NCBI GenBank assembly: GCA_013203475.1
Contig: JABMNV010000041.1
Span: 1 to 41,906 of the forward strand
DNA from: Acidobacteriota bacterium
GTDB lineage: Bacteria > Acidobacteriota > Vicinamibacteria > Vicinamibacterales > SCN-69-37
Length of the DNA stretch: 41,906 nt
Direction of reading: 5' to 3'
Part shown: one piece after another, positions 1 to 41,906 of the stretch
How positions within the stretch are numbered: position 1 is the first letter of the stretch
Layout of the letters: each line of letters starts with the position of its first letter
The notes under the pieces: generated by a model
Database searches by the model: none
Told to the model about the DNA's origin: nothing
The model's input: the letters and a program-made list of their open reading frames with translations, nothing else
Position numbers and translations under genes: made by a program

Positions 1-3000
1 ACCCGGTCACCACCAGCGGACTGCTGCTGCCACTGGCCGTCGCCCCGCCAGGCGAGGCCATCACCGTGTACCCCGTGACCGCCGACCCGCCGGTACTCGA
101 CGGCGCGCCAAAGCTCACCGACACCTGCCCGTTGCCCGGCGTGCCACTCACACTGGTCGGAGCGCCGGGCACGGAGTCCTGATCGATGATCGTGCCCACG
201 CCCTGCCCATCGGCAATTACCGCACCTGTCGGGTTGGATAGGTTGACGGTGAACGTCTCGTTCGACTCGGCCGTCGTGTCGCCGTTGATCGTGATGGCGA
301 TTTGCGCACTTGTCGTGCCTGGCGCAAACGTGACGAATCCCGACTTCGATACAAAGTCCTGCGCTCCAGTATTCGCGACCACAGACCACCCTGCGATTGA
401 TCCCGAGTCAAAGCCCTCGTCGTCATTCACATAGAGATTCCAGGTCCCATTGGGATCCGTCCCGTTGAAGACCGAGAGTGCGGTCCCATAGGGCCCAGCC
501 GGCGCCGGGTTGGGCAGGGTCTCACCGGGGCTGAAGTCGGTGGGCGCGTACGTGCCTGCGACGATCTGACCGGTGGTCAATGCCGTGGCACCGTCCTCAA
601 ACGACAGGGTGACGCCACTGATGTCTGCGCCCCCGCCAGCGTCCGACATGAGCATCACCTTCTGTCCCCCAGGGCCGACTATGACAATGTCAAGGTCCTT
701 GGGATAGGTGTGGCTCATGGAGTTCAGACGGACCGTGAGACTCTGAATCGTGCCTGTGGCACCGGTGACCGAAATCGGCGACGGATACGGCGTGGCTGTT
801 CCAGAAGTTCCAACACCAGGAACTGCAATCGCGCCGGACGATGAGAACCCGCCACTGGTCGCTGTGCCATCGCTGGTTGCGTAATCGACGGACACCGAGC
901 CAGCGCTGGCCGCACTGAGCGTAGCGGTGAAGGTCGCCGTCGTGGTTCCTGAGTCACCCTCAGTAACGCTCGCGTCGTTGATCGACAGCGACACTGGCGC
1001 TGGGCCGCCACAGGACTGGGGCACGTTGAATCCGTTGGTGGGCGTGGTGCTCCCGGAACCGCCGCTGACCGCGTCGACACCGAGGCCGAAGGCCGCGAAC
1101 GCCGTCCATATTCGGCACACATCTTCACCACTGTGACTATCAACCGCAGCCTGAATGATGCCATCTCGTACATCCGTGAACGCCGGGTTGCAGGAGGTGT
1201 TCTTCAACCCTTCATTCACATAGAGCATCGCTCGTTGATTGCCGGCGGTGCCGGTGCCGTCGTAGAGGTCCGTGCTGAACCCATGCTGATCAACCAGCGC
1301 CCAGTACACGCGCCACATGCCTTGTGCCCAGACGGCACCGACGCCGTGGGGAACCGCCTTGCCGGCGATGCTCGCGTACGTCCAATTGTTGACGGCCGTG
1401 TTCGTCGAGTACGGCAGCGATCGGATACCCGTGCCCGTCGTGGCCTGGCCCAGCGCATAGGTGCCCACGCCCCGGGCCTCTGGCCCCGTCTGTGCAGCAG
1501 TCGCGGTGTAGACCAGCGCCCACCAGTCGCTCAGCCCTTCGCCCGGTTGCTGGCTGTTGCCGAGACAGCTCGTCGTTGACGGCCCCCCTACGAGCCGGTT
1601 GGAGATTCCGTGGCCGTACTCGTGCACGACGATGCCGTGGTCGAAATCGCCATCCAGGTCCGGCGTCGGCGCCGTCCACACGTACATCTGCATGCGAGGA
1701 CGGCTTCCGTCTGGCGGTGTCGAGAAGTTGGCATTGTTGGTGCCGCCGCCATCCTGCGCCTCGGCGCGCACATCGTCGTTGCCCGCACCGCCGCGGGCGT
1801 AGTTGTTCACCTGGAAGTTGCCAGCCGCCTCATCGAAACCGTACTGATACTGAACGTCGTGAATGATGTTGTTCCAGTAGAACATGTTCGCGACGGCAGC
1901 GTCCCGGTAGGCCGAAGGGGCGGCGGCCAAGTCGAGCGCGAACGTGCAGTTGAGCGACGCGCCGCAGTCGGGCTGGGTGACCGGAGGTGCGTTGTTGCTA
2001 TTGCTGTCCTCATACGCGTGGACGTTATTGCCGCGCATGATGGTGTATTCCGCGCCGGCCACCCCGTTGGTGTCGTGCCACCCGAACAGGGAGGCCACCG
2101 CATGGGCCGGATTAATCACCGTCGTCCGCCCATCGGCCGGGGGCACCAGCGACGTGTGGTTCGGGCTTTCAACCGGCCTGGGGTACACCTTGTATTGGTC
2201 CGACGCCACCCAGTCGAGACGCGTCCAGACGCTGCCTGAGTCCGCATCGACGGTGAAGTCATAGGCATGCTCACCGTCGAGCGTGTCTACCTGAAAATTC
2301 CAGACCAGTCGTGCGTCGCCCTTCCCCACCGGCAGCCACATCAGGCTGGCCCGGATCGGCTCGGTGGACAGATTTTCGGCAAGGAGCTCTGTCGCCCGCT
2401 GGACAGTGGCCCCGGTGGATCGCACCGCCAGTCGCGCCCCCGTCACCCCGAGATGGTCTGCGGCACGGCCCGCCGCCTCGGTGGCATCAAGCGTCGGCTG
2501 CAGGAAGTTGAACGCGCCGGCGAGATCCGGCAGAAACGAGTTGTTGACGCTCAGGATTCGGCCGTCTCGACTGATGTTGACGTGCAGTTGCGCGTGATAG
2601 ACCGGAATTCCGAACAGGCGCTGGCGATAGTAGATGTGCGTCGCGCCCGTGACCTTCGAATACACGACGTCGGTGACTTCTCGATCGGCCACGTCCGTAG
2701 GCAGCAGCCCAAGCGAGTCCAGACTCCTGGCGATGTAGCTGTCCGCGATCTCCATGGTGCTGCGCCCATCTGGATCGCTCAAGTAGCCAGCGCGGTTCCA
2801 AAGCCCCTTGGTGGCCCCAGTTCTCGGGTCGAAACTCACATCCAGGTCAGGAACGTCTTGTCTCAGCGCCTCGATTCCGATCCGCTGGCGATCGGTGGGG
2901 GCCACGTCGGCCAGGGACGTCCTCGCGACTCGCGCGTCGAAACTGCGCTTTTCATCTCCTCCGGATTCAGGGAACTGGCTGGAACCGTTCCGGTACGCCT

Positions 3001-3103
3001 GCCCGGGAATCGACATGACAAGCGCCAGTAGCACCGCGACGATGCCAATCGGGCGGTAGTCTGGGGGCCGGTGGAGGTGCCTCCTTCCCCTAACGATTCG
3101 CAT
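1..3103 (-). CDS. Secreted M36 (fungalysin-type) metallopeptidase with Calx-beta, P-like and FnIII domains; C-terminus beyond window
   Basis: Extracellular zinc endopeptidase of the fungalysin type. About 1034 residues are visible and the frame is still open at the window edge. I chose the ATG at 3103 because the next ATG (3016) would cut through the hydrophobic signal segment GIVAVLLALVMSIPGQA. An FTP-type propeptide lies near residues 145-185. The zinc motif HEYGH is H494/E495/H498, with the third ligand E522 in GEGLSD. After the catalytic domain come a Calx-beta domain (from about 704), interrupted at about 752-911 by a segment resembling a subtilisin-type P domain (VGPGGQKVMLMSDAGG, GTWNLYVND), the rest of the Calx-beta domain to about 970, and an FnIII-like repeat from about 978. 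The start overlaps the end of the upstream gene by 14 nt, so the two are probably translationally coupled. The family call is very secure; the natural substrate is unknown. Confidence 0.93.
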   Translation of the reverse strand, partial: MRIVRGRRHLHRPPDYRPIGIVAVLLALVMSIPGQAYRNGSSQFPESGGDEKRSFDARVARTSLADVAPTDRQRIGIEALRQDVPDLDVSFDPRTGATKGLWNRAGYLSDPDGRSTMEIADSYIARSLDSLGLLPTDVADREVTDVVYSKVTGATHIYYRQRLFGIPVYHAQLHVNISRDGRILSVNNSFLPDLAGAFNFLQPTLDATEAAGRAADHLGVTGARLAVRSTGATVQRATELLAENLSTEPIRASLMWLPVGKGDARLVWNFQVDTLDGEHAYDFTVDADSGSVWTRLDWVASDQYKVYPRPVESPNHTSLVPPADGRTTVINPAHAVASLFGWHDTNGVAGAEYTIMRGNNVHAYEDSNSNNAPPVTQPDCGASLNCTFALDLAAAPSAYRDAAVANMFYWNNIIHDVQYQYGFDEAAGNFQVNNYARGGAGNDDVRAEAQDGGGTNNANFSTPPDGSRPRMQMYVWTAPTPDLDGDFDHGIVVHEYGHGISNRLVGGPSTTSCLGNSQQPGEGLSDWWALVYTATAAQTGPEARGVGTYALGQATTGTGIRSLPYSTNTAVNNWTYASIAGKAVPHGVGAVWAQGMWRVYWALVDQHGFSTDLYDGTGTAGNQRAMLYVNEGLKNTSCNPAFTDVRDGIIQAAVDSHSGEDVCRIWTAFAAFGLGVDAVSGGSGSTTPTNGFNVPQSCGGPAPVSLSINDASVTEGDSGTTTATFTATLSAASAGSVSVDYATSDGTATSGGFSSSGAIAVPGVGTSGTATPYPSPISVTGATGTIQSLTVRLNSMSHTYPKDLDIVIVGPGGQKVMLMSDAGGGADISGVTLSFEDGATALTTGQIVAGTYAPTDFSPGETLPNPAPAGPYGTALSVFNGTDPNGTWNLYVNDDEGFDSGSIAGWSVVANTGAQDFVSKSGFVTFAPGTTSAQIAITINGDTTAESNETFTVNLSNPTGAVIADGQGVGTIIDQDSVPGAPTSVSGTPGNGQVSVSFGAPSSTGGSAVTGYTVMASPGGATASGSSSPLVVTG

Positions 3104-3587
3104 CGGTGGTCACGCCCCCTTCGGCAGATCCGGCGCCCCCTCCCGATTCCTCGCGTGAGACGACAAGCCGCACTCGGTAGGTGGCCGAGTCGACGGGCAC
3201 GTCGCCCGCAGGATAGGGCCGCAGTTCGACCAGCTGGATTACCAACCCGGCGTGCCGTGCCTTTTGACTGGCGCTCTCACGTGTGTGGAGCCTCAGCGAA
3301 GTGGCCGTCTGTGGTGAAGCCCCAAGGCACAGATGCACAACACCATCGCCTTCCCACACACATGTCACGCCAGTGGGACAGCGAGAATCGCTCTCGACCT
3401 CTTCGAAAACAACCGTGAGGTCGGTTGAGGCTATTCGCGCGCTGCCTCCCACGGGAAGCTCAAACGTCTCGGACAGCGCCGGCGTGATCAGGCCGGCGAC
3501 AGACGCCGGTCGGCACGCGGGTGCCACGTCGCCAGCGCCGACGGGCAGCAACATGAAAAAGAGCAATAACGGCATCACGACTCGCAC
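3090..3587 (-). CDS. Small exported protein with DSRCP-x4-CVWEG motif
   Basis: Conserved hypothetical exported protein of about 165 residues. A hydrophobic leader (LLLFFMLLPVGAG) is followed by an all-beta-looking domain with the paired-cysteine motif SDSRCPTGVTCVWEGDG. Similar motifs recur in small exported or lipid-anchored proteins of Acidobacteria and Bacteroidetes; this is recollection, not a search. The motif suggests a disulphide in the periplasm. Function is not known. The first usable start is GTG 3587, but ATG 3575 is equally plausible because GAGG lies about 11 nt before it. The gene overlaps the M36 start by 14 nt and is probably cotranscribed, so a role in secretion or control of that protease is conceivable but unproven. 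Confidence 0.75.
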   Translation of the reverse strand: MRVVMPLLLFFMLLPVGAGDVAPACRPASVAGLITPALSETFELPVGGSARIASTDLTVVFEEVESDSRCPTGVTCVWEGDGVVHLCLGASPQTATSLRLHTRESASQKARHAGLVIQLVELRPYPAGDVPVDSATYRVRLVVSREESGGGAGSAEGGVTTDANR

Positions 3588-3867
3588 CTCACAGTCTCGG
3601 GACTCCGCGCGACCTCACACCGAGGTTTGCTGCGCCAAAGGCGCCGGAACGCATGGGCAGCGTCTTGGGGGAACGCCGCAAATTGTATCACTGCTTGAGA
3701 GGCTGCTTGTTGCCCCCTGGCGCGTGCAGCCGAAGCGTAGCGTGGCTATTCTCCTCGAACAAACCTACCGCTCCCCCAAAGCACGCATGACACCGCTCAA
3801 GGCGGAACCCGCTGATAATCGCAGCCGGACATGGCTATTATCCTGACAGTTCACTGCGGAAACACCG
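3588..3867. other. Intergenic region between divergent genes
   Basis: This 280-nt stretch separates the minus-strand exported protein from the plus-strand DUF5916-type remnant. I see no convincing gene. Two similar short strings (tggctattctcct near 3744 and tggctattatcct near 3832) may be promoter-like AT-rich patches. The region presumably holds divergent promoters. Confidence 0.4.
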
Positions 3868-4428
3868 ATGATCCATCTGCGTCACTTCACTGTCCCTGCA
3901 CTCCTCTGTTGCGGTCTGGCCACCTCGGCCGCCTCACAAACAGCCCCTCCGTCAGCGCTTGCCGTCCGCACTGGCACACCACCGACGGTGGATGGACGAC
4001 TCAACGACCCGGCCTGGAACACGGCGCCAGTCCTGGCAGGTTTTGTCTAACGGGAGCCCGTCGAGGGGCAACCCGCGTCGGAGCGCACCGAGGTTCGGGT
4101 GCTGTTCGACGATGAGGCAATGTATGTGGGGGCATGGCTGTTCGATCGGACGCCCTCAGCCATCGTGCTTGGTGACCAGCGGCGTGACGCATCGCTCGAC
4201 CAGTCGAATGCCCTGCAGATCATCATTGATACGTATCGCGATCGTCAGAACGGGTTCGTCTTCGCGACGAACCCGAACGGCATTGAATTCGACGGCCAGG
4301 TGGCCAATCAGGCGCAGAGCGGCGCGACGGGTGGCGGGCTCCAGCAGGAGGACTCGAGCGAACAGCAGGTGCCGCTTCGGTGGAGCATTCGACTCGCATC
4401 CAGCTGGTTCCATGGACATATACGCTAG
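3868..4428 (+). pseudogene. DUF5916 / CBM9-like exported protein, N-terminal remnant with in-frame stop
   Basis: Remnant of a large exported protein with an N-terminal CBM9-like domain, normally followed by a DUF5916 region and several hundred residues long. ATG 3868 opens a clean signal peptide (MIHLRHFTVPALLCCGLATS). The typical stretch TPPTVDGRLNDPAWNTAPVL follows, then TAA at 4048-4050 where homologues usually carry Gln (one C-to-T change, CAA to TAA). The same frame continues with typical family sequence (REPVEGQPASERTEVRVLFD, then NGFVFATNPNGIEFDGQV) to a stop at 4426-4428. After about 4350 the sequence no longer resembles the family, and the C-terminal part is missing. A sequencing error could explain the stop but not the truncation. 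It is almost certainly non-functional. Confidence 0.82.
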
Positions 4429-4510
4429 CACCGACACGCGTCCCATCCCACGGGGCCTGGAGACAGCCTTCATCCGATGGACTGCGGTTTGTCACCCTCT
4501 CCTGCCGGGA

Positions 4511-5440
4511 CTACCGAAGGGCCGGTCGGAGTAGATGCCGCCCCAGGCGTGTCAGCAACACACCGCCGATGACGGCGGCCGCGCCGAGAATCTTGTACCA
4601 AGTCAGTGGCTCGCCCAGCCAGACCCACGCCACCAGCATCGCGACGACGGGGACGCCATTCGAGTAGATCGACGTTCGCGCTGGGCCCAGACGCTGCACG
4701 CCAACATACCAAATGATGTACGCCAGATTCAGCGCAAGTGTCGCCGATAGCACGAGCGCCCCCAGGGTCCACGCACTGACCTCCAGCCATGGCACTCGCA
4801 GTATTTGTGGCGTGGCGATCACGACATACGGCAACCCACCAAACACCATCGTCATGCCGGTGATGTAGAGCGGTGAATGGCGCCTGATCAGCGGCACGGC
4901 GCCCAGCGTGAAGGTGGTCCAGCAGATCATCGCCGCCAGAACCATCAAGTCGCCTCGTACAGTGGCGCCGCCAAACGACGCACCAAGTCCAACCACCAGG
5001 TAGATGCCCATGCCAGACACCCCGGCGCCAATCCAATGCAGCAGGCTGATGCGTTCGCGCCCAAGCAACGCGGACGCCACGGCCAGCAACGCGGGCGTGG
5101 CGCCGACGATGAGCGCGGCGTTCGAGGCAGACGTCAACGCAACACCGCCGACAAAAAAGAATTGATATCCGAGGTGGCCGACGAGTCCGAGCCACACCAG
5201 ATCAACGCGATCGCGCCTGGTCAGGGGATGTGGGGTGTAGAGGATGGACGACAGTGCGTCGCCTCGGCGAGCGCGACGTTTCGCGTAGGCGATGGCCACG
5301 AGGAACACGGCCGACGCGATGACGAGCCGCACCGCGTTGAACGGATGTGGAGGCACCTCCTCAAACGCGAGTTTGAGGACACTGAAATTGGCCCCCCAGA
5401 CGAGTACCATGAGCATCAGGAGGCCGTCGACGCGGGTCAT
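4511..5440 (-). CDS. DMT-superfamily (EamA) transporter
   Basis: Inner-membrane permease of the drug/metabolite transporter superfamily, 309 residues, which is the usual EamA length with about ten membrane helices in two repeated halves. The N-terminal signature is VWGANFSVLKLAFEEVPP, and the second half contains WTTFTLGAVPLIRRHSPLYI and the typical C-terminal LGEPLTWYKILGAAAVIGGV. ATG 5440 is the natural start. It lies 47 nt downstream of atpF on the same strand, but a hairpin (5463-5484) separates the two, so independent expression is likely. The family exports or imports small metabolites such as amino acids or nucleotide-sugar precursors; the substrate cannot be read from sequence. Confidence 0.9.
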   Translation of the reverse strand: MTRVDGLLMLMVLVWGANFSVLKLAFEEVPPHPFNAVRLVIASAVFLVAIAYAKRRARRGDALSSILYTPHPLTRRDRVDLVWLGLVGHLGYQFFFVGGVALTSASNAALIVGATPALLAVASALLGRERISLLHWIGAGVSGMGIYLVVGLGASFGGATVRGDLMVLAAMICWTTFTLGAVPLIRRHSPLYITGMTMVFGGLPYVVIATPQILRVPWLEVSAWTLGALVLSATLALNLAYIIWYVGVQRLGPARTSIYSNGVPVVAMLVAWVWLGEPLTWYKILGAAAVIGGVLLTRLGRHLLRPALR

Positions 5441-5462
5441 CAGGGCGGGTATCAGGAGTGAA

Positions 5463-5484
5463 ACGGGTGTCGCTCGACACCCGT
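5463..5484 (-). terminator. Hairpin after atpF, probable terminator
   Basis: The inverted repeat acgggtgtc / gacacccgt (9 bp stem, 4-nt loop gctc) starts 3 nt beyond the atpF stop codon and is followed by TTT on the minus strand. It probably ends the F0 operon before the EamA gene. The T-run is short, so termination may be partial. Confidence 0.6.
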
Positions 5485-5487
5485 CCC

Positions 5488-5988
5488 CTATTGCACTTGC
5501 TTGAACTGGCCGATGGCGTCCTGAATCAACGCCTCATTGTCGGCCGCCGAGATATTGCGGCGTAAGAGCTTCGAGGCGATGGCCACAGACAGGTCCACCG
5601 CTTCGGTGCGGATCTGAGCCACGGCGCGGGCGGTCTCAAGCTGAATTTCTTTCTCAGCGTTCTTGACAATCGCCGCAGCATCCTCCTGGGCCTTCTGCCG
5701 CATTTCCTCTCGGAACCGGTCAGCATCGGCACGGCTGCGCGTGACGATGCCAGAGGCTTCCGATCGGGCCTGCGCGAGCAGACGTGCTGACTCTTCCTGC
5801 ACCTGCTGCAACTCGGCGGTCGCGCGTTTGGCGTCCTCGACCGACTTTTCGATCGTAGCGCGCCGCTCGTCAAGGGCGCTGAGCAGCGGTCCCCAGGCGA
5901 ACTTCTTCAACGCGCCAACCAACACAAGGAACGTGACGATCGTCCAGATCGCCAAACCCGGATCGACCACGGTAAGTGGGTTATTCAC
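5488..5988 (-). CDS. atpF: ATP synthase F0 subunit b
   Basis: Peripheral-stalk subunit of the membrane ATP synthase that links the a subunit to F1 delta/alpha. A single N-terminal membrane helix (LAIWTIVTFLVLVGALKKFAW) is followed by a long charged coiled coil (DERRATIEKSVEDAKRATAE and onward), typical of subunit b; it is about 166 residues long. I prefer GTG 5988 as the start: it has a strong GGGAGGA sequence 9 nt upstream, and the protein then begins VNNPLTVVDP. The in-frame ATG at 6021 adds 11 residues but has no ribosome site and lies inside a perfect inverted repeat. It is the last gene of the F0 cluster; delta, alpha, gamma, beta and epsilon genes do not follow. Confidence 0.93.
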   Translation of the reverse strand: MNNPLTVVDPGLAIWTIVTFLVLVGALKKFAWGPLLSALDERRATIEKSVEDAKRATAELQQVQEESARLLAQARSEASGIVTRSRADADRFREEMRQKAQEDAAAIVKNAEKEIQLETARAVAQIRTEAVDLSVAIASKLLRRNISAADNEALIQDAIGQFKQVQ

Positions 5989-6013
5989 GACCTCTGATCC
6001 TCCCAAAGAATCC

Positions 6014-6036
6014 CGCGCCATCTGAGCGATGGCGCG
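6014..6036 (-). other. Inverted repeat between atpE and atpF
   Basis: cgcgccatc / gatggcgcg is a perfect 9-bp stem with the 5-nt loop tgagc, in the atpE-atpF gap. It contains the upstream in-frame ATG (6021) of atpF, so this codon would be paired in the mRNA. It may tune the c:b expression ratio or protect the atpE message from 3' decay; this is inference. Confidence 0.6.
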
Positions 6037-6059
6037 CGTCTTTCGCGTGCGTCAGACAC

Positions 6060-6329
6060 TTACTTCAGGAACACGACAACCAACCCGAACACGAGCGAGA
6101 GAATCGCCACGCCTTCGAGCAGGAACAGGGGCAGGTTAGCTCCGGCCGTGATCTGCGGTGCAGCACTGGGCTGGCGCGCGATGCCTTCCGCAATCGCCGC
6201 TGCGAGCCTGCCGATGCCAATACCCGCGCCGAGCGTAGTGATACCGAAACCAATCGCCGCGCCCATGTAATGCCACGTGGGCTTGATGATCGCTGCCACT
6301 TCGGCGGTGACGTTTGCTGCCTGATCCAT
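6060..6329 (-). CDS. atpE: ATP synthase F0 subunit c
   Basis: Rotor-ring proteolipid of ATP synthase, 89 residues, with two membrane helices. Helix 1 carries the glycine-rich GAGIGIGRLAAAIAEGIARQP, the polar loop is ARQP, and the ion-binding carboxylate is E72 in LPLFLLEGVAIL. The helix-1 Gln typical of sodium-type rings is absent, so a proton-type ring is expected. ATG 6329 is preceded by AGGAGAAGGAAAG, a strong ribosome site that fits the high stoichiometry of c. A longer reading frame exists upstream, but its extra residues are the antisense of subunit a and not part of the protein. Confidence 0.96.
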   Translation of the reverse strand: MDQAANVTAEVAAIIKPTWHYMGAAIGFGITTLGAGIGIGRLAAAIAEGIARQPSAAPQITAGANLPLFLLEGVAILSLVFGLVVVFLK

Positions 6330-6369
6330 GATGTCTTTCCTTCTCCTGTGACTGACTATTGACGTGAGT

Positions 6370-7302
6370 TTAGTGATGCGCGTGAATGGCCATGCCGATG
6401 AACACGGCCGATAAGAGCGTGAACACGTACGCCTGAACGAGGACAACGATGATCTCAAGTGCCGAGATCGCGACTGCCAGCGGCACCGAGAACCCGATTC
6501 CGATGCCCACACCGGCGGCGCTCGAGAACAGGTCCGCGAAGATAAAGACGAATGACAGAATGGCCAGGATGGCGATGTGCCCACCCATCATGTTGGCGGC
6601 CAGCCGCATCGTGAGCGCGAACGGCCGGACGAACATGCTGACAATCTCCATCGGAATCAGCAGGATGTAGATGGGCCACGCCAGACCATGGGGCACCAGG
6701 TTCTTCCAGTGCTGAAAAAATCCATTGGCCCGGATGCCGGCAGTGAGAATGGCGAAAAACGTGATGATCGCCAACCCGCCCGTGACGTTGAAGTTCGCGG
6801 TGGCTGTCGACCCGCCGTGGATCAATCCCTTCAACAGCGAGTCCTCCGCGGTGTGGAACACGTAATGGTCCAGCAGGCTGAGGACATCAAAAATCGGAAT
6901 CAGACCAACGGCGTTGGCCGTCAGGATGAAGAGAAAGAACGTCAACAGCAACGGCGTCCACGTCGACACCCACTTTTCACCGACGTTGGGCGCCACGATG
7001 GTATCGCGCACGAATTCAACGATGAACTCGAGCGCACTCATGCCACGGGTCGGCACGCGACGGTCCTGGGCCAGGTAGCGGCGCACCAACCAGGTCGCCG
7101 CCACGAAGACGACGATCGCAACAGCCCAAACCATGAAGACGTGTTTGGTCACCGAGAAATCGATCCCAAAAAACGGTCCAATGTGGAGTAGCGGATGTTC
7201 CGCACTGCTGTTGGCGACGTGACCAATGATGGTGTCGCCCGCGTTGAATTTTTCAACAGCGGCCTGGGCGGCTTGCGGGTCGGCGTGCGTCTGTTCGATC
7301 AT
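6370..7302 (-). CDS. atpB: ATP synthase F0 subunit a
   Basis: Stator channel subunit of ATP synthase, 310 residues and multi-pass. The essential arginine is R233 in PFALTMRLAANMMGGH, followed by the conserved last helices with EIIVVLVQAYVFTLL. A long N-terminal extension before the first helix (about 50 residues, including IEQTHADPQAAQAAVEKFNA) and a loop at about 140-170 make it somewhat longer than E. coli subunit a (271). ATG 7302 is the start. It lies between atpI (27 nt upstream) and atpE (40 nt downstream). Confidence 0.96.
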   Translation of the reverse strand: MIEQTHADPQAAQAAVEKFNAGDTIIGHVANSSAEHPLLHIGPFFGIDFSVTKHVFMVWAVAIVVFVAATWLVRRYLAQDRRVPTRGMSALEFIVEFVRDTIVAPNVGEKWVSTWTPLLLTFFLFILTANAVGLIPIFDVLSLLDHYVFHTAEDSLLKGLIHGGSTATANFNVTGGLAIITFFAILTAGIRANGFFQHWKNLVPHGLAWPIYILLIPMEIVSMFVRPFALTMRLAANMMGGHIAILAILSFVFIFADLFSSAAGVGIGIGFSVPLAVAISALEIIVVLVQAYVFTLLSAVFIGMAIHAHH

Positions 7303-7329
7303 CGTCGTTATTATTCCGTGTTCGATAAC

Positions 7330-7716
7330 TTACTGTCCGCCCAAAGAACCGGCAGGCAGCCCTGTCGCGAGCAATCGCCGAAGGTAGAGAGCCTCAGTCA
7401 GGTGCGTCACCAGAAACGACGCCGCAAAACCGATCACAAAAGGCAGAGCCCGCGCCTCCATTACTCCCAACACAATCCCTGAGTACCCCACAAAGAACAG
7501 CGCTTTCGCAACAAACGCCTTCAACATCAGCGGCCACAGCGCCTCTGGAGCCCGGCTCCACGTTCGAGTCATGGCCACCCACGACACACCGGCCACCACC
7601 GCGGGCGCGGCCACTCCCAGCAACACGCCGGTCCCGTGCCCCGCCGCGACAACCGAGCTGCCAATCACCATCAGGACCCCGATGGCCCACCAAAGCGCGG
7701 TCGCCCTGATTGCCAT
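7330..7716 (-). CDS. atpI: ATP synthase subunit I-like membrane protein
   Basis: Small membrane protein of about 128 residues with four predicted helices, typical of AtpI-type proteins that assist c-ring assembly or Mg2+ supply. The conserved part is LMLKAFVAKALFFVGYSGIV and the final helix is FVIGFAASFLVTHLTEALYL. I start it at ATG 7716 (MAIRATALWW); a GTG directly before it (7719) is the alternative. The longer reading frame upstream is low-complexity antisense of atpZ. The gene starts about 5 nt beyond the atpZ stop, so the two are coupled. Position at the head of the F0 genes supports the call more than sequence alone. Confidence 0.82.
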   Translation of the reverse strand: MAIRATALWWAIGVLMVIGSSVVAAGHGTGVLLGVAAPAVVAGVSWVAMTRTWSRAPEALWPLMLKAFVAKALFFVGYSGIVLGVMEARALPFVIGFAASFLVTHLTEALYLRRLLATGLPAGSLGGQ

Positions 7717-7720
7717 CACC

Positions 7721-7987
7721 CTATCGGCGGATCGTCGACATGACGATCGAATAAAACCCGACGACGATCCCCACAAACAGCCCCGTGAGGAACAACCACG
7801 GCGACGTCTGCCACCAACCGTCAGCCAGGTACCCGAGTCCTCCCAGCAGCACAATGCCACCGATCAAGGTGTAACTGGCGGTCGCGGCCGGCCCGGCCCG
7901 CTGCATATTTTCCTGAAACGCGCGCATGGAGCGATCCAGGGACTTCAGCCGGCCGGGACGAAGTGTCGGGTCGCCGGGTCGGGGCAT
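7721..7987 (-). CDS. atpZ: AtpZ/AtpI-family protein
   Basis: 88-residue membrane protein with two helices (TASYTLIGGIVLLGGLGYLA and SPWLFLTGLFVGIVVGFYSI) joined by the conserved DGWWQTSPW loop, the hallmark of AtpZ-like proteins at the 5' end of F0 operons. The family is proposed to form a Mg2+/Ca2+ channel with AtpI or to act in assembly. I chose ATG 7987, which has GGTGAG 5 nt upstream, over a longer GTG start that would add a non-conserved Cys/Arg-rich leader. It is the first gene of the minus-strand F0 cluster. Confidence 0.85.
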   Translation of the reverse strand: MPRPGDPTLRPGRLKSLDRSMRAFQENMQRAGPAATASYTLIGGIVLLGGLGYLADGWWQTSPWLFLTGLFVGIVVGFYSIVMSTIRR

Positions 7988-8174
7988 ACATCTCACCACA
8001 GGGCATTCGAGCAGAGACCTCGTCCCCACTGGCAAACGGCCAATCCTAACAGGCAAACCACGGTGTTGGGAAGGGGCAGATCCAACTTGAGCCGACGCTG
8101 CCCCGACGACGAACCTGAAAAAACATACCACGGCTTGTGAATAACTTCACGAAGTGACCCGATATACTGCGGTC
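7988..8174. promoter_or_regulatory. Divergent promoter region, F0 operon / VWA operon
   Basis: This 187-nt gap separates two divergent operons. On the plus strand TATACT at 8163-8168 lies only 6 nt before the VWA gene's ATG (8175) with no Shine-Dalgarno sequence, suggesting a leaderless transcript. No clear -35 is visible. A minus-strand promoter for the ATP synthase genes must lie here, but I cannot place it with confidence. Confidence 0.45.
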
Positions 8175-9170
8175 ATGGCAATCCACCCTCTGCTGCCCCA
8201 CTCCCGGCCCCGTCGGTTGTTCGGGCATGTCGCCACCATGTGCGGGGTCGGCGCGGTGGCCCTCGGACTCCTCGCGCCCGGACTGTTGGGGTCTGGACTG
8301 CTGGGGTCCGGACTGCTGGCGTCTGGCCCGACACGGGTCCAGGCTGTGCCGCGGACAGTCAATCAGCAGCGCATTTTTGTGTCAGTCGTCGACAAGGAGG
8401 GGGTACCGACACCGACCCTGACTCCCGATGACCTCACGATCAAGGAAGACGGCAGATCCCGCGAGGTGCTGACGGTCGAGCCAGCGACCGAGGCCATGCA
8501 GATTGCCCTCCTCGTCGACACGAGTGCCGTCACGACCACGGCAATTCGCGACATTCGGCTGGGCCTCAAGGCGTTCTCCGTGGCAATTTGGGAGAAAAGT
8601 CCTGACACGCAGATTGCCCTCTTCAGCTTTGGCGAACGGCCAACCCTATTGGCGGATTTTTCCTCCAGCGCCGTCCTGCTGGACCGACAGATCAACCGGC
8701 TCTTTGCCACAACGGGGTCCGGAGCCTATTTCATCGACGCCGTGATCGAAGCGGCAGCAGTGCTGGGCAAGCGCGGCGCGTCCCGGTCGGTCGTCGTGGC
8801 CTACGTGGACGAAAACGGGCCTGAATTCAGCAACCGCCGCAGCGACTACACCTTCAAGGCGATTTCTGCCGCGCATACGTCGTTATGGGTGGTGGCCCGC
8901 CAGGGCTTTGGCAGCAACGCGTCAACCCCGGAAAACATCGAGCGCGCCATGGTGATTGGAGACGTCACGACACGCAGTGGCGGGCGCAGCTCGACCGTGT
9001 TGAATGGCACGGCCATCCCGGCCCGCTTGACCGACGTGGCCGTGCAGCTACTCGGCCAGTTTGCCGTCACGTACGGCCGACCGGAATCGCTCGTACCTCC
9101 CGACCAGCTGGAAGTGAAGTTGACCAACTCTGATTTGCGCCTGGCGGCCCCGCGCTGGACCAGCCGATGA
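8175..9170 (+). CDS. Exported VWA-like protein with degenerate MIDAS
   Basis: Exported protein of 331 residues of the acidobacterial VWFA-related type. The signal segment contains four in-frame copies of a 5-residue unit (GLLAP GLLGS GLLGS GLLAS, residues 31-50). The N-terminal part (FVSVVDKEGVPTPTLTPDDL) matches the usual pre-VWA beta domain, and the VWA fold begins at about 108 (MQIALLVDTSAVTT). The metal site reads D115-T-S-A-V119 instead of DxSxS, and the later Thr and Asp positions are also not standard, so metal-dependent ligand binding is doubtful. ATG 8175 follows a -10-like TATACT directly. The stop overlaps the next VWA gene by 4 nt (ATGA). Function is unknown; it is probably an accessory partner of its neighbour. 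Confidence 0.8.
   Translation: MAIHPLLPHSRPRRLFGHVATMCGVGAVALGLLAPGLLGSGLLGSGLLASGPTRVQAVPRTVNQQRIFVSVVDKEGVPTPTLTPDDLTIKEDGRSREVLTVEPATEAMQIALLVDTSAVTTTAIRDIRLGLKAFSVAIWEKSPDTQIALFSFGERPTLLADFSSSAVLLDRQINRLFATTGSGAYFIDAVIEAAAVLGKRGASRSVVVAYVDENGPEFSNRRSDYTFKAISAAHTSLWVVARQGFGSNASTPENIERAMVIGDVTTRSGGRSSTVLNGTAIPARLTDVAVQLLGQFAVTYGRPESLVPPDQLEVKLTNSDLRLAAPRWTSR
8265..8324 (+). repeat. Four tandem 15-bp units inside signal-peptide coding region
   Basis: Units at 8265, 8280, 8295 and 8310 all begin ggact and encode GLLAP, GLLGS, GLLGS and GLLAS in frame. Units 2-4 differ by only a few bases. Gain or loss of a unit would lengthen or shorten the hydrophobic core of the leader without a frameshift. 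Confidence 0.9.
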
Positions 9171-10126
9171 CCCCGCGCGTGGCAGCACTGGCCGGCTGTC
9201 TGGCGCTGACGGCCGGATCGTTCGGAGCGTCCGCGCAGGTCTTTCGCGTCGGCACCGACGTCGTGTCGCTCAACATCACCGTGACGGAAGGTGAGCAGCT
9301 GATTCCTGGTCTGGAACGATCGCGCTTTTCTGTCTATGAAGATGGCGTGCAACAGGACATCACATACTTCTCGCGTACGCCTCAACCGATCGCCCTCTCC
9401 CTGCTCATCGACACGAGTGCGAGCATGGAAGACAAACTGCCGATCGCGCAGGAGGCGGCGATTGGATTCGCGAACCGACTCAACGCCACCGACGCGGCGC
9501 AGATCATCGACTTCGACAGTCGACACGAAATATTGCAGCCGTTTACCGCCGATAGCACTCTGCTCGAACAGGCCATTCGCCGCACGCGTGTGGGCGGCTC
9601 TACCTCGCTCTATAACGCCATCTACGTCGCGCTCAGCGAGCTCAAGCGGATGCGAGCGGCCTCGGCCGACGAGCTACGGCGGCAGGCCATCGTCGTGCTC
9701 TCGGACGGCGAAGATACGTCCAGTTTGATCGCCTACGAAGACGTGCTCGGTTCCGCGAAGCGGGCGGAAGTCGCTGTCTATGCCATCGGCTTGCGCTCGA
9801 AAGAGGATCGGCCGACGCGTGGATTCAACGAAGCCGAGTTCGTGCTCCGCACGCTCTCGCAGGAGACAGGCGGCCGGGCGTTCTTTGTCGAAGACATCCT
9901 TGAGTTGCCGGCCGTCTATCAGCAGATCGCTGACGAGTTAGCCAATCAGTATTCGATTGGCTATACGTCGAAGAATCTCAAACGCGATGGCGCGTGGCGC
10001 GCCATCGTCGTAAAAGTTGACCGACCGAAGACAGCGGCGCGAGCCAAACGCGGCTACTTTGCTCCGACGGTCCCAAGACGCCTGCCCGAGCGCCTGCCCA
10101 CACCCCTACGAAGCCCCACACCATGA
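9167..10126 (+). CDS. Exported VWA-domain protein (VWFA-related type)
   Basis: 319-residue exported protein. A short leader (AALAGCLALTAGSFGASAQ) precedes a beta domain (VFRVGTDVVSLNITVTEGEQ, ending FSVYEDGVQQDITYFSR) and a VWA domain with an intact MIDAS: D82-T-S-A-S86, the GGSTSLYNAIY threonine and the LSDGEDTSS aspartate. The tail (NQYSIGYTSKNLKRDGAWRA ... GYFAP) is characteristic of VWFA-related proteins abundant in Acidobacteria. VWA domains bind ligands through a divalent cation; the partner is unknown. Its start overlaps the preceding paralogue and its end overlaps the SUMT/HemD gene, each by 4 nt, so all three form one translationally coupled unit. Confidence 0.92.
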   Translation: MTPRVAALAGCLALTAGSFGASAQVFRVGTDVVSLNITVTEGEQLIPGLERSRFSVYEDGVQQDITYFSRTPQPIALSLLIDTSASMEDKLPIAQEAAIGFANRLNATDAAQIIDFDSRHEILQPFTADSTLLEQAIRRTRVGGSTSLYNAIYVALSELKRMRAASADELRRQAIVVLSDGEDTSSLIAYEDVLGSAKRAEVAVYAIGLRSKEDRPTRGFNEAEFVLRTLSQETGGRAFFVEDILELPAVYQQIADELANQYSIGYTSKNLKRDGAWRAIVVKVDRPKTAARAKRGYFAPTVPRRLPERLPTPLRSPTP

Positions 10127-11688
10127 CCACCACGCCGCAGACCCCACGGGGCCGAGCCATTTTCATTGGCGCCGGGCCCGGAGATCCGGGCCTCCTGACC
10201 ACGCGGGGCCTGCGTGTGCTCGCCGACGCCGACGTGGTCGTCTACGACCGCGCCGTGGCCCACATGCTTCGCTTGGCGCGTCCCGACGCCGAACGCATCG
10301 AAGTCGGAGCACCGGCCGAAGGCAACATGGCCCAGGACGCCATTGCCATGCTTGTGGCCGACAAGGTGCGCGAGGGATGCCTCGTTGCCCGATTGAAGTG
10401 GGGCGACCCGTTCCTCTTTGGAAGCGGGGCGAAGGAAGCCCTGTTCCTCCACGAGCAGGGACTCCCGTTCGAGGTTGTCCCCGGCGTACCGATTGCGTTG
10501 GGCGGGGCCTATGCGGGTGTGCCGATTTCTTATCCTTGGGGCCACGACGCACTCGTCCTGCTCCGAGGTCACGAACACACCGGCGAGAGTGCTCCGAACG
10601 TACGCTGGCCGGCGCTGGCCTCGCTCGATGGCACCGTGGCCACCTATGCCACAGGGCGTCAGGCGGCTGAAGTCCTGCGCAAGCTCGTCGCCGGCGGTCG
10701 CGCCGTCACGCATACCGCCGCGCTCATTTACGACGCGACGCTCGCTTCCCAGCGCACGCTCACGGGCACACTGGGCGAGTTGGCCGATCAACTCGAGGCC
10801 GAGGGCGCCGATAGCACCCCCGCGCTGCTGATCGTGGGTGACGTCACCGGACTGCGCGCCCACCTTCGCTGGTTCGATGAACGCCCGCTCTTCGGTCGCC
10901 GCATCGTCGTGACCAGGTCGCGAGAGCGCGCGCGCGACTTGTCCGACCAGATCGAGAGTCTGGGCGGTCAGGCGCTCGAGGCCCAGACGTTCCGACTGAT
11001 TCCGGCGGACGACCCCGAGGCCATCGAACGTACCGTCGCCACAGTGCAGCAGTTTCAGTGGGTCGTCTGTGAATCAGCCAACGCGGCACATCGATTCCTG
11101 AAGGCACTGCTGACCGGGACGAGGGATCTTCGAGCCCTCGGCGGAGTCAAAGTGGCCGCCGTCGGACCATCGACTGCGGATCAATTGCGCATGGCCGGCC
11201 TTGTGCCTGACGTCATTGTGCCCGAGATCGGAGAAGAGGCGACCTGCCAGGCACTGGCTGCGCATGGGCCCCTGGCGGAGTCGCGGGTGCTGGTGATTCG
11301 GCCGGAACATGGCCGCGCCGAAGACCCCCGAGACGGTCTGGCCGGAGCGCTTCGGGCACGCGGGGTTGACGTCCAGGACCTCGTGGCCTATCGCACAGTG
11401 GCCAGCGCACCAGAGTCGGCAGCGTCGCAAGAACTCTATCGTCAGTTGCTGGATGGCAGCATCGACGCGGTCACGTTCGCCTCGCCCACTGCGGTCGAGC
11501 GATTTGCCGACCTCATCGGCCGAGAACAGGCTGCGGACCTGCTCAACACCACGGTCGTGGTCACGATGGGGCCAGTGACTGCGGCCGCGGCCGAAGCCAT
11601 CGGGGTGACCGCACCGATTGTGGCGCAGACGTTTACCGTGGACGGCTTGGTCGAGGCGCTGGTGCACGCGCTCAAAACGCCGGCCTGA
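10123..11688 (+). CDS. Uroporphyrinogen-III C-methyltransferase / uroporphyrinogen-III synthase fusion
   Basis: Cytosolic bifunctional tetrapyrrole enzyme of 521 residues. The N-terminal SUMT domain (about 10-250) has the SAM-binding GAGPGDPGLLT and PGVPIALGGAYAGVPISYPW. The C-terminal HemD domain (about 255-520) starts at RPLFGRRIVVTRSRERARDL and contains ASPTAVERFADLIG. HemD closes hydroxymethylbilane to uroporphyrinogen III; SUMT methylates it towards sirohaem or B12. The SUMT half is divergent: the usual RLKGGDPFxFGRG reads RLKWGDPFLFGSGAKE (W93, S101), and the GIPLTHR-like segment reads GVPISYPW, so methyltransferase activity is uncertain. No other haem genes are nearby, and sitting behind two secreted VWA genes is odd. 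Confidence 0.88.
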   Translation: MTTTPQTPRGRAIFIGAGPGDPGLLTTRGLRVLADADVVVYDRAVAHMLRLARPDAERIEVGAPAEGNMAQDAIAMLVADKVREGCLVARLKWGDPFLFGSGAKEALFLHEQGLPFEVVPGVPIALGGAYAGVPISYPWGHDALVLLRGHEHTGESAPNVRWPALASLDGTVATYATGRQAAEVLRKLVAGGRAVTHTAALIYDATLASQRTLTGTLGELADQLEAEGADSTPALLIVGDVTGLRAHLRWFDERPLFGRRIVVTRSRERARDLSDQIESLGGQALEAQTFRLIPADDPEAIERTVATVQQFQWVVCESANAAHRFLKALLTGTRDLRALGGVKVAAVGPSTADQLRMAGLVPDVIVPEIGEEATCQALAAHGPLAESRVLVIRPEHGRAEDPRDGLAGALRARGVDVQDLVAYRTVASAPESAASQELYRQLLDGSIDAVTFASPTAVERFADLIGREQAADLLNTTVVVTMGPVTAAAAEAIGVTAPIVAQTFTVDGLVEALVHALKTPA

Positions 11689-11700
11689 ACCGGCCGGCGT
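11677..11700. terminator. Hairpin between convergent genes
   Basis: acgccggcc / ggccggcgt forms a perfect 9-bp stem around the 6-nt loop tgaacc, which contains the stop codon of the SUMT/HemD gene. On the minus strand the stem is followed by TTTT, so it best serves as terminator for the DapB-like gene, whose stop starts at 11703. On the plus strand it would be U-poor. Confidence 0.6.
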
Positions 11701-12702
11701 CTACTTGCCGCCGAAGTACGACGGCAACACCATGTCGCGCATCGTGCGCAAGCCTGGGGCCGCGGACATGACCTTCGGGATGGAGTTCACCGTGATCGAG
11801 GCGGTGGCCACATCGCCATGCACGCCGCCGGCGATCTTCATCGTCAGCGCAGGGTTGCCCTTGATGCGCACGGCGTCAAACGACTCGGGTGCCCCAAGGT
11901 AGGCCTCCATGTGCAGTGTGATGATGGCCTTCCCCTTTTGGTAGCCGATGCCGTCCTGGATCAACCCACACACCAACCCGGGCTCGACTGTCATGAACTC
12001 GCTGGTGACGGCCTCCGTGGTCATCTTCGGCTTGATGATGTCAGTCACCTTGTCGAGCTTCCAACCGAAAGCATCGGCGATCATCGTGATCGACTCGGCC
12101 AGGCCCACGTGCCGAACGGTACCGGCCTTGACCCTCGCCATGAACTGCGCGCGGGTCAGGCCAGCGCCGATCTTCTGCTGAAACGGCAGACGACGCACAC
12201 GCGCATCCTGTACGCGATCAATCTCAATGCCCGTCACGCTCTCGCAGACGCCGGTCAGGGCGATCGGGAGAGCGTCCATCACGAAGCCGGGATTCACGCC
12301 GGTGCCCAACACGGCGACCTTCGCCTTCTTCGCCAGCCGATCAATCTTGCGCGCCGCGGCCGCGTTGCTCTTGACGGGGTATGCCAATTCCTCGGTCGTC
12401 GATACGATCGGCACGCGTAGCTTCAGCACAGCCTCGAACTGCCCGACCACCGCTTTGAGTGACGAATTCGTGCACAACACGGCTACATCCGGCTTTGTGG
12501 CTTTGATCGCCTTCGCAATATCGGACGTCACCTTGATCCGCAGCTTGCGACCCACTCCGCAAATCTCACCGAGATCCTTGCCCACCTTCGCCGGATCGAT
12601 ATCGACCGCGCCGACGATCTTGAATCCCTTGCGGGTCGCCACCTGGCGAACCACCCCGGCCCCGATGGGGCCTAACCCGATATGTAATACCTTGATGGCC
12701 AT
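11701..12702 (-). CDS. DapB-fold NAD(P)-dependent dehydrogenase (diaminopentanoate dehydrogenase-like)
   Basis: 333-residue cytosolic oxidoreductase with an N-terminal Rossmann fold (VLHIGLGPIGAGVVRQVATR, then GAVDIDPAKVGKDLGE) and the family landmark GTGVNPGFVMDALPIAL. This resembles the dihydrodipicolinate-reductase-like group that includes 2,4-diaminopentanoate dehydrogenase of ornithine fermentation. It is longer than true DapB (about 270) and lacks the DapB substrate motif, so lysine synthesis is unlikely. ATG 12702 has GGAGAG 7 nt upstream; a longer start at 12729 would add MRALLGESY, which overlaps that ribosome site. A TACAAT box at 12728-12733 fits a promoter. The actual substrate (an amino acid or related amine) is inferred only. 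Confidence 0.8.
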   Translation of the reverse strand: MAIKVLHIGLGPIGAGVVRQVATRKGFKIVGAVDIDPAKVGKDLGEICGVGRKLRIKVTSDIAKAIKATKPDVAVLCTNSSLKAVVGQFEAVLKLRVPIVSTTEELAYPVKSNAAAARKIDRLAKKAKVAVLGTGVNPGFVMDALPIALTGVCESVTGIEIDRVQDARVRRLPFQQKIGAGLTRAQFMARVKAGTVRHVGLAESITMIADAFGWKLDKVTDIIKPKMTTEAVTSEFMTVEPGLVCGLIQDGIGYQKGKAIITLHMEAYLGAPESFDAVRIKGNPALTMKIAGGVHGDVATASITVNSIPKVMSAAPGLRTMRDMVLPSYFGGK

Positions 12703-12727
12703 ATATGACTCTCCGAGTAAAGCTCTC

Positions 12728-12733
12728 ATTGTA
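12728..12733 (-). promoter_or_regulatory. Probable -10 box of the DapB-like gene
   Basis: TACAAT on the minus strand, 25 nt before the ATG, with GGAGAG between. The divergent M1 peptidase gene starts at 12756, so promoters for both directions share 53 bp. No good -35 is visible. Confidence 0.45.
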
Positions 12734-12755
12734 ATGCGATAGGATCCTGCCAGCT

Positions 12756-14717
12756 ATGCGTCGCCTTCCCTTCTGGACTCTGGTTGCCGCCACCCTGCTG
12801 CTTGTCGCCCGGCCGGCTGGATTCGAACAGACGGGCGCCCCGCTGGCGCGGTCGCCCAGGAACGCGTCGTACCAGTTGCTGGCCACTCTGGATCCCGATA
12901 CCCACACCATCGCCGGGTCGGGCCGCATCGTGTGGCGTAACATCACCACGTCCCCGGCCGTCGACCTGCGCTTCCACCTCTACTGGAACGCGTGGCGCGA
13001 CTCGAAGTCCTCCTGGATGCGCGAACAGCGACTGGGGAGAAATCCGGCTCTGGCCCGCCGCCCTGCCGACGACCGGGGCGAGATCGAGCTGGTCTCGATC
13101 AGGGCCAGAGGCACCGAACTGCGTAGCGGCGCCGTGTTTGTTTCACCCGACGATGGGAATCCGGATGACCGGACGGTGTTGTCCGTGCCACTCGACACAC
13201 CAGTCCTGCCTGGCGAGACTCTGGAAATTGATGTCGCCTGGACCGCCCGTGTCCCCCGCACATTCGCGCGCACGGGTCGCCTCGGCCAGTACTATTTCAT
13301 CGCCCAGTGGTTCCCGAAGCTCGGTGTCTTTCAAGATTCCGGCGAGTGGAACGCTCACCAGTTTCATGCCGCGACGGAATTCTTTTCGGACTTCGGCACC
13401 TATGACGTCACGCTCACCGTCCCCAAGGGCTGGGTGGTCGGCGCGACCGGTGTCGCCGCAGCCGTGCGGCCAGAGAACGACGAGGACGCCGCCCATCACT
13501 TTGTGGCCGATGACGTCCACGACTTCGCCTGGACGACCAGCCCCGACTTCATCGAACGCACAGAGGTCTTCGAACAGCCAGACTTGCCCACCGTCGCGAT
13601 GCGCCTGCTTCTGCAGCCCGAACATGTCGTACAAGCCGACCGTCATTTCGCGGCCACACGGGCAGCTCTGAAACACTACGGCAACTGGTTCGGCGCCTAT
13701 CCCTACTCCCAGATCACGGTGGTTGACCCGGTCACGGTCGTCAACGCTGGCGCGCAAGGCGGGTCAACGGGCGGGATGGAATACCCGATGTTGTTCACCG
13801 CGGGCACGCGAATTGTCGTTCCCAGCCGAGGAGCACAACCCGAGAGTGTGACGGTGCATGAGGCAGGTCACCAGTTCTGGCACGGCATCGTCGCCACCAA
13901 CGAATTCGAACAGGCGTGGATGGACGAAGGATTCAACACCTACGCAACCGCCAGAGCGATGGACACCGAGTGGCCGAACCGATTTGTCACCGTCGAACGG
14001 TATTTTGGTGGACTGGCCGCCTGGGCGTTCACGGACGTGCCGTGGTCACGCGCCGTCGATGGCAACCGGCTCAATGCGTATCGACCGGTTGCCTCATCTG
14101 ACGTGCAATCCACGCCGACCTGGCAATACTGGCCCGGCACGGCGAGCCAGATGTCCTACAACAAGACGGCGCTCTGGTTGACCACGCTGGAACGTTATCT
14201 CGGGTGGGACACGATGCAGCGCATTCTGGCGACGTACTTTTCCCGCGGCCGTTTCCGACATCCCACACCCGAGGAGTTCTTCGCGCTCGCCAACGAGGTC
14301 TCAAGCCAGGACCTGACGTGGTTTTTTGATGCCACCGTCCGCAGCAGTGCCGCGTTCGACTATGCCGTGACACAGGTGACCAACACGCCGGTCGACGACG
14401 GCTATGACACGGTGGCCGTGATCCGACGACTGGAAGAGGGGGTCTTTCCTGTCACCCTCCGCCGCACCTATGAAGACGGCACATCCGATACGGTGCACTG
14501 GGACGGCAAGGACCGATGGAAGGCCGTCACGGGCGTCGTCTCATCGAGACTTGTTCGAGTGGAAGTTGATCCTGAGCGGGTGCTGATGCTGGACCTGAAC
14601 TACACCAACAATTCGTGGACCGCCGCGCCGCAAGCGGCGGCAGCGTCCCGCAAGTGGTCGCTCCGCTGGATGGGCTGGCTGCAGGAAGTGATGCTGACGT
14701 ATGCCTTCTTCTCCTAG
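12756..14717 (+). CDS. Exported M1-family aminopeptidase-like metallopeptidase
   Basis: 653-residue exported zinc peptidase. Leader: FWTLVAATLLLVARPAGFEQ. An N-terminal beta domain (YQLLATLDPDTHTIAGSGRI) is followed by the catalytic domain with H368-E369-x2-H372 and E391 in WMDEGF, the exact HExxH-x18-E spacing of M1. The substrate-recognition motif reads GGMEYP rather than GAMEN. A typical M1 tyrosine region (QMSYNKTALWLTTLERYLG) follows. Total length is shorter than PepN-type enzymes and fits the short bacterial secreted M1 group. It should release N-terminal residues from peptides in the periplasm or outside. The last 17 nt overlap the next gene, so the membrane protein is coupled to it. 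Confidence 0.92.
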   Translation: MRRLPFWTLVAATLLLVARPAGFEQTGAPLARSPRNASYQLLATLDPDTHTIAGSGRIVWRNITTSPAVDLRFHLYWNAWRDSKSSWMREQRLGRNPALARRPADDRGEIELVSIRARGTELRSGAVFVSPDDGNPDDRTVLSVPLDTPVLPGETLEIDVAWTARVPRTFARTGRLGQYYFIAQWFPKLGVFQDSGEWNAHQFHAATEFFSDFGTYDVTLTVPKGWVVGATGVAAAVRPENDEDAAHHFVADDVHDFAWTTSPDFIERTEVFEQPDLPTVAMRLLLQPEHVVQADRHFAATRAALKHYGNWFGAYPYSQITVVDPVTVVNAGAQGGSTGGMEYPMLFTAGTRIVVPSRGAQPESVTVHEAGHQFWHGIVATNEFEQAWMDEGFNTYATARAMDTEWPNRFVTVERYFGGLAAWAFTDVPWSRAVDGNRLNAYRPVASSDVQSTPTWQYWPGTASQMSYNKTALWLTTLERYLGWDTMQRILATYFSRGRFRHPTPEEFFALANEVSSQDLTWFFDATVRSSAAFDYAVTQVTNTPVDDGYDTVAVIRRLEEGVFPVTLRRTYEDGTSDTVHWDGKDRWKAVTGVVSSRLVRVEVDPERVLMLDLNYTNNSWTAAPQAAAASRKWSLRWMGWLQEVMLTYAFFS

Positions 14718-15750
14718 CGGCGCCGGCAGGCCACGCGCGACGGCCGTCGGGGCGTTCATCGTGGGCTGGCAACGGACCGTCCGAGCCCCGGCCATCACGC
14801 TTGGAGTGCTTGCGGCCATGTTCACGCTGGCGCTGCCGTTGGGCGTGGCGCTCCGCGGCATGCTCACCGAGCACCTGGGCTCGAGCGTCGTGGCCGAACG
14901 CGCCGCCCGTGGCTGGGATGCGGGATGGGTGGCCGAATTTGGTGCGCAGGCCCAAGGCCTGGGCCGAACGTTGACCCACGAGATTCTCGGCTTTGGCGGG
15001 ACGATGTCCATCGCCAGCGATTTCCTCGATGGTGCGTCGCTGCCACCGACAGTGGCCGCCGCCGCGGCCGCGTCGATGATGTTGTGGATCTTCCTTGCCG
15101 GTGGGATCCTCGATCGCTTCGCGCGGGCGCGCCCGATCCGCACCGCCGCCTTCTTCGCCGCGTGCGGCGTCTATTTTGTTCGCTTCATCAGGTTGGGCCT
15201 GATCGTTGCTGCGGCATATTGGGCACTCTTTGCCTGGCTTCACCCGTTCCTGTTCGGCACGATCTGGAACCGCTGGACACGGGATCTCACGTCGGAACGT
15301 GACGCCATCCTGCTGCGCATCGCCCTGTACCTGGTGTTTGTCGGCGCGCTCGCCATGGTCAACATCGTGGTCGACTACGCGAAGGTCCGCGCGGTTGTCG
15401 AGGATCGCCGCAGCATGATCGGTGCGCTGGCCGCGTCGATGCGATTCCTGCGTCGCCGCCCGCTCCGGGCACTGGGCCTGTATCTGCTGAACGCGCTGGC
15501 CACGTTGCTCATCGTGGGCCTGTGGTACGTTCTTGCGCCCGCCGCGTCGGCCTCCGTCGGCCTGGCGTTCCTGCTGACTCAGGTCTATCTGTTGTGCCGC
15601 GTGGGAGCAAAATTGGCCTGGATGGCCAGCGAGGTCGTGTTTTTCCAAGGGGAACTCGCGCACGCCAGTTACACCGCTGCCCCCCTTCCACTGTGGCCCG
15701 ATTCGCCGGCCGCAGAGGCACTGGGAAACCTCATCGACAGAAACCAATAG
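14701..15750 (+). CDS. Multi-pass membrane protein of unknown function
   Basis: 349 residues with roughly five to six hydrophobic segments (for example TLGVLAAMFTLALPLGVALR near 33-52, AAASMMLWIFLAGGIL near 126-140, VAAAYWALFAWLHPFLF near 168-186, and two more near 220 and 265-285). Between helices 1 and 2 lies a soluble loop of about 65 residues. A basic stretch (SMRFLRRRPLRALGLYLLNA) precedes the later helices, as in some DUF-type integral membrane proteins. I do not recognise a named family. The start ATG 14701 lies 17 nt inside the M1 peptidase gene, so expression is coupled; a role in anchoring or exporting that peptidase, or in envelope homeostasis, is possible but unproven. Confidence 0.78.
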   Translation: MPSSPSGAGRPRATAVGAFIVGWQRTVRAPAITLGVLAAMFTLALPLGVALRGMLTEHLGSSVVAERAARGWDAGWVAEFGAQAQGLGRTLTHEILGFGGTMSIASDFLDGASLPPTVAAAAAASMMLWIFLAGGILDRFARARPIRTAAFFAACGVYFVRFIRLGLIVAAAYWALFAWLHPFLFGTIWNRWTRDLTSERDAILLRIALYLVFVGALAMVNIVVDYAKVRAVVEDRRSMIGALAASMRFLRRRPLRALGLYLLNALATLLIVGLWYVLAPAASASVGLAFLLTQVYLLCRVGAKLAWMASEVVFFQGELAHASYTAAPLPLWPDSPAAEALGNLIDRNQ

Positions 15751-15776
15751 CTGTCTCCCTGTAAGATCGGAGCACC

Positions 15777-16544
15777 ATGTCTTCGAAACGCGCAGATGTC
15801 CTGTCCCAATGGTTACGAGATCGTGCACGTGCCGCCGGCGCGCATGGATTTGTCTTTGGTCTGAGCGGCGGCATCGACTCCGCCGTGGTCGCACGGTTGT
15901 GCCAGATGGCGACGCCCAATCGGGTGCTTGGTGTCATCCTGCCCTGCTACAGCCACGCGCAGGATGAGGCGGATGCACAACTGCTGGCCAAGGCGTTCGG
16001 CATTCCGACAGCCCGCGTCGACCTGTCGGACACGTTTGACGCGTTGACCGGTGAATTGCAGACGGCGCTCAAGGGATTGCCTCAGTCTGTCCACGTGGTG
16101 GACATCAAGCAACAGATGCCCGACGCCAACATCAAGCCCCGACTGAGGATGACCTCTCTCTACTTTGTCGCCAACTCCGTCAACTATCTGGTGGCCGGCA
16201 CGGGCAATCGCAGCGAAATCACGCTCGGGTACTACACAAAATACGGCGACGGCGGCTGCGACGTACTGCCGATCGGCGCCCTCCTCAAGAGCGAGGTGTA
16301 TTCACTGGCGCATGAACTTGGTGTGCCAGCGTCGGTCATCAACAAGGCCCCGTCGGCAGGCCTGTGGATTGGCCAGACCGACGAAGCCGAGATGGGCTTT
16401 ACATACGAAGCCCTCGAAACGTATCTGATTGATGGGCCGTCTGCGGTCCCTCAGGCGACCGCCGACCGCATTGACCGACTCCAGCGGGCGTCCGAGCACA
16501 AGAAGTCGCTGCCGCCTATTGCTCCGTTATCTGACACCGTGTGA
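15777..16544 (+). CDS. nadE: NH3-dependent NAD+ synthetase
   Basis: Catalyses ATP-dependent amidation of nicotinic acid adenine dinucleotide to NAD+, the last step of NAD synthesis. 255 residues, the size of the ammonia-dependent form without a glutaminase domain. The PP-loop reads S30-G-G-I-D-S35, and the family segments NYLVAGTGNRSEITLGYYTK and YGDGGCDVLPIGALLKSEVY are intact, as is PSAGLWIGQTDEAEMG. A TAAGAT box lies 9 nt before ATG 15777, partly overlapping a weak cggag ribosome site. The 3' end overlaps the convergent propeller-GGT gene by 18 nt. Confidence 0.96.
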   Translation: MSSKRADVLSQWLRDRARAAGAHGFVFGLSGGIDSAVVARLCQMATPNRVLGVILPCYSHAQDEADAQLLAKAFGIPTARVDLSDTFDALTGELQTALKGLPQSVHVVDIKQQMPDANIKPRLRMTSLYFVANSVNYLVAGTGNRSEITLGYYTKYGDGGCDVLPIGALLKSEVYSLAHELGVPASVINKAPSAGLWIGQTDEAEMGFTYEALETYLIDGPSAVPQATADRIDRLQRASEHKKSLPPIAPLSDTV

Positions 16545-19514
16545 CCGACGCGGTTCCGCGCCCCCCTCAACCGTGCCTTTGGCCGCGTTGACCAACGCCA
16601 CCGCCGCATAGCCGTACTTCACCTCGCCCTTGCGACCGACTTTGGCGAACGTATGTCCGCGGGCCTCCAGTTCAGCCAGTACCGACCGGGGAATGCGGTC
16701 CTCAATCTGCACACGCGAGACACCGCCTGGCCCGTTGCCGACCAGAAAACGGGGAGCTTCGATCGCCTGCTGAGCCCCCATGTGTCCGTCGACCACGTTG
16801 AGAATGATGTTGTAGACGGACGCCGGAATCCACGCATTGCCGGCCGCACCCACGGCCAACCTCGGGGTGAACCCTGGAATGCCGTATCGCCCCGGATCGA
16901 CCCCGTTTGGCGCGAACACCAACGTCGGCACACTGGTCGATGACGACCGCGTGAGGGGCAACAGGGAACCAAACCCGGTCCCGGGTCGACCGCCACGGAA
17001 GTGATCGTTGTACAAAAACCCCAATCCCTTTGACACGTAGAAATTTCCGCCCCACGTCGAGAGCGTCTGCGTGACCGCGACCATATTGCCCTCCACGTCG
17101 GCGGCGGCAAACGACGTGGTCCCGGTCTGCGTCTCCGGCCCGGCCGTGCCGTCGGCCACTGACTGGTCGAACAGGGCAAAGTCGTTGAGTGGCGGCAACG
17201 GCCCGCCGCCACGTCCACGCCCGCCTTGCTGCGGCACATAGACGGCACCCGGTTTGATCAGGTTGAATCGATCGAGGGCATGGTTGTTCAGCAGATGGTC
17301 TCCGAGATCGATGGGCCAACGTTCCGGATCAGCAATCCGGGCGCCCCCATCGCGCACGCGCCACGCTTCGATGGCGTAATGAAAATAGTCGGCGTCGTTG
17401 GCGTAGGTCGCGCCCGGCTTCGGCGTGTATCCATCGAGAATTTGCAGCGTCTCGATCATCTGCAGCCCATTCGACACGGGCGGTGGCACCGAAAATACCT
17501 TGTGCCCGCGGAAGGTGCCTTCCAACGGTTGCCGCTCCATGGCTCGATACTGGGCCAGGTCTTCGAGCCCAATGATCCCGCCGTTGTCCGCCATGTCAGC
17601 CGCGATGCGCTGCGCAATCGATCCACGATAAAACGACTGTCCGCCTTCTTTCGCCAACACCTTCAGGGTCTCAGCCAGATCGGCATTGATGAACCGATCC
17701 CCCGCCTTGGGAAGCTCTCCGTTCGGCAGATAAATTTTCGCGGCCTCCGGGTACTTCTCAAAACCCGCTCGGCCGACGGCGACCGTGGTTGGCAACGCCT
17801 CGTCGAGAATGAAGCCCTGTTCGGCCAGTTCGATCGCAGGCTCAAGTATCTCGGCCCACGTCACCTTCTTGCTCCCGTACTTTTGGAACAGCAGATCCAT
17901 CCCTGCCACAACACCAGGAATATTCGCGACTGACGGCCCGTCTGCGGCCGTGCGCTGGCCATCGCGAAAGATTTTTGGATTGTCCCCGGTCGCGTGCATC
18001 GGTGTCATGTCCTTGTATTCGATGACCACCGGCTCGGACATGCCGTTGAGAAAGAGAATCGCCTGCCCGTCGCCACCCAGACCAGACGCATCCGGTTCGA
18101 CCACGCCGAGGGCAAACGACGTGGCCACAATGGCGTCCACGATGTTGCCACCCTTGGCAAGCATCCGCGCCCCCGCGGCCGATGCCAGCGGGTTACCTGA
18201 CGCCACGACCCCCAGCGTGGATTCCACGGCCGGTTTGATGAGCGGTTGAGCTTCCACCAGGGCATCCACGGCCGCCTCGAGCTCAGTTGCGGACGTTGCC
18301 GCGAGTGCCGCGGGCCGATGCGTGGCCCGCAGCGTGTCCCATACAACAGACGATTCGCCCGTCTCGTAGTAGAGCGACTTGAGGGTCTGCCATACACGAT
18401 CGAACTGGCTGACCCAGCGGCCAGCCGCTGGCGAAGGCGCCGCAATCGCCCGGGCCTGTGCGTCCACAGGGCGCGGTGCGGCCACGCGCCACAACTGCTG
18501 GGCTCCCTCGTCTGCGAACGCGGCCGGAGCGTCATCGTCATTGCGGTCGGGATTGCCGTTGTAGCCGGCGACCGCCGTGGAAACCGTTGCAATGACCAGG
18601 GTCTGGCCGTCGGGCGACCACGCGGCCACTCCAGCGCGGCGCGACGCAAGTGTGAGCGGGAGCCCGGCGTTGGCGGCCGCGCCGCCACGGCCACCCCCTC
18701 GACCACGGCCGCCCCCGCCTCCCCCGAACTGGGGCGAGGCGTCGTCGACGGATGCATCGGGATTCGGTAACTCGGCCACAAAGACGCCGGTCCCCAGCCC
18801 TGCCCGAGACGCCGTGAATGACACGCGCCGGTTGTCTGGAGCCCAGGCGGGGAACTGCTCTGCGCCAGAGCCGCGTGTCACCCGGACGAGATCGCCACCT
18901 GTCAGATCGCGTACGAACACATCCGCGGCATCATCAGATTCGCGGTCACGGTCGGACATGAACACCAGCCGTCGGCCATCAGGCGAGACCTGGGCCTGCC
19001 ACTCGGCCGCCGCGTCTGGGGTGAGCGTCTCGACTGCGCCTGTCCCGTCGACCGCGGTGACGTGCAGTTGCCACCCGTCCGGAAGCGTTCGGTGAGAAAA
19101 GACCAGGCGCCCATCCTGCGTCCACGACGGCCACCGCTCGTCCCCGTCAAGCGCGGTGACCCGGCGAGCCACACCACCGGATGCGGGCACGACGTACAGG
19201 TCGTAGGCCCCGGCACGATCGGCCGCAAAAGCTATCTGACGGCCATCTGGTGACCATGCAGGATCTCGTTCACCCACCCAATCGCCGCGGCCGCGCACCA
19301 CCCGACGCTCGTTCCTGCCCTCGGGCGTCATGGTCCAGATTTCGTCGAGCCACGAGACGACCAGTCGGCGACCGTCCGGCGCCCACGCCGCCTCACGCAC
19401 ACCGGTCGGGGCGGCCGTGGTCTGCTGGGAGGACATCGCAAGAACCGTGGATGCCAGCGCAACTGCGACGCCCGCTGCCACTGTCCATCGAAGTAGTGAT
19501 CCATGTTTCAGCAT
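16527..19514 (-). CDS. Exported TolB-type beta-propeller fused to gamma-glutamyltransferase
   Basis: 995-residue exported fusion. A leader (VAAGVAVALASTVLAMSSQ) precedes about six PD40 blades up to about residue 330 (for example AWSPDGRQIAFAADRAGAYD). A helical stretch follows at about 370-425 (QFDRVWQTLKSLYYETGE and onward) that resembles the C1 region of tricorn-like proteases. From about 425 a complete GGT domain begins (GVVASGNPLASAAGARMLAK, GGNIVDA). The presumed autoprocessing and catalytic threonine is T799 in GTTSFAAADVEGNMVAVTQT; the usual TTHxS reads TTSF. GGTs split glutathione and gamma-glutamyl peptides in the periplasm. Two Gly/Arg-rich inserts interrupt the protein. Single-domain GGTs are about 550-600 residues, so the fusion is unusual. 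Confidence 0.88.
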   Translation of the reverse strand: MLKHGSLLRWTVAAGVAVALASTVLAMSSQQTTAAPTGVREAAWAPDGRRLVVSWLDEIWTMTPEGRNERRVVRGRGDWVGERDPAWSPDGRQIAFAADRAGAYDLYVVPASGGVARRVTALDGDERWPSWTQDGRLVFSHRTLPDGWQLHVTAVDGTGAVETLTPDAAAEWQAQVSPDGRRLVFMSDRDRESDDAADVFVRDLTGGDLVRVTRGSGAEQFPAWAPDNRRVSFTASRAGLGTGVFVAELPNPDASVDDASPQFGGGGGGRGRGGGRGGAAANAGLPLTLASRRAGVAAWSPDGQTLVIATVSTAVAGYNGNPDRNDDDAPAAFADEGAQQLWRVAAPRPVDAQARAIAAPSPAAGRWVSQFDRVWQTLKSLYYETGESSVVWDTLRATHRPAALAATSATELEAAVDALVEAQPLIKPAVESTLGVVASGNPLASAAGARMLAKGGNIVDAIVATSFALGVVEPDASGLGGDGQAILFLNGMSEPVVIEYKDMTPMHATGDNPKIFRDGQRTAADGPSVANIPGVVAGMDLLFQKYGSKKVTWAEILEPAIELAEQGFILDEALPTTVAVGRAGFEKYPEAAKIYLPNGELPKAGDRFINADLAETLKVLAKEGGQSFYRGSIAQRIAADMADNGGIIGLEDLAQYRAMERQPLEGTFRGHKVFSVPPPVSNGLQMIETLQILDGYTPKPGATYANDADYFHYAIEAWRVRDGGARIADPERWPIDLGDHLLNNHALDRFNLIKPGAVYVPQQGGRGRGGGPLPPLNDFALFDQSVADGTAGPETQTGTTSFAAADVEGNMVAVTQTLSTWGGNFYVSKGLGFLYNDHFRGGRPGTGFGSLLPLTRSSSTSVPTLVFAPNGVDPGRYGIPGFTPRLAVGAAGNAWIPASVYNIILNVVDGHMGAQQAIEAPRFLVGNGPGGVSRVQIEDRIPRSVLAELEARGHTFAKVGRKGEVKYGYAAVALVNAAKGTVEGGAEPRRSHGVR

Positions 19515-19555
19515 GGCGCGATGATACCCGACGTGGAGTACACTCCCGACCCATC
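19515..19555. promoter_or_regulatory. 41-bp divergent promoter region
   Basis: Minus strand: TATCAT (plus 19521-19526) lies 6 nt before the propeller-GGT ATG. Plus strand: TACACT (19539-19544) lies 11 nt before the NRAMP-like ATG. Neither gene has a Shine-Dalgarno sequence, so both look leaderless or short-leadered and their promoters overlap back to back. Confidence 0.5.
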
Positions 19556-20815
19556 ATGTCCAATCGCATTCGAACTGCCACCTTCTGGACGGCCTTTGGA
19601 CCGGGCCTGTTGTGGGCCGCCGCCGCCATCGGCGTGTCTCACCTTGTCCAGTCCACGCGTGCCGGTGCCGATGCCGGTTTCGCGCTTGCGGGGGTGATTC
19701 TTCTGGCGCTGGTGTTGAAATATCCGTTCTTCGAATACGGTCCGCGCTACGCCGCGGCGACCGGTGAGAGTCTGGTTGAGGGGTACGCACGCATCGGACG
19801 ATGGGCGCTGTGGTTGTATCTGGGGATCACGCTCTCGACCGCGGCGATTGTCCAGGGCGCGATCGTCTTGTTCACGTCGTTTCTGGTCAAGACCACCTTC
19901 GGTCTGCCGTGGGACCTTCCCTGGGTCGCGGCACTGGTCGTGTTGGTGTGCGCAGGCGTCTTGCGAGTCGGCAAGTTTCGCGGACTGGATCTGGCCACCA
20001 AAGTCATTCTGACGCTGCTGACGATTTCGACGATCTGGGCGGCCGCGCTCGTGGCGCCTCGTGCCGACTTCTCGACGCTCGCACTGTGGCCTCCGGCCTC
20101 GGCCGGCGTACCACTCGCCTTTCTCCTCGCCCTGGCGGGCTGGATGCCGTCTGCCATCGACATCTCGGTGTGGAGTTCGGTGTGGACACTCGCCAAGGAC
20201 CGCGACATGGGGACGCGGGCGTCGGTGGCGCACGCCGTGCTCGACTTCCGCGTGGGGTATATCGCGACGGGCGTGCTGGCGTTTGTTTTCCTGATGCTCG
20301 GCGCCGGCGTGATGTACGGATCAGGGACGTCCTTCAGTGCGGCCGGCACACAGTTCTCTCTACAATTGGTGGATCTCTACAGCGCCACACTCGGCGCGTG
20401 GACACGGCCGCTCGTTCTGGTCGCCGTGTTGACCACGATGTTCTCAACGGCGTTGACCGTGATTGACGGGTTTCCGCGCGCGATCGCCCGATCATGGGCG
20501 GTCTTGCGGTCGGACGCTATTGGGTCAGGTGGCAGCGATACCGGGCCGGTCTACTGGGCCTCGGGAGCGGTGTTGGGGTTGGTGACGGTGCTGATCGTGG
20601 CATTTGTGGCGAGCAGCCTGACGGCCATGGTCGACTTCGCCACAATCGTCTCGTTCCTGACCGCTCCGATTCTCGGGTATCTCAACCTCAGAGTCATTCT
20701 GGGCGGCAACATGCCTGCGGAGCATCGGCCTGGCAAAACCCTGATCTGGCTGTCGTACGCCGGCCTGGTGGCCCTGGCCAGCACGGCCGTGGTCTTTCTC
20801 GTCACCAGGCTGTAG
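19556..20815 (+). CDS. NRAMP-related divalent-metal-type transporter with altered metal site
   Basis: 419-residue membrane protein with about eleven helices and overall NRAMP organisation: it starts FWTAFGPGLLWAAAAIGVSH and continues VQSTRAGADAGFAL. In canonical NRAMPs helix 1 carries DPGN, which binds Mn2+/Fe2+; here the equivalent is GVSH (residues 26-29). The helix-6 MPH motif reads MPS (GWMPSAIDISVWSSVW). This is therefore an NRAMP-related group whose substrate is not established, and Mn/Fe transport should not be assumed. ATG 19556 lies 11 nt after a TACACT box; longer frames upstream are antisense to the propeller-GGT gene. The gene is divergent from propeller-GGT and convergent with transketolase. 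Confidence 0.82.
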   Translation: MSNRIRTATFWTAFGPGLLWAAAAIGVSHLVQSTRAGADAGFALAGVILLALVLKYPFFEYGPRYAAATGESLVEGYARIGRWALWLYLGITLSTAAIVQGAIVLFTSFLVKTTFGLPWDLPWVAALVVLVCAGVLRVGKFRGLDLATKVILTLLTISTIWAAALVAPRADFSTLALWPPASAGVPLAFLLALAGWMPSAIDISVWSSVWTLAKDRDMGTRASVAHAVLDFRVGYIATGVLAFVFLMLGAGVMYGSGTSFSAAGTQFSLQLVDLYSATLGAWTRPLVLVAVLTTMFSTALTVIDGFPRAIARSWAVLRSDAIGSGGSDTGPVYWASGAVLGLVTVLIVAFVASSLTAMVDFATIVSFLTAPILGYLNLRVILGGNMPAEHRPGKTLIWLSYAGLVALASTAVVFLVTRL

Positions 20816-20851
20816 GGACTCGGCTCAAAGGGTCGCGAGCACGCCCAGAAG

Positions 20852-22711
20852 CTACGAACGGCTGCGCTTGACGGCCGCCACGATGGCATTGGCGGAGATA
20901 CCGTAGCGCTCGAGCAGTTCGTCGGGTTCGCCGCTTCTGGGAATTTCGCGCACGGCGAGACGCTCGACGGTAAAGCCCTGATCCCACACCGCCTCGGACA
21001 CAGCATCGCCCAGGCCCCCGGTTGAATAGTGATCCTCCACCGTGATCACTCGGCCACCAGCGGCCTTACCGGCCGTGATAAGCCCAACACGGTCGACGGG
21101 CTGAATCGAGTACGCGTCGAGCACGCGGATCGCGATGCCGTCGGCGGCCAGAAGGTCGTGGGCTTTGAGTGCTTCAAACAAGGTCACGCCAGCGCCAACC
21201 ACGGTGGCCACATCGTGGTCGGACTGCCGCACCACTTTCGATCCACCCACGGGGAACATCTCGTCGTTGCTGTAAATAACAGGGGTCTTCGGCCTGGAGC
21301 TGCGAATGTAGACCGGCCCTGGCGTGGCCGCGGCCTGAGCAACCAGGCGCTCCGCACAGACGGCATCGGACGGATACAACACCGTGCAGTTTGGGACACC
21401 ACGTGCCATCGACAGGTCTTCAAGTGCCATCTGCGAAGGGCCGTCTCCACCAATCGAAATGCCGGCGTGTGAGCCACACACTTTGATATTCAGCATCGAA
21501 ATGCCGGCCATGCGAATGAAGTCAGCACCGCGCTCAAGGAAACACGCGAAGCTTGAGGGGAAGGCGATGGCACCGCGACTGGCCAGCCCCATGGCGGCTC
21601 CAATCATGGCCTGCTCGGCAATAAAGCACTGATAGAACCGTTCCGGGAACACGTGCTCGAAACGATCACTGAAAGTCGAGTTCTTCACGTCCGCATCCAG
21701 CGCCACGACACGCGCGTCCACCGCGCCGAGGGCTGCCAACGCCGTGCCGTACGCTTCTCGGGTCGCGACCATTTGGCCCAGCGTGTACGCCGGAGCCGCA
21801 ATCTCCGACACGAAGTCGGGCAGTGGCCCTTCGGCGCGTCGTGACTCCGGCGCGGTGATGGTTGGCGGGGAATCCTGAGTCTCGATGTACTGCGCCTCGA
21901 GCTCGGCAATCGCTGCGTCAGCCTCCGCGCCTTTCTTGAGCGCCTTGCCGTGCCAGTTGTCCTTGTCCTCAAACAGCTTCACGCCTTTGCCCTTCAACGT
22001 GGACGCCACGATCATTGTCGGACGCCCCGTCATGCCGCGGGCTTCAGCCAGGGCCGCACGCAATGCGGCGATGTCATGACCATCTACCGTGACCGTGTGC
22101 CAACCGAAGGCGCGATACCGCACGGCAAACGCTTCGACATCGTGGGCCCACTGGGTGGGGCGGCTTTGTCCAAACGCGTTGACGTCGGTGATGGCGCATA
22201 AATTGTCGAGCTGATAATTCGCCGCGATCTGGGCCGCTTCCCACACCGACCCTTCAGCCGTCTCACCGTCGCCCAACAACACGTACGTGCGGTAATCGGA
22301 CCCGATGCGGCGCGCATTGAACGCCATGCCCACTGCAGCCGCCAGTCCCTGTCCCAGCGAACCAGTGGCCACATCAACAAACGGCAAACGCGGTGTGGGA
22401 TGGCCCTCAAGATCGGATGTAATTTTGCGCAATTGCATCACGTCTTCCCGCGGAAACGCGCCCGCGGCCGCCCAGACCGCGTACAAGATTGGCGCGGCGT
22501 GCCCCTTCGACAGAACGAACCGGTCGGCTTCAGGATGCTGGGGGTCTTTCGGATCGAATCGCAGTTCGTCGAAAAACAGCACCGACAGAATCTCGGCTGC
22601 CGAGAGGCACGTGGTCGGATGTCCTGCCCCAGCCTCCGTCGTGGAACGCACCGAATCGATGCGGAGTTGAGTCGCGAGGTTGTGGAGAACCGTGTTGGAT
22701 GGTGGAGTCAT
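20852..22711 (-). CDS. tkt: Transketolase
   Basis: Thiamine-diphosphate enzyme moving two-carbon units between sugar phosphates in the pentose phosphate pathway. The protein is 619 residues, the shorter single-chain type resembling animal transketolases rather than the 660-residue E. coli form. Landmarks: GHPTTCLSAAEILSVLFF, SKGHAAPILYAVWAAAGAFP, the TPP motif GDGETAEGSVWEAAQ with LDNL about 20 residues later, and in the pyrimidine domain FIAEQAMIGAAMGLASRG. The last domain ends DHYSTGGLGDAVSEAVWDQG. ATG 22711 has an AAGG ribosome site, and TACAGT about 20 nt upstream may be its -10. It is divergent from the DUF4149 gene and 36 nt from the convergent NRAMP-like gene. DXP synthase is excluded by the domain sequence and the DVATGSLGQGL segment. 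Confidence 0.94.
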   Translation of the reverse strand: MTPPSNTVLHNLATQLRIDSVRSTTEAGAGHPTTCLSAAEILSVLFFDELRFDPKDPQHPEADRFVLSKGHAAPILYAVWAAAGAFPREDVMQLRKITSDLEGHPTPRLPFVDVATGSLGQGLAAAVGMAFNARRIGSDYRTYVLLGDGETAEGSVWEAAQIAANYQLDNLCAITDVNAFGQSRPTQWAHDVEAFAVRYRAFGWHTVTVDGHDIAALRAALAEARGMTGRPTMIVASTLKGKGVKLFEDKDNWHGKALKKGAEADAAIAELEAQYIETQDSPPTITAPESRRAEGPLPDFVSEIAAPAYTLGQMVATREAYGTALAALGAVDARVVALDADVKNSTFSDRFEHVFPERFYQCFIAEQAMIGAAMGLASRGAIAFPSSFACFLERGADFIRMAGISMLNIKVCGSHAGISIGGDGPSQMALEDLSMARGVPNCTVLYPSDAVCAERLVAQAAATPGPVYIRSSRPKTPVIYSNDEMFPVGGSKVVRQSDHDVATVVGAGVTLFEALKAHDLLAADGIAIRVLDAYSIQPVDRVGLITAGKAAGGRVITVEDHYSTGGLGDAVSEAVWDQGFTVERLAVREIPRSGEPDELLERYGISANAIVAAVKRSRS

Positions 22712-22793
22712 GCCTTAGGTTCGCCAGTTTACTGTACCCGCGACGGTTTTGCGGCGCCTTTGGACTGGGAGCGGACGTGCCATAATCGCGGGA

Positions 22794-23282
22794 GTGCCTG
22801 TGCTCCGTGTTGCGTCGCTTGCCCTTGTGGCACTTTGGATCGGTGGCCTCTCGGCGCTGGGTCTCGTCGCCGCCCCTGCGGTCTTCGACGTCCTTGAATC
22901 GGCGGTTCCCCTGGAAGGCCGCACGCTTGCTGGCTTGGTCTTCGGCGAAATTTTTCTTCGATTTCAGCATCTGGCCTGGCTGCTGGGAGTTGGACTGCTG
23001 GCGCTGCTGGGTACGCGGGCCGCCCTGGGCCCTCGTCCGCGTCGACTCGCCGTGCAGGGGTGGCTGGTCGTCGGGATGTTGGTCGCCAGTACCTACGCGG
23101 GCCTGGTCCTCGCACCCAGGATTGATGCCATTCGCACCGAGGCCGACAGCACGATCGCCTCCTTGGCCGCGACGGACCCTCGCAAAACGGAATTCGGACG
23201 GCTGCATGGGCTGTCTAACGGCCTGATGGCGCTCACGCTCCTGGCCGGACTGACCGTGTTTTGGATAGAAGCCAGGGACTAG
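22794..23282 (+). CDS. DUF4149-family (TMEM205-like) membrane protein
   Basis: About 162 residues, four membrane helices. The opening ASLALVALWIGGLSALGLVAAP, the central EIFLRFQHLAWLLGVGLL and the final FGRLHGLSNGLMALTLLAG are characteristic of DUF4149 proteins, whose role is unknown. I start at GTG 22794 (MPVLRVASLA); an earlier TTG at 22749 adds 15 residues but overlaps the likely promoter. CATAAT at 22781-22786 is 7 nt before the GTG and no ribosome site is visible, again suggesting a leaderless mRNA. The GAF gene follows after 24 nt, so the two are probably cotranscribed. Confidence 0.82.
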   Translation: MPVLRVASLALVALWIGGLSALGLVAAPAVFDVLESAVPLEGRTLAGLVFGEIFLRFQHLAWLLGVGLLALLGTRAALGPRPRRLAVQGWLVVGMLVASTYAGLVLAPRIDAIRTEADSTIASLAATDPRKTEFGRLHGLSNGLMALTLLAGLTVFWIEARD

Positions 23283-23306
23283 AACTCAGGGACGGAGAAC
23301 ACGATT

Positions 23307-23777
23307 TTGCCAGACGACACGATTGTGCGAGACGACACCGTATGGCTTGCTGAAATCACGCGCGCCGTTGCCGACGCTCCGGACAACATCGCGGCCATGA
23401 CCGCCTCCGTCGCACTGCTCAAGGCGCGTGTGGCTCACTACACCTGGGTCGGCATCTACCTGCTTGAGGGAGACGAACTGGTGCTCGGCCCCTACCTTGG
23501 CAAGCCGTCACCGCACACGCGCATTCCGGTCGGCCAGGGCATCTGTGGCGCGGCCGCTTCTGAGCAGGCCACGATCATCGTGGACGACGTCACGAGTGAT
23601 GCACGCTACCTGGCGTGCTCAATCGAGACACGGTCAGAGATCGTCGTGCCGATCATGGACGGCACACGAGTGCTCGGCGAACTGGATATCGACTCGGACC
23701 AACCTGCCGCATTCGGCGACGCCGACCGCAGGCTGCTCGAGGCCGTCGCCGGAGCGCTCGCGCCTCGACTCACCTGA
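23307..23777 (+). CDS. GAF-domain protein, free methionine-(R)-sulfoxide reductase-like
   Basis: 156-residue single GAF domain. The signature RIPVGQGICGAAASEQATII, then YLACSIETRSEIVVPIMDG, is that of fRMsr (E. coli MsrC/YebR), which reduces free methionine-R-sulfoxide. Two cysteines are at the expected spacing: C80 (equivalent to C94) and C104 (equivalent to catalytic C118), 24 residues apart as in E. coli. The third, equivalent to resolving C84, is replaced by His70. Either C80 takes over resolution or activity is changed. The start is TTG 23307 with GGAG 9 nt upstream. The gene overlaps the convergent HPF-like gene by 8 nt. Confidence 0.8.
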   Translation: MPDDTIVRDDTVWLAEITRAVADAPDNIAAMTASVALLKARVAHYTWVGIYLLEGDELVLGPYLGKPSPHTRIPVGQGICGAAASEQATIIVDDVTSDARYLACSIETRSEIVVPIMDGTRVLGELDIDSDQPAAFGDADRRLLEAVAGALAPRLT

Positions 23778-24105
23778 CACGTGGCGTGCGCGGCTTGCGG
23801 GCGGCGATGCGCTTGCCGGTCACCTTCCGCAACCGCCGCCTGAGGGCTTCAAACGCCTGGCGCACGGCCGTCGCCGGCGCCGCAGACGACGACTTGCGAA
23901 TGACGACAAGTTCCCCCGGCAGAGCCAGCGAGACTCGAACCTCAAGGGTGTTGCCACTCTGGTGACTCTTGTGTGGCATCTCCACCGAGACATAACAACC
24001 AATGAGTCGGCCATGTAGCGCACGCAACTCATCGACGCGAGTCGTGATTTCCTGTTCAACGGACGCGGTCCGGCGCATGTTGAGAAATCGAATCTGGACA
24101 GACAC
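23770..24105 (-). CDS. HPF/RaiA-like ribosome-associated protein
   Basis: 111-residue protein that resembles hibernation-promoting factors, which bind the 30S decoding region and silence ribosomes in stress or stationary phase. Order of features: VSVQIRFLNMRRTASVEQEI, central CYVSVEMPHKSHQSGNTLEV, LALPGELVVIRKSS, then a basic C-terminal helix (AVRQAFEALRRRLRKVTGKR). I start at GTG 24105 because AAGGAG lies 8 nt before it; the longer GTG at 24132 would overlap that site. The short form lacks the dimerisation domain of long HPF. A ribosome-binding role is family-based and sequence similarity is moderate. Confidence 0.72.
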   Translation of the reverse strand: MSVQIRFLNMRRTASVEQEITTRVDELRALHGRLIGCYVSVEMPHKSHQSGNTLEVRVSLALPGELVVIRKSSSAAPATAVRQAFEALRRRLRKVTGKRIAARKPRTPRVR

Positions 24106-24164
24106 GATGGAGGCTCCTTCCCGAACGAACACGGTTCCTCTGCTGGTTATACACTAGTGACCCG
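24106..24164. promoter_or_regulatory. 59-bp divergent promoter region, HPF-like / proline dehydrogenase
   Basis: Plus strand: TACACT (24150-24155) ends 9 nt before ATG 24165, no ribosome site, probably a very short leader. Minus strand: AAGGAG 8 nt before GTG 24105, so this side uses ordinary initiation. Confidence 0.5.
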
Positions 24165-25106
24165 ATGTTTGCTGCGCTCCCCAAAGCGGCGTTTTCTATT
24201 CTCGCAGGTAGTGCCAGGCTCAAGTCGATGGCGTCGAAATACGGCATGCGCACTCCACAAAGTTTCGCGCGGCGATTCATCGCAGGCGAACAGGTCAGCG
24301 AGGCGCTTGAGGCTGCCCGCGAGGTGGAACAGCAGGGTCTACTAATCACCATGGACCTACTCGGCGAAAGTGTGGCCTCGCCCGACGAGGCGCGGTCAGC
24401 CACGCGCAGCTATCTCGACGTGGTGGAGGCCATCGGGCAGGCCGGGGTCGGACGCAACATCTCACTCAAACTCACCCAACTGGGGCTGGACATCGACCAG
24501 GCGACCTGCATTGATAATCTGCGCCGCATTCTCGATACCGCGGCCAAGGCTGACTTCTTTGTTCGCATCGACATGGAAGACTCGCCATACACCGACCGTA
24601 CGCTGGACACGTTCGAAACACTGTGGAACATCGGGTACCGCAACGCCGGGGTCGTCATCCAGTCGTACCTGCGTCGGTCGACCGACGACGTCAGGCGCCT
24701 GAACACGCTGGGCGCACGCGTGCGCCTGGTCAAGGGTGCTTACCGGGAACCCGCGTCGGTCGCGTTTCAGCAAAAGTCCGAGGTGGACGCGGCCTTTGTC
24801 GAACAAATGCAACTCCTGCTCACGCACGGGACGTACCCGGCGATCGCCACGCACGACCCGGCCATGATCGAGGCGACCACGGCATTTGCGACGGCCAGCG
24901 GTATCTCGAAAGACCGCTACGAGTTCCAGATGCTCTACGGCATTCGTCGCGACATGCAGTCGTCCCTGAGTAAAGCGGGCCACCCGTTCCGGGTCTACAT
25001 CCCCTTTGGCACTGAGTGGTTTCCGTACTTCATGCGCCGACTCGGCGAACGCCCGGCAAACGTGGCGTTTATCGTCGGGAGTATTCTGAGCGACAAAGGA
25101 ACGTAG
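24165..25106 (+). CDS. Proline dehydrogenase (monofunctional)
   Basis: FAD enzyme oxidising L-proline to pyrroline-5-carboxylate, the first step of proline catabolism, feeding electrons to quinone. 313 residues, the usual size for the one-domain form (no P5C dehydrogenase domain). Barrel motifs: SLKLTQLGLDIDQATC, VRIDMEDSPYTDRTLDTFET, RVRLVKGAYREPASVAFQQK, IATHDPAMIE, and the C-terminal substrate motif RVYIPFGTEWFPYFMRRLGE followed by RPANVAF. ATG 24165 is the start. The 3' end overlaps the convergent GNAT remnant by 38 nt. No P5C dehydrogenase gene is in the window. The surrounding peptidases, including a Xaa-Pro type, would supply proline. Confidence 0.94.
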   Translation: MFAALPKAAFSILAGSARLKSMASKYGMRTPQSFARRFIAGEQVSEALEAAREVEQQGLLITMDLLGESVASPDEARSATRSYLDVVEAIGQAGVGRNISLKLTQLGLDIDQATCIDNLRRILDTAAKADFFVRIDMEDSPYTDRTLDTFETLWNIGYRNAGVVIQSYLRRSTDDVRRLNTLGARVRLVKGAYREPASVAFQQKSEVDAAFVEQMQLLLTHGTYPAIATHDPAMIEATTAFATASGISKDRYEFQMLYGIRRDMQSSLSKAGHPFRVYIPFGTEWFPYFMRRLGERPANVAFIVGSILSDKGT

Positions 25107-25705
25107 AACGACGCCTCGCGACTATTCCCTCAACAAACGAGCAGTGTTCCACAAAGCCAAGCGACTCGTACAGTCGCCGGGCGGTACGATTTTCGTGGAT
25201 CACATTTAGCACAATCACGGGAACACCAGCCGATCGCAACTGCGACACGATTTCGGTCGTGATGGCCTTGGCGTAGCCGCGTCCCCGGAAGTCAGGATGG
25301 GTGCAAACGTTGCCGATGGCCGCCACCCCCTCCTCGGTATTCAGAATGTGGGTGCCACCCACGGCCGCCAACCCACCGCAGTCATCCGCGATGCCGAAGA
25401 ACAAACCATCCGCCACCTGATAGGAGGCGAACCCGTCGGGAGCAAAGGAGCCGCTCTGCGCGATCAGCGACTCGATTGCAGGTACATCAGACGGCCCGAG
25501 ATGGAGCAGCCGATGCCCAACAGGGCCCAGCGCCACGTTCGGGCCCAGAGACATGCGCACCATGGCCCGACGGTCGGCGCCAGCATAGTGCGCCTCCACG
25601 GCGGGACGGCATTAAGTCGACGCGCAGGTCGGCAAGGCCATACGCCGACCACACGGGGTCGGCGAGAAGAATTTCCCGGATGCGAGGGTTCTCAAGCCGC
25701 CGCAC
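25069..25705 (-). pseudogene. GNAT acetyltransferase, frameshifted
   Basis: The C-terminal part (25599 down to 25069) has the acetyl-CoA site NVCTHPDFRGRGYAKAI and the end motif VIHENRTARRLYESLGFVEH of GNAT N-acetyltransferases. The N-terminal part lies in another frame, starting at GTG 25705 (RRLENPRIREILLADPVWSA and so on, typical of this GNAT group). The two frames must join between about 25599 and 25612, because the C-terminal frame meets a TAA at 25612-25614. A single indel, real or sequencing-derived, explains this. If GTG 25599 were used as start, a shortened but possibly folded GNAT of 176 residues could still be made. The substrate is unknown. Confidence 0.68.
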
Positions 25706-25714
25706 AGTCGCGAT

Positions 25715-25903
25715 TCACTTCTGCGCGGCCTGAAGGTTGCCGCCGGCCAACGGTCCGCTCGTCTGATACACCACCGTGCCACTGCCGTCGAATACCGTCA
25801 GGACCAATGAATCCCTGCGCCGACAGGGTTCACCACGATCGACGGCCGTGGCCTCAAAGGTCTTGAGGCGACAGGCACGTTTGTGGCTGAGCGAAGTGGG
25901 CCG
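25715..25903 (-). pseudogene. C-terminal coding remnant, family not recognised
   Basis: An open minus-strand frame of 62 codons without a start. Its end is protein-like (DSLVLTVFDGSGTVVYQTSG, then PLAGGNLQAAQK) and stops 9 nt before the GNAT GTG, as the last part of a lost upstream operon gene would. Its upstream half overlaps, on the opposite strand, the plus-strand remnant at 25829, so at most one of the two is coding in the overlap. Confidence 0.35.
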
Positions 25904-26075
25904 TCACGAGAGGACCGTCCGGCGCGCGGTCAGCAGGCCACCTATAGCGGAAGCGTCGTGAACGACGCCATGACATTGCGTGTCGTCGTGGAGGGCCAAG
26001 GACCCGCAGGGCATCACCTACCAACTCACCAACGGCCGCCGCGGGAACCTGACACAGTGCCGAGACTGGTCCTGA
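25829..26075 (+). pseudogene. C-terminal fragment of a small conserved exported protein family, frameshifted
   Basis: The plus strand reads GLKGLEATGTFVAERSGPSR, then QQATYSGSVVNDAMTLRVVV in one frame. After a +1 shift at about 25991-25998 it reads KDPQGITYQLTNGRRGNLTQ and CRDWS, ending with TGA at 26073-26075. The pattern (GxF...ERGGP...RPAxYxGxVxxxxMxLxV...LTxCR) is one I know from small secreted proteins of Acidobacteria and relatives, of unknown function. The N-terminal half and signal peptide are missing. No start codon can be assigned. It is a decayed gene piece. Confidence 0.55.
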
Positions 26076-26112
26076 TCAGAGGGATCTTGAGGGCCGGGGG
26101 CGTGCCAGGGGC

Positions 26113-27240
26113 TCACGCCAGCATCGCTCGTGTCGTCGCCACCAGCACGTCGCGGCAGATATCGACATCCGCGAGATTCACGTACTCCTCCACGCTGTGA
26201 AGGCCGGCCCCGCCGGGGCCGAACAGGACCGATGGAATGCCTGCACCAGCCAGAATCGCCGCATCGGTCCAGAACGACATACCTGTCGGCTTGGGTGACA
26301 ACCCATGTGCCGAAAGCGCCTGCCCCAGTACCACTGGCAGCGCTGCGCTCGGATCGAGGCGGTAGGGCGCGCGCGAGGTCAGCAGTCTGACGTCACCCCG
26401 AAAAGAGTCATCCGCCGCCCGGAGGTTCGCCAGCATCACACCGACTTCCCCGGACACGACGCGGTCATCCTCGCCTGATACGGTGCGCCGTTCATACTGC
26501 AGTGTGCAGCGATCGGGATAGACACTGAGTTCGCGTCCTCCCGCGATGATCGACGCGTGTAGCGACGCGGTTCCTTGATACGCAGAGGGCAGGCGGGCCT
26601 GGAGTTCACGGTCCTTCGCTTCAAGCGCCATCAGCACACGGGCCATGTCAACGATGGCATCACGTCCCTCGGCGGGGCGACTCCCATGCGCGGCGCGGCC
26701 GGTCGTGACCACCTCCAACCACGCGAACCCCTTGTGTCCGATCGCCAGCGCCAAGTCGGTTGGCTCGGTCACAATTGCGGCATCCGCCGTCCACTCCTTC
26801 ACCAGCGCATCGGCTCCAAGGCTGGTGTACTCCTCATCGACGACACACGCGACCAGAAGCCGACCGCGCGTCCAGCCGCTCGCCAGTTCCGCCGCGGCGG
26901 CAATCATCGCCGCGACGCCGCCTTTCATGTCCTGCGCACCCCTGGCATACAGCCGGCCATCCGTCACCCGAGGAGTAAAGGGATCGATCATCCCGGCCAC
27001 ACCCACCGTATCGAGGTGACCGCAGAACATCAGCGTCGGACCGGGCTCGCGCCCCTCCAGCACGCCAATGACGTTGGGTCGCCCTGGTGCGACCTCCTGC
27101 AGAACAACGTCGAGACCGGCGGTACGCAGCGCGCCGGCAGCCACCGCTCCCACGGCAGCTTCGCCAGGGGCACCCGGCACCAAGGACGGGTTCATGGAGT
27201 TGACCGAAACGAGATCCTCAAGAAGCGCGCGGGTATTCAT
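26113..27240 (-). CDS. M20-family peptidase (ArgE/DapE type)
   Basis: Cytosolic-type zinc amidohydrolase of 375 residues that removes acyl groups or cleaves small peptides. Metal-site motifs in order: MFCGHLDTVG, ARGAQDMKGGVAAMIAAAAE, CVVDEEYTSLGADAL, IVTEPTDLALAIGHKG, and the terminal GPGGAGLHSVEEYVNL. The inserted lid domain starts near HKGFAWLEVVTTGRAAHGSR. The exact substrate (acetylornithine, succinyl-diaminopimelate or another N-acyl amino acid) cannot be told; no arginine or lysine biosynthesis genes adjoin it. ATG 27240 follows a TATTAT box by 8 nt with no ribosome site. It is divergent from cca by 23 bp. Confidence 0.92.
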   Translation of the reverse strand: MNTRALLEDLVSVNSMNPSLVPGAPGEAAVGAVAAGALRTAGLDVVLQEVAPGRPNVIGVLEGREPGPTLMFCGHLDTVGVAGMIDPFTPRVTDGRLYARGAQDMKGGVAAMIAAAAELASGWTRGRLLVACVVDEEYTSLGADALVKEWTADAAIVTEPTDLALAIGHKGFAWLEVVTTGRAAHGSRPAEGRDAIVDMARVLMALEAKDRELQARLPSAYQGTASLHASIIAGGRELSVYPDRCTLQYERRTVSGEDDRVVSGEVGVMLANLRAADDSFRGDVRLLTSRAPYRLDPSAALPVVLGQALSAHGLSPKPTGMSFWTDAAILAGAGIPSVLFGPGGAGLHSVEEYVNLADVDICRDVLVATTRAMLA

Positions 27241-27263
27241 GTACGTGAATAATAGATTCAGTC
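27241..27263. promoter_or_regulatory. 23-bp divergent gap containing both -10-like boxes
   Basis: Minus strand: TATTAT (plus 27249-27254), 8 nt before the M20 ATG. Plus strand: TAGATT (27253-27258), 5 nt before the CCA-enzyme ATG. With only 23 bp between start codons there is no room for ordinary leaders, so both mRNAs must be leaderless or the real promoters lie inside the opposite gene. Confidence 0.5.
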
Positions 27264-28667
27264 ATGGTCCTGAATACACCTCCATCGCCGGTGCTCGACA
27301 TTGCCCGCGCGGTGCAGCGACGCGGCGGACGCGCGTTGATCGTCGGCGGCTGGGTCCGCGATGGCCTGCTGGGTCGGCAAGCCAAGGATCTGGATTTGGA
27401 AGTGTTCGGAATCGCGCCCGAACCGCTCAAAGAGCTCCTCAACGCCTTTGGGTCGGTGAACACGGTTGGCGAAAGTTTCACAGTCTTCAAGGTTGGCGAC
27501 ATGGACGTCTCGCTGCCACGGCGTGAGTCGAAAACCGGTCGGGGACACAAAGGGTTTACCGTGGAGGGCGATCCGACGTTGTCCTTTGCTGAGGCGGCAC
27601 GACGCCGCGACTTCACGATGAACGCGATGTTGTGGGACCCGCTCACTGAGGAACTGATCGATCCGTGGCAGGGTGCCCGGGACCTGGAGGCCCGCGTCCT
27701 GCGGGCGGTCGACCCAACCACATTCGCCGACGACAGCCTTCGCGTCCTGCGCGCACTTCAATTCGCGGCGCGGTTTGACTTGACGATTGACCCGGACACG
27801 GCGGCCCTCTGTCGATCACTGGCGCTCGACGACCTTCCGGCGGAACGTATCTGGGGCGAGGTTGAGAAGCTGCTGCTTCGCGCGGACAAGCCGTCAGGCG
27901 GCCTGGCGCTGGCGCGTGAACTTGGCGTCGTCGATCAGCTGTGGCCTGAACTCAAGGCCCTGATTGGCTGCGAGCAGGAACATGAATGGCACCCAGAAGG
28001 CGATGTCTGGGTGCACACCTTGATGGTGGTGGACCAGGCGCGCGCGAGACTCGACGGCCTCGATCATCCCCGCGCCGCGGTCATGATGCTCAGCGCTCTG
28101 TGCCACGACATGGGGAAACCCGCCACGACGAGATTCGAGGACGGGCGCATTCGCTCCAAAGGACACGAAGAGGCCGGTGTCGCCCCAGCCACCGCGTTTC
28201 TCGACCGCCTCAACATTCATACGATCGGCGGCTACGACGTCCGCCACACCGTGCTGGGCATCGTGGCTCACCACCTGAAACCGACGATGTTTTTCAAGTC
28301 GCCGACGCCGGTCAGCGACGGTGCCTTCAGGCGGCTGGCGTTGAAAGTGAATCCGGAGTTACTCGCACGGTTTGCAAAAGCGGATTGTCACGGTCGCCTG
28401 GGTACTTTTGATTGCGCGGCGATGGACTGGTTCCTGGAGCGCGCGCAGGCCCTGGGCGTGGAACACCAGCCGCCAGCGCCATTTTTGCTTGGCCGTCATG
28501 TGTTGGCCCTCGGCGTCAGACCGGGGCCAGACGTGGGTGCGCTGCTGCACGCGGTGTATGAGCTGCAACTCGATGGCGACGTCACGTCGCTCGACGAAGC
28601 GATCGTGCGCCTCAAAGCGTGTCTGGCGGATCCGAGCCGGGCGCCAGTTCCACCACGAGGTCGCTGA
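27264..28667 (+). CDS. cca: CCA-adding enzyme / polynucleotide adenylyltransferase with HD domain
   Basis: 467 residues. The nucleotidyltransferase head contains LIVGGWVRDGLLGRQAKDLD and DLEVFG (catalytic Asp pair), then the RRRDFTMNAMLWDPLTEEL motif and the neck RVLRALQFAARFDL. The C-terminal HD phosphohydrolase has HPEGDVWVHTLMVVDQ and LSALCHDMGKPATT. HD domains in this class remove 2',3'-cyclic phosphates during tRNA repair. It completes tRNA 3' ends (CCA). The long form with HD is the usual proteobacterial-type layout. The start is ATG 27264 in a 23-bp divergent gap; no ribosome site is visible. Confidence 0.92.
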   Translation: MVLNTPPSPVLDIARAVQRRGGRALIVGGWVRDGLLGRQAKDLDLEVFGIAPEPLKELLNAFGSVNTVGESFTVFKVGDMDVSLPRRESKTGRGHKGFTVEGDPTLSFAEAARRRDFTMNAMLWDPLTEELIDPWQGARDLEARVLRAVDPTTFADDSLRVLRALQFAARFDLTIDPDTAALCRSLALDDLPAERIWGEVEKLLLRADKPSGGLALARELGVVDQLWPELKALIGCEQEHEWHPEGDVWVHTLMVVDQARARLDGLDHPRAAVMMLSALCHDMGKPATTRFEDGRIRSKGHEEAGVAPATAFLDRLNIHTIGGYDVRHTVLGIVAHHLKPTMFFKSPTPVSDGAFRRLALKVNPELLARFAKADCHGRLGTFDCAAMDWFLERAQALGVEHQPPAPFLLGRHVLALGVRPGPDVGALLHAVYELQLDGDVTSLDEAIVRLKACLADPSRAPVPPRGR

Positions 28668-28710
28668 GCATCACGTCGCGCCTCAACGAGCGGCCGCCTG
28701 GTGCGTGCCC

Positions 28711-29214
28711 TCAGCCCTGGCGGGCGATGGCCGCCAGCGGCATCGGTCCCGTACTGGAATTCTCACCAGCAATCACTCGACGAAGATAACCGGCCTGCCC
28801 CAGGTGGAACGACAGGTGCGCTCCAAGGTGCACCAGAAACTGCGCGGTGTTAATCGTCTGCCCGCCCACCTGCTCGGGAAAATCTGACTCCAATGTGGTC
28901 GACGACAATGTCGGCAATACCGTGGCCATCATGCCGATGGTTGTCTGCAACTCGCCCACGACATCGCCGCGTGAGCCGTCGCGCTGATTGAACTCGCGGT
29001 CACGCTGGCGGGCGTAGCCGGTCTTGCCGAGCACCTGTCCGACAAAGTGCTGCAGGTTCCCACAGACGTGCAGCGCGAGATTCCCTACCGAGTTGGTGAC
29101 ACCAGGCCGCACGTCCCAGAGAGACGTATCATCGGCGCAGGCCGCAACCTCGCGGATAAATCCCTGAAGTTCACGCACGATCTGAATCTGCAGCATCGAA
29201 ATCAAAGAAGGCAT
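28711..29214 (-). CDS. DinB-superfamily (DUF1572-like) protein
   Basis: 167-residue four-helix protein of the DinB/YfiT fold. The likely metal-binding histidines are in NSVGNLALHVCGNLQHFVGQ and in LVHLGAHLSFHLGQAGYLRR. Members are often small-thiol-linked transferases or of unknown function. DUF1572 proteins typically carry this central histidine triad. The start is ATG 29214, and a 16-bp duplicated segment lies just upstream. Product and pathway are unknown; neighbours give no hint. Confidence 0.8.
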   Translation of the reverse strand: MPSLISMLQIQIVRELQGFIREVAACADDTSLWDVRPGVTNSVGNLALHVCGNLQHFVGQVLGKTGYARQRDREFNQRDGSRGDVVGELQTTIGMMATVLPTLSSTTLESDFPEQVGGQTINTAQFLVHLGAHLSFHLGQAGYLRRVIAGENSSTGPMPLAAIARQG

Positions 29215-29228
29215 GAAAGGGAATCATA

Positions 29229-29260
29229 GGGGTCCAGAGGTCCTGGGGTCCAGAGGGCCT
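29229..29260. repeat. Two tandem 16-bp units upstream of the DinB-like gene
   Basis: ggggtccagaggtcct (29229-29244) and ggggtccagagggcct (29245-29260) differ at one base. They lie 15 nt before the DinB-like start codon on its upstream side. Slippage or a duplicated protein-binding site are both possible. Confidence 0.75.
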
Positions 29261-29444
29261 GGCCAAGCGAGAGAAGGCCTTGTCGCTTGCCACAGGCTCA
29301 ACAGCCAGCCGACCGTGATTAAGCAGCAGTTCGCGGTCGGCTCCAGTTTCGTGAGAAACAACGCGCCGACGCGTGCGCGCAGGCAGCGCAGGAGCTGGAG
29401 GCGCGCGATCGCCTGCTCTGATGGCCTGGCATTGGTTCAGCCTC
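29261..29444. other. Gene-poor gap with possible coding remnant
   Basis: No intact gene. On the plus strand 29353-29421 reads EKQRADACAQAAQELEARDR followed by LL and a stop, a coiled-coil tail of the kind that ends Uma2-type endonuclease proteins, but nothing upstream in that frame supports it. I treat it as a possible decayed C-terminus only. Confidence 0.25.
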
Positions 29445-29987
29445 TCAAATTCCTGTGGGTAAGCGCTCAACGCGACCCTCAAGGATCTGGTCCCCAATCG
29501 CGACATAGAGGTCGCGCTCGTTGACTGACAACGAAAACGCCATGCGTCGATCGAGCGCCGTGGTCATCCCGTCGAGCAGTTTTCGGTCGATCCGGTAGAG
29601 TTCGAGCGCGTCGATGCGGTGAATACGTTCGTTCGCCCACAGCCGCAACATCTGCGCGGGATCCTTGTGGGTGTAGATCGCGACGCGGTCCGCCGCTTTC
29701 CCCGCCTTGTGCACACGCCCCGCATCTGGCGTACCAACTTCGATCCACACCCGAATGCGCCCGGTCAGATCACGTACGGCCACTGTCGGTTCGTCGGGAT
29801 CAGAGATCCCCTTGGAGAACGAAATACCGTCCGTATACTCCAGGCAATACGCCAGCACCCGGGTGACCAGGTAGTCCTCTGACTCTGATGGGTGCCGCGG
29901 CACCCGGAGTTCAAGGTGTTCATACACCCCGCGATCGCTGTCAGCGAGGTCGATATCAAAGTTGTACATGGTGGAGGTCAGGGCCAC
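29445..29987 (-). CDS. YaeQ-family protein
   Basis: 180-residue cytosolic protein of the YaeQ family (restriction-endonuclease-like fold, proposed to affect transcription or translation; the real function is unclear). Family landmarks: MALTSTMYNFDIDLADSDRG, HPSESEDYLVTRVLAYCLEY, the conserved GISDPDEPTVAVRDLTGRI with VWIEVGTPDAGRVHKAGKAA (putative PD-D/ExK-like core) and the VAIYTHK segment. Length is that of E. coli YaeQ (181). ATG 29987 is the natural start. It stands alone on the minus strand between the gap at 29.3 kb and a divergent beta-barrel-like gene. Confidence 0.92.
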   Translation of the reverse strand: MALTSTMYNFDIDLADSDRGVYEHLELRVPRHPSESEDYLVTRVLAYCLEYTDGISFSKGISDPDEPTVAVRDLTGRIRVWIEVGTPDAGRVHKAGKAADRVAIYTHKDPAQMLRLWANERIHRIDALELYRIDRKLLDGMTTALDRRMAFSLSVNERDLYVAIGDQILEGRVERLPTGI

Positions 29988-30146
29988 TAGTGGCCCCGCC
30001 CGGTCTCAAGCGTTCCGTCCACATGTTCGGGCTTCGCCCCCACGACGACGGCGACGAAGGTCCCTTGTGAAGACATCCGCACACTCTACAGCGGAAGCTG
30101 CCGGAAGACCTTCAGGGTCACGCCAAAGTTGAAGTACGCTTGCGGC
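29988..30146. other. Intergenic region, divergent genes
   Basis: 159 nt between YaeQ and the beta-barrel-like gene. A minus-strand string at 30086-30142 reads AYFNFGVTLKVFRQLPL and a stop, which looks like the end of an outer-membrane barrel protein. It has no body upstream because that sequence is the leader of the plus-strand gene; it is either chance or a relic. Confidence 0.3.
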
Positions 30147-30836
30147 ATGTCGCCTGAGACAGTCCGCGTGGTCCGAAGGCTCTGTGCCGTCGCGTTATTG
30201 GTCGTGGTCGCGGGGCCAGCCGCCGCCCAAACGCCTGACCCGCCAACCCTACCCTCAGTCATCCCTGTGGCAGTCGCGCCTCTTCCATGGTTGGTGGTGG
30301 ACGTGCGCGGCGGCCTTCCGTCTCTGGGGCAGGATCTGATCACCGCAGGAGACTTGGGCGTGGCAGCCGCAGACTTGCCGAGTCGAGCAAAAGCCCTTGT
30401 CGTCGGTGCGCATGCGTATCCCATCAGGCGTGAATCCTTTAAGGTGGGTTTCGGCGCCGAAGTGCTGTTGGGCTCGGCGTCGAGTCAGAAAAAGGACGCC
30501 CAAGGCGAGCCTGCCGGGCCGGTGGTGCATCGTCGGGTCGATAGTCTGTCAGCCCAGGTGTCCTTGAACTTCGGTCGGGGCGCCGGGTGGAGCTACCTCA
30601 CCGTGGGTTCAGGGCCGTTCAAGTTCGAATCGTCTCTCGACGAGGCCGTGCCGGACGGCCAGGGGAGTTCGACGATCAACTTCGGCGGCGGCGCACGTTG
30701 GTTCAATTGGGCCCACATCGCATTCACGATGGATTTACGGTTTTACCTCACAAAACCTGGAAATCCCACGCTGGTCACAGCCGGCCGGGAGCGTAAAAAG
30801 GTCGTCCTGCTTTCAGCGGGAATCTCCATCAAGTAA
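30147..30836 (+). CDS. Exported protein, probable outer-membrane beta-barrel
   Basis: 229 residues. The leader is RRLCAVALLVVVAGPAAAQ, with AAAQ-T cleavage. The mature part has alternating hydrophobic/polar strands (SLSAQVSLNFGRGAGWSYLT, INFGGGARWFNWAHIAFTMD, KKVVLLSAGISIK) and Gly/aromatic-rich turns typical of small outer-membrane barrels. I recognise no named family. I start at ATG 30147, since an earlier TTG at 30129 adds residues before the basic leader. It lies 50 nt before infA but is probably a separate transcript, as a -10 box for infA lies between. Function unknown. Confidence 0.75.
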   Translation: MSPETVRVVRRLCAVALLVVVAGPAAAQTPDPPTLPSVIPVAVAPLPWLVVDVRGGLPSLGQDLITAGDLGVAAADLPSRAKALVVGAHAYPIRRESFKVGFGAEVLLGSASSQKKDAQGEPAGPVVHRRVDSLSAQVSLNFGRGAGWSYLTVGSGPFKFESSLDEAVPDGQGSSTINFGGGARWFNWAHIAFTMDLRFYLTKPGNPTLVTAGRERKKVVLLSAGISIK

Positions 30837-30856
30837 GGCCCAGCCCTCCGTTCGGT

Positions 30857-30878
30857 TATACTTACAGGCTTGAAAGGA
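30857..30878 (+). promoter_or_regulatory. -10 box and ribosome site of infA
   Basis: TATACT at 30857-30862, then AAAGGA at 30873-30878, 8 nt before the TTG start (30887). This is one of the few genes here with a conventional short leader. No clear -35. Confidence 0.55.
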
Positions 30879-30886
30879 CTGCGAAT

Positions 30887-31105
30887 TTGAGCAAGGACGA
30901 TCTCATTGATGTCCAAGGCACCGTGGTCGCCGTGCATAGCGGCGGTCTGTATCGTGTGCAAGTGGATTCCGGCCACGAAGTGTTGGCCCAGTTGAGTGGC
31001 CGGATGCGCCGCTTCCGTATTAAGGTCGTCCCAGGCGACCGGGTGACCGTGGGTATCTCGCCCTACGACCCTACCCGTGGCATCATCACCTTCCGCGCTC
31101 GCTAA
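30887..31105 (+). CDS. infA: Translation initiation factor IF-1
   Basis: 72 residues, exactly the normal IF-1 length, one OB fold. IF-1 occupies the ribosomal A site during initiation. Key sequence: SKDDLIDVQGTVVAVHSGGL and LAQLSGRMRRFRIKVVPGDR, ending GISPYDPTRGIITFRAR; the usual invariant GxMRxxRI region is here GRMRRFRIKV. The start codon is TTG 30887 supported by AAAGGA. The stop lies inside the DEAD-box gene's frame if that begins at GTG 31077 (29-nt overlap), so coupling of IF-1 and the helicase is likely. Confidence 0.95.
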   Translation: MSKDDLIDVQGTVVAVHSGGLYRVQVDSGHEVLAQLSGRMRRFRIKVVPGDRVTVGISPYDPTRGIITFRAR

Positions 31106-32387
31106 GTCGCACGAACGTGTATTGACGACAAACTCCGAAGCTCCTAGGCCAAGACGCCGGCGTCCGAAGTCCGGTGAGGGCGTGGGCAGCGGCCCACGTC
31201 CGTCAGCCCGGCCGTCTGCGCGTCCGCGCGCGGCATCAACGACACGGGTATCTGAGCCGTTTGATCCGGCCCCGGTTCCGTTCACCTCGCTCATCTCGGC
31301 GCCTGCGGTCCTTGATGCGCTGGCGCAGCGTGGATATGTGGCGACCACGCCTATCCAAAGCGCAGTGCTTCCCTATGCCCTGAAGGGCCGCCCCGTGATC
31401 GGGTGCGCCGAAACCGGCACAGGCAAGACGGCCGCGTATCTGCTCCCCATTCTGGTCAAGTTGATGGCTGCCGGGCATACTGACTCACACACGCACACGC
31501 GTGCGCTGATTCTGGCGCCGACCCGCGAACTGGCGACGCAGATTGACGATGAGATTCAGGGGTTTGCGTATCACGCCCCAGTCGCCAGTGTGCCCGTCTA
31601 CGGTGGCGTGCCAATGGGACCACAGGAACGCGCCCTCGAGGCTGGCGTCGATATTGTCGTCGCCACGCCGGGGCGCCTGCTCGATCACATGCGGAGCGGT
31701 GTCGGGGACTTCAGCAAGGTCGAAGTGTTTGTCCTCGACGAAGCCGACCGGATGATGGACATGGGCTTCTGGCCCGACGTGCGCCGCATCGCCGAGATGA
31801 TGCCGACAACGGGCAATCGGCAGACCATGCTTTTTTCGGCGACGATGCCGGAAGAAGTGATGCGATTTGCGGACGAACTGGCACCCGATGCCGCGTTCAT
31901 TCAGGTGGGATCGAGTCGTGGCCCTGCGGCGACCATCACGCATGAGGCCCGCATTGTGTCGGGACGCGAAAAATCGTCCATTCTTGCCCGGGAACTTCGC
32001 CGCGAGCGCGGAACGACCATCGTGTTTGTGAACACCAAGATCGGTTGCGATCGCCTCGCCCGTCAACTGCACCAGTCGGGCCTGCGCGCTCAGGCTGTGC
32101 ATGCGGATCGCCCGCAAAAGGAGCGGACGGAAACCATCGAGGCCTTCCGGGCCGGTCGGGTCAAAGTACTCGTCGCCACAGATGTCGCCGCGCGCGGACT
32201 GGACATTGACAATGTGGCGCTCATTGTCAATTACGAGGTGCCCCGGTCGCTCGATACCTACGTCCATCGCGTCGGTCGCACGGGCCGAAACGACGCCACG
32301 GGCCACGCGCTGACCTTGGCCGACGAGGGCGAGCGGTCGTACCTCGAAGACATCGAAAAGGCCTTCGGACTGCAACTGCTCAGCTGA
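31077..32387 (+). CDS. DEAD-box ATP-dependent RNA helicase
   Basis: 436-residue RNA helicase of the RhlE/DeaD type, which unwinds short RNA duplexes in ribosome assembly or cold adaptation. Motifs: Q-motif region FTSLISAPAVLDALAQRGYV and TPIQ; I AETGTGKT; Ia PTREL; Ib TPGR; II VLDEADRMMDMGF; III SAT; V ATDVAARGLDI; VI HRVGRTGR. A basic N-terminal tail (RPRRRRPKSG and Arg/Pro/Ala-rich PRPSARPSARPRAAS) precedes the core. The tail's true start is uncertain: GTG 31077, inside infA, or TTG 31122; neither has a ribosome site. It ends directly against the convergent TPR gene with no gap. Confidence 0.93.
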   Translation: MASSPSALAKSHERVLTTNSEAPRPRRRRPKSGEGVGSGPRPSARPSARPRAASTTRVSEPFDPAPVPFTSLISAPAVLDALAQRGYVATTPIQSAVLPYALKGRPVIGCAETGTGKTAAYLLPILVKLMAAGHTDSHTHTRALILAPTRELATQIDDEIQGFAYHAPVASVPVYGGVPMGPQERALEAGVDIVVATPGRLLDHMRSGVGDFSKVEVFVLDEADRMMDMGFWPDVRRIAEMMPTTGNRQTMLFSATMPEEVMRFADELAPDAAFIQVGSSRGPAATITHEARIVSGREKSSILARELRRERGTTIVFVNTKIGCDRLARQLHQSGLRAQAVHADRPQKERTETIEAFRAGRVKVLVATDVAARGLDIDNVALIVNYEVPRSLDTYVHRVGRTGRNDATGHALTLADEGERSYLEDIEKAFGLQLLS

Positions 32388-33464
32388 CTAGTCCGAAAAT
32401 TCCTTCGCCAGCTCCACAAATTCTCCCTCGGGGTCCAATTCTCTGTAGTGCTGCCAGTGGGCTCTGGCTTCGGCCGAGCGGCCGAGCTTTTCGAGGGTGA
32501 CGGCCAGGTAAAAATGCGCTTCTGGATACTTTGGGTTGACCGCCAGAGCCTCACGATAGGCGGCCACGGCTTCCGAGTATCGCGCCAGGTCGTGGTGAAT
32601 GTTGCCCAGGTTGAAATACGCCTCGAAACACTCGGGATCGAGCCGAATCGCCTTTTCGTAGATCGCGTCGGCTTCAACGAGCTCGTCCCGCCCATAGTGA
32701 ATATTCGCAAGATTGACCAGGGCGGGCACCAGATACGGATCAAATAGCAGCGCACGGCGATACGCGGCCGCCGCCACATCCAGATTCCGTTCATCCCCAT
32801 CGTCAAGCTCGGCGCCCTCGAGGAAGTACTTGGCGGCCAGGCTGTAGTTGGCAGAGTCAATCGCGGCGGCGCGCTCGTCTGATCCTCTCGCGCCGATGTC
32901 CCGACGCGTGGCGGGCAACGAGACGACCCGAGCCCGAGGACTGTCGACCCGAATCGGCTGAAAATCAAACGTGAGCTGCCCCGCGCGCTCGGCCACCATC
33001 GCGCGGAGAATCGCGTGCAGCGACAGGCCGCTGGCCAGGTCGGCGGCGGCAGACTTGATGATGTGCAGGTCGGCGAATGAATACCGCCCTGCGACGGAGC
33101 GAATCAGACTCCACTTCTCAAGGTAGCGGAGGTGATCGTCGCGCAAGCCCGGGTACATGCCCTGGAGGTCGCGGGGCGAGTAGTACCGGGCGCGGAGCGT
33201 GTCGAGGTCGGGTAACCCAGCCAATCGGCACAATCCGTCGTCCGTCAACACCCGCCGGACGTGCGGAGGCCACTCAGTCGGCAGTGGATCGCCGGTCGTG
33301 ATCACCACCGTGGTGCTGGCCGTCAGGGCAAAAGCACAGGTCCCACCAAGACGCTCCACCACCGACCGAAGGTCGCGGCGCGAGAGCACAGACGACTTGC
33401 CAACCACCGAGACATGCTCGGCAGTAAAGGGCCGGTCGGCAAGAATCTTGGCGGGTACACTCAC
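32388..33464 (-). CDS. BRCT-like / MerR-type HTH / TPR fusion protein
   Basis: 358 residues with three parts. An N-terminal BRCT-like fold (about 13-90: VSVVGKSSVLSRRDLRSVVE, RLGGTCAFALTASTTVVITT). A MerR-type winged helix (about 95-160: YYSPRDLQGMYPGLRDDHLR, YLEKWSLIRSV, then GRYSFADLHIIKSAAADLAS). At least four TPR units from about 205 to 345 (for example ALVNLANIHYGRDELVEADA). MerR HTHs bind DNA; BRCT domains bind phosphopeptides or DNA ends; TPRs bind proteins. The combination suggests a DNA-associated scaffold or regulator, but no target is known. Start is GTG 33464; a TAACAT box lies about 17 nt upstream. It is divergent from glk. Confidence 0.82.
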   Translation of the reverse strand: MSVPAKILADRPFTAEHVSVVGKSSVLSRRDLRSVVERLGGTCAFALTASTTVVITTGDPLPTEWPPHVRRVLTDDGLCRLAGLPDLDTLRARYYSPRDLQGMYPGLRDDHLRYLEKWSLIRSVAGRYSFADLHIIKSAAADLASGLSLHAILRAMVAERAGQLTFDFQPIRVDSPRARVVSLPATRRDIGARGSDERAAAIDSANYSLAAKYFLEGAELDDGDERNLDVAAAAYRRALLFDPYLVPALVNLANIHYGRDELVEADAIYEKAIRLDPECFEAYFNLGNIHHDLARYSEAVAAYREALAVNPKYPEAHFYLAVTLEKLGRSAEARAHWQHYRELDPEGEFVELAKEFSD

Positions 33465-33495
33465 AGGCAGTCTTCAGCCGATGTTAGCATCTGGG
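33465..33495. promoter_or_regulatory. 31-bp divergent promoter region, BRCT-TPR / glk
   Basis: Minus: TAACAT (plus 33481-33486) 16 nt before GTG 33464. Plus: TAGCAT (33485-33490) 5 nt before ATG 33496. The two boxes overlap, so the two promoters probably exclude each other. Confidence 0.45.
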
Positions 33496-34479
33496 ATGCT
33501 TCTGGCGGGCGACATCGGCGGCACCAAGACTCTCCTCGGCTTGTTTGAACCCAACGCGGACCGCCCCCACCCCAGGGTCGTGCGGGAATACGCGACGCTT
33601 GACTTCGACAGTCTCGACGAACTGATCCAGGTCTTCCTCGATGACACCCAGAGCGTGTCTGAGGTGACGGCGGTGTGTATCGGTGTGGCGGGACCGGTCA
33701 CCGGTCTGACGGCTCGCCTGACCAATGTCCCGTGGCTGGCCGATGCCTCAGGTCTGGCAGACCGCCTGACCAACTGCCCCATCGAGCTCCTCAACGATTT
33801 GGAGGCCATGGCCCACGCAGTCCCCGTGTTGGAGCCAGACGAAATCGCCGTCCTGCAGGAAGGCGTGGCGGTGCCCAGTGGCAACGCGGCGCTGATTGCA
33901 GCCGGCACAGGTCTAGGCGAGGCGCTGCTGCACAACGTGGACGGGCTATTTGTGCCCTCGCCTTCCGAAGGAGGCCATGCTGATTTTGCGGCGCGAACAC
34001 CGCGCGAGTTGGCACTGGTGAAACACCTGACGGCCATCCACGGACGTGTGGACAATGATCGCGTCATCTCGGGTCCTGGCCTGGTCAATATCTTCCGCTT
34101 CACCCACGGCGCGGCCGGTCCGGGTCTGGTCTGTGCGGCCATCGGGCCCGACGTCGACCAGGGCGAGCTCCCGGCCGCGATCAGCACCTGCGCACTGGAG
34201 GGCCGCTGCGAACGGTGCAGCGAGGCGCTGGAGATGTTTGTGGACGCCTACGGCGCGGAGGCGGGCAACCTGGCGTTACGGTCCGTGGCGGCGGCCGGCG
34301 TCTACATTGGAGGGGGCATCGCGCCAAAAATCCTACGGGCGTTGGAGAACGGCGTTTTTCTTGACGCATTTCGTGGGAAAGCGCCGCTCGTGGACTTGCT
34401 CCGGACGTGGCCCGTTTCGGTCATTTTGAATCCGGCGGCGGGGCTGCTGGGAGCGGCCATTCGGGCCTCGACACTCTGA
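33496..34479 (+). CDS. glk: Glucokinase
   Basis: ATP-dependent hexokinase of the bacterial Glk family (327 residues), phosphorylating glucose for glycolysis. Landmarks: LLAGDIGGTKTLLGLFEPNA (phosphate-1 loop), VCIGVAGPVTGLTARLTNVP, LLNDLEAMAHAVPVLEPDEI, AALIAAGTGLGEALLHNVDG (ATP site), PSEGGHADFAARTPRELALV and the C-terminal GVYIGGGIAPKIL. I chose ATG 33496 (MLLAGDIGGTKT) over the in-frame ATG 33481 because the family starts right at the GDIGGT loop; both lack a ribosome site. A strong promoter for the TonB receptor begins immediately after the stop codon. Confidence 0.93.
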   Translation: MLLAGDIGGTKTLLGLFEPNADRPHPRVVREYATLDFDSLDELIQVFLDDTQSVSEVTAVCIGVAGPVTGLTARLTNVPWLADASGLADRLTNCPIELLNDLEAMAHAVPVLEPDEIAVLQEGVAVPSGNAALIAAGTGLGEALLHNVDGLFVPSPSEGGHADFAARTPRELALVKHLTAIHGRVDNDRVISGPGLVNIFRFTHGAAGPGLVCAAIGPDVDQGELPAAISTCALEGRCERCSEALEMFVDAYGAEAGNLALRSVAAAGVYIGGGIAPKILRALENGVFLDAFRGKAPLVDLLRTWPVSVILNPAAGLLGAAIRASTL

Positions 34480-34508
34480 TTGACTTGATCCCGGCTGGGC
34501 CGTAGCAT
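34480..34508 (+). promoter_or_regulatory. Sigma-70-type promoter of the TonB receptor gene
   Basis: TTGACT (34480-34485), 17-nt spacer, TAGCAT (34503-34508). This is the best-spaced promoter in the window and starts directly after the glk stop codon. It leaves a leader of roughly 50 nt ending in the strong ribosome site GGAGGA before ATG 34564. Confidence 0.7.
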
Positions 34509-34563
34509 CCTTGCATCAATATCGACTACTTATTGTCGGGTTCTGAATCAGGATGGAGGACAC

Positions 34564-37473
34564 ATGCGTCATAGATTTCTAATGTTCACGGTCATCGGGC
34601 TGTTAGTTGCCCCGGTTGCCGCACTGGCCCAGCAGACCGGATCCATTTCCGGCCGCGTGGTCGCCAGCGATGGGTCGGCGTTGCCGGGTGTCACGGTTGA
34701 GATCGTGGGCGATGTGCTCCCGGGTGGCCGCCTCGCGATCTCCGGCGCGAACGGCGACTATCGGTTGCCCGCACTGCTTCCAGGCACGTATACCGTGACC
34801 TTCACATTGTCCGGCATGCAGACGGTGACGCGCGCGGCACAAGTGCAGCTCTCACAGAACACGGCGGTCAACGCCGAGATGTCCGTCCAGGGCGTCAGTG
34901 AGACAGTGACGGTCACGGCGACCGCATCGCTCATCGACATCAATGCAGCCACCATCAAGAGCGGCGTCTCGGCCGCCCAGATCGCCGCACTGCCGGTCGG
35001 CAATGAATACCGCGACCTGCTGAAGTTGATTCCTGGTGTGCAGTACTCACAAGACGCCGTGCGGGGCCCCAGTGGCGGTGGCAGCGGTCAGGACAACGTC
35101 TACCAGTTCGACGGCGTCAACGTGACGCTGCCCCTGTTCGGCGTGTTGTCTGCCGAACCGTCATCGCATGACATCGCACAGGTGACGACGATCAAAGGTG
35201 GCGCGCGCGCGATCAACTTCGACCGATCGGGTGGCTTCACCATCGACACGGTCAGCAAGTCGGGCACCAGCCGGGTGGCGGGCGAACTGAGTTACAAGTT
35301 CCAGAACGATGCGATGGCGGCGGCCCTCAACAGTGGCCAGACCTCGCAGTATGATCAGAGCCGGACGTGGGCGACGGGCAACGTTGGTGGCCCGATTATT
35401 CCGAACAAGGCGTTCTTCTATGGGTCCTACTATCGCCCGGAAATTTCGCGTGACAACCGCGCTAATCTGTATGGTCCGTTGCCACAGTTCCAGACGACCC
35501 GCAATGAGTACTTCGGCAAAGTGACCTTATCGCCGTCGCAGAATCTCCTCCTGAACGTCAGTTATCGCGACTCGAAGCGAGAGGACGTCAGCAATTTGTT
35601 TTCATCGAATGCTTCCGCAACGACCGGGTCGGGCAACGAAGCCACACAGAAGATCACGATCGCCGAAGGATCGTGGGTGATTGGTTCGCGCGGCGTGGCG
35701 ACAGCCAAGTACACGCGGTTCGCAAACGAGACGCTGAGTGGACCTGACTTCGTGTCGAGCGCACGGGCCAGCAGCGCCATTGGCTCAATGCTGGACATTG
35801 CCAACCTGCAGAACCAGGGACTTTTGGTCATCCCGATACCGCGCGCGGGCGAAACGGCGTTCAATGCGTTCCTTCAGCCGTATATCGCCCAGTACGGTTA
35901 CATCAACGCGAGCGGTGTGCGCACGGGTGGAGCCCTGAACGGGTTCGCGAGCGGGTTTAATGATCAGGACTTCTTCCGCGACCAGATTCAAGTGGGCTAT
36001 GACACGTCAATGGGCACCAACATCACGCATGACTTGCACGTCGGGTTCCAGTGGTACGAGGACTCGGAGCATCTGGTGCGAGGGTCCAACGGCTGGGGCA
36101 CGATTTCACTGATCGGTGGACGAACGAGCCAGGGCGGTGTCCCCGCCTTCTTTCAGGCCCGGTTCCAGCAGCAGAGTGTGGGTGCTGCGGCGCCAATCGA
36201 CTCGAAGTATCGCTCGCAGAACATCGAGTTCAACGACAACATCCGCTGGAACAACTGGTCGGTGAACCTGGGTCTGATTGCCAGCCACGACACGCTCTTC
36301 GGCCAGGGTCTTCGCGTCGATCCCTCGACGATCTCGGGCTACGTGTCAGCGCCAGGCAACGAGTACGAGATGTACGACATCCCGTTCAAGAAGATGCTGC
36401 AGCCCCGCGTGAGCATCGTGCGGAGTTCCGAGGGTGGCGACACGATTTTCGCCAGCTACGCCCGGTACAACCCGGCCGCCAGCTCGCTGCCGCGCGCGGC
36501 ATCGTGGGATCGTAATCTGACCGGCACGTTCATCGACGCGTATTTCGACGCGGCAGGAAGGCTCTTCGCCGCCGTGCCCGTTGGCTCGTCGTCAGGCAAG
36601 CTCTTTGTCGATGACATGACCCCCCGTCGCACTGACGAGTACATGATCGGCACCAGCATGCAGATGACCGACAGCTGGTCGGCGCGCGTCTATGGCCGCC
36701 ATCGTTCGGGTAGTCACTTCTGGGAGGACACCAATAACAACGCACGTGTCGCATTCCTGCCACCCCCAGGAATTCCCCGGGTGGATTACATCGCCGACCT
36801 GACCGCGAAAAGAAATCAGATCGGCAGCGGATCGAGCTACGTGATTGCCGAGCTCGATGGCGCCTTCACGAAGTACTACGAAGCCACGATAGAGTCGGAA
36901 TACCGGTCCGGCGACGCGTTTTTCCGCGGGTCGTACACGTGGAGCCACTACTACGGCAACTTCGACCAGGACAACACCACCGGAGGGAACGATGCGGCCA
37001 TCTTTATCGGTTCATCGAACCTGGCTGACGGTGCAGGCCGGCAGCTCTGGAACAACCGGGAAGGCGATCTGCGTGGCGACCGTCGTCACATGCTGAAGCT
37101 GTACGGCTACTACTCCCTCGGGTGGGACGCGACGGTCGGTGCGTATGCCATCGCACAATCGGGCCAGCCGTGGGAAGCCTGGGACTCCAATGTGTACCGC
37201 GCGCTCACGGGGAGCACCAGCGACACGATTCGCAACGCAGAACCCGCGGGTACACGCCTGACGCCAGCGCATTGGCAGCTGGACATGAATTACTCGCAGA
37301 ACGTTCGGGTCGGCGGCCGCTATAACCTGAAGGTCGCCGCGGACGTGTTCAATGTGCTCAACAAGCAGACCGGCTATAACTTCCAGCCGAGCGTAAACAC
37401 GTCGACCTTCAATACGCCACGGTCGTACTTCTCACCGCGGCGGTTGGAAGTGGCCGTCCGGTTCCAGTTCTAG
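34564..37473 (+). CDS. TonB-dependent receptor, Oar-like, with carboxypeptidase-regulatory domain
   Basis: 969-residue outer-membrane receptor. Leader: VIGLLVAPVAALAQ. Then a carboxypeptidase-regulatory-like beta domain (about 25-110: GSISGRVVASDGSALPGVTV, NGDYRLPALLPGTYTVTFTL), a link rich in TVTVTATASLIDI, a plug (about 125-240: AALPVGNEYRDLLKLIPGVQ, VYQFDGVNVTLPLFGV, FTIDTVSKSGTSRVAGELSY) and a long barrel ending in F (LEVAVRFQF). Such Oar/SusC-type receptors import large or bound substrates using TonB energy; a sugar, peptide or siderophore substrate is not evident. The upstream promoter and downstream terminator make it a single-gene transcript. Confidence 0.92.
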   Translation: MRHRFLMFTVIGLLVAPVAALAQQTGSISGRVVASDGSALPGVTVEIVGDVLPGGRLAISGANGDYRLPALLPGTYTVTFTLSGMQTVTRAAQVQLSQNTAVNAEMSVQGVSETVTVTATASLIDINAATIKSGVSAAQIAALPVGNEYRDLLKLIPGVQYSQDAVRGPSGGGSGQDNVYQFDGVNVTLPLFGVLSAEPSSHDIAQVTTIKGGARAINFDRSGGFTIDTVSKSGTSRVAGELSYKFQNDAMAAALNSGQTSQYDQSRTWATGNVGGPIIPNKAFFYGSYYRPEISRDNRANLYGPLPQFQTTRNEYFGKVTLSPSQNLLLNVSYRDSKREDVSNLFSSNASATTGSGNEATQKITIAEGSWVIGSRGVATAKYTRFANETLSGPDFVSSARASSAIGSMLDIANLQNQGLLVIPIPRAGETAFNAFLQPYIAQYGYINASGVRTGGALNGFASGFNDQDFFRDQIQVGYDTSMGTNITHDLHVGFQWYEDSEHLVRGSNGWGTISLIGGRTSQGGVPAFFQARFQQQSVGAAAPIDSKYRSQNIEFNDNIRWNNWSVNLGLIASHDTLFGQGLRVDPSTISGYVSAPGNEYEMYDIPFKKMLQPRVSIVRSSEGGDTIFASYARYNPAASSLPRAASWDRNLTGTFIDAYFDAAGRLFAAVPVGSSSGKLFVDDMTPRRTDEYMIGTSMQMTDSWSARVYGRHRSGSHFWEDTNNNARVAFLPPPGIPRVDYIADLTAKRNQIGSGSSYVIAELDGAFTKYYEATIESEYRSGDAFFRGSYTWSHYYGNFDQDNTTGGNDAAIFIGSSNLADGAGRQLWNNREGDLRGDRRHMLKLYGYYSLGWDATVGAYAIAQSGQPWEAWDSNVYRALTGSTSDTIRNAEPAGTRLTPAHWQLDMNYSQNVRVGGRYNLKVAADVFNVLNKQTGYNFQPSVNTSTFNTPRSYFSPRRLEVAVRFQF

Positions 37474-37510
37474 ACGGACTTGGGGTTCGAGAAGCCCCTG
37501 AACGACACGA

Positions 37511-37543
37511 AGGCCCGGCGGGTTTCCCGCCGGGCCTTTTTTT
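37511..37543 (+). terminator. Rho-independent terminator of the TonB receptor gene
   Basis: Perfect 12-bp stem aggcccggcggg / cccgccgggcct with loop ttt, followed by seven T (37537-37543). It is the clearest terminator in the window. The opposite strand lacks a U-tract, so it serves only the plus-strand gene; the convergent sulfatase-like gene ends at 37578. Confidence 0.95.
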
Positions 37544-37577
37544 GTCTGCGCCTGTCCGGCCCGAGGGCCGGCGGCGC

Positions 37578-39623
37578 TCACTGTCGGAACAGACGCTCGT
37601 TGGCGATGAGCGCGCGCGTCGTGGCGTCCGCGCCCCGGCGCGCGCGCTCGATGCGGGCGGCACGGTCTGACTCGTTGAGGAGCACGCTCACCTGCGCGCG
37701 CTTGAAGAGCGCCATCGGGTGCCGGGGTTCAGCCACCAGCACCCGATCAAGCGCCTGCCGCGCGTCGTCAAACCGGCGCACGGACAGATACAGGACACCC
37801 AACTCCAGGTCATGGGCGAACGCGGCGCCCTGCGCCGCTTGCGCGCGCTCAAATGCGTCAATCGCCCCAGGCGTCTGCTGCGCGGCCATCGCCAGGAGGC
37901 CGAGCTGCGCCAGCTCGCCGCCTGACGCCGACCGCAACCGGTACACCCGCTGTTGCAAACTCACGGCGTCCGCCATGCGGCCTTGCCGTTCGCGAATCAC
38001 GGCAAGCGCCTCAAGCGCCGGCAATCGCTCTGGTGACTCGGTCACCACTTGCTCGAGCAGCGGCACGGCGTCCGGCCAGTCGGCGCCCTTGGCGTAGTGC
38101 AGCGCCAGGTAGAGACGCACGTCCCGCGACGCTGGTGCCAGCGCACCGGCCTTCCCGAACGCCGCCAGCGCGAGCCCATCCTGTCCTGTCGACGAATAGG
38201 CCGTCGCCAAACGCATCGCCGCATCCAGGTTCTGGGGGTCTGACGCCAGGATTTGCTTGAGCAGCGGAATCACGCGCTGATACTCGCCTCGCACGAACAT
38301 CCCCGACGCGGTATCAATCACGTCGAGCAGATCCGTCATGTCGGCAGCCCTCGGCGCATTCCGGCGAACCGTCGGCGTGGCCGTCGCCCCGACATACCCA
38401 AGGCTTGCCAATTTTTGCCGCGCCTGCTCGTCCATTTGTGGGGGGACGGCTGCCGTCTCGAGCGACGGCACCGGATACTCATCTAGGACCGCGCGCGCCG
38501 GGGACGGGACAGACGTCTCCGGGGCCAGATCGTGTGCCTCTCGCGGGTCGGCTTCAAGGTCATACACTTCGACCCGGCCCGAGAGAATCGCTTTCAACGG
38601 CCCGGACACGGTCATGATCTGCGGCTGCCAGCCGAACTGCAGAAACGGTTTCATTGCCTCGCCAATGACCACTTCCTGCTCCGGTTCAGCCACCGCCAGA
38701 CTCTCGGGCGACGGGTGGCCGGCCCAGTCACGCACGGTGTGAAACACCCGCCTGTTACTCACCGCGGTCGTGACCTCGCCGACGGCGACTCCAGGCCCGA
38801 CCAGCACGAGCGGCACATGCATGGTCGACTGGTACAGGAGAGCGCCGTGCTGGGCCTCGCCGTGGTCACCGAGCCCCTCTCCGTGGTCGCCGGTCACCAG
38901 GATAGCCGGGGGCATCCCGGCGGCTGTCGGGCGGGCGTCGAAGGCCTCGATGAGACGGCCCAGCTGTTCGTCCATCGCTGCCACCTCAGCCCGGTAGGGA
39001 TCCGCTGGGTACCGGCTCTTGAACGGCTCCGGAGGTGCGTAGGGCGCATGGGCGTCGAAATAGTGGACCCAGAGAAATACCGGCGCAGTACCCGAGCGCC
39101 CAGCCAGATACGCGAGCGCTCGTTCTGTTGTGGCCTTGGCGCTCCGCTCAGCAGCACCAGGCGCGAGCTCATCGTCGTACACATCGAAACCACGTGCGAG
39201 ACCGTATCGCTTGGCCAGCACGAAGGCCGACACGAACGCCGCGGTCTGGTAGCCGGCGTCCTTGAGCGACTCGGCCAGCACCGGAGTTCCACTGGCCAGG
39301 ACCCGGGCATTTTCATGCACACCGTGCCCGGCCGGATACACCCCGGTCATCATCGAACTGTGTGAAGGCAACGTCTCCGGCACGGTGGCGTACGCAGCGG
39401 AGAAGGTCCTCCCGCGCGCCGCCAGCGCGTTAAAGGCCGGAGTCTCGACACCCACGGCCGACCGGCCGATGGCATCCATGCGCGTCGTGTCGAGCGTCAC
39501 CAGCAGGATCGACGGACGCAGCTGCCCGCCCGCGGCCGGACCAGGCGCCGGGCCCCCACACGCCATGGCCACAAGTGCGAGCGGCACCACCAGGACAACA
39601 GGCAACCGAACCCACTTCCTCAT
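37578..39623 (-). CDS. Sulfatase-like (alkaline-phosphatase fold) protein with TPR domain, probable lipoprotein
   Basis: About 681 residues. The leader VVLVVPLALVAMACGG ends in a possible lipobox Cys. The sulfatase-like domain has SILLVTLDTTRMDAIG (metal Asp), YFDAHAPYAPPEPF and VTGDHGEGLGDHGEAQHGAL (metal/His). Where type I sulfatases have C/S-x-P-x-R for formylglycine, this protein has T-L-P-S-H (ETLPSHSSMMTG), so the nucleophile would be Thr and the Arg is absent; classical formylglycine sulfatase activity is unlikely and a phosphatase or transferase-type reaction is more plausible. From about residue 400 come several TPR units (LLDVIDTASGMFVRGEYQRV onward). I chose ATG 39623; an in-frame ATG at 39647 in the tandem repeat would add eight low-complexity residues. 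Confidence 0.83.
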   Translation of the reverse strand: MRKWVRLPVVLVVPLALVAMACGGPAPGPAAGGQLRPSILLVTLDTTRMDAIGRSAVGVETPAFNALAARGRTFSAAYATVPETLPSHSSMMTGVYPAGHGVHENARVLASGTPVLAESLKDAGYQTAAFVSAFVLAKRYGLARGFDVYDDELAPGAAERSAKATTERALAYLAGRSGTAPVFLWVHYFDAHAPYAPPEPFKSRYPADPYRAEVAAMDEQLGRLIEAFDARPTAAGMPPAILVTGDHGEGLGDHGEAQHGALLYQSTMHVPLVLVGPGVAVGEVTTAVSNRRVFHTVRDWAGHPSPESLAVAEPEQEVVIGEAMKPFLQFGWQPQIMTVSGPLKAILSGRVEVYDLEADPREAHDLAPETSVPSPARAVLDEYPVPSLETAAVPPQMDEQARQKLASLGYVGATATPTVRRNAPRAADMTDLLDVIDTASGMFVRGEYQRVIPLLKQILASDPQNLDAAMRLATAYSSTGQDGLALAAFGKAGALAPASRDVRLYLALHYAKGADWPDAVPLLEQVVTESPERLPALEALAVIRERQGRMADAVSLQQRVYRLRSASGGELAQLGLLAMAAQQTPGAIDAFERAQAAQGAAFAHDLELGVLYLSVRRFDDARQALDRVLVAEPRHPMALFKRAQVSVLLNESDRAARIERARRGADATTRALIANERLFRQ

Positions 39624-39660
39624 TGCCCCATTGCCCCATTGCCCCATTGCCTCATTGCCT
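39621..39660 (-). repeat. Five tandem 8-bp repeats spanning a gene junction
   Basis: Plus strand: cattgccc x3 then cattgcct x2 (39621-39660); on the minus strand each unit is (A/G)GGCAATG. The array begins with the stop codon region of the M24 gene (stop 39652-39654) and ends with the sulfatase-like ATG (39623). Each unit carries an ATG and a purine-rich string, so changing the number of units moves the distance and frame of possible starts. Confidence 0.93.
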
Positions 39661-41085
39661 AATTCTCCACAAATCTCCCAATCCCACTTCCTTCATCACC
39701 TTCTCGATGTCAGCGATTTCCATCGGCAGGTGGCCGGAGAGATTCTCGTAGCCGGTATCGGTGATCAGGATCGCGTCCTCGAGGCGAATGTAGATGCGTT
39801 CGTCGGGAATCGTGAGGGCCGGCTCAATCGTCAGCATCATGCCAGGCACGTACACGCCGTCAAACGTTCCCCCCACCACATCGTGCGCTTCCATCCCCAG
39901 CCAGTGACCGAACGAACGGCCGGGCCGCGCGTAGTTGGCGACGAACCGCGTCGCGGCCTCTTTGATCTTGGAGTCGGTGAACACGAACGTGTCCATCACG
40001 GCCGTCATCCGCGCGTGGGCATTTGCCATCGACGCCGCGACGGGGCCTGGGCGAATGGAGGCCATCAGCGCCTGATAGAGCTTCAGGTAGATACCGTAGA
40101 GTTCACGCTGGCGCGGCGAAAACAGGCCATTGGCCGGAAACATGCGCGTCACGTCACTGGTGTAATACGACACGTCAGGCGCGTAGTCCATCAGCACCAA
40201 GTCGCCATCTTCGAGTCGGCTCTGCGCGGCGTGATAGTGCGGCCACGCCGCGTTGGCGCCCGTCGCGACGAGGGCAAAGTAGCCGATGCCCTGCGCATTG
40301 TGTCGTTTGAAGATGTAGTCCGCGATCGCTTCAATTTCGTACTCGTACATGCCCGGCTTGGCAGACTTCATCGACTCGAGGATGGCCAGGCTCGCCAGTC
40401 GGGTTGTTTCGCGCATCATGCGCACCTCTTCAGCGCTCTTGATCAGCCGTAATCGGTCCACAAACTGGTCGAGATCGAGGATCTCCGACGTAGTGGCGAT
40501 CGCCTCGATCTTGCTGCGGAAGACCGCATCCTTAGAGGCGCGTCCGTCCCAGGGGTCGGCGGCCGTTGCGCGCTCGTGTGCCGCGATTCGGTCGGGGGTG
40601 CCGGCACCGAGCGACTCACTGCGAAACGGGAGATACATGGACCGCCCTTCGGCGGCCAGGGTGCGGACCACCGCGTCAAACGCGGCGCGGTTCTCCACCC
40701 GTTCGATACCCGTGATTCGGGCCGCCTCATCGCCGGGCGCCAGCAACGGGCCTTCAGATCGGTCCATGGCCGGCGTACGCGCCGGCAAGAACAGGGTGGA
40801 CCGCTTGGTGCGGCCGTCGATAACAAGAATCGCTCTCGGCACCTCGACGCCGCTGAGATAGAAGAATTGTTTGCCCTGCTGGAATTTTGTATAGGCTGCA
40901 GGCTCGGTGGCGCCGGCGACAATCGCGACGCCATCGCCGATGGCATCCATGACTTTCGCCCGCCTGGCCTGGAACTCGCCAAGAGAGAAGGCTTGCGTAA
41001 ACAGGGGCTTGTCAGCTCCCAGCGGCACCCACGCGAGCGCAGCGAGTGTCAGGACGAGATTGAGACGGATGGGCGTTCTTGGCAT
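39652..41085 (-). CDS. Exported M24-family Xaa-Pro aminopeptidase-type enzyme
   Basis: 477 residues. Leader: LNLVLTLAALAWVPLGA. The N-terminal creatinase-like domain reads GDGVAIVAGATEPAAYTKFQ, QFFYLSGVEVP. The pita-bread fold has metal ligands D300 (LMDYAPDV), D311 (SDVTRMF), H394 (GRSFGHWLGMEAHDV), E421 (LTIEPALTI) and E436 (IRLEDAI); the 11- and 83-residue gaps before H394 match E. coli PepP. It should cleave N-terminal residues before proline, outside the cytosol. Its own TATAAT lies 7 nt before ATG 41085. Paired with proline dehydrogenase elsewhere in the window it fits proline salvage. Confidence 0.92.
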   Translation of the reverse strand: MPRTPIRLNLVLTLAALAWVPLGADKPLFTQAFSLGEFQARRAKVMDAIGDGVAIVAGATEPAAYTKFQQGKQFFYLSGVEVPRAILVIDGRTKRSTLFLPARTPAMDRSEGPLLAPGDEAARITGIERVENRAAFDAVVRTLAAEGRSMYLPFRSESLGAGTPDRIAAHERATAADPWDGRASKDAVFRSKIEAIATTSEILDLDQFVDRLRLIKSAEEVRMMRETTRLASLAILESMKSAKPGMYEYEIEAIADYIFKRHNAQGIGYFALVATGANAAWPHYHAAQSRLEDGDLVLMDYAPDVSYYTSDVTRMFPANGLFSPRQRELYGIYLKLYQALMASIRPGPVAASMANAHARMTAVMDTFVFTDSKIKEAATRFVANYARPGRSFGHWLGMEAHDVVGGTFDGVYVPGMMLTIEPALTIPDERIYIRLEDAILITDTGYENLSGHLPMEIADIEKVMKEVGLGDLWRIRQ

Positions 41086-41092
41086 GGCCGCG

Positions 41093-41100
41093 ATTATAAT
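41093..41100. promoter_or_regulatory. Shared palindromic -10 element between M24 and M14 genes
   Basis: cgattataatcg (41091-41102) is a perfect palindrome. It gives TATAAT on the plus strand (41095-41100) and on the minus strand (41093-41098). The minus copy is 7 nt before the M24 ATG; the plus copy is 24 nt before the M14 ATG, with GAGGAG between. It may act as one bidirectional -10. Confidence 0.6.
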
Positions 41101-41124
41101 CGTCGCCGAGGAGCACCACCGCAG

Positions 41125-41906
41125 ATGTCACGAACGCCAGCCGCCCTAGTTGTCACCATTGCCGCGCTCGCCGCGCTGACCGCTCCAGGCCAAGCCCAAC
41201 AGCGCCCGCAGCTCGATTCCCTCAAAACGGTGGCGGAATCGTCGGACTACCGCTCCACATCAACGTATGCCGAAGTGCTCGGGTTCATGAACATCGTGGC
41301 AGACGCCTCGCCGCTGATTCATTTGACGAGTTATGGCACGACATACGAGGGCCGAATGATGCCGCTTGCGGTCGTTGGGACTGGCCTGGCCGATGGCAGT
41401 GCCGCGGCCGTCAAGGCCTCGGGCAAGCTTCGGGTGCACATCCAGGGCAACATCCATGCGGGTGAGGTTGAAGGCAAGGAAGCCACCCTGGTGCTGCTGC
41501 GCGAATTCGCGCGGGGTCAGCACGCCGACTGGCTGGACTCGATGGTGTTCCTGATAACGCCCATCTTCAACGCTGATGGCAACGAACGGTTCGCACTCAA
41601 CAACCGCCCCCGCCAGAACGGCCCCATCAATGGGATGGGGACCCGCGCCAACGGGCAGGGGCTGAATATCAATCGCGATTTCATGAAGCTTGATACGCCT
41701 GAGGCGCGCGCGTTCGCGAAGCTCTGGACCGAGTACGACCCGTATGTCGGCATGGACCTCCATACGTCCGACGGATCGGCGCACGCGTACCACCTGACGT
41801 ACTCCCCACCACTCAACCCGAATACCTCTGGCGCCATCATGCAGATCATGAAGGACGAGTGGTTTCCCTATGTCACCAAGGCCATCCGGGACAAACATGG
41901 CTGGGA
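41125..41906 (+). CDS. Exported M14-family zinc carboxypeptidase, C-terminus beyond window
   Basis: 260 residues visible, frame open at the window end. Leader: ALVVTIAALAALTAPGQAQ. Zinc motif H111-A-G-E114 in GNIHAGEVEGKEATLVLLRE, then ITPIFNADGNERFALNNRPR, LNINRDFMKLD and DLHTSDGSAHAYHLTYSPP, which are the M14 substrate and third-ligand regions. Carboxypeptidases of this type remove C-terminal residues from peptides, complementing the aminopeptidase next door. ATG 41125 has GAGGAG 11 nt upstream. Expression appears linked to the divergent M24 gene through the shared palindromic -10. Confidence 0.92.
   Translation, partial: MSRTPAALVVTIAALAALTAPGQAQQRPQLDSLKTVAESSDYRSTSTYAEVLGFMNIVADASPLIHLTSYGTTYEGRMMPLAVVGTGLADGSAAAVKASGKLRVHIQGNIHAGEVEGKEATLVLLREFARGQHADWLDSMVFLITPIFNADGNERFALNNRPRQNGPINGMGTRANGQGLNINRDFMKLDTPEARAFAKLWTEYDPYVGMDLHTSDGSAHAYHLTYSPPLNPNTSGAIMQIMKDEWFPYVTKAIRDKHGW

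Follow-up and report, generated by a model that had tools for sequence, protein, structure and literature searches.

A BRCT-MerR-TPR protein of Vicinamibacterales as a branch of an Acidobacteriota family with ku-linked relatives and putative clamp-binding linker peptides

Accounts of end joining in bacteria usually involve just two proteins, Ku and LigD. In BRCT domains, the pocket for 5'-phosphates or phosphopeptides consists of a T or S after beta-1 and a basic residue in alpha-2. Regulators of the MerR family, such as GlnR/TnrA and CueR, combine a winged helix with an effector-binding C-terminus, and MerR-type transcription regulators bind a promoter spacer and remodel it. The BRCT domain of RFC1 has been reported to bind recessed 5' ends (PMC9293004) and, among the peptides that bind the beta sliding clamp, the motif of UmuC is QLNLF, with a published consensus of QL[S/D]LF (PMC3716654). 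The protein described here is encoded in a window of 41,906 nucleotides, which is the whole stretch of DNA that was analysed and belongs to a metagenome-assembled genome assigned to Vicinamibacterales through named relatives. An earlier note on this DNA had proposed BRCT, MerR and TPR modules in one protein, and the profiles of relatives, a model of the N-terminus and a TPR_2 match supported all three assignments (Table 1). No characterised regulator with this architecture was matched, as the note had anticipated, and open-access papers yielded neither a characterised counterpart nor a description of the BRCT-MerR-TPR architecture or of a ku-MerR-TPR operon, although subscription papers and database annotations may differ. 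Two surveys of Ku and NHEJ that were checked (PMC7719229, PMC11936186) do not include a MerR-TPR component. The architecture is not unique to the window protein or its order, since two BRCT-MerR-TPR proteins were found outside Vicinamibacterales (L233:2536-3864 and L235:2498-4000); the BRCT domain is therefore either ancestral or was gained more than once. The window protein is an order-wide protein and represents one branch of an apparently undescribed MerR-linker-TPR family found across the Acidobacteriota, the phylum in which relatives were searched for in depth.

Table 1. Features of the BRCT-MerR-TPR gene and its divergent neighbour (positions in the window)
Feature	Residues	Positions	Strand	Remarks
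Whole ORF: BRCT, MerR winged helix, GQLTFDF linker, TPRs	358 aa	32388..33464	-	Start GTG 33464, or second GTG 33458
BRCT domain, degenerate	13-83	33216..33428	-	beta1-alpha1-beta2-beta3-(no alpha2)-beta4-alpha3
MerR-type winged helix	94-161	32982..33185	-	Profile and fold matches
GQLTFDF, almost invariant linker motif, predicted disordered	162-168	32961..32981	-	Aligns with QLNLF/QLSLF of the sister clade
ARVVSLP, second conserved short hydrophobic linker element	178-184	32913..32933	-	Sequence conservation
TPR superhelix	196-356	32397..32879	-	Pfam matches; very conserved C-terminal end EGEFVELAKEF
Glucokinase, head-to-head neighbour		33496..34479	+	PF02685, E 8e-95
Divergent intergenic region, 31 bp		33465..33495	.	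Overlapping extended -10-like boxes, 33485-33490 (+) and 33486-33481 (-)

The open reading frame is real and conserved, with a homologue in 13 of 14 genomes of the same family, and its protein is near-universal in the order (136/149 genomes); no further copy was found in its own genome, where it is single-copy. As relatives have an ATG at the position of the second GTG, this codon may be the true start. The gene converges with a DEAD-box helicase gene (31077-32387, + strand) with zero bases between the two stop codons (32387/32388), and a DEAD-box helicase was also present within the examined stretch in 12 of 20 order-wide loci. An AlphaFold model of the whole protein had a pLDDT of 79.6, with a disordered linker (residues 161-178 and 185-195 below 50). 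The tandem 34-residue TPRs are unambiguous and above the Pfam cut-off (TPR_2 at 2.2e-21, and others too). They form a near-consensus superhelix like that of TPR proteins of the TPR_2 and TPR_11 types, from which the window protein differs in its family-specific C-terminal end and its DNA-binding-type N-terminus.

By itself, the window protein scored 16.3 bits (E 0.011) against the BRCT model PF00533, below the Pfam cut-off of 21.3 bits, a weak score that is explained by the lack of alpha-2; alignment showed that the segment bearing this helix is missing in the window's family. All 28 aligned relatives matched PF00533 (best E 8.7e-10, with E up to 1 counted), and one of them (L034) reached 37.4 bits and also matched the BRCT-containing ends of the LigA and PRK06195 models. 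A family profile found the human RFC1 BRCT (5.7e-8) and LigA (6.8e-6) in the PDB. Because TPR matches dominated the fold search at full length, a separate model of the N-terminus was built. This model (residues 1-165, pLDDT 84) contained every BRCT element (beta-alpha-beta-beta-alpha-beta-alpha) except alpha-2, and its best fold match was the RFC1 BRCT, at a weak E of 1.2e-3 to 9e-3, so the BRCT fold expected by the earlier note was recovered in part, one helix short. GlnR/TnrA was found both by the family profile and by the fold of the same model. These modest fold matches are supporting evidence for both assignments, BRCT and MerR, and no proof of them. MerR_1 was matched by 15 of the 28 relatives, relatives outside the order reached 42-45 bits, and the domain is of the MerR DNA-binding type by the profiles of relatives as well as by its winged-helix fold. 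In common with GlnR/TnrA and CueR, the window protein has the L-R-Y-L-E-K-W-G-L-I-R-P core and an F-x-D-L after the wing, but in place of the effector-binding C-terminus of known MerR regulators it carries a clamp-like linker and TPRs. Two other candidates (L236 and L237) were dropped from the family as unrelated MerR proteins without TPRs.

Relatives across the order show a full BRCT domain of the LigA/RFC1 type, e.g., VVFTGKLSSLGRRDARALV..LGG..DDV..KTTMLVVG...KLKRAEELN...ILTEEEFC, and the family domain shares with RFC1 and LigA the fold order, the GG turn, the T-x-V-V-x-G strand and the C-terminal E-x-F/L-C helix. The window copy differs from RFC1 and LigA in lacking alpha-2 and its basic residues, and in its fusion partner, which is MerR-TPR and neither a ligase nor a clamp loader. 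The pocket residues are present in many order members (VVFTGKL, KLKRAEEL) and were not found in the window BRCT, where V replaces T (VSVVG) and alpha-2 is missing. In genus g5, a further 18 residues are gone from the stretch between beta-3 and alpha-3 in the BRCT domains of three genomes (L012, L013 and L014); a loss common to all three indicates shared decay rather than an error of assembly. In several order members the BRCT domain is absent altogether. The window BRCT is real by descent and optional in its lineage and, judging from its residues, probably does not bind ends or phosphates. Being optional and decaying, it is probably not the working core of the protein, which modifies the interpretation of the earlier note.

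Conservation in the window's lineage is highest in the TPRs, the C-terminal end and the linker. The linker motif is an almost invariant GQ-x-[LF]-x-F across the family; in the order, all 51 distinct homologues carry GQ[LM]x[FL][DE]F or, in one case, QLTLF, a count from a search that demanded a GQ[LM] start, and the motif is invariant in a separate alignment too. Such invariance within a stretch of predicted disorder is what a peptide-binding motif typically shows. A profile of the MerR domain plus linker found MerR-TPR proteins throughout the Acidobacteriota, including outside the order, and the linker motif is kept in these proteins. At the same linker position the sister clade has QLNLF, QLSLF, QMSLF, QMNLF, QLHLF and QLPLF, and thus fits the consensus of clamp-binding peptides. 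Only 12 such pentapeptides were found in the 1,312 long open reading frames (523,777 residues) of all DNA examined: 10 at the same place in the MerR-TPR family, one in an ImuB-like polymerase and one in what seems to be a metabolic enzyme. As the family members are related, the ten occurrences are not ten independent events. The hit in the apparent metabolic enzyme, QLSLF in L213, resembles the N-terminus of methylmalonyl-CoA mutase rather than MutS and was counted as chance. The window version, QLTFDF, is not a textbook clamp peptide; it resembles the hexapeptide type represented by QLELPL of ImuB-like proteins, and its assignment, putative and by sequence only, is less certain than that of the sister-clade motifs. 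ImuB-like proteins of the order carry QLELPL, QLGLF or QLPLF. The DinB proteins of the order (L101-L126) mostly have an unusual clamp-binding tail, which ends in LPF(D/E) and lacks the glutamine that is usual there, and were no help as a yardstick for this reason. The BRCT-MerR-TPR protein L235 has QLRLPF, a clamp-like motif of the hexapeptide type. Between their MerR helix and the linker motif, most ku-linked members (L151-L166, L188-L217) carry a further conserved segment that is rich in beta structure, LTxxRIxAxGxRVVVRxGxxxWxPESGQ.

Outside Vicinamibacterales, ku (its identity backed by Pfam) directly precedes the MerR-TPR gene, in the same orientation, in 24 of the 30 best family loci; four further loci have ku upstream as well. 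Reciprocally, of the 30 best ku loci across the phylum, 17 are followed by the MerR-TPR gene and 13 lack it; both sets contain the best-scoring loci and are not random samples. In one case (L226) ligD comes first, giving a ligD-ku-MerR-TPR operon. No ku lies in the vicinity of seven members of f23. Relatives outside the order form an operon with known components of NHEJ, whereas the window copy is unlinked from ku, as is its order: ku was beside the gene in none of the 35 Vicinamibacterales sequences checked, and the gene was beside ku in none of 20 ku loci. In Vicinamibacterales, ku was found in only 98 of the 149 genomes, and the protein is present in genomes without it (e.g., G010, which is 100% complete); its function must therefore be possible in the absence of ku too. 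In a midpoint-rooted tree of 69 proteins with long deep branches, Vicinamibacterales formed one clade (SH-aLRT 99) that grouped (97) with a partly ku-linked clade carrying the clamp-type motifs, and ku linkage was found on both sides of the deepest split. The simplest reading is that ku linkage is ancestral and was lost in Vicinamibacterales. The link to DNA damage that the earlier note had suggested is thus supported by the relatives, which lie directly downstream of ku/ligD, together with the clamp-peptide-like linker; the scaffold role proposed with it is putative.

Our favoured reading, to which we assign a probability of roughly 0.4, is that the family consists of adaptors of DNA repair and replication, within which the window member represents a derived branch that has no linkage to ku. 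The MerR winged helix, with the BRCT domain where this is intact, would contact DNA, the QLxLF or QLx[FL]DF peptide of the linker would dock on the beta sliding clamp, and the TPR superhelix would bind a partner such as Ku, LigD or another repair factor; bound to DNA, the protein would thereby serve as an adaptor that couples the repair of breaks or gaps to the replication clamp. The window's lineage has a decayed BRCT domain and its gene would have moved from ku to glucokinase, and the repair role may consequently be reduced or combined with control of the local promoter. This reading is favoured because of the RFC1/LigA type of the BRCT domain, the ku linkage seen in both directions, the ligD-ku operon, the invariant linker, the clamp motifs of the sister clade, the grouping in the tree and the recurrence of BRCT-MerR-TPR proteins outside the order (L233, L235). 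It is weakened by the lack of ku adjacency in the order, the genomes without ku, the atypical QLTFDF, the sequence-only basis of the clamp-like peptides, the ku loci without the gene, the f23 members without ku and the linkage to glucokinase.

The last of these points to a serious alternative, the main rival, which we consider somewhat less probable than the adaptor: that the protein regulates the divergent glucokinase promoter, and its own, as a transcription factor of the MerR type, with the TPRs as a sensor or oligomerisation module and the BRCT domain as a vestige. The neighbour is indeed glucokinase, diverging over the short interval that the earlier note had described, and this head-to-head arrangement recurs across the order in 17 of 20 loci, which come from many families, and is kept where the BRCT domain has been lost (L093-L095, L097, L099). 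However, the family is linked to ku and not to glucokinase outside the order, the protein is retained in genus g5 (L054, L055) and in L057, L084, L096 and L098, where glucokinase is not adjacent, and an invariant clamp-like linker with TPRs would be superfluous for such a role. The overlapping -10 boxes proposed for the intergenic region were confirmed as extended -10-like boxes (TGtTAGCAT on the + strand and TGcTAACAT on the - strand), identical in three close relatives, but a scan of 33300-33650 detected no sigma-70 promoter with -35 and -10 elements, and any operator is putative. By eye, a TTGACA-like box precedes the regulator in many order members, in keeping with a promoter-bound factor. 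On the strand of the regulator, L083, L086, L088, L091, L092 and L094 share an upstream element, TTGACA...CATTCTC...CATCTT, which is a possible promoter or operator and is absent from the window's family. Separately, the ATG of glucokinase follows -10-like boxes at a distance of 5-7 nt in several species (e.g., L094 and L095; 33480-33498 in the window), suggesting that its transcript is probably leaderless or near-leaderless. Adaptor and regulator are not exclusive roles, as an adaptor could gain a regulatory role on moving to a new locus.

A further possibility is that the protein is a general TPR scaffold in the window's lineage, whose MerR and BRCT domains no longer bind DNA and whose conservation reflects only contacts between proteins. 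The loss of alpha-2, the greater loss in genus g5 and the peak of conservation in the TPRs, C-terminal end and linker would fit such a scaffold, but the winged helix (HLRYLEKWGLIRPVAGRYSFxDL) stays well conserved across both the order and the phylum, and we regard this explanation as improbable. Chance resemblance as the source of the BRCT and MerR assignments, which the sub-threshold score of the single sequence might suggest, is rejected on the BRCT matches of the relatives and on the hits to RFC1/LigA and GlnR/TnrA by profile and by fold; these leave it hardly any probability.

Returning to the adaptor reading, we tentatively propose that the Acidobacteriota may encode an adaptor of the MerR-TPR type, in some cases extended by a BRCT domain, as an unrecognised accessory to end joining. 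It would tie Ku-bound DNA ends to the beta sliding clamp, and Vicinamibacterales may have re-deployed it beside glucokinase. If this is true, the conserved partner in the ku operon would be a third end-joining component that connects the repair of breaks with the replication machinery, and Vicinamibacterales would provide a clear case of a repair-associated adaptor that has lost its ku linkage and its BRCT function within one order.
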